From Actinomyces sp. ZJ308 (GTDB lineage: Bacteria; Actinomycetota; Actinomycetes; Actinomycetales; Actinomycetaceae), in NCBI RefSeq assembly GCF_011752065.1, contig NZ_JAAIJY010000018.1, forward strand, positions 1 to 64,000: DNA of 64,000 bases, in the 5' to 3' direction. Every line of letters starts with the position of its first letter. The first letter of the stretch is position 1. Under the pieces are notes generated by a model. The model searched no databases, was not told where the DNA came from, and saw only the letters and a list, made by a program, of their open reading frames with translations. Shown piece after piece: positions 1-64,000 of the stretch. Both the position numbers and the translations under genes were made by a program.

Positions 1-81
1 CCGCGCCGGGTCGGCCAGTGCCTCCAAGGTCATCCTCGTGGCTCGCTCGCGCAGCTCATCGGGGTACTTCTTCTGTCCCAT
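1..81 (-). CDS. IS3-family transposase OrfA, N-terminal fragment
   Basis: Twenty-seven codons are visible, beginning M-G-Q-K-K-Y-P-D-E-L-R-E-R-A and continuing T-R-M-T-L-E-A-L; the gene runs off the left edge. The K-K-Y-P-x-E-L-R-E-R-A opening is the typical start of the helix-turn-helix protein OrfA of IS3-family elements, which binds the element's ends and is normally fused to the DDE transposase OrfB by programmed -1 frameshifting. The ATG lies about 50 bases inside the inverted repeat, as expected for this family. Whether the element is intact cannot be judged from here. Confidence 0.8.
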   Translation of the reverse strand, partial: MGQKKYPDELRERATRMTLEALADPAR

Positions 82-133
82 GACAGTGATCCTTCCGTGT
101 CATCACTGCCTCCATCAAACCCGGGGCGATTCA
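1..133 (-). mobile_element. End of an IS3-family insertion sequence
   Basis: The terminal inverted repeat reads, on the minus strand from base 133, TGAATCGCCCCGGGTTTGAT, which has the TGA start and CCCCGGG core common to actinobacterial IS3-family ends. OrfA starts 52 bases inside. The rest of the element lies outside the window. The junction at 133/134 falls inside an ABC ATPase gene, so this is a true insertion. The IS3-family call rests on the end sequence plus the OrfA start; no database search was possible. Confidence 0.8.
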
Positions 134-384
134 TGGGCAAGCTCGACGCGCTGACCCGCCTCCAGCTCCAGGACGAGATCATCAAGCTGTGGGAGTCACA
201 GCGCTTCACCGCCGTCCTGGTCACCCATGACGTCGACGAGGCTCTGCGCCTGTCCGGCCGGGTGATCGTCCTGTCCGAGCGGCCCGCACGCATCGTCGCC
301 GACATCGAGGTGCCCGTGCGCGACGAGTCCGCCGACGAGCACCGCGAGCTGCGACGCCGGATCCTCACCCTGCTGGGCCGCTGA
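134..384 (+). pseudogene. ABC transporter ATPase (SsuB/TauB/NrtD type), 5' truncated by the IS
   Basis: Only the last 83 or so codons remain. They read from the D-loop (G-K-L-D-A-L-T-R) through L-Q-D-E-I-I-K-L-W and the H-switch V-T-H-D-V-D-E-A to a normal C-terminal end. This is the C-terminal part of the ATPase that powers uptake of nitrate, sulfonate or taurine-like substrates. Walker A, Q-loop, the LSGGQ signature and Walker B are all missing because the IS3 end replaces them at base 134. An in-frame ATG inside the IS end could allow a short peptide, but without Walker A it cannot be a working ATPase. Which substrate the transporter served cannot be told from this part. Confidence 0.8.
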
Positions 385-691
385 GCGAGTCACGAGACGG
401 ACCTCACCTGTGATCCGACCCGCGAGGGGACGGCGCGGCGCCGGTCCTCCCGTAACCTGGTCCCAGGAGCGATCCGTGCCCTGTTGACCCCGTTCGGGTT
501 CTGCAGCACCTGGTGTGCGGCAAGAGCATCCCGTGAGTCTGTGCGTGTTAGCCCGTGAGTCACCCGGCCAGTCCGGGTGCGGGCGAGTGTGGTGGGCCAG
601 GTACGGCAAAGAGTGGAGGACAAAAGGTCCTCCCCCACACTCCGCCGCAGTCCCCGTTTTCTTAGTGAGGGGACAGATATGGGAAAACTTC
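385..691 (+). promoter_or_regulatory. Long structured leader of the DEAD-box helicase gene
   Basis: This 307-base stretch has no supported gene. It carries two stable hairpins: CACCCGG/CCGGGTG at 561-579, and GGAGGAC/GTCCTCC at 615-633, the latter extended by GAGT/ACTC at 611-614 and 639-642. A purine-rich GAGGGGAC lies at 667-674. No convincing -35/-10 pair was found. A long folded leader fits a cold-shock RNA helicase mRNA, but that role is inferred. Confidence 0.4.
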
Positions 692-3334
692 ATGACTACC
701 TCCAGCAGTACTGCGCCCGGCACCTCCGACGACGCTCAGGGCAGTGAGAGCAGCGGTCCGCTCAGCCTCGACGCACTCTTCTCCGCCGAGCTCTCCGGTG
801 GCCGACCGGCCGACTCAGGCGGTGACAACAGTGACAACAGCACCGACGAGACCGTGGCCGCGCCGCACCACTCCGATGAGGCCGCTTCCTCGCCCGAGGA
901 CTTCGCCACCCCAGCCTCCTCAGACTCACCGGAGGACCCTGAGGACGTCGACCACGAGGACGAGGCCGACGACGTCGACCGAGACCGCCCCGAGGTCGAC
1001 CCGGAGGACGTGGCCGAGGAATCCGATGAGGACGACGGCGTCGACATCGACGAGGACGAGGTCGACGGTCACACGCCCTTCATCGACTCCGACACCGACT
1101 CCGATGACCACCAGCAGGAGGACCGCTCCTCCCGGGACTCCGAGGCCCCCGGTGACCGTCAGGACAGACGGGAGGTGAAGGAGGACCAGCAGGACGACGA
1201 CATCACCTTCGCCGACCTGGGGCTTCCCGGTGACCTGCTCAAGGCCGTCACCGACATGGGCTTCGTGACCCCCACCGCCATCCAGAAGGAGGCGATTCCG
1301 GTCCTGCTGGCCGGGCGCGACGTCGTCGGCGTGGCCCAGACCGGGACCGGCAAGACAGCCGCCTTCGGGCTGCCGCTCCTGGACGCCGTCGACTCCCGCG
1401 ACAGCGTGGTTCAGGCCCTCGTCCTGGCCCCCACCCGCGAGCTCGCCCTCCAGAGCGCCGAGGCCATCACCGACATGGCCGCCCGCTCCCGGGGCCTGGA
1501 CGTGGTGGCCGTCTACGGGGGAGCCCCCTACGGCCCCCAGATCGGCGCGCTCAAGGGCGGCGCCCAGGTGGTGGTCGGCACCCCCGGACGCGTCATCGAC
1601 CTCATCGACAAGGGCGCCCTCCAGCTCGACGACGTGCGCTACTTCGTCCTGGACGAGGCCGACGAGATGCTGCGCATGGGCTTCGCCGAGGACGTCGAGA
1701 CGATTGCGGAGTCCCTTCCCACCGAGCGGCGCACTGCCCTGTTCTCCGCAACGATGCCCCCGGCCATCCAGGCCGTGGCCAGGCAGCACCTCCACGAGCC
1801 CGTCCAGGTCGAGGTCTCCCGGCCCGCCTCCACCGTCGCCACCGTGCACCAGACCTACGCGGTGGTTCCCTTCCGCCACAAGATCGGTGCCGTCTCCCGC
1901 GTCCTGGCCGTCACCGACGCCGAGGCCGCCATCGTCTTCGTGCGCACCAAGTCCACGGCCGAGGACGTCGCCATCGAGCTGGCCGGCCGGGGCATCCAGG
2001 CCGCCGCCATCTCCGGCGACGTACCCCAGCGCGAGCGCGAGCGTCTGGTGGAGCGTCTGCGCGCCGGCACCCTCGACGTGCTCGTGGCCACCGACGTGGC
2101 CGCCCGAGGACTGGACGTGGACCGCATCGGTCTGGTCGTCAACTTCGACGTGCCTCGCGAGGCCGAGGCCTACGTGCACCGCATCGGCCGCACGGGCCGC
2201 GCAGGCCGCCACGGCGAGGCCGTCACCTTCCTGACTCCCAAGGAGAAGGGCAAGCTCCGTCAGATCGAGCGCCTCACCGGCAGCCGGCTGGAGGAGATCA
2301 CCCTGCCCTCCCCCGCCGATGTCTCCGAGCACCGAGCGCGCAAGCTGCTGTCCAAGGCCGCCGCCCGCCACGAGCGCGGCCGTCTGGACATGTACCTGCC
2401 GCTGGTGAGCAGCTCCGCCCAGGAGCTGGACATCGACGTCGAGGAGCTGGCGGCCACGCTGCTGGCCCTGGCCGTGGGTGACGAGGGACCACGCAGGCGT
2501 GAGGACCGAGACCGCGGCGAGCGCCCCCAGCGCGCACGCCGGGAGGAGAACCTCGACTCCGAGGGGACCTTCCTGTCGGCCTCCTTCGAGGGCGGGCGTG
2601 AGAAGAACCGTCGCTCCGATCGTGGGGACCGGGGCGAGGGACGTCGCTCGGCCACGCGCTCCGGGCGCCGTGAGCACGAGGGCCCCGGGACCGTGTACCG
2701 GATCGAGGTGGGCCACCGCGACCGGGTCCTTCCCGGCGCGATCGTCGGCGCCCTGGCCAATGAGGGAGGTATTGAGGGCTCGGACATCGGCAAGATCGAC
2801 ATCCTCCAGTCCTTCTCCCTGGTCACCATCTATGCCGACCTGAGCCCCGAGCAGCTCTCCGTCATGGGCCGCGCGACCTTCGCCGGCCGTGAGCTGCGCA
2901 TCCGCCCCGACGAGGGACCGGGCCACGGCTGGTCCGGCCCCGGTGGCGGGGAGCGTGGTCCCAAGCGGCGCGACTGGGACAACCGCGGTGAGCGCGGCGA
3001 GAGGCCGGGACGGTCGGACCGCGGATTCCGACCCCGCCATGACGACCGCCGCGATGACGGTGACCGTGGTTGGAAGGACCGTGACGGACGTGGCAGCAGA
3101 GGCGGCCATGACCGTTCGGATCGCGGCGACCGTCGTGAAAACCGCCGGTGGGACGACCACCGCGGCGACCGCGACGGCTTCCGGGGCCGGCGCGAGGACC
3201 GCGGCGGTTACCGGGGCGATCGCGGCAACGACCGTGGAAACAACCGCGGCTACGGCGACCGCAACCAGAACCGCTTCGGCAGCAACCGGGGTGACCACCG
3301 AGGCGGCTTCCGAGGAGGACGCGGCGATCGCTGA
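692..3334 (+). CDS. deaD: DEAD-box ATP-dependent RNA helicase, CsdA/DeaD type
   Basis: An 880-residue RNA helicase that unwinds structured RNA in ribosome assembly and mRNA turnover, often important in the cold. After a very acidic, Ser/Asp/Glu-rich N-terminal region (about residues 1-170) comes the Q-motif (F-A-D-L-G-L, about 172), Walker A A-Q-T-G-T-G-K-T near 215, P-T-R-E-L-A, T-P-G-R, D-E-A-D near 321, S-A-T near 353, and H-R-I-G-R-T-G-R near 497. Residues about 667-740 match the DbpA-type RNA-binding domain found in DeaD. The last 135 or so residues form a disordered Arg-Gly-Asp-rich tail ending in G-F-R-G-G-R-G-D-R. The start at 692 (M-T-T-S-S-S) is chosen because no ATG in this frame lies just upstream; the GAGGGGAC sequence is rather far away (about 18 bases), so the start is moderately sure. 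The acidic N-terminal arm is unusually long for the family. Confidence 0.93.
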   Translation: MTTSSSTAPGTSDDAQGSESSGPLSLDALFSAELSGGRPADSGGDNSDNSTDETVAAPHHSDEAASSPEDFATPASSDSPEDPEDVDHEDEADDVDRDRPEVDPEDVAEESDEDDGVDIDEDEVDGHTPFIDSDTDSDDHQQEDRSSRDSEAPGDRQDRREVKEDQQDDDITFADLGLPGDLLKAVTDMGFVTPTAIQKEAIPVLLAGRDVVGVAQTGTGKTAAFGLPLLDAVDSRDSVVQALVLAPTRELALQSAEAITDMAARSRGLDVVAVYGGAPYGPQIGALKGGAQVVVGTPGRVIDLIDKGALQLDDVRYFVLDEADEMLRMGFAEDVETIAESLPTERRTALFSATMPPAIQAVARQHLHEPVQVEVSRPASTVATVHQTYAVVPFRHKIGAVSRVLAVTDAEAAIVFVRTKSTAEDVAIELAGRGIQAAAISGDVPQRERERLVERLRAGTLDVLVATDVAARGLDVDRIGLVVNFDVPREAEAYVHRIGRTGRAGRHGEAVTFLTPKEKGKLRQIERLTGSRLEEITLPSPADVSEHRARKLLSKAAARHERGRLDMYLPLVSSSAQELDIDVEELAATLLALAVGDEGPRRREDRDRGERPQRARREENLDSEGTFLSASFEGGREKNRRSDRGDRGEGRRSATRSGRREHEGPGTVYRIEVGHRDRVLPGAIVGALANEGGIEGSDIGKIDILQSFSLVTIYADLSPEQLSVMGRATFAGRELRIRPDEGPGHGWSGPGGGERGPKRRDWDNRGERGERPGRSDRGFRPRHDDRRDDGDRGWKDRDGRGSRGGHDRSDRGDRRENRRWDDHRGDRDGFRGRREDRGGYRGDRGNDRGNNRGYGDRNQNRFGSNRGDHRGGFRGGRGDR

Positions 3335-3358
3335 GCACCTGAAAGCTCATTGACCTGA

Positions 3359-3390
3359 TATGGGGTGGCAGCACACGCTGTCACCCCATA
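3359..3390. terminator. Hairpin terminator after the helicase gene
   Basis: A 13-base-pair stem (TATGGGGTGGCAG at 3359-3371 against CTGTCACCCCATA at 3378-3390, one G-U pair on the plus transcript) with a 6-base loop lies 24 bases after the stop codon. There is no T-run, as is common in high-GC actinobacteria. Confidence 0.6.
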
Positions 3391-3437
3391 CCAGTCTCCC
3401 GGGCGAGACGATCAGCACCCCGGAGGGGTTCCTCGCA

Positions 3438-3449
3438 TACTGTGGCTGC
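3438..3449 (+). promoter_or_regulatory. Extended -10 site for a leaderless padR transcript
   Basis: TACTGT at 3438-3443 is followed by exactly 6 bases and the ATG at 3450. There is no ribosome-binding site next to the start. The same TANNNT-plus-6/7 spacing is seen before several other genes in this window. Confidence 0.45.
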
Positions 3450-4028
3450 ATGAGACTCAGACACGCCATCCTCGGGCTGCTGTCCCATGCCCCGCAGAGC
3501 GGCTACGACCTCAACCGGGCATTCAACAGCTCGATCGTCTACTTCTGGTACGCCGACCAGTCCCAGATCTATCGCACCCTCGACCGCCTTGAGGCCGATG
3601 GCGCAATATCGACACAGGTCATTCCTCAGAACGGTCGACCGGACCGACGAGTGCACAGCCTGACGGAGTCGGGCCGCGCCGAGCTCGATGCCTGGCTGGC
3701 GAGCCCGCTCGAGCCCCAAACGGGTAAGGATCCTCTGCTGGCGCGCGTCTTCTTCGCCGCCCGCCTGGGCCACGAGAAGGTCGATGAGATCCTCACCGAG
3801 GCCGAGGAGAGGTTCCGCGGTGAGCTTGAGGCCCTGGAGACGATCGACATCGACGTGGTGGACCTCGACACCGCCATGAAGGCCGCAGTCCTCCGTCTCG
3901 GGATCGACGGCACGAAGGCCCAGCTGGAGTGGGTCGCCCAGACCCGGCGGGCCGTTGCCGCCGACGCCGCCAGGACGCGGCCGGATACCGCCGAGAAGGA
4001 CGAAACCGCTGGTGGGGAGTCCCGCTGA
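3450..4028 (+). CDS. PadR-family transcriptional regulator
   Basis: A 192-residue protein. It opens with M-R-L-R-H-A-I-L-G-L-L-S-H-A-P-Q-S-G-Y-D-L, the usual start of the PadR winged-helix domain, which continues through the I-Y-R-T-L-D-R-L-E-A-D-G recognition region and the wing R-P-D-R-R-V-H-S-L-T-E-S-G to about residue 80. The rest is a helical dimerisation domain of the Vir_act_alpha type (residues about 90-180). PadR proteins are mostly repressors of neighbouring transporter or membrane-protein genes released by a small ligand. The next gene, a CPBP membrane protease 59 bases downstream, has a strong inverted repeat over its promoter, making it the most likely target. The start is set by a leaderless promoter; an upstream in-frame codon is possible but overlaps the terminator hairpin. 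Confidence 0.88.
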   Translation: MRLRHAILGLLSHAPQSGYDLNRAFNSSIVYFWYADQSQIYRTLDRLEADGAISTQVIPQNGRPDRRVHSLTESGRAELDAWLASPLEPQTGKDPLLARVFFAARLGHEKVDEILTEAEERFRGELEALETIDIDVVDLDTAMKAAVLRLGIDGTKAQLEWVAQTRRAVAADAARTRPDTAEKDETAGGESR

Positions 4029-4047
4029 GAGAGGTCGCCAACTACCC

Positions 4048-4083
4048 ATACTTGCAACGTCCACTAGTTGTATTGCATAGTAT
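4048..4083 (+). promoter_or_regulatory. Promoter and probable PadR operator of the CPBP protease gene
   Basis: An imperfect inverted repeat, ATACTTGCAA (4048-4057) and TTGCATAGTAT (4073-4083), encloses a second one, CAAC-N8-GTTG (4055-4070). They cover a candidate -35 TTGCAA (4052-4057) and -10 CATAGT (4076-4081) with an 18-base spacer. A protein bound here would block RNA polymerase directly. The repressor is inferred to be the adjacent PadR protein. Confidence 0.5.
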
Positions 4084-4087
4084 GACC

Positions 4088-4945
4088 ATGGCACGCACAC
4101 CTCGCCCCAGCGGCGCCGCTGCCGCAAGCTCCACCATCCGTCTCGTCATTTTCAGCATCATTACTCTCAGCTCCGGCTGGATCGGACTCCTCGTCAACAA
4201 CGCCCTCGGCGTCCCCCACTCCATGAACTCACTGGGTAGCCTCATCTGGATCGTGACGCCGCTCCTGGCCGGTGCCGTCATGGCTCTGAGCGACCCGTCG
4301 CTGCGCCGGCCCTACGCCGCCTCGTGGCTGCCGGGCAGGCTGCGGGCCTATGGCGTGGCGCTCGGCGTCTTCCCGCTGTCCTTCGCCTTGGCCATCGTCG
4401 TCGGTTGGGCGGCGGGGTGGCTCACTCCCGCCGGGCTGGGAGCGTTCGGGGGCGCGGTGGCCGCAGGCGTGCTGGGGACCGTGCTCAAGAACGTCGCCGA
4501 GGAGGGCGCCTGGCGCGGCTACCTGGCACCTGCGCTCATCGGCCGACAGCTGTCCGCCCCCTGGATCTGGCTCATCTCCGGAATGATCTGGAGCCTGTGG
4601 CACATCCCCTACTACGGGTGGCTCCTGGACGAGTCCCTCACCCGCTCGGTCTACGACGTCCCACCGCTCGTCTACGCCCTCATCACAGTTCCCATCATGA
4701 TCTGCTGGGCCCCCTTGTTCACCGAGCTTCGGATCCTCAGCGGCAGTATCTGGCCGGGCCTCATCGCGCACTCGATCGCGAACCTCAGCCAGATCCCCCT
4801 CAGCCTGGGCGGCCTGCCGATCGCACCGGGCCGGGAGCTGCTGGTCTCCCCGCTGGTGGGGGTCATTCCCAACGCCGTCGTCCTGGCGGCGGGCCTGGGG
4901 CTGTGGGCGCGGCGCACCGGCCGGCTCCGCCGTCGGCCTCGGTGA
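4088..4945 (+). CDS. CPBP-family intramembrane metalloprotease (CAAX/abortive-infection type)
   Basis: A polytopic membrane protein of about 285 residues with some eight hydrophobic segments. The family signature is present: E-E-G-A-W-R-G-Y-L (paired glutamates and arginine), then W-S-L-W-H-I-P-Y-Y, then G-L-I-A-H-S-I-A-N, which supply the Glu and His residues expected to hold the catalytic metal. Family members cleave prenylated proteins or peptides, process bacteriocins or give bacteriocin self-immunity; nothing here tells which. The ATG at 4088 lies 6 bases after a CATAGT -10 site and would be leaderless; an ATG at 4082 in the same frame is the alternative. It follows the padR gene closely and converges on the GTPase genes. 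Confidence 0.85.
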   Translation: MARTPRPSGAAAASSTIRLVIFSIITLSSGWIGLLVNNALGVPHSMNSLGSLIWIVTPLLAGAVMALSDPSLRRPYAASWLPGRLRAYGVALGVFPLSFALAIVVGWAAGWLTPAGLGAFGGAVAAGVLGTVLKNVAEEGAWRGYLAPALIGRQLSAPWIWLISGMIWSLWHIPYYGWLLDESLTRSVYDVPPLVYALITVPIMICWAPLFTELRILSGSIWPGLIAHSIANLSQIPLSLGGLPIAPGRELLVSPLVGVIPNAVVLAAGLGLWARRTGRLRRRPR

Positions 4946-5017
4946 GTCGCACGGCGGCTGAACGGGGACCAGATCGACGTTCGCGCCCTCAGGTTCTGCT
5001 ACCGCACATAAATGACA

Positions 5018-6739
5018 TCAAAACGTGAGAGCGGTGGTGTCACGTCGGGTGATTCGCCCCAGAGTCTGCGCGAGCTCCACCCATCCGCGTACCTCAGCCC
5101 TAAGCGGCTCGATGACCTCAGCGTCGATGACCTCATCGGTCGCGCGACGCAGAAGGCGGGCGATCCGCCTGCTGTGACGTCTGGCCTGGAGGCGGGCCAG
5201 GAGCGTCCCCAGGCCGGCCAGTAGCAGGCCGATCATCAGGCCGCCGAGCAGGAGGATGGTGGGCCAGGGGACTCTCCCCCAGCGGGGCACGTCCACAGTG
5301 ATCAGGAGGAGGTAGTCCTCCAGGACGCGGATCGCCACCAGCCACAGCGCTCCGACCAGCGCGGTCAGCGCGGTCACCCATTGCAGCAGGTTGGCCGCAG
5401 CCCACCAGGCCGGGCGCCTCCATATCTCGTAGTCCACCGCGGACACGGCCCGGTCCAGGGGTACGGCGAGGCCATCCGCACGCTCGTCACTACGGAAAAC
5501 GGCCTGCGCCGCCAGATCGTCCGGCAGCCCCGAGCAGGCCGCCTGGGCATAGACGTGAGCGGCACTGCGCAGGTTGCCCGTCGCCGCTGGTCCGGCGGGG
5601 GGCAAGGAGCTGATGTCGACCACAGCCCGCACCGCCGCGCCGTCGGAGTGATCGTCAGACTCACCCGCCGCAGACGACCGGCGCCCGGCTCCCAGGTGCA
5701 GTGCTCGCAGCGGGTCGCGTCGTAGGCGCTCGATCCACCGCAGCCAGAACCAGCCGACCCGGGGGCGGGCCCGGTGCCGGTCGGATCCCTCCACAGCCTG
5801 TGCGACGACGTCGATCCCGGCGACGCCGGCCGCCGCCCGTCTGAGGGTGGTCACGGACTGCTGCAGCTGCGGTGCCTGGGGGGCAGGCGGTCGCGGCCCA
5901 CCGGCGGCCGGAGGAGCAGGGACGACAAGCCCTGTCCGGTCTCCCAGCTCCTTGGCGGCGCGACGAGCGTGAGCAACGAGGCTACGGGCACTGGCCAGGC
6001 GGTCAGAGGCCACCGAGGCCACGGTGCGGGCCAGGGTCTCGACGCCTTCGCCGGTGCGGGCGCTGACGGGGACGACCGGGACACTGTTCAGCCCCTCTCG
6101 GTCAAGGATCCGTCTCAGATCGGCCGCTACGGCGTCTCGGCCCTCGAGGTCGAGCCGGTCCACCTGGTTGAGGGCGACGACCATGACCTCGGCGTGCGCC
6201 GCCATGGGAATGAGGAAGTCGCGATGAACGACGCCGTCGGCATACTTCTCCGGATCGAGGACCCACACCAGGACATCGACCTTGCCCGCCATGCGCTCAG
6301 CGATATCGCGGTGCGCCGGTTCATCGGAGTCGATGTCGGGCAGGTCGACCAGCACCGTGGCCTCACCCAGCTCCCAGCCTCCACCGATGCTCACCCTCCG
6401 GCTGATGTCGAGCCAGTCCAGCAGCTCGGTGGCCTCGTGGACGGTATCCGGGACGACGGCGAGCGGCTGGGTGGTCGTAGGGCGGGTGCGAGCGGTGCGG
6501 GACACCTCGGCGCCGGTCAGAGCGTTGGCGAGGCTGGACTTGCCCGACCCGGTCGCCCCGAGGAGGGCTGCCACCGTGCTCTCAGGCGCCAGGCGCCGGC
6601 GATGAGAGGCCTGCGCGAGGACATCCCGAACCTGGGTGAGCTCGTCCCGTAGGCCGAGCCGTTCGCCCAGGTCGATGGTCCGCTCCAGGTCCTCGAGAAC
6701 GGAGGTAAGACCAGCGGCACCGGAGTGGTCGGTCGTCAC
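5018..6739 (-). CDS. YfjP-like membrane-associated GTPase (second of a dynamin-like pair)
   Basis: A 573-residue protein. Its GTPase domain has G1 G-A-T-G-S-G-K-S-S (about residue 53), switch region R-P-T-T-T-Q, G3 D-L-P-D and G4 N-Q-V-D, followed by S-A-R-T-G-E-G as G5. Two hydrophobic segments near residues 455-540 form a membrane hairpin, and the C-terminus is basic and then helical. It resembles the YfjP/Era-like GTPases found beside dynamin-family genes in actinobacteria. The GTG start overlaps the stop of the upstream GTPase gene (GTGA), with a GGGAGGAG ribosome-binding site just before it; this fixes the start and implies translational coupling, hence probably equal amounts and a shared complex. 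A role in membrane remodelling or septation is inferred from the family. Confidence 0.82.
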   Translation of the reverse strand: MTTDHSGAAGLTSVLEDLERTIDLGERLGLRDELTQVRDVLAQASHRRRLAPESTVAALLGATGSGKSSLANALTGAEVSRTARTRPTTTQPLAVVPDTVHEATELLDWLDISRRVSIGGGWELGEATVLVDLPDIDSDEPAHRDIAERMAGKVDVLVWVLDPEKYADGVVHRDFLIPMAAHAEVMVVALNQVDRLDLEGRDAVAADLRRILDREGLNSVPVVPVSARTGEGVETLARTVASVASDRLASARSLVAHARRAAKELGDRTGLVVPAPPAAGGPRPPAPQAPQLQQSVTTLRRAAAGVAGIDVVAQAVEGSDRHRARPRVGWFWLRWIERLRRDPLRALHLGAGRRSSAAGESDDHSDGAAVRAVVDISSLPPAGPAATGNLRSAAHVYAQAACSGLPDDLAAQAVFRSDERADGLAVPLDRAVSAVDYEIWRRPAWWAAANLLQWVTALTALVGALWLVAIRVLEDYLLLITVDVPRWGRVPWPTILLLGGLMIGLLLAGLGTLLARLQARRHSRRIARLLRRATDEVIDAEVIEPLRAEVRGWVELAQTLGRITRRDTTALTF

Positions 6740-8529
6740 CGCACTCTCCTCCCGGACGGCCGACTCCTGCGGGCGGGCGTGGTGCGCAGCGATGTCGCCG
6801 CCTCCTGACAGGCCTGAAGCTGCTCTCGCAGCGTGTCTGCGCTGGGCGCCGGAACCGGGAGAGCGTCGGTGAAGCACTTGACCTGATTGGCGAACAGGGC
6901 GGTGGCGCGCTTGGTGAGGTCCTCCCGGGCCCGCTTGGTCATGCCGCGCATCGCCTGGTCGCCGAAGACGGCCTCCAGGACCCGCTGGGCCAGGATGGCC
7001 GTGCCCCCCGCGATGCCCACCTCTCCCCCGGTCAGGCCACCGGTGTGCGCGAAGACGAGGATCATGAGAACGACGCCGGCACCGTTGACCCCCAGGGACA
7101 GCAGCCTGGCGGTGAGCCGCTTGTCGGCCCCCTCGGCGCGGATGAGCGTGAGAACCTCCCGCTGCCAGTCGTGGACGAGGGCCGCGGCGATGACCTCGAG
7201 CCCGGTCTGGGTCGGCACCTCCGCCAGAGCGCGGTTGAGAGCCTGCTGGGAGGTTCCGGCGCGCCGCCAAGAGCGTTCCGTGGCCAGGCAGGCCCGCTGG
7301 GACTCGGCGACGAGGAGCTCGACCAGAGACGAGCCGATCGCCTGCTCCACGCGCTTGGCCGGGGCCGGGCGTCCGCGCAGAAGAGAGGTAATACGGTCAC
7401 GCACCCGGCCCACCTGAACCTCCAGCGACCGGAACAGGTCACCGGTTCCGACGAACTCCTGCCAGCGGGCCAGCACCTCACCGTGCAGCATGGAACCGTC
7501 CTCGGTGGCCTCGATGACGCGCTCCAGGGCGTCGTCGTGCTCGGAGGTGGCCGCGCGGCGGAGCTCGGCGTACTCGGCCTCCTGGGATTCCAGCTCGACG
7601 GCGAGCAGCTCACTCTGCGCCAGGACCGCGTCAATGGCCCCGGTCAGGCTACGGTGTGCGATGTCCTGACGGGCGGCCGCGTCGGAGGCCAGTGCGCCCA
7701 GCCACTGGCGCACCGGCGAGACACAGGACTCGGGCAGGAAGCCGTTGTCGTCAAGAGCGGTCTCGGGAATCGTGAAGACCGGGGCCTCACCGAGGTTCGC
7801 CCTCACGAGCCGATGCCGCAGGTCGGCCTCCACCTCACTCTGCGCACCGTCCGGTACCCGGTCCAGGATGACGGCGATGGTGACGTGTCGCTGCGCGGCT
7901 GCCCTCAAGTGCTCCCAGGGGACGGCGTCGGCATAGCGCGCCGCCGTGGTGACGAAGATCCACAGGTCCGCGCCGGCCAGAAGGGTGGCGGCCAGGTCCC
8001 GGTTGTCCTCGACCACGGAGTCGACGTCGGGGGCGTCCACGATCGCCAGCCCCTGGGGAAGTCCATCACACGAGCGCAGCTCGAGCTCTCGGGGCGTGTG
8101 GTCCGTGGGCGGGCTCGCGGGTGCGTCGGGGGCCACGCGCAGGCGCGACAGGGAGCCCAGGACCCGGTCGGTGTCGAACCAGGCGGCGTCCATCGGCGCG
8201 TGCAGGAGCAGGGGGCGACGCGTCGTGGGACGGATCGCAGAGGCCCTGGCCACGTGTCGGCGCACGAGCGAGGAGACGAGGGTCGACTTGCCCGCTCCGG
8301 TGGAGCCGCCGACCACGGCCAGCAGAGGCGCGTCCAGGCTGGCCAGGCGCGGCAGGATGTAGTCGCCGAGCTGGTCGCGGATGAGCGTGGCCTTGTCCGA
8401 GGCGGCGGCCGTCCCCTGCAGGACATAGGGCGTCGACAAGGCGGTCAGGCTGTCCCGCAACGCGGACAGCTCCCTGGTCGCCTGCTGGACCTTCTGGGTG
8501 CTGCTGGACTCGCCTCGACTCTCGGTCAT
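6736..8529 (-). CDS. Dynamin-family GTPase (first of a pair)
   Basis: A 597-residue protein with G1 G-G-S-T-G-A-G-K-S-T near residue 75, R-P-T-T-R-R as the switch threonine region and D-A-P-D as G3. The usual N-K-x-D G4 motif is not evident (the matching stretch reads D-R-V-P-D), so its nucleotide specificity or catalytic activity may differ from that of its partner. A long helical middle region, rich in Glu and Arg, is followed by a hydrophobic hairpin (about residues 470-515, V-V-L-M-I-L-V-F then a Gly-rich turn). Bacterial dynamins of this kind bind and bend membranes. Its ATG overlaps the hisS stop by 4 bases (ATGA), so hisS, this gene and the next GTPase form one coupled unit. Confidence 0.82.
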   Translation of the reverse strand: MTESRGESSSTQKVQQATRELSALRDSLTALSTPYVLQGTAAASDKATLIRDQLGDYILPRLASLDAPLLAVVGGSTGAGKSTLVSSLVRRHVARASAIRPTTRRPLLLHAPMDAAWFDTDRVLGSLSRLRVAPDAPASPPTDHTPRELELRSCDGLPQGLAIVDAPDVDSVVEDNRDLAATLLAGADLWIFVTTAARYADAVPWEHLRAAAQRHVTIAVILDRVPDGAQSEVEADLRHRLVRANLGEAPVFTIPETALDDNGFLPESCVSPVRQWLGALASDAAARQDIAHRSLTGAIDAVLAQSELLAVELESQEAEYAELRRAATSEHDDALERVIEATEDGSMLHGEVLARWQEFVGTGDLFRSLEVQVGRVRDRITSLLRGRPAPAKRVEQAIGSSLVELLVAESQRACLATERSWRRAGTSQQALNRALAEVPTQTGLEVIAAALVHDWQREVLTLIRAEGADKRLTARLLSLGVNGAGVVLMILVFAHTGGLTGGEVGIAGGTAILAQRVLEAVFGDQAMRGMTKRAREDLTKRATALFANQVKCFTDALPVPAPSADTLREQLQACQEAATSLRTTPARRSRPSGRRVR

Positions 8530-9986
8530 GAGGCGGAGTCGGCCTCTGTGTCAGCTTCGGTGCCGGCCTGTGAGCCGGTCCCGCTACCAGCCGCGGCATC
8601 AACCCCACTGAGGCTGACCGTGACCTGCGGGGCGATGTCGGCACTTGGCGGCCGCCAGGTGGAGGTGTCGGCCTCGACCTGCTCGCCGGAGCGGATGTCC
8701 TTGACCGAGTCCGGCGCCCCGTCGGCACCAGGGAACCACACGAAGGGGATGGAGCGCTTGTCCGCGGCCTTGATCTGCTTGCCGAACTTGGCGGCGCTGG
8801 GGGCGACGTCGGCGCTGATACCGCGGGCACGCAGCGCGTCGGCGATCGCGTCGGAGGCGGAGCGGTGAGCCTCGTCGGAGACCGCCACGAGCACCGCCGT
8901 GGGCACGGGACGGCTGACCTCCACAAGTCCCTCGCCGATGACACGCGCCAGGAGCCGTGACAGGCCGATGGAGATGCCCACGCCGGGGAAGGTGCGCTTG
9001 CCGTTGGTGGCCAGTGAGTCGTAGCGGCCGCCGGAGCACACCGAGCCGAGGTCCTCATGGCCCGCCATGAAGGACTCATAGACGGTGCCGGTGTAGTAGT
9101 CCAGCCCACGGGCGATCTTGAGGTCGGCGACGACGGCGCCGGGGCGGCGTCGGCCGGCGGCCTCGAGCAGGGCGGTCAGCTCGGCCAGTCCCTCCTCCAG
9201 GAGCTCGGCGGGCTCGGCCCCGGCCAGAGCCCGCAGGACCTGACCGGAGACGTCCTGGCCGTCGGTTCCGGTGATGGTGGCGAGCCTGAGGGCCTGAGCC
9301 GCCTGCTGCGCGCTCACTCCGACGCTCTGGGTGAGCTCGGCGGCCACCTTCTCGGGACCGATCTTGTCAAGCTTGTCGACGACGCGCAGAACCTCGATGA
9401 GCCGGCCCGAGTCGATGCCGATGGACTGGTAGAAGCCCTGAGCCACCTTGCGGTTGGAGACGTGGATGGTGACTGCGGGCACCGGCAGGGCGCTGAGCGC
9501 CTCGTGCATGATGAGGGGGACCTCGACGTCGTGGTGGAGCGGCAGGGCGCCGTCGCCGACGATGTCGATGTCCGCTTGGATGAACTCGCGGAAGCGCCCC
9601 TCCTGGGGGCGTTCGCCGCGCCAGACCTTCTGGATCTGGTAGCGCTTGAACGGAAAGGTGAGCAGCCCGGCGTTGTCGACGACGTAGCGGGCGAAGGGAA
9701 CCGTCAGGTCGAAGTGGAGACCCAGCCGCTTGCGCGGGTCCGTCTCGGCGTCGGAGTCACCGGGGTCCTCCTGCAGGCGGTTGAGGAGGTAGACCTCCTT
9801 GGAGGTCTCGCCCTTCCTCGTCAGCTCGCTGAGCGGCTCGACGGCGCGGGTCTGAATGCCGCTGAAGCCGTGGAGCTCGAAGGTGCGGCGCAGGATGTCG
9901 ACGAAGTGCTGCTCGACGATGTGGCCCGCGGGAAGCCACTCGGGAAAACCGGACAGTGAGGAGAGCGCTTGTCGTACCTGTGCCAT
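8526..9986 (-). CDS. hisS: Histidyl-tRNA synthetase
   Basis: A 486-residue class II aminoacyl-tRNA synthetase that charges tRNA-His. Motif 2 (Y-Q-I-Q-K-V-W-R-G-E-R-P-Q-E-G-R-F-R-E-F), the histidine-A region (G-L-D-Y-Y-T-G-T-V-Y-E) and motif 3 (G-V-G-I-S-I-G-L-S-R-L) are all visible, followed by a complete anticodon-binding domain. The C-terminus carries an extra low-complexity Gly/Ala/Glu/Asp tail of about 40 residues not usual for HisS. The start M-A-Q-V at 9986 lies 7 bases from a CACAAT -10-like site with no ribosome-binding site, suggesting a leaderless transcript; an ATG three codons upstream (9995) is the alternative. Confidence 0.96.
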   Translation of the reverse strand: MAQVRQALSSLSGFPEWLPAGHIVEQHFVDILRRTFELHGFSGIQTRAVEPLSELTRKGETSKEVYLLNRLQEDPGDSDAETDPRKRLGLHFDLTVPFARYVVDNAGLLTFPFKRYQIQKVWRGERPQEGRFREFIQADIDIVGDGALPLHHDVEVPLIMHEALSALPVPAVTIHVSNRKVAQGFYQSIGIDSGRLIEVLRVVDKLDKIGPEKVAAELTQSVGVSAQQAAQALRLATITGTDGQDVSGQVLRALAGAEPAELLEEGLAELTALLEAAGRRRPGAVVADLKIARGLDYYTGTVYESFMAGHEDLGSVCSGGRYDSLATNGKRTFPGVGISIGLSRLLARVIGEGLVEVSRPVPTAVLVAVSDEAHRSASDAIADALRARGISADVAPSAAKFGKQIKAADKRSIPFVWFPGADGAPDSVKDIRSGEQVEADTSTWRPPSADIAPQVTVSLSGVDAAAGSGTGSQAGTEADTEADSAS

Positions 9987-10030
9987 GGTCCGCATTGTGT
10001 CATGACGGGCGGCGCGCTGGCGCACCGTCG

Positions 10031-10846
10031 TCAGGCCTTGAGGTCTCCCCCACGAATCTTGGCCTCGGCGAGATAGGGGTTGCCGTGGTGCTCGTGCTCC
10101 ATGGTGGTCACCGCGCCGTGCCCGGGCAGCAGGACCGTGGCCGGGTCGATGGCGCTGGCCAGGAACCGCAGGGTGCCGAGCATCTGCACCTGGTCCCCGC
10201 CGGGGAGGTCGGTACGGCCGACGGAGCCCTTGAAGATGACGTCGCCGTCGAGGGCCATGAGGTAGGTGCGCTCCTCGTCGACGGTGGAGGGGTCGTCCTC
10301 GATGACCTCGGCCTCGTAGAGCAGGGAGTTGTCCGCCAGCCGGGCCTCGAGGAAGAACAGGGTCGAGCCCTCCGAGTGGCCGGGCGCGGGAACCGCCCGC
10401 AAGGCGATACCGGGGACGAGCTCGACAGCGCGGGAGAAGCCCTCCCCGGGGAAAAGACGAACATCTGAGGGAGCCCGCCACGGGGTGCCGGCCATGTCGG
10501 CGAAGGTCATGCCGCCTGAGCTGATACCGGTGGTGGCGTCCGGGTCATCAAGCCGGTACCGGTCGGGCTCGGGGATGTAGACCGGCACGTCGACGGCGTC
10601 GTCGCTGGTGAGCAGCCCCTCACCGTGGGCGGCCTCGATGAGGGACTGGGTGTCCCACACGTGGTCGGCGTGACCGTGGGTGAGCAGGATCGCTCCCAGG
10701 GTGAGGCGGTTGGATCGCAGGAGCGCCAGGGCGCCCCGGACGGATCCGGCTCCCGGGTCGACGACGAGGGCGGGCTCGCCGGGGCCTGCGGCCAGGACGT
10801 AGCAGTTGGCTGCGAACACGGGTGCGATGGTGCGCTCCAGGATCAT
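10031..10846 (-). CDS. MBL-fold metallo-hydrolase (glyoxalase II-like)
   Basis: A 271-residue protein with the metallo-beta-lactamase fold. The first metal-binding motif T-H-G-H-A-D-H is near residue 56, a second histidine is in P-G-H-S-E-G near 160, the bridging aspartate is probably in G-D-V-I-F-K-G, and a late histidine is in L-P-G-H-G. It ends with the basic region typical of hydroxyacylglutathione hydrolase-like proteins. This gene is found just upstream of hisS in many actinobacteria, often annotated as a hydrolase of unknown substrate; a thioester or lactoyl-thiol substrate is possible but not shown. The gene starts 6 bases after a TAGGCT -10-like site, so it may be leaderless. Only 44 bases separate it from hisS. 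Confidence 0.88.
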   Translation of the reverse strand: MILERTIAPVFAANCYVLAAGPGEPALVVDPGAGSVRGALALLRSNRLTLGAILLTHGHADHVWDTQSLIEAAHGEGLLTSDDAVDVPVYIPEPDRYRLDDPDATTGISSGGMTFADMAGTPWRAPSDVRLFPGEGFSRAVELVPGIALRAVPAPGHSEGSTLFFLEARLADNSLLYEAEVIEDDPSTVDEERTYLMALDGDVIFKGSVGRTDLPGGDQVQMLGTLRFLASAIDPATVLLPGHGAVTTMEHEHHGNPYLAEAKIRGGDLKA

Positions 10847-10929
10847 GCTCCCAGCCTACTGGGATCGGTGGTGGGCCGCGGGCGGTGGACGAGAGGCAGC
10901 GGGGAGAACCGGGGAGAATCTGCCGCCTT

Positions 10930-12531
10930 TCACCCCAGGTGAAGCCGTCGCCCCCACCAGTGCGAGATCAGCCAGCGGTCGTGGCTGGCGACGATGAGCG
11001 TGCCCGTCCAGGACTTCAGGGCGGTCTCGAGCATCTCCAGGGCGTCCAGGTCCAGATAGTTCGTGGGCTCGTCGATGGCGAGCACCTCGGGCACGGCTGC
11101 AGCGGCCAGAGCCAGCTGGGCGCGGCGCTGGTTGCCGTCAGAGAGCTCACTGATCGGGCGGTTCCATAACTGCGGGTGCAGGATCCCTTTGCCCTGTTCC
11201 CCCACACCTCCGGTCCAGACGGATTCATCGATCCCAGGGTCTCCGGGCTCGGGCAGGTGCTGGGGTACCCGGAAGACTGAGCCGGAGACCGTCAGGGTGC
11301 CACAGGATCCCTCCGCGGGCGCCGTGCCAGTGGCCAGCCAGGTCAGGAACGTGGACTTGCCGGCCCCGTTGGCGCCGGTGATCAGCAGGTGCTCACCGGC
11401 CATGACATCGACCGTGACCGGCGCAAGGCGCCCCGGTACAGCGGCTGCCCTGGCCGACACCGCCATCCCACGCGGCGACACCGGTGCGGCCAGACGCAGC
11501 TGCAGGCCGTAGGAACGAGGTCTGCGCACCTCGGTCTCGGCGAGCGCCTCCAGCCGTCGATCATCCTGGGCCTGGCGTCGGGTGGAGACACGCTGGGCCC
11601 GGTCGGCACAGAACTTCCTGGCCATACGGACCTCTGTCCGAGGTGCCGCTCCCCTGTGCCCGACCGTCTTGGACTCCTGACGGTGACGTGTGAGGCTGCG
11701 TCGTTGCGCCTGCTGGCGTTGGTGGAGACTGCGGTGGGAGGCCCGGGCGTTCGCCTTGTCCACGAGGTAGTCGCTGTATCGTCCCGCGCACCTGTAGGCA
11801 CCGATGGCTTCCCCGTCCCCGGCTGCGGTAGCCAGTGCCTGCCAGGGCGCCGTGTCCAGGTCGACGACGGCGGTGGCCACGGTGTCGATGAAGGCGCGAT
11901 CGTGTGAGGTGAACAGGACCGGACCCGGCCACTGGGTCATCATTCGGCCCAGATAGTCGGAGCCGTCGGCATCCAGGTGGTTGGTCGGCTCGTCAAGCAC
12001 CAGCGCCTGACCCGCCGAAAGGAGCAGGGCGGCGATCTCCAGCCGCCCGCGCTGCCCCGGAGACAGGGAGGAGACAGGACGGTCGGTGGATACCCGCTTC
12101 AGCCCCAGCCCGGCCAGGGCCTCGGCTCGCCTGGTCGGCAGGTTCCAGGCGTCCAGCGTCTCAAGCCGGACCAGCAAGGAGTCGTACTCCTCGACGAGGG
12201 AACCGGGTACTGGCCCGGCCTTGGCAATGGCCTCGTTCAGGACCTCGAGGCGGTCAAGCGCGTTCAGGGGCTCACCGCAGGCGGCGTCGAGGTAGGCATT
12301 GATCGACTCCGACGGGTCGGCTACCGGTGGGACGCAGTTCTCGAGAACGGTGACAATCCCCCGGTCGGCAGACAACTCGCCGGTCGCCAGACGCAGAAGC
12401 GTTGACTTCCCCGATCCGTTGGGGCCGACGACGCAGACGCGCTCCCCGTCGCAGACCGTGAGACTGATGTTCTCCAGCAAGGGTTCAGAGGTGTGGGAGA
12501 AGCTGACACGGGAGAAGCTGATCGCAGGCAT
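10930..12531 (-). CDS. ABC-F family ATP-binding protein (ribosome-protection type)
   Basis: A 533-residue protein with two ABC domains and no membrane segment, the layout of ABC-F factors that act on the ribosome. Domain 1 has Walker A G-P-N-G-S-G-K-S-T, signature L-S-P-G-Q and Walker B plus loop L-D-E-P-T-N-H-L-D. A long basic linker (about residues 245-330, rich in Arg and Gln) follows; this part reaches the peptidyl-transferase centre in resistance proteins. Domain 2 has G-A-N-G-A-G-K-S-T, a degenerate signature L-S-D-G-N, and I-D-E-P-T-N-Y-L-D. The family includes macrolide, lincosamide and pleuromutilin resistance factors as well as housekeeping translation factors; the sequence alone does not say which. 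The start has an AAGGAC ribosome-binding site and sits in a possible attenuator hairpin. Confidence 0.88.
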   Translation of the reverse strand: MPAISFSRVSFSHTSEPLLENISLTVCDGERVCVVGPNGSGKSTLLRLATGELSADRGIVTVLENCVPPVADPSESINAYLDAACGEPLNALDRLEVLNEAIAKAGPVPGSLVEEYDSLLVRLETLDAWNLPTRRAEALAGLGLKRVSTDRPVSSLSPGQRGRLEIAALLLSAGQALVLDEPTNHLDADGSDYLGRMMTQWPGPVLFTSHDRAFIDTVATAVVDLDTAPWQALATAAGDGEAIGAYRCAGRYSDYLVDKANARASHRSLHQRQQAQRRSLTRHRQESKTVGHRGAAPRTEVRMARKFCADRAQRVSTRRQAQDDRRLEALAETEVRRPRSYGLQLRLAAPVSPRGMAVSARAAAVPGRLAPVTVDVMAGEHLLITGANGAGKSTFLTWLATGTAPAEGSCGTLTVSGSVFRVPQHLPEPGDPGIDESVWTGGVGEQGKGILHPQLWNRPISELSDGNQRRAQLALAAAAVPEVLAIDEPTNYLDLDALEMLETALKSWTGTLIVASHDRWLISHWWGRRLHLG

Positions 12532-12600
12532 GACTCGTCCTTGACATGAGCCGGGGTAACGGGCCGGGGCGAGTCAGACGAGCATGGCCACAGTCTACTA
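12532..12600 (-). promoter_or_regulatory. Possible translation attenuator with a 3-codon leader ORF before the ABC-F gene
   Basis: Reading the minus strand: a -10-like TAGACT (12597-12592) is followed by 6 bases and then ATG CTC GTC TGA (12585-12574). The stretch TGACTCG (12576-12570) can pair with CGAGTCA (12537-12531), which covers the last bases before the start codon and its A, while the leader codons CTCGTC can instead pair with GACGAG (12539-12534) over the ribosome-binding site. ABC-F resistance genes are often controlled by such leaders. The folding is by eye only. Confidence 0.35.
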
Positions 12601-12844
12601 GCAGCGCCGGTTGCTGGAGTGGTGCACGACTTCGGCACCAGGCCACCTACCGGGGAGATGAGAGATCAACGAATCAACTGAAATCGACGGGGTCAAGGAT
12701 GGTGATTGCCGCCCGCGGGAACGTAGACTCTCGGCACTGCCGTCCTCCGACGGCACGTCACCACCACCCGGCCTGAAGGCCGGGCGCGAACGGAACGGAG
12801 CGGTCATCCTGCTCCCTCCCCGTCAACCCATGAAGGAGCATCCC
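12601..12844 (+). promoter_or_regulatory. Leader of the DUF349 gene with two hairpins
   Basis: A TAGACT -10-like site (12724-12729) is followed by two perfect 7-base-pair hairpins: TGCCGTC-CTCC-GACGGCA (12738-12755) and CCCGGCC-TGAA-GGCCGGG (12767-12784), and then by the AAGGAG ribosome-binding site (12833-12838). Together with the divergent ABC-F leader this explains the 313-base gap. No -35 was recognised and no known riboswitch pattern was seen. Confidence 0.4.
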
Positions 12845-14476
12845 GTGACTGAGCGGAACCAGCCCGACACCCAGCCCGACACCGAGCAGGCCGACCAGCC
12901 GACCGGTTTGAGTGAGTCGGCAGCGCCCACCCCGACGGAGCAGGCACCAGAAGTTGGTTCCTCTCCCGCCACCAGCTCAACGGCGGACGTTGAGGATCCA
13001 AAGGAGTCCGAGCCCGGCTTGCCCGAGAGCAAGCCCGCCGAGGTGCCCGCCCGAACCTCCTCCGACGAGTCGGCTACTGCCGCTTCCGAGGACCCCGCCC
13101 CGTCCGAGCAGCCGGCTGAGGCGGCGCAGTCGGCCGAGACCGAGCAGGAGGGCGCTACGCCGACTCCCGCCGAGGTTCCCGCCCCGGCTGCGGCCCCTGC
13201 GGCACCCGCGGAGCCCGCTGTCGACCCGCAGGAGGCGATGGACGCCGCCAAGTGGGGGCGCGTGGACGGCGAGGGCCGGGTATACGTCCAGGACGGTGGC
13301 GCTGAGCGTGAGGTCGGCCAGTTCCCCGATGCTCCCATCGCCGAGGCCATGGCCTTCTACGTGCGCCGCTACCTGGACCTCAAGGCGACCATCGACCTGT
13401 TCGCCACCCGCCTGCCCCAGCTCAGCGTCCGTGAGATCGATACGACCCTGTCCTCGATCTCCGAGTCCCTCACCGAGCCGGCCGCCGTCGGCGACCTGGA
13501 GGGGCTGCGGGCCCGCTTCGCCGCTCTCAAGGCCGTGGCCGCCGAGCGCCGTGAGGCCGTGGCCGCCGAGCGCGCCGCCGCCAAGGAGCAGGCTCTCAAG
13601 GAGCGCACCGCGATCGTCGAGCGCGCCGAGGCCATCTCCGAGCAGGACCCGGCACGTACGCAGTGGAAGAACTCCGGCGCCGAGCTGCGCGAGCTGCTGG
13701 AGTCCTGGAAGACGGCGCAGCGGCGCGGTCCGCGTCTGGACCGTCCCACCGAGGACGGCCTGTGGAAGCGCTTCTCCCACGCCCGCACCACCTTCGATCG
13801 CCACCGCCGCCAGTTCTTCAGCGAGCTGGACGCCAAGCAGGCGCAGGTACGTGCCGCCAAGGAGGCGCTCATCAAGCGCGCCGAGGAGATGCAGAACTCC
13901 ACCGACTGGGCCGGCACCTCCGCCAAGTACCGCGACCTGCTCGCCGAGTGGAAGAAGGCCGGACGCGCCTCCCGCAAGGAGGATGACGCCCTGTGGGCCC
14001 GCTTCCGGGCCGCCCAGCAGGTCTTCTACGACGCCCGCCGTGCCAAGGACGAGGCCGTCGACGCCGAGTTCGCCGAGAACCTCAAGGTCAAGGAGGCCCT
14101 GGTGGCCAAGGCCGAGGCGCTCCTGCCGGTCAAGGACGTCAAGGCCGCCAAGAAGGCCCTGCGCCCCATCCAGGACGCCTGGGAGGAGGCCGGGCGGGTC
14201 CCGCGCGGAGCCGTGCGTCGCATCGAGGGCCGCATGCGCGCCGTCGAGGACGCGATCCGAGAGGCCGAGAACGCCGAGTGGCGCCGTACCGACCCGGAGA
14301 CCAAGGCGCGTGCCGAGGGGCTGGCCGGTCAGCTCCAGGATGCGATCGCCGGTCTGGAGAAGGATCTGGCTGCGGCCCAGGCCGCCGGCGACGCCAAGAA
14401 GATCGCCGAGGCCGAGGCCGCGCTGACGGCCCGCCGGGCGTGGCTCGAGCAGGTGCTGCGCTCGGCCAAGGCCTGA
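12845..14476 (+). CDS. DUF349 domain protein with acidic N-terminal extension
   Basis: A 543-residue protein. The first 130 or so residues are disordered, rich in Pro, Ala, Glu and Ser. Then come several DUF349 repeats, seen as repeated W-K-x-x-x-R ... L-W-x-R-F-x-x-A ... F-x-x-x-R blocks (for example L-W-K-R-F-S-H-A-R and L-W-A-R-F-R-A-A), embedded in long charged coiled coils. The function of DUF349 proteins is not established; this one is soluble and common in actinobacteria. The GTG at 12845 is chosen over the ATG at 12830 because AAGGAG lies 6 bases before it and overlaps that ATG codon. Confidence 0.85.
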   Translation: MTERNQPDTQPDTEQADQPTGLSESAAPTPTEQAPEVGSSPATSSTADVEDPKESEPGLPESKPAEVPARTSSDESATAASEDPAPSEQPAEAAQSAETEQEGATPTPAEVPAPAAAPAAPAEPAVDPQEAMDAAKWGRVDGEGRVYVQDGGAEREVGQFPDAPIAEAMAFYVRRYLDLKATIDLFATRLPQLSVREIDTTLSSISESLTEPAAVGDLEGLRARFAALKAVAAERREAVAAERAAAKEQALKERTAIVERAEAISEQDPARTQWKNSGAELRELLESWKTAQRRGPRLDRPTEDGLWKRFSHARTTFDRHRRQFFSELDAKQAQVRAAKEALIKRAEEMQNSTDWAGTSAKYRDLLAEWKKAGRASRKEDDALWARFRAAQQVFYDARRAKDEAVDAEFAENLKVKEALVAKAEALLPVKDVKAAKKALRPIQDAWEEAGRVPRGAVRRIEGRMRAVEDAIREAENAEWRRTDPETKARAEGLAGQLQDAIAGLEKDLAAAQAAGDAKKIAEAEAALTARRAWLEQVLRSAKA

Positions 14477-14537
14477 TCGCTCCCTCCATCAGGTCACCAG
14501 CCAGCGCCGGCAGAGCCTGAGGCAGGCCGTTGCGACT

Positions 14538-14573
14538 GCGGGGGCCGACACCATGTCCGGTGTCGGCCCCCGC
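14538..14573. terminator. Bidirectional hairpin terminator
   Basis: A perfect 15-base-pair stem, GCGGGGGCCGACACC and its complement, with a 6-base loop, lies between the convergent DUF349 and MerR genes. It lacks a T-run on both strands. Confidence 0.75.
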
Positions 14574-14609
14574 CTCGTGTCCCACGTCGGCCCCGAGCCG
14601 GAAGGGCTC

Positions 14610-15455
14610 CTAGTCCCAGGTGGCGGTCGCCGGGTCCACACCCTCGGACCGGGCGCCGGCATCGATGACGTCCTTGAGCCAGGCGGCCAGTCCCGGCGCG
14701 CGCTTGTCGTAGTACCGGGCGTAGCGTTCGTCCGCGACGTAGCTGCGGGCAATGAGCACCTGCTTGGAGACGGAGACCTCGAACCACCGGTTGAGCTCCC
14801 GGCGGTGCCACTGGGCCAGAGCATTGGCCTCAGGGCTACCCGGTTCGACACCGCTGCGCATCGCCTCGACCAGCGCGGTCTCCAGGGCGACCGTCTCCTC
14901 GTGGGCCCGCCGCCAGTCGGCGCGCGACATCCGGGCCTTGCGGCGGGCGGACTCGGCCCACTCCTCCGTATCGCCCCAGCGGGCATGAGCCTCCTCGATG
15001 TACACCGGATCCCAGTCAGTCCCCCAGATCTTCACCATCTCGGCCACGGAGATCCTTGCTCCCAACAGCTGTATCTCCATGACCGTGTCGATGGAACGGA
15101 GCATCCGCTGCAGGTGGGAGATCTGCCCCTGAAGCATCTCGCGCTGACGGCGCAGGTGGGCGACGGCGTCCGTGTCCGGATCGTCGAGGACCCCCTTGAT
15201 GTCGGTCAGGCTCATGCCGGTCTGCCGGTAGACGAGCACCTGCTGGATGCGCATGAGGTCCGCCTCGCAGTAGAGACGGTAACCGGCGTCACTGCGCCGG
15301 GAGGGGTGCACCAGGCCGGAGGCGTCCCAGTGGTGCAGCGCCCGGACGCTGACGCCCAGGAGGGTTGAGACCTCCCCGACCGTCATCGCCATGTCATCAT
15401 CGTCCAGCACCGCGTCACCTGGCCCGGGTCCGTCGTGCTCCCACCCCGTCACCAT
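14610..15455 (-). CDS. MerR-family regulator with TipA-like effector domain
   Basis: A 281-residue protein. The MerR DNA-binding domain spans about residues 22-90: T-V-G-E-V-S-T-L-L-G-V-S-V-R-A-L-H-H-W-D-A-S-G-L with the R-R-S-D-A-G-Y-R-L-Y wing. A dimerisation helix follows, then a C-terminal domain (about residues 140-281, W-G-D-T-E-E-W ... H-R-x-x-L-N-R-W-F) resembling TipAS, which in Streptomyces binds thiopeptide antibiotics. MerR proteins twist long-spacer promoters into active shape, usually including their own. A near-perfect palindrome of exactly that type lies 124 bases upstream. The ATG is preceded by GAGGAG; a GTG one codon later is equally possible. The real ligand is unknown. 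Confidence 0.88.
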   Translation of the reverse strand: MVTGWEHDGPGPGDAVLDDDDMAMTVGEVSTLLGVSVRALHHWDASGLVHPSRRSDAGYRLYCEADLMRIQQVLVYRQTGMSLTDIKGVLDDPDTDAVAHLRRQREMLQGQISHLQRMLRSIDTVMEIQLLGARISVAEMVKIWGTDWDPVYIEEAHARWGDTEEWAESARRKARMSRADWRRAHEETVALETALVEAMRSGVEPGSPEANALAQWHRRELNRWFEVSVSKQVLIARSYVADERYARYYDKRAPGLAAWLKDVIDAGARSEGVDPATATWD

Positions 15456-15578
15456 GTCTCCTCACCCCAATCATTCTTCAGTCATTCATTCATCACTGCC
15501 TTGCCCAGTCAGTGCACGGGCAGTGCTCGATCTGTGATCGCTCGGTGCTCAGTCTGCTCCTCGGCGCGTTCCGAGTAC

Positions 15579-15608
15579 CTTGACGCCTCACGCTAGGTGA
15601 GGGTCAAG
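15579..15608. promoter_or_regulatory. MerR-type operator/promoter
   Basis: CTTGAC-g-CCTCAC (15579-15591) and GTGAGGGTCAAG (15597-15608) form a near-perfect inverted repeat (12 matching positions, one extra base). TTGAC can serve as a -35 on either strand, with 19-base spacers as in MerR-controlled promoters; the -10 hexamers are poor. It lies between the divergent MerR regulator and the AbiEi-like gene and may serve one or both. Confidence 0.6.
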
Positions 15609-15688
15609 TTCTCGTGCTAGCACCGAGGTTATCCACAGGCGGTCGATTCACTGTGGCAACGAGAGCGAGGAGAAGTCCACGATGGCGT

Positions 15689-16285
15689 ATGGCTCGTTTC
15701 GTCCCGGTTCCGGGTCACGCCGCCGTGGCCCATCTGTCCGCCCGTCCACTCTCCCCCGTTCTGGGTACGCTTCCGCCCCAGGACATGCAGGTGCTGCGGT
15801 GCGCCGGCCTCGACTCCCGACTCCTGGTCAGTGTCCTGGGCAACCTGCAACCGGTTGACCTCCTGCGCTCGGCCGAGGGGCGCCTGCGGGCCGTCACCGC
15901 CGCCCTGCCCTGCCGAGGAGTGCTGCTGGCGAGCACCGCCCTGTGGGTGCACGTCGGCGGGCCACCGCCGGACGTCCTGGAGGTCTGTCTGCCGGGAGGG
16001 CGTCGAAGCCGGCTGTCCTACCTGGTGACCAGGCGAGGCAGGCTGCCCCGCTCCGACACCACCGTGATCAACGGTGTCACCTGCGCGACCATCGCCCGAG
16101 CCGCCGTCGACGTCGCCCGTCTGGGACCTCCGGTGGACGCCGTCCGGGCCATCATGACGGCCCGTGACCACGGAATCAGCCGGGTCCGCCTGCTGCTCAC
16201 GCTCAACCACTGTCGTGGCGCCGCCAGCCGGGGCTGCCCGCGGGCGCAGCACATCATCGAGGCGGTCATGCCGAGCGGTTCGTAA
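15689..16285 (+). CDS. Hypothetical protein, AbiEi/type IV antitoxin-like C-terminal region
   Basis: A predicted protein of about 198 residues that I do not firmly recognise. Its pattern, a short helical N-terminus, then a V-L-L-A-S-T-A-L-W-V-H-V-G block, a basic R-R-G-R-L-P segment, and I-N-G-V-T-C-A-T-I-A-R-A-A-V-D-V-A-R, resembles the actinobacterial AbiEi-like proteins in which a substrate-binding-like domain ends in a conserved T-x-A-R-T-x-x-D-x-A motif. No toxin partner lies next to it, so a toxin-antitoxin role is not supported by context. The start is uncertain: 15614, 15653 and 15689 are in frame, and none has a good ribosome-binding site at normal distance. It is transcribed away from a MerR-type operator. 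Confidence 0.55.
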   Translation: MARFVPVPGHAAVAHLSARPLSPVLGTLPPQDMQVLRCAGLDSRLLVSVLGNLQPVDLLRSAEGRLRAVTAALPCRGVLLASTALWVHVGGPPPDVLEVCLPGGRRSRLSYLVTRRGRLPRSDTTVINGVTCATIARAAVDVARLGPPVDAVRAIMTARDHGISRVRLLLTLNHCRGAASRGCPRAQHIIEAVMPSGS

Positions 16286-16316
16286 GTGGTCGGGGGTGAG
16301 CGCCCGGTGCCGGGGC

Positions 16317-18644
16317 TCAGCTGGAGCGCCGCGCTGCGGACAGGCTCCTGCGCGCCTCGAAGACGCCGTCGATGCGCCGCAGGGCCGCCAGCGTGTGGTC
16401 CAGGTGGCCGACCTCGGCCAGCTCGACGACGAAGCGCCCGGTGACGACCCGGTCGCGGCTGGTGGCGATGTTGGCGCTGACCAGGTTGACGTGACTGTCG
16501 GCGAGCGCCCGGGTGACGTCGGCGAGCAGACCCCCGCGGTCGAGGGCCTCGACCTCCACCTGGACCAGGTAGGCGGACTGGGCGTGGTCCGCCCAGGAGA
16601 CGGTGATGAGCCGCTCGGGCTCGCGCTGGAGCTGATCGACGTTCTGACAGTCCGCCCGGTGCACCGAGACGCCTGAGCCCCTGGTGATGAAGCCGACGAT
16701 GGGGTCGCCCGGCATGGGGGTGCAGCAACGCGCCAGCTTGACGTAGACGTCGCCCTCCTCCATGCCGGCGACGACGACACCGGCATCGGCCGTGCGCGGG
16801 CGACGGTGCGCCGTCGCGCGAGTGGGTAGGACTCCCTCGGCGAGGGTCTCCTCGGCCCCGTCCTCCCCGCCCATGGTTGCCACCAGGGTGTCGACGACGT
16901 GCTGGGCGGAGACGTGCCCCTCGCCCACGGCCGCGTAGAGGCCGTCGATGTCGACCTTGTCGAGGGTCTTGGCCACGTTCAGGAGGGTCTCGTGGCTCAT
17001 GAGACGCTGGATCGGCAGATTCTGCTTGCGCAGCGTCCGGGCAATGGCGCCCTTGCCCTCCTCAATGGCCTCCTCACGGCGCTCCTTGGAGAACCAGGAG
17101 CGGATCTTGTTGCGGGCACGGGTGGATCCGACGAAGGTGAGCCAGTCGCGCGAGGGGCCGGCGTTGATGGCCTTGGAGGTGAAGACCTCCACCGTGTCGC
17201 CGTTCTCCAGACGGGTGTCCAGGGGCACCAGGCGGCTGTTGACACGTGCGCCCACCGTGCGGTGCCCGACCTCGGTGTGGACGGCGTAGGCGAAGTCCAC
17301 GGGGGTGGCCCCGGCGGGCAGCGCCAGGACATCGCCCTTGGGGGTGAAGACGTAGACCTGGTCACCGGCCATCTCGTAACGCAGGGCATCGAGGAACTCG
17401 GAGGGGTCCTGGGTCTCCTTCTGCCAGTCGACGAGCTGACGCAGCCAGCCCATGTCGCCCTGGTCGGAGTCTCCGGGTCTGCCCCCCAGGGCGCTGGGAC
17501 CCGAGGCGTTGGGGTCCTCCTTGTAGCGCCAGTGCGCGGCCACGCCGTACTCGGCCATGCGGTGCATCTCGTGGGTACGGATCTGGATCTCCACCGGTTT
17601 TCCGTCCGGTCCCACGACCGTCGTGTGCAGCGACTGATAGAGGTTGAACTTGGGAACGGCGATGTAGTCCTTGAAACGCCCGCTCATGGGGGTCCAGCGC
17701 GAGTGCAGGGAACCGAGCACCGCGTAGCAGTCCTGGACGGTGTCGACGATGACCCGCACCGCCACCAGATCGTAGATGTCGTCGAAGTCCTTACCCCGAA
17801 CGATCATCTTCTGGTAGATCGAGTAGTAGTGCTTGGGCCGGCCGGTGACGGCCCCCTTGATCTTGTTGACCCGCAGGTCCTCCTCGATCTGGAGGCGCAC
17901 CTGGCGCAGGTACTCCTCACGAGCCGGGGCCCGCTCGGCCACCATGTGCTCGATCTCCTCGTACACGCCGGGGTAGAGCGCCTTGAAGGAACGGTCCTCC
18001 AGCTCCCACTTGATCGTGTTCATTCCCAGGCGGTGGGCCAGGGGCGCATAGATCTCCAGGGTCTCCTTGGCCTTGCGGGCGGCGTTCTCCGCGGAGACGT
18101 ACTTCCAGGTACGGGCGTTGTGCAGGCGGTCGCCGAGCTTGATGACCAGGACGCGGATGTCCTTGGACATCGCGATGATCATCTTGCGCACGGTCTCGGC
18201 CTGGGCGGCCTCCCCGTACTGGAGCTTGTCGAGCTTGGTGACGCCGTCGACGAGCAGGGTGATCTCGTCGCCGAAGTCGGCGCGCAGACGGTCGAGGGTG
18301 TAGTCGGTGTCCTCAACCGTGTCGTGCAGGACGGCGGCAGCCAGGGTCTGGGCCGTCATGCCGAGCTCGGCGAGGATCGTGGCCACCGCGACCGGGTGGG
18401 TGATGTACGGCTCCCCGGACTTGCGCCGCTGGCCGGCGTGGGCCTTCTCGGCGACCTCGTAGGCACGCACGATGAGGCTCGTGTCCGCCTTGGGGTGATT
18501 GGCGCGCACTGCGCGCAGCAGCGGCTCGATGGCGGCCGGGGTGGAGTGTCCGCGCGAGCCGAACCACGCCAGGCGGCTGCGCACGCGCGAGCCGGGGACA
18601 ACACTGTCACCTGCCGTGCCTGTGGTGCTCTTCGTCTCCGTCAT
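16317..18644 (-). CDS. relA: Bifunctional (p)ppGpp synthetase/hydrolase
   Basis: A 775-residue Rel enzyme that makes and degrades the stringent-response alarmone. In order: HD hydrolase domain (about residues 60-200, with H-D-T-V-E-D), synthetase domain (about 240-360, with the [10 protein letters not shown]-x-K-M segment and V-R-V-I-V), TGS domain (about 435-495, with [12 protein letters not shown]), the zinc-finger/helical region with C-C-T-P-M-P-G-D, and a C-terminal ACT domain. The intact HD motif and [10 protein letters not shown] loop indicate both activities. The ATG lies 6 bases after TATGAT (18656-18651) with no ribosome-binding site, suggesting a leaderless transcript. It follows apt in the usual actinobacterial order secDF-apt-relA. 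Confidence 0.96.
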
Positions 18645-18787
18645 TGACGCATCATATAGCGGCCTGCGCACAGGGGCCCGCCGGCACTGCCGGTACACCT
18701 GCGGTGTCGTGCCCGTCAGGGCCGCGACACCGCACCGGAATCAGCCGTCGCAAGCCTCCAGCCGCCGCCCTGAGAGCCGGAACCGCG

Positions 18788-19345
18788 TCAGAAGATGACG
18801 ATCGAGTCGACCTCACGCCCCTGAAGCTGGTGCCGACCGCCGAGATCGGCCAGCTCGAGAAGCATGCAGATGGCCTCCACCGTGGCACCGGCCTGCTCGA
18901 TGAGGGAGATGGACGCCGCGGCGGTCCCACCGGTGGCCAGGACGTCGTCGATCACGAGGACGCGCGAGCCCTGGGTGATGGTCTCGGGGCGCAGCTCCAT
19001 ACGGGCCGTGCCGTACTCCAGGGAGTAGTCCACACCGATGACCGGTCCGGGCAGCTTGCCGCCCTTGCGCACGGTGATCATGCCGATGCCGAGCCTGACC
19101 GCCAGGGGCGCCGCCAGGATGAAGCCGCGGGACTCCAGGCCCGCCACCGCGTCGATACGACCGCGGTAGTGGTCAGCCAGTCCGTCGACGAGCTCGGAGA
19201 ACGCCTGTCCGTCTGCCAGGAGCGGGGTGATGTCCCGGAAGAGCACCCCGGGCTCGGGAAAGTCGGGAATCTCCCGCAGGTGGCTCATCACCAGCCTGGT
19301 CAGGGACTCGGGAACCGTCTCGGAGTGGGCCACTGAGGTGGTCAT
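18788..19345 (-). CDS. apt: Adenine phosphoribosyltransferase
   Basis: A 185-residue enzyme that salvages adenine to AMP using PRPP. The family start R-E-I-P-D-F-P-E-P-G-V-L-F-R-D-I-T-P-L is present, with G-L-E-S-R-G-F-I and the PRPP-binding motif V-L-V-I-D-D-V-L-A-T-G-G-T. Length is normal. Its ATG overlaps the secF stop by 4 bases (ATGA), so it is translated with the Sec genes. The placement between secDF and relA is conserved in actinobacteria. Confidence 0.96.
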   Translation of the reverse strand: MTTSVAHSETVPESLTRLVMSHLREIPDFPEPGVLFRDITPLLADGQAFSELVDGLADHYRGRIDAVAGLESRGFILAAPLAVRLGIGMITVRKGGKLPGPVIGVDYSLEYGTARMELRPETITQGSRVLVIDDVLATGGTAAASISLIEQAGATVEAICMLLELADLGGRHQLQGREVDSIVIF

Positions 19346-20445
19346 CTGCGCTTCTTCTTCCTCTTGGGCTGAGCCGCCACACCGAGGTGGTGACCGGGGG
19401 TGACGGGAGAGGCGGCCGGGGCCGCATCGATCTTAGCCAGCTCCTCGACGTCGTCGCCGGCCTCCTCACGGCGCTGCTGGCGAGCCGCCGCCACCTTGGC
19501 GTCGTGGTCCTTGATGCGCTTCTCGCGCGAGCGAAGGTCCACCAGCAGGGGGGTGGCCAGGAAGATCGAGGACAGGGTGCCCGCGATCATGCCGATGAAC
19601 AGGGTCAGGGCGATGTCGCGCAGGGTCCCGGCCCCCAGGATGAAGGCGCCGACGACCAGGAGCGAGGCCACCGGCAGCACGCCGACCACCGAGGTGTTGA
19701 TCGAGCGGATGAAGGTCTGGTTGACCGCGAGGTTGGCGAGCTCGGCGTAGGTCGATCGGCTCTGGGCCTCGAAGCCCTCGGTGTTCTCACGGATCTTGTC
19801 GAAGACCACCACCGTGTCGTAGAGGGAGTACCCCAGGATCGTCAGCACGCCGATGATCGTGGCCGGGGTGACCTCGAAACCGGACAGGGCGTAGATGCCC
19901 ACCGTGACGACGATGTCGTGGCACAGGGCCAGCAGAGCCGCCACCGCCATCTTCCAGGTGCGGAAATAGGCCCAGATGAGCAGCCCCACGAAGAGGAAGA
20001 ACAGCACCAGGCCGCGGGCCGCCTTCTTGGTGACGTCGGAGGACCAGGTCGGCCCCACGGTCGTGGCCGAGACGTTGGAGGCGTCGGTCTCGTAGGCGCT
20101 GGCGAGCTCGCCGGCCAGCGACTCGAGGCGCTCCTTGCTCAGCTGGTTGGTCTGCACCCGCACCGAGGAGGAGCCCATGGTCGTCACCGAGGAGCCGTCC
20201 GTGAGGTCGTCCTTGGACAGGACCTCGTTGGCGGGGCGCTCCGATGGTGAGGACAGACCCGTCACCGTGATCTCCGAACCGCCCTTGAAGTCGATTCCCG
20301 GGGTGAGTCCCACGGTGGCCAGGAGCGTGGCCGAGCCGGCGATGACGGCGACGGCGATGAGGTACCAGATCCGCCGCCTTGCGACGAAGGGAATGGACGT
20401 CTTGCCCGAGTAGAGCTCGTTACCGAGCGTGGCGAGAGACTTCAC
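19342..20445 (-). CDS. secF: Protein translocase subunit SecF
   Basis: A 367-residue inner-membrane protein that, with SecD, uses the proton gradient to pull secreted proteins out of the SecYEG channel. It has an N-terminal transmembrane segment, the P-G-I-D-F-K-G-G-S motif, a periplasmic domain, and five more transmembrane helices in the C-terminal half (from about residue 135), including G-V-L-T-I-L-G-Y-S-L-Y-D-T-V-V-V-F-D. The C-terminus is basic (K-R-K-K-K-R-R). The GTG start overlaps the secD stop by 4 bases. Confidence 0.95.
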   Translation of the reverse strand: MKSLATLGNELYSGKTSIPFVARRRIWYLIAVAVIAGSATLLATVGLTPGIDFKGGSEITVTGLSSPSERPANEVLSKDDLTDGSSVTTMGSSSVRVQTNQLSKERLESLAGELASAYETDASNVSATTVGPTWSSDVTKKAARGLVLFFLFVGLLIWAYFRTWKMAVAALLALCHDIVVTVGIYALSGFEVTPATIIGVLTILGYSLYDTVVVFDKIRENTEGFEAQSRSTYAELANLAVNQTFIRSINTSVVGVLPVASLLVVGAFILGAGTLRDIALTLFIGMIAGTLSSIFLATPLLVDLRSREKRIKDHDAKVAAARQQRREEAGDDVEELAKIDAAPAASPVTPGHHLGVAAQPKRKKKRR

Positions 20446-22580
20446 TTCGTCTCACCGTCCTTTCCGTCGCCGGCCGTGACATCGACCGCGTCATCCTCCT
20501 CCTGCTCAGCTGCGTCGTCCGCATCGTCTGCGTCGTCGAGGGCTCCGTCAGCGGACTCGCCTGCGGCGTTGTCCGGACTGTCGGCGGCCCTGCGGGCCTC
20601 GGCCTTGCGACGTGCCAAGGAGCCGGTCACACGGTCAGCCACGGCCTCGCGTCCCTTGCCGTAGGTGGATGCCGACGTCGCCCCGAGGTGCTCGGGGTCG
20701 AGGCCGGAGAGCCGGTGCCCCTCACCGAAGAAGCGGAAGCGGACGATCCACTCCATGAACGGGTGGGTGAAGAAGACGATGATGGCCAGGTCCACGCAGG
20801 TGGTGACGCCCAGGGTGAAGGCGAATCCCTGGACGCCGCCGACGGCGAGGAAGTACAGGACGATCGCGGCCACGAGGTTGACGGCGTCGGAGACGAGGAT
20901 CGTGCGCCTGGCGTGCTTCCACCCCTCGTCGATCGCCGTCTTGAGGGTTCTCCCCAGACGTACCTCGTCGCGCACGCGTTCGAAGTAGATGATGAAGGAG
21001 TCCACCGTGATGCCGATGGAGATGATGAGCCCGGCCACGCCCGCCAGGGACAGGCGGTATCCCATGGTGGCGCTCAGCGCGGCGATCACCAGGTAGGTAC
21101 CGACCGCGGCCACCACCAGCGAGGCCACGGCCACCACCGCCAGACCGCGGTACTGCCAGGCCAGGTAGAGGATGATGAGTCCGAAGCCGATGAGGCCGGC
21201 GATCAGACCATTGCGCAGCTGCTCGGTGCCCAGGGTGGCGGAGATCTGCTGCTCGGACTGGACCGTGAAGCTCAGCGGCAGCGAACCGAAGGAGAGCTGG
21301 TTGGCCAGCGTGTTGGCCTGGTTCTGGTTGAAGCCGCCGGTGATCTGCACCCGCCCGTCGGTGATCGGCGAGTGGACGTCCTGGTTGAAGCCTGAGGCCA
21401 TGATCGTCAGTCCGTCCAGGACGATGGCGAACTGGGCCTTGGCCTGGTTGTTCTGGGCCTGCTGGGACTGAGCGCCCTGGGCGCCGGCGGCGCCGGCCTG
21501 GTCCCGGTAGGCCAGCAGGCGCTTGGACAGGTCGGAGAACTTCTGGGTGCCGTCAGGGTTGAAGGCCAGTGAGACGACCCACTTGTTCGTGGTCTGCCCC
21601 CGGGAGTCGGTCTCCAGACCCGAGTTGGCGCTCTTGAGCTCGGTGCCGGTGATATCGGCCGGGCCGAGGATGTAGGCGCCGTGCTGCTGGGAGCCGGCCT
21701 CCTTGGAGCAGGAGATGACGGCGACCTTGGGGTCCTGCGTCTGACCGGTGAGGTTCTTCGGGTCGGAGCAGTCCGTCATGTAGCCGTCGTAGAGGAGCTG
21801 CTCAGTGATCCAGGAGTCGGAGGAGTTGTCCTGGGAGGTGGCGGGCAGCGGGTCGGAGGAGATGACGCCGTCCTGGTTGACGTCCGCCAGCTGCTTGGCG
21901 ATCTCCTCGGGGGTCCTGGGCTGCGCGGCGGACTCGGCAGTGGGCTGGGAGGTGGCGGCGGGCTGCTCGGCCGAAGCGCCGTCCTGCCCCTCCTGGCCGG
22001 TGGCCTGCTCCCCCTCGCTCGAGCCGCTCTCGCTGTTCGCCGAGTCCTCGGCCGGCTGGGCGGCCTCATCACCGGAAGCCGGGTCGGGCTGGGCCTCGGC
22101 CTGAGCCGTGGGCTGATCCGTAGGAGCGGGTGTCGCCACTGCGGAGGGGTTCTGGCTGGCGATGTTCTTGGCCGCCTGCTGGGCGCTGCCAGGCAGGATG
22201 CGGATGACCGGTCGGAAGTACATGACGGCGGAGGTCCGCACCAGATCCAGTGTCGCCTGGCTGGGCTTTCCGGGGAGCGAGACCACGATGTTCTGTCCGC
22301 CCTGACGGGAGATCTGGGCCTCGGAGACGCCGGAGGCGTCCACGCGCTGGCGGATCACCTCAATGGCCTGCTCGACATCGTTGTCACTGATCGACGAGCC
22401 GTCAGAGGTCGTGGGCGTCAGGATGATCTGGGTGCCGCCTTCGAGGTCCAGGGCGAGGCCGGGCGTCAGCGACGCCTTGTGCCTCATGGTTCCCGCCACC
22501 AGCGCACCGAAGCCGATAACGAGGACGAGGATGAACATCAGGAGGCGGCGCCCGGGGCGCTTTCGCTGCTTGCTGGACAC
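20442..22580 (-). CDS. secD: Protein translocase subunit SecD
   Basis: A 712-residue partner of SecF. An N-terminal transmembrane helix is followed by L-A-L-D-L-E-G-G-T-Q-I, the P1 head domain, and a six-helix RND-type membrane domain (about residues 450-620) with A-G-L-I-I-S-I-G-I-T-V-D-S-F-I-I-Y-F-E. Compared with most SecD proteins it has a long Gln/Ala/Glu/Pro-rich low-complexity insert in the extracytoplasmic part (about residues 150-215) and an acidic cytoplasmic tail. The GTG start has an AGGAAGGG ribosome-binding site. The 231 bases between yajC and this gene hold nothing recognisable. Confidence 0.95.
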   Translation of the reverse strand: MSSKQRKRPGRRLLMFILVLVIGFGALVAGTMRHKASLTPGLALDLEGGTQIILTPTTSDGSSISDNDVEQAIEVIRQRVDASGVSEAQISRQGGQNIVVSLPGKPSQATLDLVRTSAVMYFRPVIRILPGSAQQAAKNIASQNPSAVATPAPTDQPTAQAEAQPDPASGDEAAQPAEDSANSESGSSEGEQATGQEGQDGASAEQPAATSQPTAESAAQPRTPEEIAKQLADVNQDGVISSDPLPATSQDNSSDSWITEQLLYDGYMTDCSDPKNLTGQTQDPKVAVISCSKEAGSQQHGAYILGPADITGTELKSANSGLETDSRGQTTNKWVVSLAFNPDGTQKFSDLSKRLLAYRDQAGAAGAQGAQSQQAQNNQAKAQFAIVLDGLTIMASGFNQDVHSPITDGRVQITGGFNQNQANTLANQLSFGSLPLSFTVQSEQQISATLGTEQLRNGLIAGLIGFGLIILYLAWQYRGLAVVAVASLVVAAVGTYLVIAALSATMGYRLSLAGVAGLIISIGITVDSFIIYFERVRDEVRLGRTLKTAIDEGWKHARRTILVSDAVNLVAAIVLYFLAVGGVQGFAFTLGVTTCVDLAIIVFFTHPFMEWIVRFRFFGEGHRLSGLDPEHLGATSASTYGKGREAVADRVTGSLARRKAEARRAADSPDNAAGESADGALDDADDADDAAEQEEDDAVDVTAGDGKDGETK

Positions 22581-22811
22581 GTGGTCCCTTCCTGGGTGGG
22601 GTGGGTTCGGGGGTGACCCGATGGCGGGGTGAGTGCGGGGTTGGCGCCGTGGGGCAACGAACCTGGACTGGTGGTCTCCGAGCGACGGAGCAGATCTGCT
22701 CGACCGGGCCGGGGTCCTCTCGGGGAGCGGGGCCTCAGCCGCCCGACGTCGTGGGGTGCCTGGTTCGCGACCGGACCGAGGACCGGTGAGCGAGGTGGCA
22801 GCCGGACGATG

Positions 22812-23186
22812 TCAGGACTGCGACTCGGTCGTGTCCTGCTCGGACTCGCGGGCGTCGTCGTCGGCCTGCTCGGCCTCCGGCTCCTCGTGGTCCTCAGGCT
22901 CCTCGTGGGCACCGGCGGACCCGAAGGGAGGCTCCTCGATGGCGGCGATGGCCCGCTTGCTCCACAGGGTCTCATCGCCCAGGGGCGTGGCCAGCGTGAC
23001 CACGTCACCGTCGACCTCCACGACCGTCCCGTAGAAGCCGCCAATGGTGCGCACCCAGTTCCCGGGCACCAGCCCCTTCTCCGTACGGCGCTGCTGCTCC
23101 TCCTGCATCGCGCGCTGCCTACGGCTGACGAACCACATCATCAGGACCATCCCGATGAGCATGATCCAGAGGAAATACGACGGCAT
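22812..23186 (-). CDS. yajC: Preprotein translocase subunit YajC
   Basis: A 124-residue protein with one N-terminal transmembrane segment (F-L-W-I-M-L-I-G-M-V-L-M-M-W-F), the R-R-Q-R-A-M-Q-E-E-Q-Q-R-R region and the cytoplasmic domain L-V-P-G-N-W-V-R-T-I-G-G-F-Y-G-T-V, followed by an acidic Glu/Asp-rich tail. YajC joins SecDF in the holotranslocon. The start at 23186 is chosen because GGAG lies about 9 bases before it and the transmembrane segment then begins at the N-terminus as usual. It leads the yajC-secD-secF-apt group. Confidence 0.92.
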   Translation of the reverse strand: MPSYFLWIMLIGMVLMMWFVSRRQRAMQEEQQRRTEKGLVPGNWVRTIGGFYGTVVEVDGDVVTLATPLGDETLWSKRAIAAIEEPPFGSAGAHEEPEDHEEPEAEQADDDARESEQDTTESQS

Positions 23187-23360
23187 GGAGGCTTCTCCGT
23201 TTCGACTAGGCAGTCTCGGCTGATGCGGACCCACGGCTGTCACAGGCCAGCACTGGTGAGTCTAGGGCACGTGGGCAGGAGCGTTACCTACCGCTGGCGA
23301 GTGGTCGGGCACAACTGGGTACCAACCGGTCACGAAATGATCACATTACCCGGTTGTTCG

Positions 23361-24401
23361 TCAGGAGAACAGTGCTCCGTCCGCAGGGGGCTCAAGACCC
23401 AGATGGCTGTAGGCCGCCGACGTGGCCGCTCTTCCCCGCGGGGTGCGCACGACCAGCCCCTCACGCACGAGGTAGGGCTCGGCCACGGTCTCCACCGTCT
23501 CAGGCTCCTCCCCCACGCTGACCGCCAGCGTCGTCAGCCCCACCGGGCCGCCCCCGAATCGGGTGCACAGGGCCTCGAGCACCTGACGGTCAAGACGGTC
23601 CAGCCCCAGGGCGTCGACCTCGAAGACGTCCAAGGCGCCGCGGGCCGCCGTCAGGTCGAGCCGACCGGGCCGTCCGTGGACCTCCGCCCAGTCCTGGACC
23701 CGGCGCAGCAACCGGTTGGCGATGCGAGGGGTGCCGCGCGAGCGCGAGGCCAGCTCCTTGGCGGCGTCCGCCTCCAGGCTCACCCCCAGCAGACCCGCGC
23801 TGCGCGTGAGGATCCGGGTGAGCTCGCCCGGCCCGTAGTAGTCGAGGTGCCCGGTGAAGCCGAAGCGGTCACGCAGCGGGGCGGGCAGCAGACCCGCTCG
23901 GGTCGTGGCACCGACCACGGTGAAGGGCGGCAGCGACAGGGGGATGGAGGTGGCACCGGGCCCCTTGCCCACGACGATGTCAACCCTGAAGTCCTCCATC
24001 GCCAGGTAGAGCATCTCCTCGGCGGTGCGGGCCAGGCGGTGGATCTCGTCGATGAACAGCACGTCGCCCTCCTCCAGGGAGGACAGGATGGCCGCGAGGT
24101 CTCCGGCGTGCTGGATGGCCGGCCCGGAGGTCAGGCGCAGGGAGCCGTCCACCTCGGCGGCGATGATCATCGCCAGGGTGGTCTTGCCCAGCCCGGGCGG
24201 ACCGGACAGCAGGACGTGGTCGGCCGTCACTCCGCGGGCCAGGGCGGAGCGCAGGACCACCGAGAGCTGACCGCGTACCACCTCCTGGCCGGTGAAGTCC
24301 TCCAGGCGCTTGGGCCGCAGAGCCGCCTCGGCGGCCCGCTCGGTGGCGTCGGCACCGCCGCCGACCAGGCGCTCCTGGCCGTCCTGCCCCGCATCAGCCA
24401 C
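23361..24401 (-). CDS. ruvB: Holliday junction branch-migration ATPase RuvB
   Basis: A 346-residue AAA+ motor that drives branch migration of Holliday junctions with RuvA. It shows L-R-P-K-R-L-E-D-F-x-G-Q, Walker [10 protein letters not shown], Walker B F-I-D-E-I-H-R-L, sensor V-G-A-T-T-R-A-G and the C-terminal winged-helix with L-D-R-x-V-L-E-A-L and R-T-P-R-G-R. Length is typical. The GTG start overlaps the end of ruvA by 8 bases, so the two are co-translated. Confidence 0.97.
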
Positions 24402-25050
24402 GGTGCCCGCCCCCCAACCATCTCAAGGAGGCCCGGAGCAGAACCGCCATGTCGGGGCTCTCACCGGCCTCGGCGTAGTCGGCCTCGACGGCGGCCACGG
24501 CCTGGCCGGCGCTGGCCTCGTTCCAGCCGAGCTGAACCAGGGCGGCGACGACGTCGGCGTTGGGCACCGCGCCGTCCAAGGAGGTCTGCGGATTCCCTCC
24601 CCCCGCATCCGGCGAGACCGGCGACGCGGTGTCGAGATCGTCGCCGGTGACGGGACCGAGCTTGTCGGCCACGTCCAGGATGACGCGCTGGGCGCCCTTG
24701 GGGCCGAGCCCGGGCACCCGGGTGAGGGCCGCGACGTCCTGGGAGGCGATGGCGCGCCGGAGCGTGTTGGGGGTGTGGACCGCCAGCATCGCCAGCGCCA
24801 ACTTGGCTCCGACTCCCTTGGCGCTCATGAGCGTGCGGAAGCTGTCCCGCTCGTCGGCGTCGGCGAATCCGAACAGCGTCAGTGAGTCCTCGCGAACGAC
24901 CATCTCGGTGTGAACGAGGGTCTCCTGGCCGACCCTGAGGCCGGACAACGTGGTGGGGGTGGCCTGAATGCTCATGCCGACACCACCGGTCTCGATGACG
25001 GCGCCGGTCAGGCCGACACTGAGGACAGTGCCGCGCAGCGAGGCGATCAT
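24394..25050 (-). CDS. ruvA: Holliday junction DNA helicase subunit RuvA
   Basis: A 218-residue junction-binding subunit. It has the OB-fold start M-I-A-S-L-R-G-T-V, the two helix-hairpin-helix motifs ([11 protein letters not shown] and [11 protein letters not shown]), an acidic linker and domain III, which contacts RuvB ([10 protein letters not shown]). The start is set by AGGAGAAG 7 bases upstream. It lies between ruvC (115 bases upstream) and the overlapping ruvB. Confidence 0.95.
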
Positions 25051-25165
25051 GGGCAGCTTCTCCTGGACGTTCTCGGTGAGTCGGACGGACTCAGGCAGAC
25101 TGAGATAGACGCGGACGGACTCGAACAGCTGTTCGGATCCTAGCAGCCCGTGGTTGCCATCGCCG

Positions 25166-25837
25166 TCAGCGCCGCACCCGCCGCGGGTCGACGGCGCCGG
25201 TGCGCCGAGCGGCGGCCTGGGCGGCGGCCCACTGGCGCTGGGCAGGCGTGCGGGCGGAGACGCGTACCGCTCCCCCGGCCGAGACCATCTCAGTGGCGTC
25301 GTCGGTCCCCGTCCCGCCGCCGCGCCAGCCGTGGCAGATCGCCTGGGCGAGGGCGTCGGCGGCGTCGGCCGGTCGGGGCGGGGCGTCAAGTCCGAGGATG
25401 CGGGTGACCATGGTCTGGACCTGGGTCTTGTCCGCGATCCCCGACCCGGTGACGGCGGCCTTGGCCTCGCTGGGCGTGTGCTGGGCGACCTCCAGGCCCG
25501 CGCGGGCGGCGGTGGCCATCGCGGTGCCCATCACCTGGGCGACCCCGATGACGGAGCGCAGGTTGTCCTGGGCGAAGACCCGCTCGATGGAGACCACGGA
25601 GGGGCCCAGGCGGGCGATCCAGTCCTCGATGGCCTCGGTGATGGTCAGCAGCCGCAGCTCGGGACTCTGCGACGGTGGGGTGCGCACGACCCCGACCTCC
25701 ACCAGGCGGACCTGGCGGCGGGGGTCAATGTCCACGCACCCCAGGCCGCAGCGGGTCAGCCCGGGATCGATCCCGAGGACCCGCTGCTGGGCGACGACTG
25801 CTCGAGCCGAGCGCGACCGGGAGCCCGCGGCGCCCAG
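25166..25837 (-). CDS. ruvC: Holliday junction resolvase RuvC (probable CTG start)
   Basis: A nuclease that cuts Holliday junctions symmetrically. Its acidic residues are in place: [21 protein letters not shown], and the late A-D-A-A-D-A-L-A pair. About 50 extra residues at the C-terminus are basic and low-complexity. No ATG, GTG or TTG occurs in frame between the end of yebC and the conserved start of the protein; a CTG at 25837 has a GAGGA ribosome-binding site (25850-25846) with 8-base spacing and lies 4 bases after the yebC stop, so it is the best start (223 residues). An ATG at 25936, deep inside yebC, is the alternative. Confidence 0.9.
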
Positions 25838-25841
25838 GGGC

Positions 25842-26606
25842 TCAGTCCTCGTCGCTGGCGAACTCGGCGGCCACCTCGGGGCTGAGATCCACGGAGGTGT
25901 AGACGTTCTGGACGTCGTCGGAGTCCTCCAGGGCATCGATGAGACGGAAGACCTTGCGCGCGCCGTCGACGTCGACCTCGACCTTGGTGCCGGCGACGAA
26001 CTGGACCTCGGCGGAGTCGTAGTCCATCCCGGCCTCCGTCAGGGCGGTGCGCACGGCGACGATGTCACCGGGCTCGGAGTAGATCTCGAAGGACTCCCCC
26101 ATGTCCTCGACCTCCTCGGCACCGGCGTCCAGGACGGCCATGAGGATGGAGTCCTCGTCCACGCCGTCGGCCTTGGCGACCTCGACGACGCCCTTGCGGG
26201 TGAAGTTGTAGGCCACTGAGCCGGGGTCGGCCAGGTTGCCGCCGTTGCGGGAGAAGGCCACGCGCACGTCGGAGGCGGCCCGGTTGCGGTTGTCGGTGAG
26301 GCACTCGACGAGGAAGGCGACGCCGCCGGGGCCATAGCCCTCGTACATGATGGTCTGCCAGTCGGCCCCGCCGGCCTCCTCGCCGCTGCCGCGCTTGACG
26401 GCGCGGGTGATGTTGTCGGCCGGCACGGAGTTCTTCTTGGCCTTCTGGATGGCGTCGAACAGGGTGGGGTTGCCGGTCGGGTCGCCTCCGCCGGTGCGGG
26501 CGGCGACCTCGATGTTCTTGATGAGACGCGCGAAGAGCTTGCCGCGCTTGGCGTCGATCGCGGCCTTCTTGTGCTTGGTGGTGGCCCACTTGGAGTGACC
26601 CGACAT
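25842..26606 (-). CDS. YebC/PmpR-family regulatory protein (TACO1 type)
   Basis: A 254-residue protein of the YebC family with the invariant opening [15 protein letters not shown] and D-A-K-R-G-K-L-F. Members were described as DNA-binding regulators, and more recent work on the family ties them to translation of proline-rich stretches; which applies here is open. The start has an AAGGAG site at normal distance. It precedes ruvCAB, a very conserved arrangement in bacteria. Confidence 0.95.
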
Positions 26607-26649
26607 ATGTGCTCCTTGGGAGTCGAGAATGAGGGCGCAGCCGGCGCGG

Positions 26650-27387
26650 TCAGGCGCGGCGCGTCACCATGGAGACGAAGACGTCGTGGACCCGGTGGTC
26701 GCCTCCGACCTCTGGGTGGAAGGACGTGGCGAGCAGGGTCCCCTGACGAACCGCGACGATCCTACCGCCGTCGGCCCCGCTGACCCCAGCCGCGCGTCCC
26801 GCGCGGGTCGTGGCGAGGATCTCGACGCCGGACCCCACCTCCTCCACCCATGGCGCCCGGATGAAGACGGCGTGCAGCGGCCGGTCCTGTCCGGCCCCCA
26901 GCGCCGGAGCGACAAGGTCCTCCTCGTAGGAGTCCACCTGGCGACCGAAGGCATTGCGGCGCACGGTCATATCGATGCCGCCCAGAAGGGCCTGTCCTGC
27001 CTCCGCCCCTTCGACGCGATCGGCCAGCAGGATCATCCCGGCGCACGATCCGTAGGCGGGCAGGCCCTGAGCGATCAGCTCGCGTAGCGGCTCGAGCATG
27101 CCGAAGGAGCTCAGCAGCGTGCTCATGGTCGTCGACTCACCGCCGGGGACCACCAGACCATCGAGCCGGTCTCCCGGGGCATCGCCCAGATCAGCCGAGC
27201 GGCGAACGACGACGGGGCGCGCCCCTGCCGCCTCCAGGGCCAAGGAGTGCTCACGCACGTCGCCTTGGAGCGCCAGGACGCCGATCGTGGGACGGGAGTC
27301 GGCCGGAGCGATCGCGGGGAAGAGCGCCCGGGGGTGACGCGTGTCCATCGTCTGGGCTCGGCGGTAGGGGTGCTTCGGGCTAGTCAT
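26650..27387 (-). CDS. pdxT: Pyridoxal 5'-phosphate synthase glutaminase subunit PdxT
   Basis: A 245-residue class I glutaminase that feeds ammonia to PdxS for vitamin B6 synthesis. The oxyanion and nucleophile motifs are V-P-G-G-E-S-T-T and G-S-C-A-G-M-I-L-L (Cys nucleophile); the His/Glu pair is in T-S-F-H-P-E-V. The N-terminus is about 30 residues longer than usual before [13 protein letters not shown], so translation may start later. The chosen ATG overlaps the end of the NUDIX gene by 8 bases. Confidence 0.95.
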
Positions 27388-28114
27388 CGGGGTCCTTGCT
27401 GAGCGGTTCGGGACGTTGGCGAGGGTGCGCCGTCAGCTGGGCCAGGACCTCGGCGTCCACCGGATCGGTGAGGTCGAGAATCTTGCCGCTCCAGCCGGCG
27501 GCGAGCTCCCCCAGCAGCGCAGGCAGGCGCACCGGGTAGATCTCCTGACCTCGTTCCTGGGCGGAGTGCAGCTCCTGGGGGCTCCACCAGGCGATGGAGT
27601 CGACGACGTCGCGCTCCAGCGCGGTCCAGCCCTCCTTCCCGACAGCGCATCTGTCGGGAAGGCGCAGGAGGAAGAAGATCTCGTCCTGGCGGCAGGTGAC
27701 GGTGGCGAAGCGGAAGATCGCCTCCCGGTGGGCGACGGGGCCCTCGAGATCAGTGGGCACGACGCCGATCCCGGACTCCTCGGCCAGCTCACGCGCGGCG
27801 CCTTCCCGTGGGTCCTCGCCGGGGCGGAGTCCTCCGCCCGGGGTGAAGACCCAGCTGTGATCCGGGTCGGCCGCGTCGTGTCCCTCCAGGAGGAGGACGT
27901 CGGAGTCCTGAGTGACGACCAGGACCCGGGCAGCGGTCCTGAAGGGAAGACCGTCACTGCCCAGAGCCCACTCCGAGGTATCGAGGTATCGACCCCAGTC
28001 CTCAGGCACGAGCACCGGGTGTCGGCCATCGGTGGTCAGCCGTCCCGCAAGCCCTGGGAAGCCGTCGCCCTGGGAACCGGCTGCGGAAGCGGCCTTGCCC
28101 GGAGACTCAGTCAC
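27380..28114 (-). CDS. NUDIX hydrolase lying between pdxS and pdxT
   Basis: A 244-residue protein with the Nudix box [24 protein letters not shown] (G-x5-E-x7-R-E-x2-E-E-x-G form), preceded by [18 protein letters not shown] enzymes hydrolyse nucleoside-diphosphate-linked substrates; the substrate cannot be read from sequence. It overlaps pdxS by 4 bases (ATGA) and pdxT by 8 bases, so it is translated with the B6 genes. A link to pyridoxal phosphate metabolism is possible, though NUDIX genes also occur near the PIM/pdx block in other actinobacteria. Confidence 0.88.
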
Positions 28115-29013
28115 CAGCCGCGTTCCGCCAGGCGGTGGGGTTCGGGGATCTCGTCGACGTTGATGCCGACCATGGCCTCTCCCAGGCCTCGTGAGACCTC
28201 GGCGACGACGTCGGGGTCGTCGAACTGGGCGGTGGCCCGAACGATTGCGGCGGCGCGCTTGGCCGGGTCCCCGGACTTGAAGATGCCTGATCCTACGAAG
28301 ACGCCCTCGGCCCCCATCTGCATCATCATGGCGGCGTCGGCCGGGGTGGCGATGCCGCCGGCGGTGAACAGGACGACGGGCAGGTGCCCGGTGCGGGCGA
28401 CCTCGGCGACGAGCTCATAGGGGGCGGCGAGCTCCTTGGCGGCCACGTAGAGCTCGTCCTCGGGGAGCGAGGTCAGGCGGCGGATCTCGTCGCGGATCGT
28501 GCGCATGTGGGTCACCGCGTTGGAGACGTCTCCCGTGCCGGCCTCGCCCTTGGAGCGGATCATGGCCGCTCCCTCGGTGATGCGGCGCAGCGCCTCACCC
28601 AGGTTGGTGGCTCCGCAGACGAAGGGGACGGTGAAGGCCTGCTTGTCGATGTGGTGGGCGTAGTCGGCCGGGGTGAGGACCTCGGACTCGTCGATGTAGT
28701 CCACGCCGAGGCTCTGGAGGACCTGGGCCTCCACGAAGTGGCCGATGCGGGCCTTGGCCATGACCGGGATGGAGACCGCCTCGATGATGCCGGTGATGAG
28801 GTCGGGGTCGCTCATACGGGCCACGCCTCCCTGGGCGCGGATGTCCGCGGGGACGCGTTCGAGGGCCATGACGGCGACCGCTCCCGCGTCCTGGGCGATG
28901 CGGGCCTGCTCGGGCGTGACGACGTCCATGATGACGCCGCCCTTGAGCATGTCCGCCATGCCGCGCTTGACGGTGAGGGTGCCGGTGCTGGGGGTGGTCT
29001 GCTCTGTGCTCAA
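28111..29013 (-). CDS. pdxS: Pyridoxal 5'-phosphate synthase lyase subunit PdxS
   Basis: A 300-residue TIM-barrel enzyme that builds PLP from ribose 5-phosphate, glyceraldehyde 3-phosphate and ammonia delivered by PdxT. Very conserved segments include [40 protein letters not shown] and [14 protein letters not shown]. The TTG at 29013 is chosen because GAGGA stands 6 bases before it; an ATG six codons upstream (29031) lacks a site. It heads the pdxS-nudix-pdxT group. Confidence 0.96.
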
Positions 29014-29196
29014 TCGTGGTCCTCGGGCCATGGGCCGTCACCCGCGCCCGTGCCGGGGCAGGATCGACGGCTCCGTGAAAAGATGCTGACGCCACGCATG
29101 CTACTACTCGGCCCGCGGGCGACCCGACGCGCTCACGCCGTGAGACCCGAGGCGTCGACACGGGCCCGCCGGCTCCCAGTGGCTTCCGCCCGGTTC

Positions 29197-30480
29197 CTAC
29201 GCCGCTCCGATGAAGGCGCGGCGCGCCGAGGTGATGCGGTCGAGCAGCTCGGTCTCCTTGGTGGAGAAGTCGACCTGGGCATGGCCGTCCACGGCCTGCT
29301 GGCGCAGCTGGGCGAGCTCCGCCGCACTCTTCTGGAAGACGTTCATCGCGTACACCGCCTGCGGGCCCCGGGTGGCGGCCCAGCGCTTACCCGCCTTGCG
29401 TCCCCCGCCAGTGGTGAGCATCTGGACCTCGGCCGGTGCGAACCAGCCTGCGCGGGCATAGTCGTCGAGTCGGTTGCGCATGGTCATGCGTTCGGCCCAC
29501 CGCAGCCACGCCACGATCCCGATGCAGACGATGAAGACCGGAAGATCCACCAGGAAGAACATGACCAGAGGGCTTCCGGCGGAGGAAATGACCCCGTTCC
29601 AGATGGCGTGGAGGATGATCGCGCAGACCAGGCCGATGGGGGTCATCCAGACCCAGGCGGCCGGTGAACGGCGCCGTGAGGACATCCCGATGGCCAGGCC
29701 CGTGCAGGCGGTGAAGGTCACGTGCGCAAAGGGGGAGAACACGCCTCTGACGATGAAGACGGTGGTGATGGAGTCCCAGTAGTTGATGAAGTACCCGATG
29801 TTCTCCGCGAAGGCGAAGCCCGCGGCGACGACGGAGGCGTAGACGATTCCGTCAATGGCGCCGTTGAAGGTGCGCCTCCAGATGAGGAAGATGATGAGGA
29901 CACCGAGACCCTTGGTGGTCTCCTCGATGAGCGGCGCCGAGACGACCGCGGATATCTGGAAGGCCCCCTCCAGGCTGAGCGTCGACTCGGCCGCGGCATA
30001 GAGCACGGTGGTGTTGACCAGCATGGAGATGGCGGTGGCCACACCGGCTCCCCACAGGAAGGCCACGACGAGGGTCGGCAGTGGCTCGGGCTCCCAACGG
30101 TCGATCCAGAACACGACGACGAGCACGAGCCCCAGGGGGATCAGTGCCAGGAGAATCGCCGCGGACAGCACGGAGGAGTCCGAGGCCGACTGGGAGGCGA
30201 CCCAGATGACGACGATCATGAGAAGAGCCCCGATGGAGGCGAGAACCAGACGAGCGATGAGCTCGCCCGTCCTTCTCGCGGAGTGGGGACCGGGGCGGGT
30301 CCAGGCCGGCGCAGCCTGCTGACCGGGCTGCCCTGCCGGGGCGAAGGGAGCACTCTCCCGGTGAACCTGGTAGCGCCGACCCGTGCCGGGAAGCGGACTG
30401 GGGTCGGCGGAGGTCTGGGGCAGTGCGCTGGAGCGCTGGTACCCGGGGCGGGGCGCCCAGGGGCTGGGAGTCGTGCTCAT
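29197..30480 (-). CDS. PrsW-family intramembrane metalloprotease
   Basis: A 427-residue membrane protein. After a Pro/Ser-rich cytoplasmic N-terminus (about 1-75) it has roughly eight transmembrane helices. The PrsW signature is present: A-P-L-I-E-E-T-T-K-G, then A-G-F-A-F-A-E-N-I-G-Y, F-A-H-V-T-F-T-A-C-T-G and L-H-A-I-W-N-G, giving the conserved Glu and His residues. In Bacillus PrsW cleaves an anti-sigma factor; the target here is unknown. A cytoplasmic tail of about 100 residues follows the membrane part. The upstream LemA-like membrane gene ends 4 bases before its ATG. Confidence 0.9.
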   Translation of the reverse strand: MSTTPSPWAPRPGYQRSSALPQTSADPSPLPGTGRRYQVHRESAPFAPAGQPGQQAAPAWTRPGPHSARRTGELIARLVLASIGALLMIVVIWVASQSASDSSVLSAAILLALIPLGLVLVVVFWIDRWEPEPLPTLVVAFLWGAGVATAISMLVNTTVLYAAAESTLSLEGAFQISAVVSAPLIEETTKGLGVLIIFLIWRRTFNGAIDGIVYASVVAAGFAFAENIGYFINYWDSITTVFIVRGVFSPFAHVTFTACTGLAIGMSSRRRSPAAWVWMTPIGLVCAIILHAIWNGVISSAGSPLVMFFLVDLPVFIVCIGIVAWLRWAERMTMRNRLDDYARAGWFAPAEVQMLTTGGGRKAGKRWAATRGPQAVYAMNVFQKSAAELAQLRQQAVDGHAQVDFSTKETELLDRITSARRAFIGAA

Positions 30481-30484
30481 CGGT

Positions 30485-31228
30485 TCACCTCGGTTGCACC
30501 TCGTCGTCATGGGCCGGCTGCACCTCGGGGGTGGTGTCGTCGTCGGCGTCGAAGGTCTGGGGCATGGGAGCGCGCCCGGCCAGGTGGCACACCCGAACGA
30601 GCAGCCGGCTCCTGAGCGCCTGAGCCTCGCTGACATGGGTGTTGTGGAACCTTCGGGCCAGGACCAGGCGGGAGCAGGCCCGGTCCAACCGGCTGAGCGC
30701 GGGCACGCTCAGCGGGTCCTCGGACAGGTCCCGGCGGGCGGACTCGGAGACCACCGTGCGTAGGACCCGGCTGAGATCGGACTCGATGAGGGCCCGGCTG
30801 CGCGCGGCTCGCACGGCTGCGGCACCGCCGACGGGATCCGCAGCGGCATCGAGGCGCGGCGAGGTGTCCAGGCCGTCGTCGACGATGGGGCCCTCGGCAT
30901 CCAGCGCCTCCCGGGCGGCTCGGCTGAGCAGAAGCCCGGAGGCCGGGTCCAGGGCCCGGGTGGTGGCCAGCTCCGCCGCGGCCTCGGCCCGGTGAACGAG
31001 CTGGGCCTCGAGGGTGGCCCGCGATCCCAGGACCTGCCGGTGCAGCCGGTCCACGCGGACGGCCCTGGCGTACAGGGCCCACCCGATGGCCACGGCCAGT
31101 CCGACGAGCAGCACGACGACGCTCCACACCGGCACCATCGCGGCGGGTGCCGTCCAGGACAGCGTCGGGATGGCTGTGCCTGCCGGAAGGCCGATCGCCT
31201 CAGTCATGGCTGTCGTCATGGTTGCCAT
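30485..31228 (-). CDS. LemA-like membrane-anchored protein
   Basis: A 247-residue protein with one transmembrane segment (about residues 32-55, W-S-V-V-V-L-L-V-G-L-A-V-A-I-G-W-A-L-Y) and a helical extracytoplasmic or cytoplasmic domain. The pattern of the domain, L-V-H-R-A-E-A-A-A-E-L-A early and L-V-L-A-R-R-F-H-N-T-H-V-S-E-A-Q-A-L late, resembles LemA proteins, whose N-x-x-V and Y-N repeats it only partly keeps. I therefore call it LemA-like with moderate confidence. It is followed after 4 bases by the PrsW protease gene, suggesting joint function. Confidence 0.6.
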   Translation of the reverse strand: MATMTTAMTEAIGLPAGTAIPTLSWTAPAAMVPVWSVVVLLVGLAVAIGWALYARAVRVDRLHRQVLGSRATLEAQLVHRAEAAAELATTRALDPASGLLLSRAAREALDAEGPIVDDGLDTSPRLDAAADPVGGAAAVRAARSRALIESDLSRVLRTVVSESARRDLSEDPLSVPALSRLDRACSRLVLARRFHNTHVSEAQALRSRLLVRVCHLAGRAPMPQTFDADDDTTPEVQPAHDDEVQPR

Positions 31229-31323
31229 GGTCGGTCCCTCATCACTCCTGAGATGGTCTGCGTCGGTCGTCGCCGATTCGGCTCGTGCGCTGTGTGACGC
31301 TCTGATCGTGCGTCGATCGCATG

Positions 31324-32505
31324 CTAGTCGTCCAGCGCGTCACGCAGCCGCCCCAGCATCGTCCGTGAGCCGGGCGCGGGGGCCACCCGGGTGTGAGCCG
31401 TGGACAGGGCCATGTCGTAGACGTCGAGAACCTCATCGGTGACTGCGGACCAGTCGTATCGCCCGACCACCTGGGATGCCGCCTCCTGACGGGCCTGAGC
31501 CGCCGGGGCGTCCTGCAAGGTATCGATGATGACCCGGGCCAGGTCCTTGCCGTCCTCGTTGCGGAACAGCGCCCCGTAGCGCCCTTCGGCGAGCACGTCG
31601 GAGAAGGCCTTGAGGTCGGAGGCGACGACCCGGGTGCCTGCGGCCATGGCCTCCACCAGGACGATGCCGAAGGACTCCCCGCCGGTCTGCGGAGCCACGT
31701 AGCAGGTGGCCGAGGCCAGCATGGCGGCCTTGTCCTCATCGCTCACTCCCCCCAGGAAGTCCACGGAGCCGCCGAAGCGGGCGAGCTCGTCGCGGATCTC
31801 CTGGGCCTGCCCCCGACCGGCGATGAGGAAGCGGGCATCCGGGACGGACTCCAGCACCGTGGGAATGGCGTCGGCGAGGACCCGTAGCCCCTTGCGGGGC
31901 TCGTCGAGGCGTCCCAGGAAGGAGATGGTGGGGGCATCTTCCGTCCCCCGGAAGCGGGGGTCGTCCTTGGGCGCGCGGCTGAAGGGAGCGACATTGACCC
32001 CGTTGGGGATGACGACGGCGTCACCGCCGTGGTACTGGATGAGGGTGCGGCGCGCCTCCTCCGAGACGGCGATGCGGGCGGAGAGCTTCTCCATGAGCGG
32101 TACCGTCGCCGGGCTCAGCAGCTCGCGCGCCAGTGAGCGGTCCATGGCCGCGTGGAAGGTGCCCACGACGGGACCGGTGGCGGCCTGGAGGGTCAGCATC
32201 CCCACACTGGGGGTGATGGGCTCGTGGATGTGCAGGATGTCGAAGTCCCCGGCCTCCAGCCAGCGCCGGGCCCGTCTGGCCACGAGTGCACCGAAGTTCA
32301 GCCTCGCCACCGAGCCGTTGTAGGGGATGGCGATGGAGTCGCCGGCGCTGGTGACCCACTGCGGCAGGTCGGTGTCCTGAGAGGCCGGTGCGAGGACCTG
32401 GACCTCATGGCCGCGTCGGAAGAGCTCACCGGCCAGGTCCATGACGTGGACCTGGACGCCTCCGTGCGCGTCGAAGGAGTAGGGGCAGACAATACCGATC
32501 CTCAT
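31324..32505 (-). CDS. pimA: Phosphatidylinositol alpha-mannosyltransferase PimA
   Basis: A 393-residue GT4 glycosyltransferase that transfers the first mannose from GDP-mannose to phosphatidylinositol on the cytoplasmic face. It opens with M-R-I-G-I-V-C-P-Y-S-F-D-A-H-G-G-V-Q-V-H, has the H-I-H-E-P segment, the nucleotide-sugar site I-S-F-L-G-R-L-D-E-P-R-K-G-L and the E-S-F-G-I-V-L-V-E-A-M-A motif. The order HIT-pgsA-acyltransferase-pimA matches the mycobacterial PIM operon, which strengthens the call. The start overlaps the upstream stop by 4 bases. Confidence 0.93.
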   Translation of the reverse strand: MRIGIVCPYSFDAHGGVQVHVMDLAGELFRRGHEVQVLAPASQDTDLPQWVTSAGDSIAIPYNGSVARLNFGALVARRARRWLEAGDFDILHIHEPITPSVGMLTLQAATGPVVGTFHAAMDRSLARELLSPATVPLMEKLSARIAVSEEARRTLIQYHGGDAVVIPNGVNVAPFSRAPKDDPRFRGTEDAPTISFLGRLDEPRKGLRVLADAIPTVLESVPDARFLIAGRGQAQEIRDELARFGGSVDFLGGVSDEDKAAMLASATCYVAPQTGGESFGIVLVEAMAAGTRVVASDLKAFSDVLAEGRYGALFRNEDGKDLARVIIDTLQDAPAAQARQEAASQVVGRYDWSAVTDEVLDVYDMALSTAHTRVAPAPGSRTMLGRLRDALDD

Positions 32506-33506
32506 AGATCCTCCTGCTGCCTGTCGTCACTCTGCTGCTCGCGGGCGTGGCTCCGGGCCAGGCGCTCCTGGTCCAGGTCGGCGTCGAAGACGGGCTGGAG
32601 CATGTGCCAGTCCTCGGTGTGCTCGGTGATCAACGGCTCCAGCTCGGCGACCCAGGCACGGGTATGGGCAACGACCTGCTCCCTGCCCGCCAGGTTCGGC
32701 GGCGGTGGAACCTTACGGGCGGTCAGGACGAGTCCCCAGGGTGATCCCGCCCGACGGCGTCGCTCACCGGTCAGTGTCTCGTAGTGGATCGATACCGCGT
32801 AGAGGGGACGGCCCAGGCGCTGGGCGATCGCGGCGGGTCCTGCCGCCACTCGGGCGGTGGCGGCGCCGAGCCGGGCGGTGATGCCGGCCGAGGACAGGTC
32901 CCGGTCGGCCAGAAGAGCGACGACGTAGTGTCCCCCGCGCGCCGTCTCAAGGAGACGGTCGAAGACCTTCTCCCCGTGGGCCTGGCCGATGATCCGCATG
33001 CCCAGGGACTCCCGGAAGGCGACGAACTGGTCGAAGAGGTCGTCGGGCTTGAGGCGCTCGGCGACGGTCAGGACGGTCGCGAGCTCGCGGCAGGCCCAGG
33101 CGCCGACGAGGTCCCAGTTGCCCATGTGCGGCAGCGCCATGACGATGCTGCCCGCGCGCACGTCGTCATGGATCTGGGGGTCGAGGTCCGCCCGCACGCG
33201 CGCGAGGACCTGGTCCGGTGTGAGTCCGGGCAGGGCGAAGGCCTCGTAGAAGTAGCGCATGTAGGAGCGCGCTCCTGCTCGGGTGGTCCGGCGCAGCAGG
33301 CGCGGCGGTGTCCCCGGAGGAAGGATGCGCGACAGGTTGCGCTCGAGCTGTCCCACGCCGGTGGTGGTGCGTCGTAGGCGGTGCCATGCCCACAGGACGT
33401 CCGCGACGGTGTGTGCCAGGCCGTAGCCCAGGGGCGCGGGCAGTCGGCGGGTCCCACGCCAGGCCAGCCGATAGGCGTCGGAGACGGCGGGCGGACGCAT
33501 CCTCAT
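32502..33506 (-). CDS. patA: Phosphatidylinositol mannoside acyltransferase (HtrB/LpxL family)
   Basis: A 334-residue membrane-bound acyltransferase. The catalytic H-x4-D motif is in L-P-H-M-G-N-W-D-L-V-G-A-W, with L-A-D-R-D-L-S later, as in the HtrB/LpxL-like enzymes. In mycobacteria the enzyme at this place (between pgsA and pimA) acylates the mannose of PIM1/PIM2. The start at 33506 gives an ATGA overlap with the pgsA stop; two codons later is another ATG. Context, more than sequence, decides the substrate. Confidence 0.9.
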   Translation of the reverse strand: MRMRPPAVSDAYRLAWRGTRRLPAPLGYGLAHTVADVLWAWHRLRRTTTGVGQLERNLSRILPPGTPPRLLRRTTRAGARSYMRYFYEAFALPGLTPDQVLARVRADLDPQIHDDVRAGSIVMALPHMGNWDLVGAWACRELATVLTVAERLKPDDLFDQFVAFRESLGMRIIGQAHGEKVFDRLLETARGGHYVVALLADRDLSSAGITARLGAATARVAAGPAAIAQRLGRPLYAVSIHYETLTGERRRRAGSPWGLVLTARKVPPPPNLAGREQVVAHTRAWVAELEPLITEHTEDWHMLQPVFDADLDQERLARSHAREQQSDDRQQEDL

Positions 33507-34135
33507 GCGGGCTCTCCCTGCGGCTGGATCTGGCGGTAGACGGTCCATACGCGCTGGACCACGGTGATGAAGGAGGCGATCGCCACGTAGACGAGTGCCG
33601 TGGTGAGGACCCACTGGGGTGCGCCCAGGCCCACGATGAGGGTGGCTCCGAGCGCCACGAGAAGCCGGTCGGTGCGCTCGGCGATCCCCACCTTGGCGGT
33701 GGCGCCGATGGACTCGGCCCGGGCCCGGGCGTAGGGGACGGTGGCCGCCAGGACGATGGTGGCCAGAGCGGCCACGATCGTCACGGTACGGAGCGTGCCG
33801 GCGGGCATGAACAGTGCGGCCCAGGCCGCCAGGGAACCCAGGACGGCGCCGTCGGCCAGACGATCCATCGTGGAGTCCAGGAAGGCTCCGAAGACCGAGC
33901 TCCTCCCGGTGGCGCGGGCCAGGATGCCGTCGAAGGAGTCGGCCACCAGCACCACGAGCAGGACGAGTGGCCCGGCCACGAAGTGTCCTCGGGGCAGCAG
34001 GGTGACCGCCGCCGTCACCGACAGGACCGTCCCGGTGACGGTGAGCATGTTGGGCGTCACCCCGAGCCGCCCGAGCGCGAGGGCGGGGCGGGTGAACAGG
34101 GCCTTGGTCAGACCGCGGCCATGGTTGCCGAGCAT
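33503..34135 (-). CDS. pgsA: CDP-alcohol phosphatidyltransferase, probable phosphatidylinositol phosphate synthase
   Basis: A 210-residue integral membrane enzyme. The complete CDP-alcohol signature is visible: D-S-F-D-G-I-L-A-R, then G three residues before D-S-T-M-D (D-x2-D-G-x2-A-R-x8-G-x3-D-x3-D). Located as in mycobacteria between a HIT gene and the PIM acyltransferase, it most likely makes phosphatidylinositol phosphate from CDP-diacylglycerol and inositol phosphate. The start M-L-G-N-H at 34135 is favoured by family length; an ORF extension upstream is poorly conserved in character and runs toward the 12-base repeats. Confidence 0.92.
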   Translation of the reverse strand: MLGNHGRGLTKALFTRPALALGRLGVTPNMLTVTGTVLSVTAAVTLLPRGHFVAGPLVLLVVLVADSFDGILARATGRSSVFGAFLDSTMDRLADGAVLGSLAAWAALFMPAGTLRTVTIVAALATIVLAATVPYARARAESIGATAKVGIAERTDRLLVALGATLIVGLGAPQWVLTTALVYVAIASFITVVQRVWTVYRQIQPQGEPA

Positions 34136-34227
34136 GGGGTCCTTAGGTCTCGGATGGAGTCTGGGGTGCCGATCAGTGTGACGGGCCGAGACGGGCTGCG
34201 ACGAGGAGGAGCGCACCCGGCGTGACG

Positions 34228-34299
34228 GTGATCGTTACTGTGATCGTCATGGTGATCGTCATGGTGATCGTCATGGTGATCGTCATGGTGATCGTTGCG
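34228..34299. repeat. 12-base tandem repeat (six units)
   Basis: Six head-to-tail units of GTGATCGTCATG: the four at 34240-34287 are identical, and the first (34228-34239) and last (34288-34299) diverge at their ends. It lies in the 194-base gap between the HIT gene and pgsA, upstream of the PIM operon. Copy number may vary by slipped-strand replication. Confidence 0.95.
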
Positions 34300-34329
34300 G
34301 ACGGCCAGGGGTAACGGTAGCAAGGGGTA

Positions 34330-35001
34330 TCAGTCCCCGGGCTCCTGGGCGCGGACGGCCCAGGCGTCGGCGAGCATGTCCCGCTGCTCCCCGAGCAGTT
34401 GGGGCACGGGCTTGGTCCGACCGATGATGGGCATGAAGTTCGCGTCCCCCTTCCAGCGCGGCACGATGTGCTGGTGGAGGTGGGCGGCGATCCCGGCGCC
34501 GGCGACCTCGCCCTGGTTCATGCCCAGGTTGAAGCCGTGAGGGTGACTCACCGAGCGGACGACGCTCATGGCCGTGGCGGTCAGCTCACCGATCTCCTCC
34601 CGCTCGACGGCGGTGGCCTCGGTCCAGTCGGAGATGTGCCGGTAGGGGCACACCAGCAGGTGACCGGTGTTGTAGGGGTAGAGGTTCATGATGACGTAGC
34701 TGGTCCGCCCCCGGTGGACGATGAGCGCCTCCTCATCGCTGCGGGCCGGCCCCGTGCAGAAGGGGCACTGGGCGGGGGTGTCATCGGTGGGCTTGTTCTG
34801 CCCTCCGATGTAGACCATGCGGTGCGGGGTCCACAGGCGCTGGAAGGCCTGGGGGGCGTCCTCGTGGTAGAAGGGCGCCTCCACCTGGTCACCCATCCGG
34901 ACACCGTCCGCGGTCGGCAGGTCGTCACTCACGGCGTGACCCGCTGCCTGGGTCGCCTCCGTGGTCTCTTCAGTCGCATCCTCAGTCCCTGTGTCATTCA
35001 C
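34330..35001 (-). CDS. HIT-family hydrolase (Ap4A phosphorylase-like)
   Basis: A 223-residue protein. The histidine triad is H-L-H-Q-H-I-V-P near residue 170; a zinc-binding C-P-F-C motif is in A-Q-C-P-F-C-T-G, typical of the actinobacterial branch related to Ap4A phosphorylase. The first 60 or so residues are acidic and Thr-rich. The homologue at this locus in Mycobacterium is a diadenosine-polyphosphate phosphorylase. The GTG start, preceded by GGGAGAAG, overlaps the end of thrS by 8 bases. Confidence 0.92.
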
Positions 35002-37045
35002 TGTGCAGCTTCTCCCCCGCCGGGTCGTTGATACGGGCGTCGATGACGCTGACGATGTGCGCCACGGCCTCCTTGACCGGAACGCCGTTGGTCTGCTCTC
35101 CGTCACGGAACCGGAAGGAGACGGCGCCGGCCTCGGCGTCCTCCCCTCCGGCGATGAGGGTGAAGGGGACCTTGTCCTTGGAGGCGTTGCGGATCTTCTT
35201 GCCGAAGCGGTCGTCGGAGTGGTCCACCTCGACGCGCACGCCCTGGGCGCGCAGCTGGGCGGCCACGTCGTCGACGTAGGCGTCGAAGGCCTCGGCCACG
35301 GGAATGAGCCTCACCTGCACCGGGGAGAGCCAGGCGGGGAAGGCACCCGCGTAGTGCTCGGTGAGTACCCCGATGAAGCGCTCCACGCTGCCCAGCTTGG
35401 CGGAGTGGATCATGATGGGACGCTGATGGGTGCCGTCGGCGGCCGTGTACTCCAGGTCGAAGCGCTCGGGCTGGTTGAAGTCGTACTGGATGGTGGACAT
35501 CTGCCAGGTCCGGCCGATGGCGTCCTTGACCTGCACCGAGACCTTGGGGCCGTAGAAGGCGGCGCCGCCGGGATCGGGGACGACCTCCAGCCCGGAGGCG
35601 TCGCAGGCGTCCTGAAGGGCCTGCGTGGCGGCGGCCCAGTCGGCGTCGGAGCCGATGAACTTGTCCTTCTTGGCGCCGTCCTCGTCGCGGGTGGACAGCT
35701 CGAGGTGGAAGTCGGTCAGTCCGAAGGCCTTGAGGATGGACAGGAAGAAGTCGATCTGGGCGCGGATCTCCTCGCCGGCCTGCTCGGGCGTGCAGTAGGT
35801 GTGCGAGTCGTCCTGGGTGAAGCCGCGCATGCGGGTCAGCCCGTGGACGACGCCGGACTTCTCGTAGCGGTAGTCGTGGCCCATCTCGAAGAAGCGCAGC
35901 GGCAGCTCGCGGTAGGACCGTCCCCGGGAACGGAAGATGAGGTTGTGCATCGGGCAGTTCATGGCCTTGAGGTAGTACTCCTGGCCTGCCTTGGTGATGC
36001 TGCCCTCGGCGTCGCGCTCCTCGTCGGCGAGCATCGGCGGGAACATGGTGTCGGCGTAGTAGGGCAGGTGACCGGAGGTGTGGAAGAGCCCGCCCTTGGA
36101 GATCTCGGGGGTGTGGACGAAGTCGAAGCCGTAGTCCAGGTGGCGGTCGACGACGTACTGCTCGATCTGATGGCGCAGCATGGCGCCCTTGGGGTGGAAG
36201 ACCACCAGGCCGGGCCCGATCTCCTCGGGGAAGGAGTACAGGTCGAGCTCGGCGCCGAGCTTGCGGTGGTCGCGCTTGGCGGCCTCGGCCAGACGGGTCT
36301 GGTAGGCCTTGAGGTCGTCCTTGCTGGCCCACGCGGTGCCGTAGATGCGCTGGAGGGAGTCGCCGGACTGGTCGCCCTTCCAGTAGGCGGAGGATGACTT
36401 GGTCAGGGCGAAGCCCTGCCCGATGAGGCGGGTCGAGGGCAGGTGGGGGCCGCGGCACAGGTCGGTCCAGGCGACGCTGCCGTCGCGCCGGACGTTGTCG
36501 TACATGGTGAGCCCGCCGGCGCCGACCTCCACCGAGGCGCCCTCGGCGCCGGCGCCCTTGGTGGTGATGAGCTCGAGCTTGTAGGGCTGGTCGGCCAGCT
36601 CCTCGCGCCCCTCGGCCTCGGTGATGTCGCGGCGCACGAAGCGCTGGCCCTCCTTGACGATCCGCTTCATGCGCTTCTCGATCTCGCGCAGCATCTCGGG
36701 GGTGACGGCGTCGATGGCTCCGAAGTCGTAGTAGAAGCCGTCGGTGATGAAGGGGCCGATGCCGAGGTTGACCTCCGGGAACATCTCCTGGACGGCCTGG
36801 GCCATGACGTGGGTGGCGCTGTGGCGCAGGATGTTCAGGCCGTCCTCGCTGGACAGGGTGATCGGCTCGACGACGGCGCCGGCCGGGACCTGGCGGTCCA
36901 GGTCCCAGGGCTCACCGTTGACGCGCATCGCGACGACGCCGTCCTTCTTGACGGCGTCCTGCAGGAGGAGCGTTCCCGTGGTGCCCGCCTCGATGGTGCG
37001 CGGTGCGCCGTCGAGGGTGATGTCGATCGTGGGCTGGTCTGACAC
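34994..37045 (-). CDS. thrS: Threonyl-tRNA synthetase
   Basis: A 683-residue class II synthetase. In order: TGS domain (about 1-65), the second editing-type domain with R-H-S-A-T-H-V-M-A and H-x-x-x-H elements, the catalytic core with motif 2 region [11 protein letters not shown] and the M-N-C-P-M-H zinc cysteine, motif 3, and the anticodon-binding domain at the C-terminus ([10 protein letters not shown]). The GTG at 37045 is preceded by GAGGAG. No T-box leader was recognised in the 85 bases upstream. Confidence 0.97.
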
Positions 37046-37130
37046 GGGCTCGTCTCCTCTTGCATCGGTGTGGGGCGCTGTACTGGTGCACCCCGGTTCG
37101 GCCGCGAGTCTACGTCCTGACCGCGTGGAC

Positions 37131-38510
37131 TCAGTGCTCCCGTGAACCACGCCGCGCGCGCAGTGCGTCACGCAGGCGCTTGGCGGTGGACATGCCCGAG
37201 TAGATGAGCCGGGAGACCGGGACGTCCCAGGCGCCGTCGACCTCGGTGACGTGCTGGGCGTAGCGCTTCTTGTACTGGCCCACCGTGTAGAGCGAGGGGA
37301 CCCGGGTGGAGCCGGCGCCCATGAGGTCCAGGCCGCGGTAGCCCTCCTGCGCCAGGGTGCAGGCGGCCCACCAGTCCAGGGCCTCGGCCCCGCGGAAGGT
37401 GCGGGACTCGTTGGAGGAGGCTCCGTAGTAGGCCACGGAGTCCTTGCCCGAGGTGAGGATGAGGTCCCAGGCGTGAGGGACGCCGTCCTTGCGCAGGACG
37501 AACAGGCGGGCGTTCTTCTCCCCCAGGGCCGTCAGCATCGTCCAGTAGACCTCGGCGTCGTGGGGCTTGAAGCCGTCGCGCTCGGCGGTCTCGCGCAGGA
37601 CCTCGTAGACCTTGTCGAACTCCTCGCGGCTCAGGCCGGTCTCGTCACTGATGGTGCAGCCGGCCTCCCGGGCCACGCGTTCGGCGCGCTTGACGGCGCG
37701 ACGGCCGTCCTTGGGCATGACGGCGGCCATCTTCTCAGGTGTCTTGGGCACCAGGTCGATGACGTAGGTGCGGTCGTAGGTGATGGTGGACAGCAGCTCG
37801 CGCAGGTCGGTGTCCCGGTAGCGGGCGTGCATGCGGATGAAGCGCACGGAGCGGTCGCGCTCCTTGACCACCGAGCGCAGCAGTCGGCGCAGGTGGGCCT
37901 CGCGCTCGGGCGACTGCTCCTTGAGCCAGACCGGACCGTGCTTGGCCCACAAGAAGGTCTGGCCGCCCATCTCGTAGCGGTACAGGGCGACGGCGGCCAC
38001 GGGCTTGCCCTCGTCCTCATACAGGTAGCGCCCCCACAGCGGGCGCCCCATGGCCTCCTCGAAGCGCTCCCAGGCCTCGGTCTGCTCGACCGGGAAGGGG
38101 CTGTTGCCCACGGCCAGACGCATCTCGCGCCCGTCGACCCGGCGCAGGGTCTCGGAGCGGTCCGAGGTGGAGTGCACCGGCTCGGGGTGCGTTGGGCGAG
38201 ACGCCTTAGGTTTTTCTGCCTTCTCGGCCTTGTCAGCCTTCTGAGCCAGCGGTGTCTTCTGCTCCGTCGTCGGCTTCGGCTTGGCCGGCTCTGCCGACTG
38301 AGCCTTCTCAGACCCCTCAGTCTTCTCGGCTTCTCCGACTTCCTCGGCTTTCTCAGGCTTGTCAGAACCGGCCTCAGGAGCGGCGCCCGCAGTGCCTTCG
38401 GTGACGGCAGTGACGTCAGCGACGTCCTGGGGAATCTCGGGGGTCTGGGCGGTGGTGTCGGGGCTGGCGTCGGGAGTGGTGCTGTCGGACATGTTCTCGT
38501 TCTTGGACAT
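37131..38510 (-). CDS. Fem/MurM-type peptidoglycan cross-bridge peptidyltransferase
   Basis: A 459-residue protein. The first 115 or so residues are disordered, with repeated Lys-Ala-Glu-Pro words (K-A-E-K-A-E-K-P). The rest has two GNAT-like domains of the FemABX family: [11 protein letters not shown] ... G-R-Y-L-Y near residue 145, [17 protein letters not shown], and the late [10 protein letters not shown] / W-W-A-A-C-T-L-A / [10 protein letters not shown] segments. Such enzymes transfer an amino acid from aminoacyl-tRNA to the stem peptide of lipid II. The gene starts directly after the stop of an ATP-grasp ligase gene (TGA-ATG), implying linked synthesis of a cross-bridge. Confidence 0.88.
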
Positions 38511-39758
38511 TCAGCGGGACCTGTCGACTCGTTGCGGATAGTTGCGGGCGAACTTGCGGTAGTGGTTGAGGCGCTGGAGCTCGATCGTCACGCGCCGGCG
38601 GAGCGAGCGCTCGGCCGGATCGCGCAGCGGATCGATGCCCCGCCCCAGGCTCTTGGCCTTGCGGCGCAGGGCCTCGTCGGACACGTAGCGTGCGATGACG
38701 CCGTCGGGAACCAGGGAGTAGAGGACCTGCCGGGTGACCTCGATGGGCTCATCACGCTGATCCAGGACCAGGTCCTTGAGCATGACGGCCATGGGGTTGG
38801 CACCGGCTGCGGTCAGGTAGAAGGAGTTGCGGCCGATGCGGGGGTTGACCTCGAAGAAGAGCCGGCGCCCGTCACGCGGGTCCACCTTGATGTCGAGGTT
38901 GGCGAATCCTCGGTAGCCGGCGTGGCGCAGCAGGCGGCTCGTCGCGTCCCACAGGTCGGGAAAGGCCTCGGTGATCATGGCGACCGGGTTGCCGATCATG
39001 GTGGGGGCGTGGTCCTGCAGGAGGACACGTGCCGAGCCGATGAGGCGCAGCTCGCCGGTGGAGTCCATGTAGGCGGTCACCGAGCGCATGGCGGTGTCGT
39101 CGCCGGGGATGCACTCCTGGACCAGGAAGGTCGAGCGGTAGCCGGCGTCCTTGAGGCTCCTCCACATGCCGGCCAGCTCGGCGGCGTCGTCGATGAACCA
39201 GATCTTGCGCTTTCCGGGGAAGGAGACGCGGTCGTAGTCGGCGCCGATGGCGGCCTTGGCCACGAGCGGGAACTCCAGCCCCAGCTCGGCGGCGGAGGCC
39301 GGTGGCTCGCAGTCGGGGTCGGCCAGGTCGACGACGACCTCACGGGGCGTGAGCACCCCCACCTCGGCGCACAGCCGGGAGAAGGAGGCCTTGTCGCTGA
39401 CGGCGTCGAGCACGTCGATGTCCGGGAAGGGCAGCACGTAGGTGGGCTCCAGCTCGTCCCGGTGGGCGGAGATCATGGCCGCTGCCGCGTCGGTGTTGGC
39501 CATGAGGACGGCGCTGCGGGGATCACGTCCGCGGACCAGGTGCCGCAGCAGCTCGATCGTCCGCTCCGGCGGCGCACCGGCCTCCTGGTGGACAACGGTG
39601 ATGTAGGCGGACTCGGAGATCGCCACGATCGGGTCCGAGGCCACGATCGTCACCGGCGTGCCGGTGACCTCGTGAAGCTGCCGCGCCAGGGCGTAGGCGC
39701 CGATATCGCCACCGAGGACCACGGGCAGCAGGTGCCTGAAGCGTTCCGTCATAACCAT
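38511..39758 (-). CDS. ATP-grasp carboxylate-amine ligase, possible cross-bridge D-amino acid ligase
   Basis: A 415-residue ATP-grasp protein. It has an N-terminal nucleotide-like fold (V-V-L-G-G-D-I-G-A-Y-A-L-A-R), the ATP-binding central part with F-P-L-V-A-K-A and V-Q-E-C-I-P-G-D-D, and the metal-binding F-F-E-V-N-P-R-I-G-R-N-S motif. ATP-grasp ligases couple a carboxylate to an amine via an acyl phosphate; one branch (Aslfm) adds D-aspartate to the lysine of peptidoglycan precursors. Direct coupling to a Fem-type gene makes a cell-wall D-amino acid ligase the best guess. Another ATG two codons inside is possible. No good ribosome-binding site is seen. Confidence 0.75.
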   Translation of the reverse strand: MVMTERFRHLLPVVLGGDIGAYALARQLHEVTGTPVTIVASDPIVAISESAYITVVHQEAGAPPERTIELLRHLVRGRDPRSAVLMANTDAAAAMISAHRDELEPTYVLPFPDIDVLDAVSDKASFSRLCAEVGVLTPREVVVDLADPDCEPPASAAELGLEFPLVAKAAIGADYDRVSFPGKRKIWFIDDAAELAGMWRSLKDAGYRSTFLVQECIPGDDTAMRSVTAYMDSTGELRLIGSARVLLQDHAPTMIGNPVAMITEAFPDLWDATSRLLRHAGYRGFANLDIKVDPRDGRRLFFEVNPRIGRNSFYLTAAGANPMAVMLKDLVLDQRDEPIEVTRQVLYSLVPDGVIARYVSDEALRRKAKSLGRGIDPLRDPAERSLRRRVTIELQRLNHYRKFARNYPQRVDRSR

Positions 39759-39885
39759 CCGTTTCTTGCCGCAGGGACCAACTCCTCCCCAGATGGTAGA
39801 GCACGCCGGGACGGCCCGTTCCCGACCACTGCGGGGACATCACGATCCAGACACGCATCCGGGCCCGGACACTGCGGGAGGACTT

Positions 39886-39907
39886 CTGGAATCCAGCAGG
39901 ATTCCAG
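39886..39907. promoter_or_regulatory. Perfect inverted repeat upstream of the ATP-grasp/Fem genes
   Basis: CTGGAATCC-AGCA-GGATTCCAG, 9-base-pair arms with a 4-base spacer, 128 bases before the ATP-grasp start. The gap 39759-40019 holds no gene. It could be an operator for the cross-bridge pair. Confidence 0.4.
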
Positions 39908-40019
39908 GCGATTCCCTCGTTGCTCAGCGACAAGGCCGAGATCCTCCGGTGACACATACCACCTGGCGCACCCACGACGACGGAGACGGCCGGAGAGTCA
40001 CGACCGCGAACGCCGACAT

Positions 40020-40049
40020 GAAAAAGTCCGGAGCGCCGTGCTCCGGACT
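40020..40049 (-). terminator. Rho-independent terminator of the tRNA transcript
   Basis: On the minus strand a perfect 9-base-pair stem (AGTCCGGAG/CTCCGGACT, loop of 7) is followed by a T-run. It lies 17 bases after the tRNA-Val CCA end and is the clearest intrinsic terminator in the window. Confidence 0.85.
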
Positions 40050-40065
40050 CGTCGATCCTCAGTTC

Positions 40066-40140
40066 TGGTGGGCGATACTGGGATCGAACCAGTGACCTCT
40101 TCCGTGTCAGGGAAGCGCGCTCCCGCTGCGCCAATCGCCC
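40066..40140 (-). tRNA. tRNA-Val (anticodon GAC)
   Basis: A full cloverleaf on the minus strand: acceptor GGGCGAT/ATCGCCC, anticodon loop CTGACAC inside TTCC/GGAA-type pairing giving anticodon GAC, and a T-arm with G-G-T-T-C-G-A-T-C-C. Discriminator A is at 40069 and CCA is encoded (40068-40066). It is 1 base from the upstream tRNA-Gly, so both are processed from one transcript. Confidence 0.93.
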
Positions 40141-40141
40141 G

Positions 40142-40214
40142 AGCGGATGACGGGACTCGAACCCGCGACCCTCACCTTGGCAAGGTGATGCTCTACCAAC
40201 TGAGCCACATCCGC
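40142..40214 (-). tRNA. tRNA-Gly (anticodon GCC)
   Basis: Acceptor GCGGATG/CATCCGC, D-arm G-G-C-T-C-A-G-T-T-G-G-T-A-G-A-G-C, anticodon stem CACCT/AGGTG with loop TTGCCAA giving GCC, and T-loop GGTTCGAGTCC. CCA is not encoded; the 3' end abuts the tRNA-Val with a single base between. Confidence 0.95.
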
Positions 40215-40241
40215 GTGACACCCTTGTGGGGTGCGGGAAGA

Positions 40242-40270
40242 AAGGTAGCAGAGGTATCCGTCGGAGGCAA
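40242..40270 (-). promoter_or_regulatory. Promoter of the tRNA-Gly/tRNA-Val operon
   Basis: On the minus strand TTGCCT (40270-40265) and TACCTT (40247-40242) are separated by exactly 17 bases, 27 bases before the first tRNA base. Confidence 0.65.
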
Positions 40271-40466
40271 AACCGGCCCGACCTCGATTCCTCATGAGGT
40301 GTCTCACGCTCCAGTGAGCCGGTTTCGCGATCACAGGTGGATCACAGAGGACGGACAGAGGAGCAGGCGGAGGACAGACGCAGAACACGGCCGGTGGTGG
40401 TTCGACGTGACATGTCTTTCTCCCACACGCCTGCCTTCACACCTCAGTCGTGGCAGGGTAGTCCCT

Positions 40467-42674
<2,208 letters not shown>

Positions 42675-42798
42675 GAACCGGCGCCGTCCGGCACGTGATC
42701 GGGCACGACCGAACGCACGTGGGCAGCCACGCGGGCAACGGGGACGGACAGACAACAGCACACCGCCCGACGTACACCAGACGATCTCAGGAAGTCAC

Positions 42799-45432
42799 AT
42801 GACCGACGCAGTGGACGCAGCAGTGGATTCAGCGGATTCGCCCGTTTCCGTGGACTCGGCGGAGACGCCCGCCTACGCCCCCTGGTCGGGGCACGTCCCG
42901 GCGCCCGAGCGCCGCACACCGGTGACCACCTACCGTCTCCAGCTGGGGCAGGACCTCACCTTCGCCGATGTCGAGGCCCTGGTCCCCTACCTGGCCGACC
43001 TCGGAGTCACCGATCTCTACCTCTCCCCGGTCCTGGCCGCCGCGCCGGGCTCCACCCACGGCTACGACGTCGTCGACCACCGACGGATCTCCGCCGTCAT
43101 GGGCGGACGCGCCCAGCTGGAGTCCCTGGCCGCCGAGGCCGAGGCCCGCGGAATGGGCATCGTGGTGGACATCGTTCCCAACCACATGGCGGTCCCGACC
43201 CCGGGCTGGCACAACCTGCCCCTGTGGTCGGTGCTGCGCGAGGGCCCTGATTCGCCCTACGCCGCCTGGTTCGACCTCTCCCTGGACGAGCCCGTCCTCA
43301 TGCCGATCCTGGGCAAGCGCATCGGCGCCGTCCTAGCCGACGAGGAGCTCACCCTGGAGCAGATGGTGGTCCCCGGGCAGGAGGACGTGGGCGAGCAGTG
43401 GGTGCTGCGCTACTACGACCACGCCTTCCCCGTCGCCCAGGGCACCGAGTCCCTGCCGATGCACGTGCTGGTCGAGCGTCAGCACTACCGCCTGGCCTAC
43501 TGGAAGGTCGGCGACGAGGAGATCAACTACCGGCGGTTCTTCGACGTGGGCACCCTGGCCGCGGTCCGCGTCGAGGATCCCGACGTCTTCACCGGCAGCC
43601 ACGCTCTCATCCTGGAGCTCATGCGAGCAGGCGTCATCGGAGCACTGCGCGTCGACCATCCCGACGGCCTGGCCGACCCCGGCGGCTACCTCACCCAACT
43701 GGCCGACGCCACCGGCGGATCGTGGATCGCCGCGGAGAAGATCCTGGCCCCCAGCGAGTCCCTGCCCACCTCCTGGCCGGTGGCCGGAACCACCGGCTAC
43801 GACGCCTCCTGGAGGATCGACCAGCTCCAGGTCGACCCCGCCGGCGCCGCCCGCCTGGGCGCCCTCATGCAGGAGCTCACCGGGGACGCACCAGTGGACT
43901 ACGACCGCATCGTCGAGGAGGCCAAGCGGGAGGTCATCACCGGGTCACTGGCCGCGGAGGTCGACCGCCTGGCCCGCATCCTGGACTCCCTGACCTCCCA
44001 GGACGTCCGCCTGCGCGACCACACGCTGCGCGACCTGAGGGCCTGCGTCGTCGAGCTGCTCGTGGCCGCGGACCAGTACCGGGTCTACGTGGTCCCCGGC
44101 ATACCGCCCAGCCCGGAGACGGCCGCCGTCCTGCACGCCGACGCCGAGCGCGCCCGCCAGCGCCTCGAGCCGGACCAGGGTGAGACCCTTGACCTCGTGG
44201 TCGCGATCCTCCTGGGAGAGCCGGTCGGGTCCGAGGGCCTGTCGGAGTCCCCGGAGCGCGCCGAGGCCGTCATCCGCTTCCAGCAGGTGTGCGGGGCCGT
44301 CACCGCCAAGGGCGTGGAGGACACGGCCTTCTACCGCTGGACGCACCTGACCAGTCTCACCGAGGTCGGCGGCAATCCGGCCGGCTTCGCGCTGAGCACC
44401 GACGAGGCCCACGCCTGGGCAGACCGGGTCCAGAACACCTGGCCCGACACCATGGTCACCTCCACGACCCATGACACCAAGCGCGGCGAGGACGTGCGCG
44501 CCCGCCTGGACGTCCTGGCCTCCTACGCCGACGAGTGGAGCGACCTCGTCCACCGTCTGCGTGCTCTGACCACCCAGGCCCGTCCCCTGGACCTCGACGG
44601 ACGCAGCGAGAACCTCCTGTGGCAGACCCTGTGGGGCACCTGGGCCCCGGACAGCGACGATCCCATGACCCCCGAACGGCTGAGCGCCTACCTCATCAAG
44701 GCCTCCCGGGAGCAGAAGGTCTGGACCACCTGGACCGCCCCGGACCTGGCTCGTGAGCAGGCCCTGACGGACTACGCGACCCACCTGCTCACCAACGAGG
44801 AGGTCACCCGTGAGCTCGAGGCCTTCGAGACCCTGACGGCCAAGGCCGTGCGCACCATCATTCTCGCCAACAAGGCGCTGACGCTGACCTGGATGGGCGT
44901 CAGCGACATCTACCAGGGCAGCGAGACCACCCGCACCTCCCTGGTGGACCCCGACAACCGCCGCCCGGTCGACTACAACGGGCCCAGCGGTCTCATCAGC
45001 ACCCTGGAGCGCCTCGACTCCGGCGCCGCCCCACGCAGCCTCGACGAGGACAAGCTTCTCCTGACCTCCCGTTTGGCGCGCCTGCGCGCCTCACGACCCC
45101 ACACCTTCGTCGGCCCCCGGTCGGGCTACCGGACGATCCCGGTGACCACCTCCTTCGCCTTCGCCTACGCCCGCCTACTCGATGAGGTCCCCGACGTCGT
45201 CGTCATCGTCAGGCGCCTGTCCAAGCGTCTCGAGCAGCTGGGCGGATGGCGTGAGGAGAGCGTCGTCCTGCCCGAGGGCGTATGGGAGCACGTCCTGCAC
45301 GGCGGCACGGTGGAGGGCGGCAACCAGCCCCTGGCCGAGGTGGTCGGGGACGCTCCGGTGGTCGTCCTGGCCAAGGTCGCCTCTCAGGCCCCCGCCCCGT
45401 CCGTCCGGCCCGCCGAGGAGGTCGCCCCATGA
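42799..45432 (+). CDS. treY: Maltooligosyl trehalose synthase TreY
   Basis: An 877-residue GH13 enzyme that turns the reducing-end alpha-1,4 bond of maltodextrin into an alpha,alpha-1,1 bond. It shows the family start T-Y-R-L-Q-L-G-Q-D-L-T-F-A-D-V, Y-L-S-P-V-L-A-A-A-P-G-S-T-H-G-Y-D-V, D-I-V-P-N-H-M, nucleophile region A-L-R-V-D-H-P-D-G-L and A-A-E-K-I-L-A-P-S-E, later K-G-V-E-D-T-A-F-Y-R and T-S-T-T-H-D-T-K-R-G-E-D-V-R. AGGAAG precedes the ATG by 5 bases. Its stop overlaps the treZ start. Confidence 0.95.
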   Translation: MTDAVDAAVDSADSPVSVDSAETPAYAPWSGHVPAPERRTPVTTYRLQLGQDLTFADVEALVPYLADLGVTDLYLSPVLAAAPGSTHGYDVVDHRRISAVMGGRAQLESLAAEAEARGMGIVVDIVPNHMAVPTPGWHNLPLWSVLREGPDSPYAAWFDLSLDEPVLMPILGKRIGAVLADEELTLEQMVVPGQEDVGEQWVLRYYDHAFPVAQGTESLPMHVLVERQHYRLAYWKVGDEEINYRRFFDVGTLAAVRVEDPDVFTGSHALILELMRAGVIGALRVDHPDGLADPGGYLTQLADATGGSWIAAEKILAPSESLPTSWPVAGTTGYDASWRIDQLQVDPAGAARLGALMQELTGDAPVDYDRIVEEAKREVITGSLAAEVDRLARILDSLTSQDVRLRDHTLRDLRACVVELLVAADQYRVYVVPGIPPSPETAAVLHADAERARQRLEPDQGETLDLVVAILLGEPVGSEGLSESPERAEAVIRFQQVCGAVTAKGVEDTAFYRWTHLTSLTEVGGNPAGFALSTDEAHAWADRVQNTWPDTMVTSTTHDTKRGEDVRARLDVLASYADEWSDLVHRLRALTTQARPLDLDGRSENLLWQTLWGTWAPDSDDPMTPERLSAYLIKASREQKVWTTWTAPDLAREQALTDYATHLLTNEEVTRELEAFETLTAKAVRTIILANKALTLTWMGVSDIYQGSETTRTSLVDPDNRRPVDYNGPSGLISTLERLDSGAAPRSLDEDKLLLTSRLARLRASRPHTFVGPRSGYRTIPVTTSFAFAYARLLDEVPDVVVIVRRLSKRLEQLGGWREESVVLPEGVWEHVLHGGTVEGGNQPLAEVVGDAPVVVLAKVASQAPAPSVRPAEEVAP

Positions 45433-47219
45433 GCCCGACGCCCCAGACCTGGACCTCCCCCGCCCTTCCCGTCGGACCCCGGGTACCGGTGTGGGCGCCG
45501 TCGGCCCGGACGGTCGAGCTGCACCTGCCGGGTGAGGACCGACTGGTCGACATGGCGCCCGCCCCGGACGGCTGGTGGACCGCCCCCTTCGACCTGGAGC
45601 CGGGTACCGACTACGCCTTCCGCGTCGACGGGTCGCCGAACCGCCCCGACCCCCGCAGCGCCCTGCAGCCCGATGGCGTCCACGGCCCCTCGCGCACCGT
45701 GGATCCGTCCGCCTGGCGGTGGACCGACCAGGACTGGGCGGGCAAGGACCTGCGCGGCTCAGTCATCTACGAGCTCCACGTGGGCACCTTCACCCCCGAG
45801 GGCACCCTGGACGCGGCCGTCTCCCGCCTGGGGCACCTAGCCGAGCTGGGTGTCGACATCGTCGAGCTCATGCCGCTGGCGGCCTTCCCCGGCAAGGCCG
45901 GCTGGGGCTATGACGGAGTGGGCCTGTGGGCCGTCCACGAGGCCTACGGCGGCCCCGACGCCCTGGCCCGATTCGTCGACGCCGCCCACAACGCCGGCAT
46001 CGGCGTGTGCCTCGACGTCGTCTACAACCACCTGGGCCCGTCGGGCAACTACCTCAGTGTCTTCGGCCCCTACTTCACCGGGGCCCACCACACGCCCTGG
46101 GGCGAGGCCGTCAACTACGACCACGACGGCAGCCGGCAGGTACGCGCCTTCGTCATCGACTCCGCCCTGAGATGGCTGCGCGACTTCCACGTCGACGCCC
46201 TGCGTCTGGACGCCATTCACGAGATCAAGGACGACGCCGAGGCCGCCGACCCTCCCCAGGCGCACGTCCTGGCCGAGCTCTCGGACGCCGTGGCCGCGCT
46301 GTCCACCGAGCTCGGCCGCCCCCTGAGCCTGGTGGCCGAGGCCGATCTCAACGACGTCGGGGTCATCACCCCCACCGACCAGCGGCCGCCGGCCAAGGCG
46401 CCGAGTCTGGGCATGACCGCCCAATGGGCCGACGACGTCCACCACGCCCTGCACGCCCGGCTCACGGGCGAGGTTCAGGGCTACTACGGCGACTTCGCCG
46501 AGGCGGGCGCCTGGGCCAAGGCCTACGGACGGGCCTTCCTCCACAACGGAACCTGGTCCACCTTCCGGGAGAGGAACTGGGGGGCTCCCGTACCCGAGAA
46601 CACCGACCCCCGGCGCTTCGTCGTCTTCGGCTCCGACCACGACCAGGTCGGCAACCGCGCCGTCGGCGACCGCCCCTCCACCAGCCTCGACGACGCCGCC
46701 CTGGCCGCCACCGCCGCCCTGGTCCTCCTGTCGCCCTACACCCCGATGCTCTTCATGGGCGAGGAATGGGGCACCCGCACCCCCTTCCAGTTCTTCACCG
46801 ACCACGAGGAGGAGGACCTGGCCCGCAGCGTCAGCGAGGGCCGTGCGCGGGAGTTCGCCGGCTTCGGCTGGGACGCCGACGAGATCCCCGACCCCCAGGC
46901 CCCCGATACCATCGAGGCCTCCCGCCTGCGCTGGAGTGAGCTGGACCAGACCGAGCACGCCCGCATGCTGACCTGGTACCGGGCGCTGATCGCTCTGCGC
47001 CGCGAGCTGAAGTGGTCCCGGCGCACCGCCTGGCCGCAGGTCGACGAGATCGACGACGTGCTCACGGTCACCTACAAGGACATCGTCGTGGCCGCCAACC
47101 TCTCCGGTCAGGCACGTCCCGCTCCCGCCTTGACGACCGTGCTCCTGTCCTGGGACCCGGTCGAGGCCACCGCCCCACCGTCCCTGCCCCCAGGGCAGAC
47201 GCTCATCGCCAGGCGCTGA
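45429..47219 (+). CDS. treZ: Maltooligosyl trehalose trehalohydrolase TreZ
   Basis: A 596-residue GH13 enzyme that releases trehalose from the TreY product. It has V-P-V-W-A-P-S-A at the N-terminal domain, Y-E-L-H-V-G-T-F-T-P-E-G-T, D-V-V-Y-N-H-L-G-P-S-G-N-Y-L, the nucleophile region V-D-A-L-R-L-D-A-I-H-E, L-V-A-E-A-D-L-N-D and F-G-S-D-H-D-Q-V-G-N-R. The ATG overlaps the treY stop (ATGA), so the two enzymes are co-translated, as expected for sequential steps of glycogen-derived trehalose synthesis, used against osmotic and desiccation stress. Confidence 0.95.
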   Translation: MSPTPQTWTSPALPVGPRVPVWAPSARTVELHLPGEDRLVDMAPAPDGWWTAPFDLEPGTDYAFRVDGSPNRPDPRSALQPDGVHGPSRTVDPSAWRWTDQDWAGKDLRGSVIYELHVGTFTPEGTLDAAVSRLGHLAELGVDIVELMPLAAFPGKAGWGYDGVGLWAVHEAYGGPDALARFVDAAHNAGIGVCLDVVYNHLGPSGNYLSVFGPYFTGAHHTPWGEAVNYDHDGSRQVRAFVIDSALRWLRDFHVDALRLDAIHEIKDDAEAADPPQAHVLAELSDAVAALSTELGRPLSLVAEADLNDVGVITPTDQRPPAKAPSLGMTAQWADDVHHALHARLTGEVQGYYGDFAEAGAWAKAYGRAFLHNGTWSTFRERNWGAPVPENTDPRRFVVFGSDHDQVGNRAVGDRPSTSLDDAALAATAALVLLSPYTPMLFMGEEWGTRTPFQFFTDHEEEDLARSVSEGRAREFAGFGWDADEIPDPQAPDTIEASRLRWSELDQTEHARMLTWYRALIALRRELKWSRRTAWPQVDEIDDVLTVTYKDIVVAANLSGQARPAPALTTVLLSWDPVEATAPPSLPPGQTLIARR

Positions 47220-47377
47220 CCACCTCCCCCGGGAGGCTCCAGGAAGGGCATGCCGCCGCACCGAGACGCAACCGACGCACATCCGTTCACAAAGGCAGGT
47301 ACCTCGTTGACACAATGCAACCCTCCCAGCGGCGTGGCTTCATTTACCCGTCGCCGTTGCGCACTAGCGTGTCATCC

Positions 47378-47974
47378 GTGACTGTCAACGGTAGGCCGCG
47401 CCAGAACGAGGCAGGTGCCATCCCCGAACGATTCGAGGAAGCGCTCCTGTCCCTGCGTGACGCGCCCCGCCCGCGGGGTCTGCTCATGGAAGAGGTTCCC
47501 GCTCCCAAGAAGCTGGCTCCCTACTCCGCCGCACTGACCGCGGAGACCGTTGAGACCGTCGGTGCCACTCCCCTGGCCACCGGGCGCTTCGTCGTCCTGT
47601 ACGACCCCAACGGCCAGGAGGCCTGGGACGGGGACTTCCGCATCGTTGTCCAGGCACGCGCCCGCATCGACGACGAGGTCGGCATGGACCCGGTCTTCGA
47701 GTCAGCGGCCTGGAGCTGGCTCACCGACGGGCTCGAGGACTCCCGCGCCGGCTACCGGGCGCTCGTGGGAACCGTCACCAGGGTCCTGTCCGAGACCTTC
47801 GGCGGGCTGACCCTCACCGACTCCTGCGCCCACGCCGAGATCCGGGCCTCGTGGTCACCCACGACCGCCCAGCTCGGCCCCCATCTGACGGCCTGGCACG
47901 AGCTCCTCCTGGTCGCCTCCGGTCACGAGCCGGCCGCGGTTCACCCCCTCACCCTCGCCGGGGTCGCCAGGTGA
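47378..47974 (+). CDS. DUF3000 domain protein
   Basis: A 198-residue actinobacterial protein of unknown function. It matches the DUF3000 pattern: F-E-E-A-L-L-S-L-R ... R-P-R-G-L-L-M-E-E-V-P-A-P-K-K-L-A-P-Y-S-A-A, then G-R-F-V-V-L-Y-D-P-N-G-Q-E-A-W-D-G-D-F-R-I-V and S-W-L-T-D-G-L-E. In many actinobacteria it lies just before an RNase D-like gene, as here, where the reading frames overlap by 4 bases (GTGA); joint function in RNA processing is thus possible. The GTG start lies 7 bases after TAGCGT (47365-47370), a leaderless arrangement. Confidence 0.85.
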   Translation: MTVNGRPRQNEAGAIPERFEEALLSLRDAPRPRGLLMEEVPAPKKLAPYSAALTAETVETVGATPLATGRFVVLYDPNGQEAWDGDFRIVVQARARIDDEVGMDPVFESAAWSWLTDGLEDSRAGYRALVGTVTRVLSETFGGLTLTDSCAHAEIRASWSPTTAQLGPHLTAWHELLLVASGHEPAAVHPLTLAGVAR

Positions 47975-49347
47975 CCACCCGCGCAACCGGCACCTCCCGC
48001 CCAGCTGCATCCTCGGCCGTACCCCGCCCAGCTGCATCCTCGGCCGTACCCCGCCCAGCTGCATCCTCGGCCGTTCCCCGCCCAGCCGTATCCCCCGGGA
48101 CGACGGATCGCCCCATCAGCACTCACGACGTCGTCGACTACCCGCGGCCCCGGGACGGGTTGCCGGAGATCACCGCCACCCCCGCCCAGCTGGGACGGGC
48201 CGCCCGGATCCTGGCCGACGGGCAGGGCCCCGTGGCCGTCGACGCCGAACGCGCCTCCGGCTTCCGCTACGGTCAGGACGCCTACCTCATCCAGCTCCGG
48301 CGCGAGGGCGTCGGCACCCTCCTCATCGACCCGGTCACCTGCGGCCCCCTCACCGAGCTGGCCACCGCCCTCAACGGCCCCGAGTGGATCCTCCACGCCG
48401 CCGACCAGGACATCCCCTGCCTGAGCGCACTCGGTCTGACCGCCGCCTCCCTGTTCGACACCGAGCTGGCCGCACGCCTCCTGGGACGCCAGCACGTCGG
48501 GCTGGGCGCCGTCATCGAGGAGACTCTGGGACTGCGGCTGGCCAAGGACCATGCGGCAGCGGACTGGTCCACCCGGCCCCTGCCCGCTTCCTGGCTCATC
48601 TACGCCGCCCTTGACGTCGAGCTGCTCATCGACCTCAGGCACGCCCTGACCGCCGAGCTCGAGACGGCGGGCAAGGCTCAGTGGGCCGCCCAGGAGTTCG
48701 AGCACGTGCGGACCAGACCGGCCAGGCCGGCCAAGATCGACCCGTGGCGCAAGACCCCACGAGCGGGAAGCGCCGTGCGCTCCCCCCGCTCGCTCGCCAT
48801 CCTGCGCGAGCTGTGGACCTCACGCGAGGAGCTGGCCGCGGAGCTCGACCGGACCCCGTCCAAGGTCCTCTCCCACCAGGCGCTCATCGCCGCCGCCGTC
48901 GCCCGGCCCCGCTCACGACGCAAGATGACCGGCCTCAGAGAGTTCTCCTCCCGGCAGGCGCGCCAGAACCAGGAGCGCTGGTGGCGGGCCATCGAACGCG
49001 CCCTGGAGCTGCCCGACGACGAGCTGCCTCCCACCCGTGCGCCGATGGGCCCCGATGAGCTCCCCCACCCGCGCACCTGGCAGCGTCACCACGCCGAGGC
49101 CGCCGACCAGCTCAACCGCGTACGCGGGGCCGTCCGGAAGCGCGCCGAGGAGATCCGCGTCCCCCAGGAGCTGCTCCTGGCACCGGGATGCCAGCGCCGT
49201 CTGGCCTGGGACCTCGGTGAGGAGATCGAGGCCGGGCGCACCGGCACCGTGAGTGCCCAGGAGATCGGCGAGCGCCTGACCGCCATGGGTGCCAGGCCGT
49301 GGCAGGTCGAGCAGGTCGCGCCAGCCCTGGCGTCAGCACTGAGCTGA
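47971..49347 (+). CDS. RNase D-like 3'-5' exoribonuclease with HRDC domain
   Basis: A 458-residue protein. After a repeat-bearing Pro/Ala/Ser-rich N-terminus (about residues 1-45), the DnaQ-like exonuclease domain shows V-A-V-D-A-E-R-A-S-G-F-R-Y (ExoI Asp/Glu), L-H-A-A-D-Q-D-I-P-C-L (ExoII) and Y-A-A-L-D-V-E-L-L (ExoIII), followed by an HRDC-type helical domain with L-W-T-S-R-E-E-L-A and a long C-terminal helical part. RNase D trims tRNA 3' ends in E. coli; the actinobacterial branch is less studied. It overlaps the DUF3000 gene by 4 bases. Confidence 0.9.
   Translation: MTTRATGTSRPAASSAVPRPAASSAVPRPAASSAVPRPAVSPGTTDRPISTHDVVDYPRPRDGLPEITATPAQLGRAARILADGQGPVAVDAERASGFRYGQDAYLIQLRREGVGTLLIDPVTCGPLTELATALNGPEWILHAADQDIPCLSALGLTAASLFDTELAARLLGRQHVGLGAVIEETLGLRLAKDHAAADWSTRPLPASWLIYAALDVELLIDLRHALTAELETAGKAQWAAQEFEHVRTRPARPAKIDPWRKTPRAGSAVRSPRSLAILRELWTSREELAAELDRTPSKVLSHQALIAAAVARPRSRRKMTGLREFSSRQARQNQERWWRAIERALELPDDELPPTRAPMGPDELPHPRTWQRHHAEAADQLNRVRGAVRKRAEEIRVPQELLLAPGCQRRLAWDLGEEIEAGRTGTVSAQEIGERLTAMGARPWQVEQVAPALASALS
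47998..48090 (+). repeat. 27-base coding tandem repeat in the RNase D-like gene
   Basis: Three copies of a 27-base unit (47998-48024, 48025-48051, 48052-48078) and a partial fourth encode R-P-A-A-S-S-A-V-P each time. Copies 1 and 2 are identical and copy 3 differs by one base. The unit is a multiple of three, so copy-number changes would keep the frame. Confidence 0.95.
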
Positions 49348-49364
49348 ACGGACTTCAAGCACGC

Positions 49365-49409
49365 ATGATGATGCGCCGTCCACCACCAGGGTGGCCGGCG
49401 CATCATCAT
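49365..49409. terminator. Bidirectional hairpin terminator
   Basis: A perfect 14-base-pair stem (ATGATGATGCGCCG and its complement) with an inner CCACC/GGTGG stem lies between the convergent RNase D-like and pflA genes. Confidence 0.75.
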
Positions 49410-49449
49410 CGTGGCTCGGGATCCGGGGGACCCGCAGCCTGAGAGAGCC

Positions 49450-50325
49450 TCAGTGGACCTCGAAACCGTAGGAACGGAAGATCGCCCGCGTGGACTCCAC
49501 GAGCTCGGGCTCCGGAGGCCTGGTGTCGCGCAGCTGGTACGTCAGTCCCAGCGCGTCCCACTTGTCGGTGCCCATCTGGTGGAAGGGCAGCACCTCAACG
49601 CGGCTGACCGAGCCCCAGCGCTCGATGATCCGGGCCACGTTGTGGACGTTCTCGGGGTCATCCGTCAGGTCCGGTACCAGGACGAACCTGGCCCAGATCT
49701 CGATCCCCTTGGCCGCCAGCCGGTCGCCGAAGGTGATCGTCGGAGCCAGGGAGCGCCCCGTCACCTTCTTGTAGGTCTCCTCGTCACCGCTCTTGACGTC
49801 GAGCAGGACCAGGTCGATGTTGTCGAGCATCTCATCGCTGGCATTGGCCCCCAGGAACCCGGAGGTGTCGATGCAGGTGTGGATGCCCATCTTCTTGGCA
49901 CCGGCCAGAAGCCTGCCCGCGAAGGCGGGTTGCATGAGGACCTCACCGCCCGACAGCGTGATTCCGCCCTTGGACGCACGGAACACTCCCCGGTAGCGGC
50001 GCATGCGGCGAAGAAGCTCCGCGGCCTCGACCGGCTCCCCGTCCTTCATGAGGAAGGTGTCGGGGTTGTGGCAGTACAGGCACCGCAGAGGGCATCCGTT
50101 GAGGAAGACGGTCATGCGGGTACCGGGACCGTCCACCGCGGTGACGAGCTCCCAGGAGTGGATCGAGCCCAGCTCACCGGCCCGCATCCGGGCCAGGCGC
50201 TCGGAGCGCTGAAGATCCGTCAGCTCCTCGAGGCCGCCGATACCCGCCCCGCGCAAGCGGGCGGCCGGGGCCAGGAAGTCCTGGTCCCGACCGCCGTCGC
50301 GCACGGTCGTCGTGGTCTGCGTCAT
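49450..50325 (-). CDS. pflA: Pyruvate formate-lyase activating enzyme
   Basis: A 291-residue radical SAM enzyme that makes the glycyl radical on pyruvate formate-lyase. The iron-sulfur motif is C-P-L-R-C-L-Y-C (C-x3-C-x2-C, Cys78, 82, 85), followed by H-N-P-D-T and the G-G-I-T-L-S-G-G-E SAM region, and K-x-x-E-D-type features of PflA. It has about 48 extra N-terminal residues before the usual start (G-S-I-H-S-W-E-L-V). It lies 23 bases after the separate glycyl-radical gene and so close to its substrate. Function requires anaerobic, reduced conditions. Confidence 0.95.
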   Translation of the reverse strand: MTQTTTTVRDGGRDQDFLAPAARLRGAGIGGLEELTDLQRSERLARMRAGELGSIHSWELVTAVDGPGTRMTVFLNGCPLRCLYCHNPDTFLMKDGEPVEAAELLRRMRRYRGVFRASKGGITLSGGEVLMQPAFAGRLLAGAKKMGIHTCIDTSGFLGANASDEMLDNIDLVLLDVKSGDEETYKKVTGRSLAPTITFGDRLAAKGIEIWARFVLVPDLTDDPENVHNVARIIERWGSVSRVEVLPFHQMGTDKWDALGLTYQLRDTRPPEPELVESTRAIFRSYGFEVH

Positions 50326-50348
50326 GACCGCTCGCCGTGCTCCCCGGC

Positions 50349-50594
50349 TCAGGCCTGGGAGTGGAAGGTGCGGTGGAGGACGTCAAGCTGCTGCTCGCGA
50401 GTCAGCTTGACGAAGTTGACGGCGTAACCGGAGACGCGAACCGTGAGGTTCGGGTAGTTCTCCGGGTGCTCCATCGCGTCCTCGAGGGTGTTGCGGTCCA
50501 GAACGTTGATGTTGGCGTGGTACAGGCCCTTAACGCCGCCATTGTCCTGACGCTGTGCCTTCATGGAGGCGAGGCGCTCTTCGTACGTGGCCAT
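50349..50594 (-). CDS. Stand-alone glycyl-radical subunit of pyruvate formate-lyase (GrcA-like)
   Basis: An 81-residue protein equal to the C-terminal domain of classical pyruvate formate-lyase: [21 protein letters not shown], then R-V-S-G-Y-A-V-N-F with the radical glycine at position 56, then L-T-R-E-Q-Q-L-D-V and the end R-T-F-H-S. It has its own ATG and a GAAAGGGG ribosome-binding site, 76 bases after the pflB stop, so this is a real gene and not a frameshift. It resembles E. coli GrcA (YfiD), the repair part for oxygen-cut enzyme, but here the main subunit has no such domain of its own, so this protein must supply it. Confidence 0.92.
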
Positions 50595-50670
50595 GGTGGC
50601 CCCTTTCTGAGGTGGTGTTATCGATGTGAGAAAAATTGCTGCGGTGCGATCAGCCGGATGGACGGCTGGA

Positions 50671-52785
50671 TCAGATCTCGGCGCAGTCGTCGGGGACGAA
50701 GCCGGCGTCGAGGATGCCCACGAGGTTGGCGACGCGCTCGTCGAGCGTGCGGCCCAGACCCTGCGGGGTGATCGTGTTGGTCAGCGAGATCCCGTCGAGG
50801 GCGTCGTTGTAGTCGAGCTTGCCGACGCTGAGCATCGAGGCGACCATGCCGTGGGTATCCATCCCGTTCTCCGGGTTGGCGCCCGGAGAGAAGGGCGTGC
50901 CCTTCTGGTGCCCCGAGGGGAAGGAGCCAGTGGCCTTGCCGTAGACGACGTTGGAGGTGATCGTCAGCACCGACTGGGTCGGGATGGCGTCCCGGTAGAA
51001 GGGCTGGGCCTTGATCTTCGACATGATGGTGTGGACAACGGTGGCGGCGATGTCGTCGGCGCGGTCGTCGTCGTTGCCGTAGATCGGGAAGTCGCCCTCG
51101 GTGATGTAGTCGACCACCAGGCCGGTCTCGTCACGCACCGGGGTCACCTTGGCGTACTTGATGGCAGCCAGGGAGTCGGCCACGATCGACAGGCCGGCGA
51201 TGCCGCAGCCCATGGTGCGCACGATGTCGGAGTCGTGCAGCGCCATCTCGATGGACTCATAGGCGTAGCGGTCGTGGCAGTAGTGGATGATGTTGAGCGC
51301 CTCGACGTAGGTGGCCACCACCCAGTCGAGCATCTTCTCGTACTTGTCCCACACCTCGTCGAAGTCGAGGGGGCCGTCGCCCTCGACGCCGGGCAGCCCG
51401 GTGACGACCTGCTTGCCGGTCATCTCGTCACGTCCACCGTTGATGGCGTAGAGCAGGGCCTTGGCCGAGTTGACGCGGGCGCCGAAGAACTGCATCTGCT
51501 TGCCCACACGCATCGGGGACACGCAGCAGGCGATGGCGGCGTCGTCGCCCCAGTGCTCGCGGATCTGCTCGTCGGCCTCGTACTGGATGGAGGAGGTCGT
51601 GATCGAGATCAGGGCGCAGAAGTCCTTGTATCCCTGCGGCAGGTTCTCGTCCCAGAAGATCGTGATGTTCGGCTCCGGGGCGGGACCGAGGTTGCGCAGC
51701 GTCTGCAGCAGGCGGAAGGAGGTCTTGGTGACCAGGGCCCGACCGTCCTCACCGAAGCCGGCGTCGGACCAGGTGGCCCAGTAGGGGTCGCCGGAGAAGA
51801 TCTGGTCGTAGTCGATGGTGCGCAGGAAGCGCGTGATGCGCAGCTTCATGACGATGTTGTCGATGAGCTCCTGGGCACGGGTCTCGTCGATGACGCCGTT
51901 GCGCAGGTCGCGCTCGAAGTAGATGTCCAGGAAGCCGGAGAGGCGACCGATGCTCATGGCGGCGCCGTCCTGGGACTTCACGGAGGCCAGGTAGGCGAAG
52001 TAGGTCCACTGGACGGCCTCGTGGGCGTTCCTGGCCGGGCCGGAGATGTCGTAGCCGTAGGAGGCGGCCATCACCTTGAGCTTCTTGAGCGCCTTGATCT
52101 GCTCGGAGTGCTCCTCGCGGTAGCGGGCCCAGTGCTCGGAGAAGGGCTTGTCCGCCACTGCGTCCTTGGCCCGCTGCTTCTCCTCGATGAGGAAGTCGAC
52201 GCCGTAGAGCGCCACCCGGCGGTAGTCGCCGATGATGCGGCCGCGGCCGTAGGCGTCGGGCAGGCCGGTGATGATGTGGCTGGAGCGCGCCGCGCGGATG
52301 CGGGGGGTGTAGATGTCGAAGACCGCGTCGTTGTGGGTCTTGCGGTAGCGGGTGAAGATCTTCTTGACCTCGGGGTCGACCTCCTTGCCCGCCTCCTTGA
52401 TGGCGGTCTCCACCATGCGCCAGCCGCCGTTGGGCATCATGGCGCGACGCAGCGGGGAGTCCGTCTGCAGGCCAACGATGACGTCATCGTCCTCGCTGAT
52501 GTACCCGGCCGGGAACGCGTCGATGTCGGCGGGGATATGGGTGTCGACGTCGAGGATGCGGACCTTGCGCTCCTCGGAGAGGTAGTCCTTCTCCAGGGTG
52601 TCCCACAGGCGCAGGGTCTTGTCCGTGGCGCCCGCGAGGAACGAGGCGTCACCGTCGTAGGGGGTGTAGTTACGCTGGATGAAGTCGCGGACGTCGATGT
52701 CCTCGGTCCACGGGCCGGTAACGAAGCCCTCCCAGGCGTCATTGCCGCTCACCGTGGTGGCAGATGTTGTGACCTCAGTGGTCAT
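50671..52785 (-). CDS. pflB: Pyruvate formate-lyase main subunit, lacking the glycyl-radical domain
   Basis: A 704-residue protein that, with coenzyme A, would split pyruvate into acetyl-CoA and formate. It aligns by eye with classical PflB from W-E-G-F-V-T-G-P-W through the catalytic [10 protein letters not shown] (Cys pair near 418-419) and Q-M-Q-F-F-G-A-R to [14 protein letters not shown]. Classical enzymes then continue into the glycyl-radical domain; this one ends with [18 protein letters not shown] and a stop. The missing part is the next gene. GAGGAGGG precedes the ATG. A short hairpin (CAGCCG/CGGCTG, 50651-50668) stands just after the stop. Confidence 0.94.
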
Positions 52786-53170
52786 CCGTGCCCTCCTCGT
52801 GTGGGTGACCGGAGGGCCACCCGGTTGTTATCGCCCTTGCGAGGCGAGGCGGCACATCGGCGCGCCGTCGATCTCAGACTAGAACTCCGAGAAGGCCTTG
52901 TGGGCCACTGGTCCCAAGAAGGGCCGGTGTGATGACTCACAGGCTGATCGACACCACCCCAAACTAGGACATAAGTCCCTATGGTTACCGCCCGGAAAGA
53001 TGGTCGTCACCCGGGAACAACACCATCCTGCCTTCGGCAATATCAGCAAACGGGAACGCGGCTCCCGGCTGAGAACCTATCGCAACGATTAGGACGGGTG
53101 TCCCAGCAACGGCCGGCTGCGATCTCGGGAACGGGTGGGCCGGACGGCTCGGAGCGATGCTGCTGCACCC
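52786..53170 (-). promoter_or_regulatory. pflB upstream region with two palindromes
   Basis: No gene in these 385 bases. Two palindromes stand out: TGTGA-TGAC-TCACA at 52928-52941, like a shortened CRP/FNR site, and AGGACATAAGTCCC at 52966-52979, which matches 12 of 14 positions of the DosR consensus GGGACTWWAGTCCC. A -10-like TAGTCT lies at 52881-52876 on the minus strand. The rest, toward dxs, holds nothing recognisable. Confidence 0.5.
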
Positions 53171-55249
53171 TTAGTCGGCCCCAAGGTCCCGGCCGGTCGG
53201 GGCATCGGGAGGACCGGGGAGGCCGGGAGGTCCATCGACCGCCGTCCGAGCCGCTTCGGCGATATCGGCGGCCCGCATGCCGAAGTCCTCCAGCAGCTGG
53301 GCCCTGGTGGCCGTGTCGATGAACTGACGCGGGATGCCGATGCGACGAAAGACCGGTGAGCCGGCTGCACCGGGACGGGCGGCCTGATTACTCTCGACGG
53401 CGTCGCGCAGCTGGGACCCGATGCCGCCGTCGACCAGTCCGTCCTCGACCGTGACGACGACGTCGGCCTGGGATGCGTCCTCGACGAGAGGACCCGGCAG
53501 CGGGATGACCCAGTGCGGGTGCACCACGGTGACACGGCGCCCCTCCTGCTCGAGGATCCGGCCGGCCTGACGGGTCTCGGCGGCCATGGCTCCGACGCCC
53601 ACCAGCAGGATCCGCGGGGTGCCGGCCGGCCGGTCGCTCTCGAGCAGCACGTCGACGACGTCGAAGACGGACAACTCCCCCGCCAAGGCCTCCTCCCCCG
53701 TCCGCTCATCGCCGCGCCCGGCATCCTTCCGGGCCGCCCCGAGGCGGCGCACCGCCGCCAATGGCTCGGGCAGGGCGCCCTTGGGGTAGCGCACGACGGT
53801 CGGGGCGTCATCGACGCCCACGGCCAGGCGCAGGCTCTCGCGCAGCGTCACCTCGTCCCGGGGCGCGGCCAGGCGCAGGCCCGGGACATGAGCCAGCAGG
53901 GCCATGTCCCACATGCCGTTGTGGCTGGCTCCGTCGGTTCCGGTGATCCCGGCCCGGTCCAGCACGATCGTCACACCCGCACGGTGCAGGGCAACATCCA
54001 TGAGGACCTGGTCGAAGGCGCGGTTGAGGAAGGTGGCGTAGAGCGCCACCACCGGGTGCATGCCGGCGAAGGCGAGCCCGGCCGAGAAGGTGAGCGCGTG
54101 CTGCTCGGCGATGCCGACGTCGATGACCCGCTCCGGCATGGCGTCGGCCAGTGGCTGGAGGCCCACCGGCGCCTGCATGGCCGCGGTGACCCCGATGACC
54201 CGCTCGTCGCTACGCGCCAGGGAGAGGATCTCCTCGGCGAAGACGGTCGTCCAGCCGAAGCGCTCGGCCACGACCGGCAGCCCGGTCTCGGGGTGGATCC
54301 GTCCCACGGCGTGGAAGCGGTCGGGGACGTGCTCCTCGGCGGGGGTGTAGCCCCGCCCCTTCTCGGTGATGACGTGGACGATGACCGGCTCGGCGTACTC
54401 ACGGGCCCGGGTGAGGGCGAACTCGATGGCGGTGATGTCGTGACCGTCGACCGGTCCGGTGTACTTGATCCCCAGGTCCTCGAAGAAGACCGAGGGCACC
54501 AGGACGTCCTTGAGCCCCCGTTTGAGGCCGTGGAGGGCGTCGAAGGCGGCCCGGCCGGGAGCGCCCTGGGACAGGAGCGTGCGCTTGACCCCGGACAGGA
54601 CGCGCTCGTAGCCGGGGTTGGTGCGCAGCGCGTCGAGATGATGGGCCAGGCCTCCGATGGTCGGGGCGTAGGAGCGGCCGTTGTCGTTGACGACGATGAC
54701 CAGGTGGCGGTCGGAGGAGTCGGCGATGTTGTCCAGGGCCTCCCAGGCCATGCCCCCGGTCATGGCTCCGTCACCGATGACGGCCACGACGTGGCGCTCG
54801 TCGTGCCCCTGAAGATGGTTGGCCCTGGCGATGCCGTCGGCCCAGGACAGCGAGGTGGAGGCGTGGGAGTTCTCCACGACGTCGTGGACGGACTCGGCCC
54901 GTGACGGGTAGCCGGACAGCCCGCCCCGCTCGCGCAGGTGGGTGAAGTCCTGGCGGCCGGTGAGCAGCTTGTGAACGTAGGCCTGGTGGCCGGTGTCGAA
55001 CACGATGGTGTCCCGCGGCGAGCGGAAGGTCCGGTGCAGGGCGATCGTCAGCTCGACGACACCGAGGTTGGGCCCCAGGTGACCGCCGGTGCGCGCCACC
55101 GAGGCGACGAGGTGTCGGCGGATCTCGGCCGCGAGCGCCACCAGCTCCTCACTGGTGAGCCGGTTGAGGTCGGCGGGCTTTCGCACAGAGGACAGGAGCG
55201 CTCTGCCGGTCTGCTCGGCGGGCCGCCCAGGGTGCTCAGCTGCTGGCAC
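53171..55249 (-). CDS. dxs: 1-deoxy-D-xylulose-5-phosphate synthase
   Basis: A 692-residue thiamine-diphosphate enzyme that joins pyruvate and glyceraldehyde 3-phosphate in the first step of the MEP isoprenoid route. It shows G-H-L-G-P-N-L-G-V-V-E-L-T, F-D-T-G-H-Q-A-Y-V-H-K, the cofactor motif V-I-G-D-G-A-M-T-G-G-M-A ... N-D-N, the transketolase pyrimidine domain with D-V-G-I-A-E-Q-H and D-R-A-G-I-T-G-x-D-G, and the C-terminal domain. Residues about 500-525 form a poorly conserved insert (K-D-A-G-R-G-D-E-R). The GTG at 55249 is chosen because GGAGG lies 6 bases before it; the ATG at 55306 has no site. Confidence 0.95.
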   Translation of the reverse strand: MPAAEHPGRPAEQTGRALLSSVRKPADLNRLTSEELVALAAEIRRHLVASVARTGGHLGPNLGVVELTIALHRTFRSPRDTIVFDTGHQAYVHKLLTGRQDFTHLRERGGLSGYPSRAESVHDVVENSHASTSLSWADGIARANHLQGHDERHVVAVIGDGAMTGGMAWEALDNIADSSDRHLVIVVNDNGRSYAPTIGGLAHHLDALRTNPGYERVLSGVKRTLLSQGAPGRAAFDALHGLKRGLKDVLVPSVFFEDLGIKYTGPVDGHDITAIEFALTRAREYAEPVIVHVITEKGRGYTPAEEHVPDRFHAVGRIHPETGLPVVAERFGWTTVFAEEILSLARSDERVIGVTAAMQAPVGLQPLADAMPERVIDVGIAEQHALTFSAGLAFAGMHPVVALYATFLNRAFDQVLMDVALHRAGVTIVLDRAGITGTDGASHNGMWDMALLAHVPGLRLAAPRDEVTLRESLRLAVGVDDAPTVVRYPKGALPEPLAAVRRLGAARKDAGRGDERTGEEALAGELSVFDVVDVLLESDRPAGTPRILLVGVGAMAAETRQAGRILEQEGRRVTVVHPHWVIPLPGPLVEDASQADVVVTVEDGLVDGGIGSQLRDAVESNQAARPGAAGSPVFRRIGIPRQFIDTATRAQLLEDFGMRAADIAEAARTAVDGPPGLPGPPDAPTGRDLGAD

Positions 55250-55653
55250 GGTGCGCCTCCTTGTTGAGGGTGTGGTCGAGGGTGAAGGTGATGACGAGTC
55301 GTTCATGCAGTGATGTCTCGGATGCCTCGGACGCCCCGGACGCCCCGATCACGACCTGGGGCGGCGAGGCGCCGAAGCGGCACCCGGGAAAGGGTAGCCG
55401 CTGGGCCCGGGGGAGGTTTCCTGTGGAGGTCCTCCTCCGGTACCGCCGCTCGACGGCGGTTCATAGCGGTCCAGGACGCTCCGGGGCATCCCTCAGCATA
55501 GGGCCGTCCTGATCGGCGTGCGGTCACGTGTCACGCGGGTCACGGATGAGCACGTACTGTATGCCTTGACCGGCGGAACCGTTCGCCCCCGCCGGTCCGC
55601 GGCATCGTTCCCGATCGCCCGACCGCCCTCAGGACAGCCCTCCAGGAGGAACC
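55250..55653. other. Divergent intergenic region between dxs and the S9 peptidase
   Basis: Contains a perfect 7-base-pair hairpin (ACCGCCG/CGGCGGT, 55442-55460), a TACTGT -10-like site at 55555-55560 for the peptidase transcript, and CAGGAGGAACC just before its ATG. Several GTCACG words at 55523-55545 may be regulatory. No gene supported. Confidence 0.4.
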
Positions 55654-57681
55654 ATGAGCACCACAGCCCCTTTCGGCACCTGGCCCTCGCCCATCACTCC
55701 AGGCACGATCACGACCCGGACGGTCCTGCTGTCCCAGGTCCGTGTGGACGGTGGTGACACCTACTGGGTGGAGCAGCGCGCCTCGCAGGCCGGGCGTAAC
55801 GTCCTGCTGCGCCGCGACGGCGACGGCCAGACCGGTGAGGTGCTTCCGCTGACGCCGGCCGACGAGCTGGTCGATGTGCGGACCCGGGTGCATGAGTACG
55901 GCGGGAGGGCCTACGCCGTCGACGGCGGGATCATCGTGGTCTCCCACGCCGGGGACGGGCGCCTCTACCGCTACGACGTGGCGCACCGCCTGCGTGGACT
56001 GGTCCCGCTGACGATCTACGGCGACGTGCGTCACGGCGACCTGGAGATCGACACCGGGCGGGGCCTTGTCTACGCGGTCCGCGAGGACCACCGCGGCCAG
56101 GGCGAGGCCGTCAACACCCTGGTGGCGATCCCCCTGGACGGCTCGGCCGCACGCGACGACTCGCGCGTGCGCACGCTGGTGTCGGGAACGGACTTCGTGG
56201 TGGCCCCGACGCTGTCGCCCGATGGCGAGCACCTGGCCTGGATCACCTGGGACCACCCGGGGATGCCCTGGGACAATGCCGCCCTGCACGTGGGCGACCT
56301 GGGCCCGGACGGCACGCTCGGCGAGCAGGCGCTGGTCGACGGCGGGGACGGGCACTCGGTCTCCGAGCCGCGCTGGACCGAGGAGTGCGACCTGGTTCAC
56401 GGCTCCAACGCCTCGGGCTTCTGGAACCTCTACCGCACCGAGGGCTTCCCGGTACGGGGCACCAACCGTCCCGGCTGGTCCGAGAACCTGCGCACCCGGC
56501 CCCTGCACCCGGCCGAGGCCACCTTCACCAACCCCGCCTGGCAGCTGGGACCGCACTCCTTCGACGTGCTCGACGCCGACCACATCATCACCTCCTGGGC
56601 CCGGGACGCGGTGTCGCACCTGGGGACCATCAGGCTCGCCAACGGTGAGCTCGAGGAGTGGAACGTGGGATGGCAGCCGATCGGCAACGTGGCCTCCAGC
56701 GCCGGCCGCGTCGTCATGCTGGCCTCCAACGAGATGGCGATGCCGAGCATCGTGGAGGTCAAGAACGGCACGGTCCAGGTGCTGCGCGGCTCGGGCGAGT
56801 TCGAGCCCGAGGGCATCGGGGTGTCCTTCCCCGACCCGGTCTCCTGGCCCACGAGTGACGGCGCGACCGCCCACGGCTTCTACTACCCGCCGACCTCGGC
56901 CTCCCACGTGGGGGGTGAGGACGAGCTGCCGCCCCTGATCGTCAACGTCCACGGCGGTCCGACGGCGACGGCCGTGCCCGGATACGACCTGCGCATCCAG
57001 TACTGGACCAGCCGGGGCTTCGCCTACCTCGACGTCAACTACCGCGGTTCCATGGGCTACGGGACCGGCTACCGCAAGGCCCTGGAGGGCAAGTGGGGCG
57101 TCTACGACGTCGACGACTGCGTCAGCGGCGCCCAGCACCTGGTGGACGCCGGGCTCGTGGATCCGCGCCGCATCGCGATCCGCGGGGGCTCGGCCGGAGG
57201 CTTCACGGTGCTGTCGGCCATCACCCACTCCACGGTGTTCACGGCGGCCAGCTCCTGCTTCGGGGTGACCGACCTCAAGCGGCTGGTGCGCACGACCCAC
57301 AAGTTCGAGTCGCACTACATCGGCCAGCTCATGGGCACCCAGGACATCGACGACCCGGTTCTGGACGAGCGCAGCCCCATCAACCACATCGAGGACATCG
57401 GTGTCCCGCTGCTGCTCATCCAGGGCTCGGAGGACCCGATCGTCCCGGTGGATCAGGCCACCGCCATGTACGAGGCCCTCAAGGCGGCCGGCGCGCCGGT
57501 GGCCCTGGAGGTCTTCCAGGGTGAGGGGCACGGCTTCCGCCTGGCCGCGAACATCCGACGCCGCTACGAGGCCGAGCTGAGCTTCTACCGCCAGGTGTGG
57601 AGGATCGGCGGGTCCTGCTCCCAGACCGAGCGGCGCGGCGAGGAGGACACCTTCATGGTCAAGGTGGAGAACCTGCGCTGA
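55654..57681 (+). CDS. S9-family prolyl oligopeptidase-like serine peptidase
   Basis: A 675-residue cytoplasmic peptidase with no signal peptide. The first 400 or so residues form the beta-propeller (repeated V-V-A-P-T-L-S-P-D-G-E-H-L-A-W type blades); the rest is the alpha/beta-hydrolase domain with N-V-H-G-G-P, nucleophile motif R-G-G-S-A-G-G, acid in S-E-D-P-I-V-P and histidine in G-E-G-H-G-F. Such enzymes cut short peptides after proline or related residues. The ATG has a strong AGGAGGAACC site. Its stop overlaps the start of the CLC gene by one base, so the two are linked. Confidence 0.92.
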   Translation: MSTTAPFGTWPSPITPGTITTRTVLLSQVRVDGGDTYWVEQRASQAGRNVLLRRDGDGQTGEVLPLTPADELVDVRTRVHEYGGRAYAVDGGIIVVSHAGDGRLYRYDVAHRLRGLVPLTIYGDVRHGDLEIDTGRGLVYAVREDHRGQGEAVNTLVAIPLDGSAARDDSRVRTLVSGTDFVVAPTLSPDGEHLAWITWDHPGMPWDNAALHVGDLGPDGTLGEQALVDGGDGHSVSEPRWTEECDLVHGSNASGFWNLYRTEGFPVRGTNRPGWSENLRTRPLHPAEATFTNPAWQLGPHSFDVLDADHIITSWARDAVSHLGTIRLANGELEEWNVGWQPIGNVASSAGRVVMLASNEMAMPSIVEVKNGTVQVLRGSGEFEPEGIGVSFPDPVSWPTSDGATAHGFYYPPTSASHVGGEDELPPLIVNVHGGPTATAVPGYDLRIQYWTSRGFAYLDVNYRGSMGYGTGYRKALEGKWGVYDVDDCVSGAQHLVDAGLVDPRRIAIRGGSAGGFTVLSAITHSTVFTAASSCFGVTDLKRLVRTTHKFESHYIGQLMGTQDIDDPVLDERSPINHIEDIGVPLLLIQGSEDPIVPVDQATAMYEALKAAGAPVALEVFQGEGHGFRLAANIRRRYEAELSFYRQVWRIGGSCSQTERRGEEDTFMVKVENLR

Positions 57682-59624
57682 TGACACGAACCTGGAAGAG
57701 GCTGTCCCAGCCCCTGTCAAGGCGCGCGGGCAGCCTCTTCCGTCATCACCGTGTCGGGCTCTACATCCTGGCGGTGCTGGTGGGGCTCGCCTCGGGCCTG
57801 GGGGCGGTGCTGTTCCGGCTGGGGATCGATGCCTGGTCCCAGCTGCTCAGCGGGGCCGATGACTACACCGTCTCGATGGGCCCCTCGGTCGGGTGGTTGG
57901 CGCCGCTGGGCACCTGGTTCGTCCTGGTGGCACCCGTGCTCTCAGGCCTCATCGTGGGCCCGCTCATGTCCCGGCTGGGCCACACGCCCACAGGTCACGG
58001 CGTGGCCGGCGTCATCTGGTCGACGCGACACCGCGACGGCACGATGGCGCCGCTTGCGGCCCTGGCGATGACGACGTCGTCGGCCCTGACGATCGGGGGC
58101 GGCGGCTCGGTGGGTCCGGAGGGTCCGATCGCCGAGCTGGGCGCGTCCACGGCCAGCGTCATCGGACGGGGCCTGCGCCTGCCCAGGCTCCCGGTGCGCC
58201 ACCTGGCGGCCGCCGGCACCGCCGCCGGGATCGCCGCAGCCTTCAACGCTCCTCTGGCGGGGGCCTTCTTCGCCCTGGAGGTCGTCCTCATGGGTTTCAG
58301 CGCCGACGCCTTCATCGTCATCGTCCTGGCCTGTGTGGCCTCAACGGTCCTGTCGCACCACCTGCTGGGGACGACTCTGTCGCTGTCGCTGCCTTACCTG
58401 GACCTGTCCGGGGACGCACAGCTGGGCTGGGTGGCCCTCCTGGGTGTGGCGGGTGGAGGCGTCGGCATCGGTTTCATGCGTCTTCGCTTCATCGTGCTCG
58501 ACGCCCTGACCCGCGCCTGGCAGCGACTGGGCGTCCCGATCTGGGTGCGTCCCGGAATCGGGGGGCTGGCCGTCGGCGCTGTCCTGCTGGTCCTGCCCGA
58601 GATGTACGGGGAGTCCTCGGCCGCGCTCAACCGGGCGCTGGCCGGTCGCTACACCCTGGCGCTGCTGCTGGTGCTGTGCGTGGCCAAGATGCTGGCGACC
58701 TCGATGACCTTGGGAATGGGCTTCGTCGGCGGGGTGTTCGCACCCTCCCTGTTCATCGGCGGGACGCTCGGGGCGGCCTTCGGCACCCTGGTGGCACCCA
58801 GCTACGCACCAGCGGCCGGGGTCTTCGGGGTCATCGGTATGGGGGCGGTGTTCGCCGGCGCGGCCCGCGCCCCGATGACGGCGGTCCTGCTCATCATCGA
58901 GATGACCGGGCAGCACGCGCTGCTCCTGCCCCTCATGCTGGCCACGGTGCTGGCCACCTTCACCAGCCGTTTCCTGTCGCGAGGCACACTGTTCACCGAG
59001 GAGCTGCGCCGTCGCGGTGAGGACGTCGAGGACCCGATGACCACCACTCTCCTGGGACGCACCCGCGCCTGCCGACTCATGGTGGACCCACCCGCCGTTG
59101 TCGAGGCCACGGCGACGGTGCGTGAGGCGGCCGCCCTGATGAGTCGGCACAGCGCCTCGGTCCTGCCCGTGGTCACGACGACAAGTGAGGACGCCCGTGA
59201 GCTGCTCGGCTGCGTGACGGCCGCTCAGCTGACCACAACGCTCCTGAGCGACGATCCCGACGGCGCCGGCGCGATGACGGTCACGGACCTGCCCCTGGTC
59301 CCCGACCGCCTGTCCCACGACTCCGAGGCGACTGATGTGCTCGAGGCCCTCACCCGAACCCGACTGGAGGGGATCCCGGTGGTGGCCCCTGCGTCCGACT
59401 CCGGTCCTGAGCGGCTGGTGGGGTGGGTGTGCCAGCGCATCGTCGTCGAGCGGATCTACGAGGTCCAGGCCCAGGCCCGCACCGCAGCCGCCGCCTACAC
59501 CTCGCTGGGATCCCGGCTGCAGGACAGATGGCACGCGCGCCCCGTTCCTGCGCGCAGGATCAGCAGAATCAGTCGTATCAGCCGGATCAGCTCACGCGGC
59601 TCGCGCCGATCCCGGCGTCGGTGA
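57681..59624 (+). CDS. CLC-family chloride/proton antiporter with CBS domains
   Basis: A 647-residue membrane protein with about ten or more hydrophobic segments. The gate motif G-G-S-V-G-P-E-G-P keeps the glutamate expected for antiporters, and G-x-F-A-P-S-L-F-I-G-G is the later selectivity motif. After the membrane part (about residue 440) two CBS domains follow (S-R-H-S-A-S-V-L-P-V-V and T-R-T-R-L-E-G-I-P-V-V), and a very basic tail with R-I-S repeats (R-R-I-S-R-I-S-R-I-S-R-I-S-S-R). Likely roles are acid tolerance and anion balance. Its start overlaps the peptidase stop (TGATG). Confidence 0.92.
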   Translation: MTRTWKRLSQPLSRRAGSLFRHHRVGLYILAVLVGLASGLGAVLFRLGIDAWSQLLSGADDYTVSMGPSVGWLAPLGTWFVLVAPVLSGLIVGPLMSRLGHTPTGHGVAGVIWSTRHRDGTMAPLAALAMTTSSALTIGGGGSVGPEGPIAELGASTASVIGRGLRLPRLPVRHLAAAGTAAGIAAAFNAPLAGAFFALEVVLMGFSADAFIVIVLACVASTVLSHHLLGTTLSLSLPYLDLSGDAQLGWVALLGVAGGGVGIGFMRLRFIVLDALTRAWQRLGVPIWVRPGIGGLAVGAVLLVLPEMYGESSAALNRALAGRYTLALLLVLCVAKMLATSMTLGMGFVGGVFAPSLFIGGTLGAAFGTLVAPSYAPAAGVFGVIGMGAVFAGAARAPMTAVLLIIEMTGQHALLLPLMLATVLATFTSRFLSRGTLFTEELRRRGEDVEDPMTTTLLGRTRACRLMVDPPAVVEATATVREAAALMSRHSASVLPVVTTTSEDARELLGCVTAAQLTTTLLSDDPDGAGAMTVTDLPLVPDRLSHDSEATDVLEALTRTRLEGIPVVAPASDSGPERLVGWVCQRIVVERIYEVQAQARTAAAAYTSLGSRLQDRWHARPVPARRISRISRISRISSRGSRRSRRR

Positions 59625-59713
59625 CGCGGCCGCCGTCCGGGCCGTTGTCTGAGCCGTTGTCCGGGGCGCTGTCCGGGTGGCTGTCCGGGTCGCTGAGGGT
59701 GCGGTGCCGGTCC

Positions 59714-60274
59714 CTATCGCTCGTCGCCGCTAGGAGGACTCTTGATCGATCGGTTCTCCTGGACCACCCGCGCCCTCTCGGTGAGGCTCTCGGTGAGAGT
59801 GTCGGACAGCTCGGTGATGCGCTCGGCATTGGCCACGATGCGCCGAGGGTCGGACATCCACATCCAAGCAGCGGCGACCACCGGGAGGATCACCGGCAGG
59901 TACCACCGGGACCCGCCCCAGTGCGCCCACACGGACACGCTGAGGTCGGCGGGCGTGTGCGGGGTGTCAGTCAGGGTGAGAACGCCGATGAGCACGGCCA
60001 TGGTGGCCAGCGCCCCCAGGCTCATCCAGCCGATGTTGCGCATCCGGCGCCCGTTGTGGGCCACGCAGACGGCCAGGAGGATGTACAGACCGCCTCCCAG
60101 GAGGTTCAAGGACCACACCGCGGGCGCCTCATGGGGGCTTCGAACCAGGGCGACCAGGGCGGGGACGAGGACGATCACCCCGAAGACGGCGAAGACACCG
60201 ACCAGGATGCGCCCCCATCCGTAAGCGGGGCGGCGGGTGTCCTGAACCGGGCGTACCGATGAGCGCTCGTCCAT
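59714..60274 (-). CDS. Hypothetical membrane protein
   Basis: A 186-residue protein I do not recognise. It has four hydrophobic segments (about residues 22-47, 56-75, 85-105 and 125-140), a cytoplasmic basic N-terminus (D-T-R-R-P-A-Y-G-W-G-R) and an alpha-helical charged C-terminus (I-V-A-N-A-E-R-I-T-E-L-S-D-T-L-T-E-S-L). A GAAAGG site 9 bases before the ATG at 60274 supports that start. It converges on the CLC gene and diverges from pepA. No link to a process can be made. Confidence 0.65.
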   Translation of the reverse strand: MDERSSVRPVQDTRRPAYGWGRILVGVFAVFGVIVLVPALVALVRSPHEAPAVWSLNLLGGGLYILLAVCVAHNGRRMRNIGWMSLGALATMAVLIGVLTLTDTPHTPADLSVSVWAHWGGSRWYLPVILPVVAAAWMWMSDPRRIVANAERITELSDTLTESLTERARVVQENRSIKSPPSGDER

Positions 60275-60348
60275 GGGGAACGACCTTTCCACGTGATGAC
60301 CTCCGGCACGCGCGGCGCCAACTCAGCCTCTAACCGATGCCAGAACGT

Positions 60349-60361
60349 TACTATTCACAAC
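60349..60361 (+). promoter_or_regulatory. -10 site for leaderless pepA
   Basis: TACTAT at 60349-60354, 7 bases before the GTG start at 60362; no ribosome-binding site is present. Confidence 0.5.
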
Positions 60362-62353
60362 GTGAGCACCATTAAGTTGACCAAATCCCTGAACGCACAC
60401 GCCTCGGTGGACGATGACCGTAAGGATACCGACCTCAGCAATCAGGCCGAGGCCAACACGGTCCATGAGACCGAGGACTCCGACACCACCGGCGCCGAGG
60501 ACCGGGCCGGCTCCAAGACCACCAAGCAGGGAACGAAGCAGGACACTGGCAACGCCAAGGACGACGCGCAGGCGCGCAAGCCCTCCGAGGACCAGGACAG
60601 CAACGCCGACGACGCCGACGACGCCGCTGACACCGCTGATACCGCCGATGCGCGTGCCGAGGCCGGTGACACCGCCGACGTCTCACCAGCACAAGGCCCC
60701 TCCGGGACCGAGCCGGCAGCCGACGTACTCGTCCTGGCCGCGGCACCGGGAAGGGACGGGGCCGAGACTCCCGAGATCCTCCTGGAGGGCCTGGAGCCCC
60801 CCTCCAGCACCGCTCTGGAGGGCCTGGACATCGAGGCGCTCGCGGCCCTGCTGCCGTCGCTGGGCTTCTCAGGCGCTCAGGACTCCGTTGTGCGTCTCCC
60901 CTCCTCGTCGGTCAGCACCGCGGCCTACCACGGTCCGACGACGATTCTTGTCGTCGGCGTCGGGACGGGGTGGGCCGACACCGATCCGCTCGCCGTCACC
61001 ACCGATGATGAGGCCGCCCTGGGCTACGACCAGACGGGCCTGCTGCGTCGGGCCGCCGGGCGCGCAACCCGGGCGCTGGCCGGAACCGGCTCCGCGGCCC
61101 TGGCGCTGCCCACGCTCTCCGAGGAGCAGCTCGCCGCCGTCGCGCACGGGGCCGCCCTGGGCGCCTACTCCTGGAAGGCGACGAAGAACGAGGACCGTCC
61201 CGGACAGGAGTCCTCCTCCAAGCAGACCTCCCCGTTGAAGGACATCTCCATCGTCTCGCCTCTGTCCGACACGCCGGAGGGGCAGGAGGCGCTGACGGGC
61301 GCCCTGGCACTGGCCGAGGCCACGGCCCTGACCCGCGACCTCGTCAACGAGCCGCCGAACCGTCTGACCCCGGAGGTCTTCGCCGAAAGGGCCCGCTCAG
61401 CCGGGCAGGAGGCCGGGATCCGGGTCGACACCTGGGACGCCCCGGCACTGATCGAGCAGGGATTCGGCGGAATCCTCGGCGTGGCACAGGGCTCGGTGCA
61501 CCCGGCGCGTCTGGTGCGCCTGGAGTGGGTGCCGTTGCATGCCGGCGAGGGCGCTGTGAACCAGACGCGCTCCGAGGGCGAGGATGACAACGACCCGACC
61601 CGTCCCAGGCACGTCGCGCTCATCGGCAAGGGCATCACCTTCGACTCCGGAGGCCTGTCCCTCAAGCCGGCCGCATCCATGCCGGAGATGAAGTCCGACA
61701 TGGCCGGCGCGGCCACCGTGCTGGGCGCCGTCATCGCGGCCGCACGCCTGGCCCTGCCGATTCGCGTCACCGCATGGCTGGCACTGGCGGAGAACATGCC
61801 GGGGGCCGACGCCCAGCGCCCCAGCGACGTCGTCACCATGTTCGACGGCACCACCGTGGAGGTGACCAACACCGACGCCGAGGGCCGCCTGGTCATGGCC
61901 GATGCCCTGGCCCGGGCCGTCACGGAGGACCCCGACGCCGTCCTGGACGTGGCCACGCTGACCGGAGCCCAGATCGTTGCCCTGGGCGACCAGGTAGCGG
62001 CCGTCATGGGAACACCCGACCTTCGTGAGGAGGTCGTGGCCGCGGCCCAGCGGGCGGGAGAGTCCTTCTGGCCGATGCCGCTGCCCGCGCACCTGCGTGC
62101 GACTCTGGACTCCCCCTTCGCCGACCTGCGCAACACCAAGGTCGGCTCCCGGGCCGGCGGGATGCTCTCGGCCGGTCTGTTCCTGCGCGAGTTCGTCGGG
62201 CGTCGGCCATGGGCACACCTCGACATCGCCGGCCCCGCCTACAACGACTCCTCGCCCTGGGGACTGACGCCGACCGGCGGTACCGGCATGGGCGTCTCCA
62301 CCCTGGTGGAGCTGCTCCGTTCGCTGTCCGCCGAGGTCAGCATCCTCTCCTGA
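60362..62353 (+). CDS. pepA: Leucyl aminopeptidase, M17 family, with acidic insertion
   Basis: A 663-residue cytosolic metallopeptidase that removes N-terminal residues. The M17 catalytic domain is intact: L-I-G-K-G-I-T-F-D-S-G-G-L-S-L-K, M-K-S-D-M-A-G-A-A and N-T-D-A-E-G-R-L-V-M-A-D-A-L. The family is normally about 500 residues; the extra length is mostly a low-complexity stretch (about residues 15-120) rich in Asp, Ala and Thr, placed after the first strand of the N-terminal macro-like domain, before A-D-V-L-V-L. A smaller insert (S-E-G-E-D-D-N-D-P) precedes the catalytic lysine. The GTG start is set by a leaderless promoter. Confidence 0.93.
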   Translation: MSTIKLTKSLNAHASVDDDRKDTDLSNQAEANTVHETEDSDTTGAEDRAGSKTTKQGTKQDTGNAKDDAQARKPSEDQDSNADDADDAADTADTADARAEAGDTADVSPAQGPSGTEPAADVLVLAAAPGRDGAETPEILLEGLEPPSSTALEGLDIEALAALLPSLGFSGAQDSVVRLPSSSVSTAAYHGPTTILVVGVGTGWADTDPLAVTTDDEAALGYDQTGLLRRAAGRATRALAGTGSAALALPTLSEEQLAAVAHGAALGAYSWKATKNEDRPGQESSSKQTSPLKDISIVSPLSDTPEGQEALTGALALAEATALTRDLVNEPPNRLTPEVFAERARSAGQEAGIRVDTWDAPALIEQGFGGILGVAQGSVHPARLVRLEWVPLHAGEGAVNQTRSEGEDDNDPTRPRHVALIGKGITFDSGGLSLKPAASMPEMKSDMAGAATVLGAVIAAARLALPIRVTAWLALAENMPGADAQRPSDVVTMFDGTTVEVTNTDAEGRLVMADALARAVTEDPDAVLDVATLTGAQIVALGDQVAAVMGTPDLREEVVAAAQRAGESFWPMPLPAHLRATLDSPFADLRNTKVGSRAGGMLSAGLFLREFVGRRPWAHLDIAGPAYNDSSPWGLTPTGGTGMGVSTLVELLRSLSAEVSILS

Positions 62354-62366
62354 GGCCGCCACCTGT

Positions 62367-62419
62367 CGGCAACGAGCCGTGACGCAGACCGCGATGCGGA
62401 TCCCAGCGGCTCGTTGCCG
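62367..62419. terminator. Hairpin terminator between pepA and lpdA
   Basis: Perfect 13-base inverted repeats, CGGCAACGAGCCG (62367-62379) and its complement (62407-62419), with an inner CCGC/GCGG stem in the 27-base loop. Confidence 0.65.
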
Positions 62420-62455
62420 GCACCACCGATATGCGGTGACACGTATCACCCGGTT

Positions 62456-62475
62456 TTCAGGACTCTAGTCCCTAA
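62456..62475. promoter_or_regulatory. DosR-box-like palindrome upstream of lpdA
   Basis: TTC-AGGACTCTAGTCCC-TAA matches 17 of 20 positions of the mycobacterial DosR consensus. It shares AGGAC-N3-AGTCCCTA with the palindrome upstream of pflB. It lies about 105 bases before the lpdA start. Confidence 0.5.
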
Positions 62476-62579
62476 ACAGCAACACTCCTGGCTCCTGCGC
62501 CTCCTCTTCAGGTGGAACAATGGCCCCGTGCCGAGCCGCCCCACAAGGGCGTCGTGACCAACCAACAAGGAGTGAGTTC

Positions 62580-63953
62580 GTGACAGAGACCGTCTACGAC
62601 ATGGTCATTCTGGGTGCGGGATCAGGGGGCTACGCCGCCGCCCTGCGCGGCGCCCAGCTGGGCCTCAAGGTCGCACTCGTCGAGGCCGACAAACTCGGAG
62701 GCACCTGCCTCCACCGCGGCTGCGTGCCCACCAAGGCCCTGCTGCACGCCGCCGAGACCGCCGATGCCGTGCGCGAGGCCGCCACGGTGGGCATCAAGGC
62801 CGCCTTCGAGGGGGTGGACATGCCGGGCGTCCAGAAGTACAAGAACAGCATCGTCTCGCGGATGCACAAGGGCCTTGAGGGCCTGGTCTCCTCGCGGGGC
62901 ATCGACCTGATCCAGGGCTGGGGGCGCCTGGTGGCCGCGGACGCCGTCGAGGTTGACGGCCGTCGCATCACCGGCCGCAACGTGGTCCTCGCCTCCGGCT
63001 CCTACTCCAAGACCATCGGGCAGGAGATCTCCGGAGGTGTCATCACCTCCGAGGAGGCCCTGGAGATGGACCACGTCCCCGCCTCCGCCGTGATCCTGGG
63101 GGGCGGTGTCATCGGGGTGGAGTTCGCCTCGGCCTGGGCCTCCATGGGCAGCCAGGTCACCATTATCGAAGGGCTGCCCCACCTGGTCCCCAACGAGGAC
63201 GAGGCGATCTCCAAGCAGCTCGAGCGCGCCTTCCGTAAGCGCAAGATCGCCTTCCGCACCAACACGATGTTCGAATCGGTCGAGCGCCACGACGGCGGCG
63301 TGACCGTGCGCACCCAGGACGGCAGGACCCACGAGGCCGAGGTCCTCCTCATCGCCGTGGGCCGCGGACCGGCCACGGCCAACCTGGGCTACGAGGAGGT
63401 CGGGGTCGCCATGGACCGCGGCTTCGTCCTGGCCGACGAGTACGGTCGCACCAACGTCCCCGGCGTGTGGGCCGTGGGAGACATCGTTCCCGGCGTCCAG
63501 CTCGCCCACCGCGGCTTCGCCCAGGGCATCGTCGTGGCCGAGAAGATCGCGGGCCTGGATCCCACCCCGGTCGACGACGTCCTGGTCCCCAAGGTCACCT
63601 TCTGCGAGCCCGAGATCGCCTCGGTGGGCCTGTCCGAGGCCAAGGCCGCCGAGGTCCACGGCAAGGACAACGTCACCACCGCCGAGTTCAACGTGGCCGG
63701 CAACGCCAAGAGCCAGATCCTGGGGACCCAGGGCTTCGTCAAGCTCGTCTCCCTCAAGGACGGTCCCATCGTGGGCTTCCACGCCATCGGCGCACGGATG
63801 GGAGAGCAGGTCGGGGAGGGCCAGCTCATGGTCTCCTGGGAGGCCGACGCCGACGACGTCGCCTCCCTGGTCCACGCCCACCCCACCCAGAACGAGACCC
63901 TCGGCGAGGCCGCCATGGCCCTCGCCGGCAAGCCGCTGCACAACCACGGCTGA
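62580..63953 (+). CDS. lpdA: Dihydrolipoamide dehydrogenase (E3)
   Basis: A 457-residue flavoenzyme that reoxidises lipoyl groups of 2-oxoacid dehydrogenase complexes. It has the FAD fold V-I-L-G-A-G-S-G-G-Y-A-A-A, the redox disulfide G-G-T-C-L-H-R-G-C-V-P-T-K, the NAD fold I-L-G-G-G-V-I-G-V-E-F-A, the second FAD site V-W-A-V-G-D-I-V-P and the C-terminal His-Glu pair H-A-H-P-T-Q-N-E-T. Length is normal. The GTG start has AAGGAG 7 bases before it. The next gene, 30 bases on, is probably E2. Confidence 0.96.
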   Translation: MTETVYDMVILGAGSGGYAAALRGAQLGLKVALVEADKLGGTCLHRGCVPTKALLHAAETADAVREAATVGIKAAFEGVDMPGVQKYKNSIVSRMHKGLEGLVSSRGIDLIQGWGRLVAADAVEVDGRRITGRNVVLASGSYSKTIGQEISGGVITSEEALEMDHVPASAVILGGGVIGVEFASAWASMGSQVTIIEGLPHLVPNEDEAISKQLERAFRKRKIAFRTNTMFESVERHDGGVTVRTQDGRTHEAEVLLIAVGRGPATANLGYEEVGVAMDRGFVLADEYGRTNVPGVWAVGDIVPGVQLAHRGFAQGIVVAEKIAGLDPTPVDDVLVPKVTFCEPEIASVGLSEAKAAEVHGKDNVTTAEFNVAGNAKSQILGTQGFVKLVSLKDGPIVGFHAIGARMGEQVGEGQLMVSWEADADDVASLVHAHPTQNETLGEAAMALAGKPLHNHG

Positions 63954-63983
63954 CCCAGCTAGACAAGAGTAAGGAAGACAGCA

Positions 63984-64000
63984 ATGTCCGAGTCCGTGAA
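63984..64000 (+). CDS. Start of a CDS, probably 2-oxoacid dehydrogenase E2 (dihydrolipoyl acyltransferase)
   Basis: ATG at 63984 with AAGGAAG 6 bases upstream; only M-S-E-S-V and part of the next codon are visible before the window ends. M-S-E-S-V-K is a common opening of actinobacterial E2 proteins, and the position directly after lpdA agrees, but the identification is mostly by context. Confidence 0.45.

What the first reader, a model, noticed from the sequence alone, without database searches (positions are those of the whole stretch)
49450..52785. Split pyruvate formate-lyase: glycyl-radical domain encoded as a separate gene
Seen: PflB (704 residues) has the Cys-Cys active site but stops just after the T-N-T-I-T-P segment, where classical enzymes continue into the glycyl-radical domain. 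The next gene encodes exactly that domain (81 residues, R-V-S-G-Y-A-V-N-F, Gly56) with its own start codon and ribosome-binding site, followed by the activase. Known: in E. coli the stand-alone GrcA only repairs full-length enzyme cut by oxygen. Inferred: here the enzyme must be assembled from two polypeptides, and the radical subunit, the part destroyed by oxygen, could be swapped without remaking the 704-residue body. That would suit an aerotolerant oral anaerobe living with changing oxygen.
Basis: partly seen in the sequence, partly recalled or inferred. Interest (0 to 1): 0.85.

Follow-up and report, generated by a model that had tools for sequence, protein, structure and literature searches.

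The report
Pyruvate formate-lyase made in two pieces
In this mouth bacterium, and in many relatives, an oxygen-sensitive fermentation enzyme that is normally one protein is encoded as a large body plus a small separate piece carrying the radical, and such a cut has arisen at least twice in evolution.

Summary
The window (near Actinomyces oris and A. naeslundii) encodes a 704-aa PflB without the glycyl-radical domain, an 81-aa protein that is that domain (Gly56), and PflA. The genome has no other PFL or PF01228 domain. It is no frameshift: 69 related split loci have gaps of -4 to 219 nt in all three frames. The cut falls at E. coli PFL 693/696, beside the published tPFL(1-695) construct, which is as active per radical as intact PFL with the domain in trans. 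In the window's family 97 of 129 PFL-bearing genomes have the shortened body and 32 a fused enzyme, never both. A second split, about 13 residues upstream, lies in another actinobacterial class (probably Coriobacteriia: 37 split, 8 fused) and one Bacillota genome; one origin is rejected (p-AU 9.7e-65). The small protein is thus best read as an obligatory subunit, although NCBIfam names it an autonomous cofactor. AlphaFold places it as in E. coli PFL, with fused homologues in the alignment. PDB 38lb already holds such a body; no paper describing the split was found. Swapping of oxygen-damaged subunits is plausible, untested. New variant of a known kind.

The parts
50671..52785 (-). pflB, 704-aa catalytic body without the glycyl-radical domain; ends [18 protein letters not shown]
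   Evidence: PF02901 3-647/647; PF01228 only 1-65/106; TIGR01255 995.1 bits, cut-off 994.2
51523..51528 (-). codons of C421 (51523-51525) and C420 (51526-51528), the active-site cysteine pair (E. coli C419/C418)
   Evidence: C-C in 90 of 90 rows with a letter there in A2 (134 rows)
50595..50670 (.). 76-nt gap between pflB stop and grcA2 start, with a small hairpin directly after the stop; pflB and grcA2 are in different frames here
50600..50606 (-). ribosome-binding-site-like AAAGGGG of grcA2
   Evidence: SD-like sequence at 68 of 69 type-A split loci (whose start rule prefers such ATGs)
50349..50594 (-). grcA2, 81-aa glycyl-radical subunit; residues 18-81 equal E. coli PFL 696-759; residues 1-17 are a new N-terminal segment ([13 protein letters not shown])
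   Evidence: (NF008341 GrcA2, 166.2 bits, cut-off 145)
50427..50429 (-). codon of Gly56, predicted radical site (E. coli Gly734)
49450..50325 (-). pflA, 291-aa radical-SAM activase
   Evidence: TIGR02493 300.9 bits, cut-off 231.75
52790..52798 (-). ribosome-binding-site-like GAGGAGGGC of pflB
   Evidence: read directly

Best explanation
This is a pyruvate formate-lyase whose single chain was cut by gene fission into two obligatory subunits. The 704-aa PflB supplies the barrel, the pyruvate and CoA sites and the thiyl cysteines. The 81-aa GrcA2 supplies the last barrel strand, the glycyl-radical loop and the C-terminal helix, and docks where the covalent domain sits in E. coli PFL. PflA, encoded next to them, installs the radical on Gly56 in the PflB-GrcA2 complex; the radical passes to the PflB cysteine pair and pyruvate is cleaved to acetyl-CoA and formate. 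GrcA2's conserved 17-residue N-terminal segment and split-specific residues on PflB helix 574-592 probably strengthen docking, which is weak in the matching E. coli construct. Shown: the gene structure, absence of any other PFL, conservation, two origins, mutual exclusion with fused PFL. Inferred: complex formation, activity, order of activation, docking role of the new segment.
Against: No protein-level evidence exists here. E. coli tPFL shows no ITC-detectable binding to YfiD, and radical yield falls 32-fold against cPFL:YfiD (0.5 vs 15.9 uM; 2.7 uM with truncYfiD). The first AlphaFold run, with split rows only, failed (pLDDT 59.0, pTM 0.56); the good model used fused homologues, so docking is partly built in. 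The formate was measured in strain DSM 43013, the genome searched is labelled NCTC 10301 (I recall that both are the type strain; not checked). In Corynebacterium phocae (L096) grcA2 and pflA remain although most of pflB is gone, so grcA2 can outlive its partner.
Confidence: 0.88

Rival explanations
1. The 81-aa protein is a spare part, as its NCBIfam name says: it repairs a full-length PFL after oxygen cleavage, and the 704-aa PflB is incidental.
For: NCBIfam names NF008341 and NF038360 'autonomous glycyl radical cofactor'. In Silvimonas terrae (L134) a full-length PFL is followed by a 66-aa copy of the domain, a true spare-part layout.
Against: No full-length PFL in the genome. Each of 129 PFL-bearing genomes of the family has one PFL match, full length in 32 and shortened in 97; the 32 carry no partial PF01228 match. 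In the other class the 37 genomes with GrcA3 have a shortened body only, the 8 with a full-length PFL have no GrcA3.
Confidence: 0.03
2. The pair is expressed as one protein by stop readthrough or ribosomal frameshifting.
For: Two of 13 genus loci (L028, L034) are in frame with one TGA between; L093 is one open frame.
Against: Gap length -4 to 219 nt, all three frames, own ATG, and a ribosome-binding-site-like sequence at 68 of 69. Slippery signals were not searched for.
Confidence: 0.02
3. Decaying, non-functional PFL.
For: pflB of C. phocae is partly lost (L096).
Against: dN/dS 0 to 0.175 for grcA2 in 18 comparisons; catalytic residues kept; A. naeslundii secretes formate; the split is kept across several families.
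Confidence: 0.02
4. Sequencing or assembly error.
For: None found for the window; for the one-ORF locus L093 an error is possible.
Against: The same split in 12 of 12 same-genus genomes and 48 of 80 named loci, and in 97 of 129 PFL-bearing family genomes by match end.
Confidence: 0.005

Closest known systems
Fused pyruvate formate-lyase PflB (E. coli 1h16/2pfl; Bifidobacterium, Sanguibacter and other fused relatives)
   Same: Whole fold, Cys-Cys pair, radical glycine motif, adjacent activase
   Different: Radical domain is on a second gene; new 17-aa N-terminus on the domain and a 4-14 aa tail on the body in type-A loci
GrcA/YfiD spare-part protein of E. coli (PDB 6owr, TIGR04365)
   Same: Stand-alone glycyl-radical domain that completes a shortened PFL
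   Different: E. coli also has full-length PFL, and YfiD is 127 aa with a disordered N-terminal half; here there is no full-length PFL, the protein is 81 aa, and it scores 84.6 against a cut-off of 170 on TIGR04365
Engineered E. coli tPFL(1-695) + truncYfiD(61-127) (PMC8683613)
   Same: Cut at nearly the same residue; both parts in trans; active once the radical is installed
   Different: Man-made, weakly binding; here natural, with extra segments at the cut
NCBIfam GrcA2 (NF008341) and GrcA3 (NF038360)
   Same: The window protein is over the GrcA2 cut-off (166.2, cut-off 145)
   Different: The names imply a free-standing repair cofactor; in 37 of 37 genomes with GrcA3 over the cut-off the only PFL match is a body without the domain. 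The models' own comment texts were not available to me
PDB 38lb (739-aa 'Formate acetyltransferase') and 38la (687 aa)
   Same: 38lb aligns nearly end to end with the type-B split body L043, tail included, and neither appears among matches of two glycyl-radical-domain queries at E 1e-3
   Different: 38lb is of the second, separately evolved type, not the Actinomyces one; organism, partner chain and paper were not found

Membership tests
Pyruvate formate-lyase type 1 (TIGR01255) | PFL barrel domain PF02901, complete | tested here: met
   3-647 of 647, 662.3 bits
Pyruvate formate-lyase type 1 (TIGR01255) | Model score over curated cut-off | tested here: met
   995.1 vs 994.2 bits, narrowly; match ends at 681 of 744
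Pyruvate formate-lyase type 1 (TIGR01255) | Adjacent active-site cysteines and conserved Trp/Arg (W336, R437, R181, R183 here) | tested here: met
   Identical in 90 of 90 rows with a letter there; E. coli numbering of the cysteines, roles of Trp/Arg recalled
Pyruvate formate-lyase type 1 (TIGR01255) | Glycyl-radical domain in the same polypeptide | tested here: not met
   Only PF01228 positions 1-65 in PflB; 65-106 in the next gene
Pyruvate formate-lyase type 1 (TIGR01255) | Activity and EPR radical | not testable with these tools
   needs protein
GrcA/YfiD spare part (TIGR04365) | Score over cut-off 170 | tested here: not met
   84.6 bits
GrcA/YfiD spare part (TIGR04365) | Co-occurs with a full-length PFL that it repairs | tested here: not met
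   none in G000; none in the family sample
GrcA2 (NF008341) | Score over cut-off 145 | tested here: met
   166.2 bits
PFL activase PflA (TIGR02493) | Score over cut-off 231.75 | tested here: met
   300.9 bits

The most novel reading that the evidence does not exclude
The split makes the radical a replaceable part. Oxygen cuts Gly56 of the 81-aa subunit, the fragment leaves the barrel, and fresh GrcA2 docks and is re-activated, so that the 704-aa body survives many oxygen exposures; fission arose at least twice because it turns a suicidal enzyme into a serviceable one.
Probability: 0.35. Interest if true: 0.85.

Novelty: new variant of a known kind. Interest (0 to 1): 0.62.

Why it matters
If right, an enzyme thought of as one chain with an emergency spare exists naturally as an obligatory two-subunit enzyme in many Actinomycetota. 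Two family models that name the small protein a free repair cofactor then mislead annotation. The natural pair is a ready system for asking how a glycyl-radical domain enters the barrel, how the activase reaches it, and whether a radical part lost to oxygen can be exchanged.

Tried and rejected
Frameshift or assembly error: rejected by gap lengths and frames in relatives. Hidden full-length PFL: none in G000; the other glycyl-radical enzyme type, NrdD, is present and unsplit (one frame of 692 aa, model positions 2-562 of 562). Fusion in G006 and G012: the tool's open-frame lengths 842 and 872 suggested one ORF, but the DNA shows a TGA between the genes. First AlphaFold run with split rows only (A1, 41 rows): pLDDT 59.0, not used. 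Foldseek against PDB never ran; only the VIA-align second look was obtained; 38la and 38lb are not among its 50 listed rows. FNR, Rex and CRP-type sites upstream of pflB: 0 of 76 upstream regions each; a TGTGA-N4-TCACA repeat in 5 of 76 was not pursued. Paper searches that could have shown a described split PFL; nothing in the listings or in the passages read describes it (one search listed 30 of 54 hits, 15 of 101, 12 of 15, 12 of 35); most subscription papers and all preprints are outside the library. Comparison of 69 split with 26 related fused PflB: 5 of the 10 most different sites lie in residues 581-601 (13 of 20,000 permutations as clustered); this ignores relatedness, the cut-off of ten was mine, and it is only a lead.

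Full report
WHAT IS THERE. On the minus strand lie pflB (52785..50671, 704 aa), a 76-nt gap, a small gene (50594..50349, 81 aa), a 23-nt gap, and pflA (50325..49450, 291 aa). PflB fills the PFL domain PF02901 (3-647 of 647) but only positions 1-65 of 106 of the Gly_radical model PF01228; the small protein fills positions 65-106. NCBIfam scores PflB just over the PFL cut-off (995.1 vs 994.2), PflA over its own, and the small protein over the cut-off of 'autonomous glycyl radical cofactor GrcA2' (166.2 vs 145) but far below that of classical GrcA (84.6 vs 170). I call it GrcA2.

WHERE THE CUT LIES. PflB F696 aligns with E. coli PFL F693 and GrcA2 residue 18 with E. coli 696. The residues C420, C421, W336, R437, R181 and R183 are identical in all 90 rows that have a letter there in a 134-row alignment (roles of Trp and Arg recalled).

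NOT AN ARTEFACT. In 13 genus loci (the window and 12 relatives) the stop-to-start gap is 55 to 116 nt and falls in all three frames. Over 69 split loci of the same type ('type A', window not counted) the gap is -4 to 219 nt, frames 0/1/2 in 24/29/16, start codon ATG in 69, a Shine-Dalgarno-like sequence in 68, length 81-84 aa (the start-picking rule preferred ATGs with such a sequence; some loci are the same genome under two names, e.g. L028 and L061). Of these, 67 of 69 carry [EDQ]R[LMVF]xxMxx(x)R in the new N-terminal segment. grcA2 dN/dS against the window is 0 to 0.175 in 18 comparisons, several within one species; 4 sequences of other length were left out.

NO OTHER PFL. The window's genome (3.28 Mb, 80 contigs, 99.98% complete) has one PF02901 place and two PF01228 places, all in this operon; its class III ribonucleotide reductase, another glycyl-radical enzyme, is a single unsplit frame. 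The nearest row of the first tree is A. oris P6N (PflB 99% identical over 649 columns; GrcA2 100%). Of 15 named genomes searched, nine have only the split pair (A. naeslundii, A. oris P6N, A. massiliensis, Arcanobacterium haemolyticum, Trueperella pyogenes, Varibaculum vaginae, Corynebacterium riegelii, Propionibacterium acidifaciens, Dermabacter hominis). Of the other six, Actinotignum schaalii has the pair and one more, full-length hit (not read); L093's genome has the one-ORF version; C. phocae has a damaged pflB; Silvimonas, the Oscillospiraceae genome and the Gastranaerophilales genome carry fused PFLs.

HOW WIDESPREAD, AND SUBUNIT OR SPARE. In the window's family, 135 of 151 genomes match PF01228. 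The PFL model TIGR01255 matches 129 of the 151 at E <= 1e-150, once in each: in 32 to positions 742-744 of 744 (fused), in 97 to positions 676-702 (shortened body; where the longest of these run on, stop codons are read through). The 32 are the same genomes whose PF01228 hits are all full length (five have a second one, also full length); the other 97 have two or more PF01228 matches (66 exactly two, 31 three or more); the remaining 6 of the 135 have a single full-length hit and no PFL match. So no genome of the sample has both a fused PFL and a shortened one, and no fused-PFL genome has a stand-alone domain. Ten of these PFL loci were read in full: 8 split, 2 fused; the extra full-length hits of G050 and G055 (L046, L051) are not PFL-like by BLAST against PflB; the other extra hits were not read. 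In E. coli, by contrast, a full-length PFL and a spare exist together. Among 80 named loci most similar to GrcA2 (chosen by similarity, so not a prevalence), 48 are split, 31 fused and 1 lacks an intact pflB. Splits are in Actinomyces, Actinotignum, Arcanobacterium, Schaalia, Trueperella, Varibaculum, Corynebacterium, Propionibacterium, Dermabacteraceae and some Cellulomonadaceae among others; fused forms in Bifidobacterium, Sanguibacter, Cellulomonas, Rarobacter, Tessaracoccus and others.

A SECOND, INDEPENDENT SPLIT. The body aligns with E. coli to about residue 680 and the small protein from 683, so this cut is about 13 residues upstream of the Actinomyces one. In that class 37 of 149 genomes have the stand-alone domain over the GrcA3 cut-off and 8 have a weaker, full-length hit, none both; TIGR01255 ends at 665-670 in exactly those 37, runs to 741-744 in exactly those 8 (7 of the 8 read, all fused), and is cut by a contig end in one more. 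One of 398 genomes of the phylum of G686 (a record titled Oscillospiraceae, Bacillota) has the same type over the cut-off (L139); a few other short frames in that list were not read. On a 69-row tree these nine rows form one supported clade nested among fused PFLs; holding all 30 split rows together is rejected (p-AU 9.7e-65), while the 21 type-A rows as one clade are not (p 0.62). At least two fissions therefore occurred, at different points. In L093 (Corynebacterium sp. Marseille-P4321), nested in the split clade, the gap is open and body plus GrcA2, with its old start Met, form one frame: a natural re-fusion or a sequencing error.

JOINT CONTROL. A transcriptome table for Fannyhessea vaginae lists grcA (-17.96) and pflB (-14.31) among the strongest down-regulated genes (PMC11979175, one passage). 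I did not check that strain's genes, so this only suggests joint control.

WHAT IS KNOWN. PDB 38lb (739 aa) aligns nearly end to end with a type-B split body including its Cys-containing tail and has no detectable radical domain; 38la (687 aa) ends at the same upstream point. Someone has thus solved at least one body that looks like a natural split form. Nine paper searches showed no paper that describes a split PFL in the listings and passages seen; the library lacks most subscription papers and all preprints.

VERDICT. Observation confirmed; two-polypeptide enzyme well supported (0.88); oxygen-driven subunit exchange an attractive, untested hypothesis (0.35). The occurrence in a probably anaerobic class argues that oxygen tolerance is not the only possible benefit.

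Noticed in passing
window 52967-52979 and 53092-53104 (-), upstream of pflB: Palindromes GGGACN4GTCC resembling mycobacterial DosR boxes (recalled), at matching offsets in many Actinomyces relatives: 20 of 76 upstream regions of split loci vs 0.35 expected from simple shuffles, 0 of 34 of fused loci. Window-wide the motif is no more frequent than chance (3 vs 3.16).
   Followed up: partly
window about 50647-50673 (-), directly after the pflB stop: Small hairpin with arms that vary in sequence between relatives, very strong in L030, L063 and L064; it could set the pflB:grcA2 ratio. Most single z-scores are weak (mononucleotide shuffles).
   Followed up: partly
L142 (G616:C3:420000-428000): A different glycyl-radical enzyme is also cut by a stop and a short gap into a 773-aa body frame and a 100-aa domain frame; comparable hits lie mostly in long frames. 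Single case.
   Followed up: no
L134 (Silvimonas terrae), 4247-4445: Full-length PFL followed by a 66-aa extra copy of the radical domain: a possible halfway stage between spare part and split.
   Followed up: no
L096 (Corynebacterium phocae): Most of pflB is missing or disrupted while grcA2 and pflA remain.
   Followed up: no
L040-L044, L057, L140, L141 PflB C-termini: Tails of type-B bodies hold clustered cysteines (ENPDCSCC, PDCGCC, VDCACEAD), function unknown.
   Followed up: no
L078 (Varibaculum vaginae): Has the split PFL, whereas a 2013 genome paper reported no evidence of PFL in V. cambriense (PMC4177395, one passage); splitting may hide the enzyme from annotation. V. cambriense itself was not checked.
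   Followed up: no
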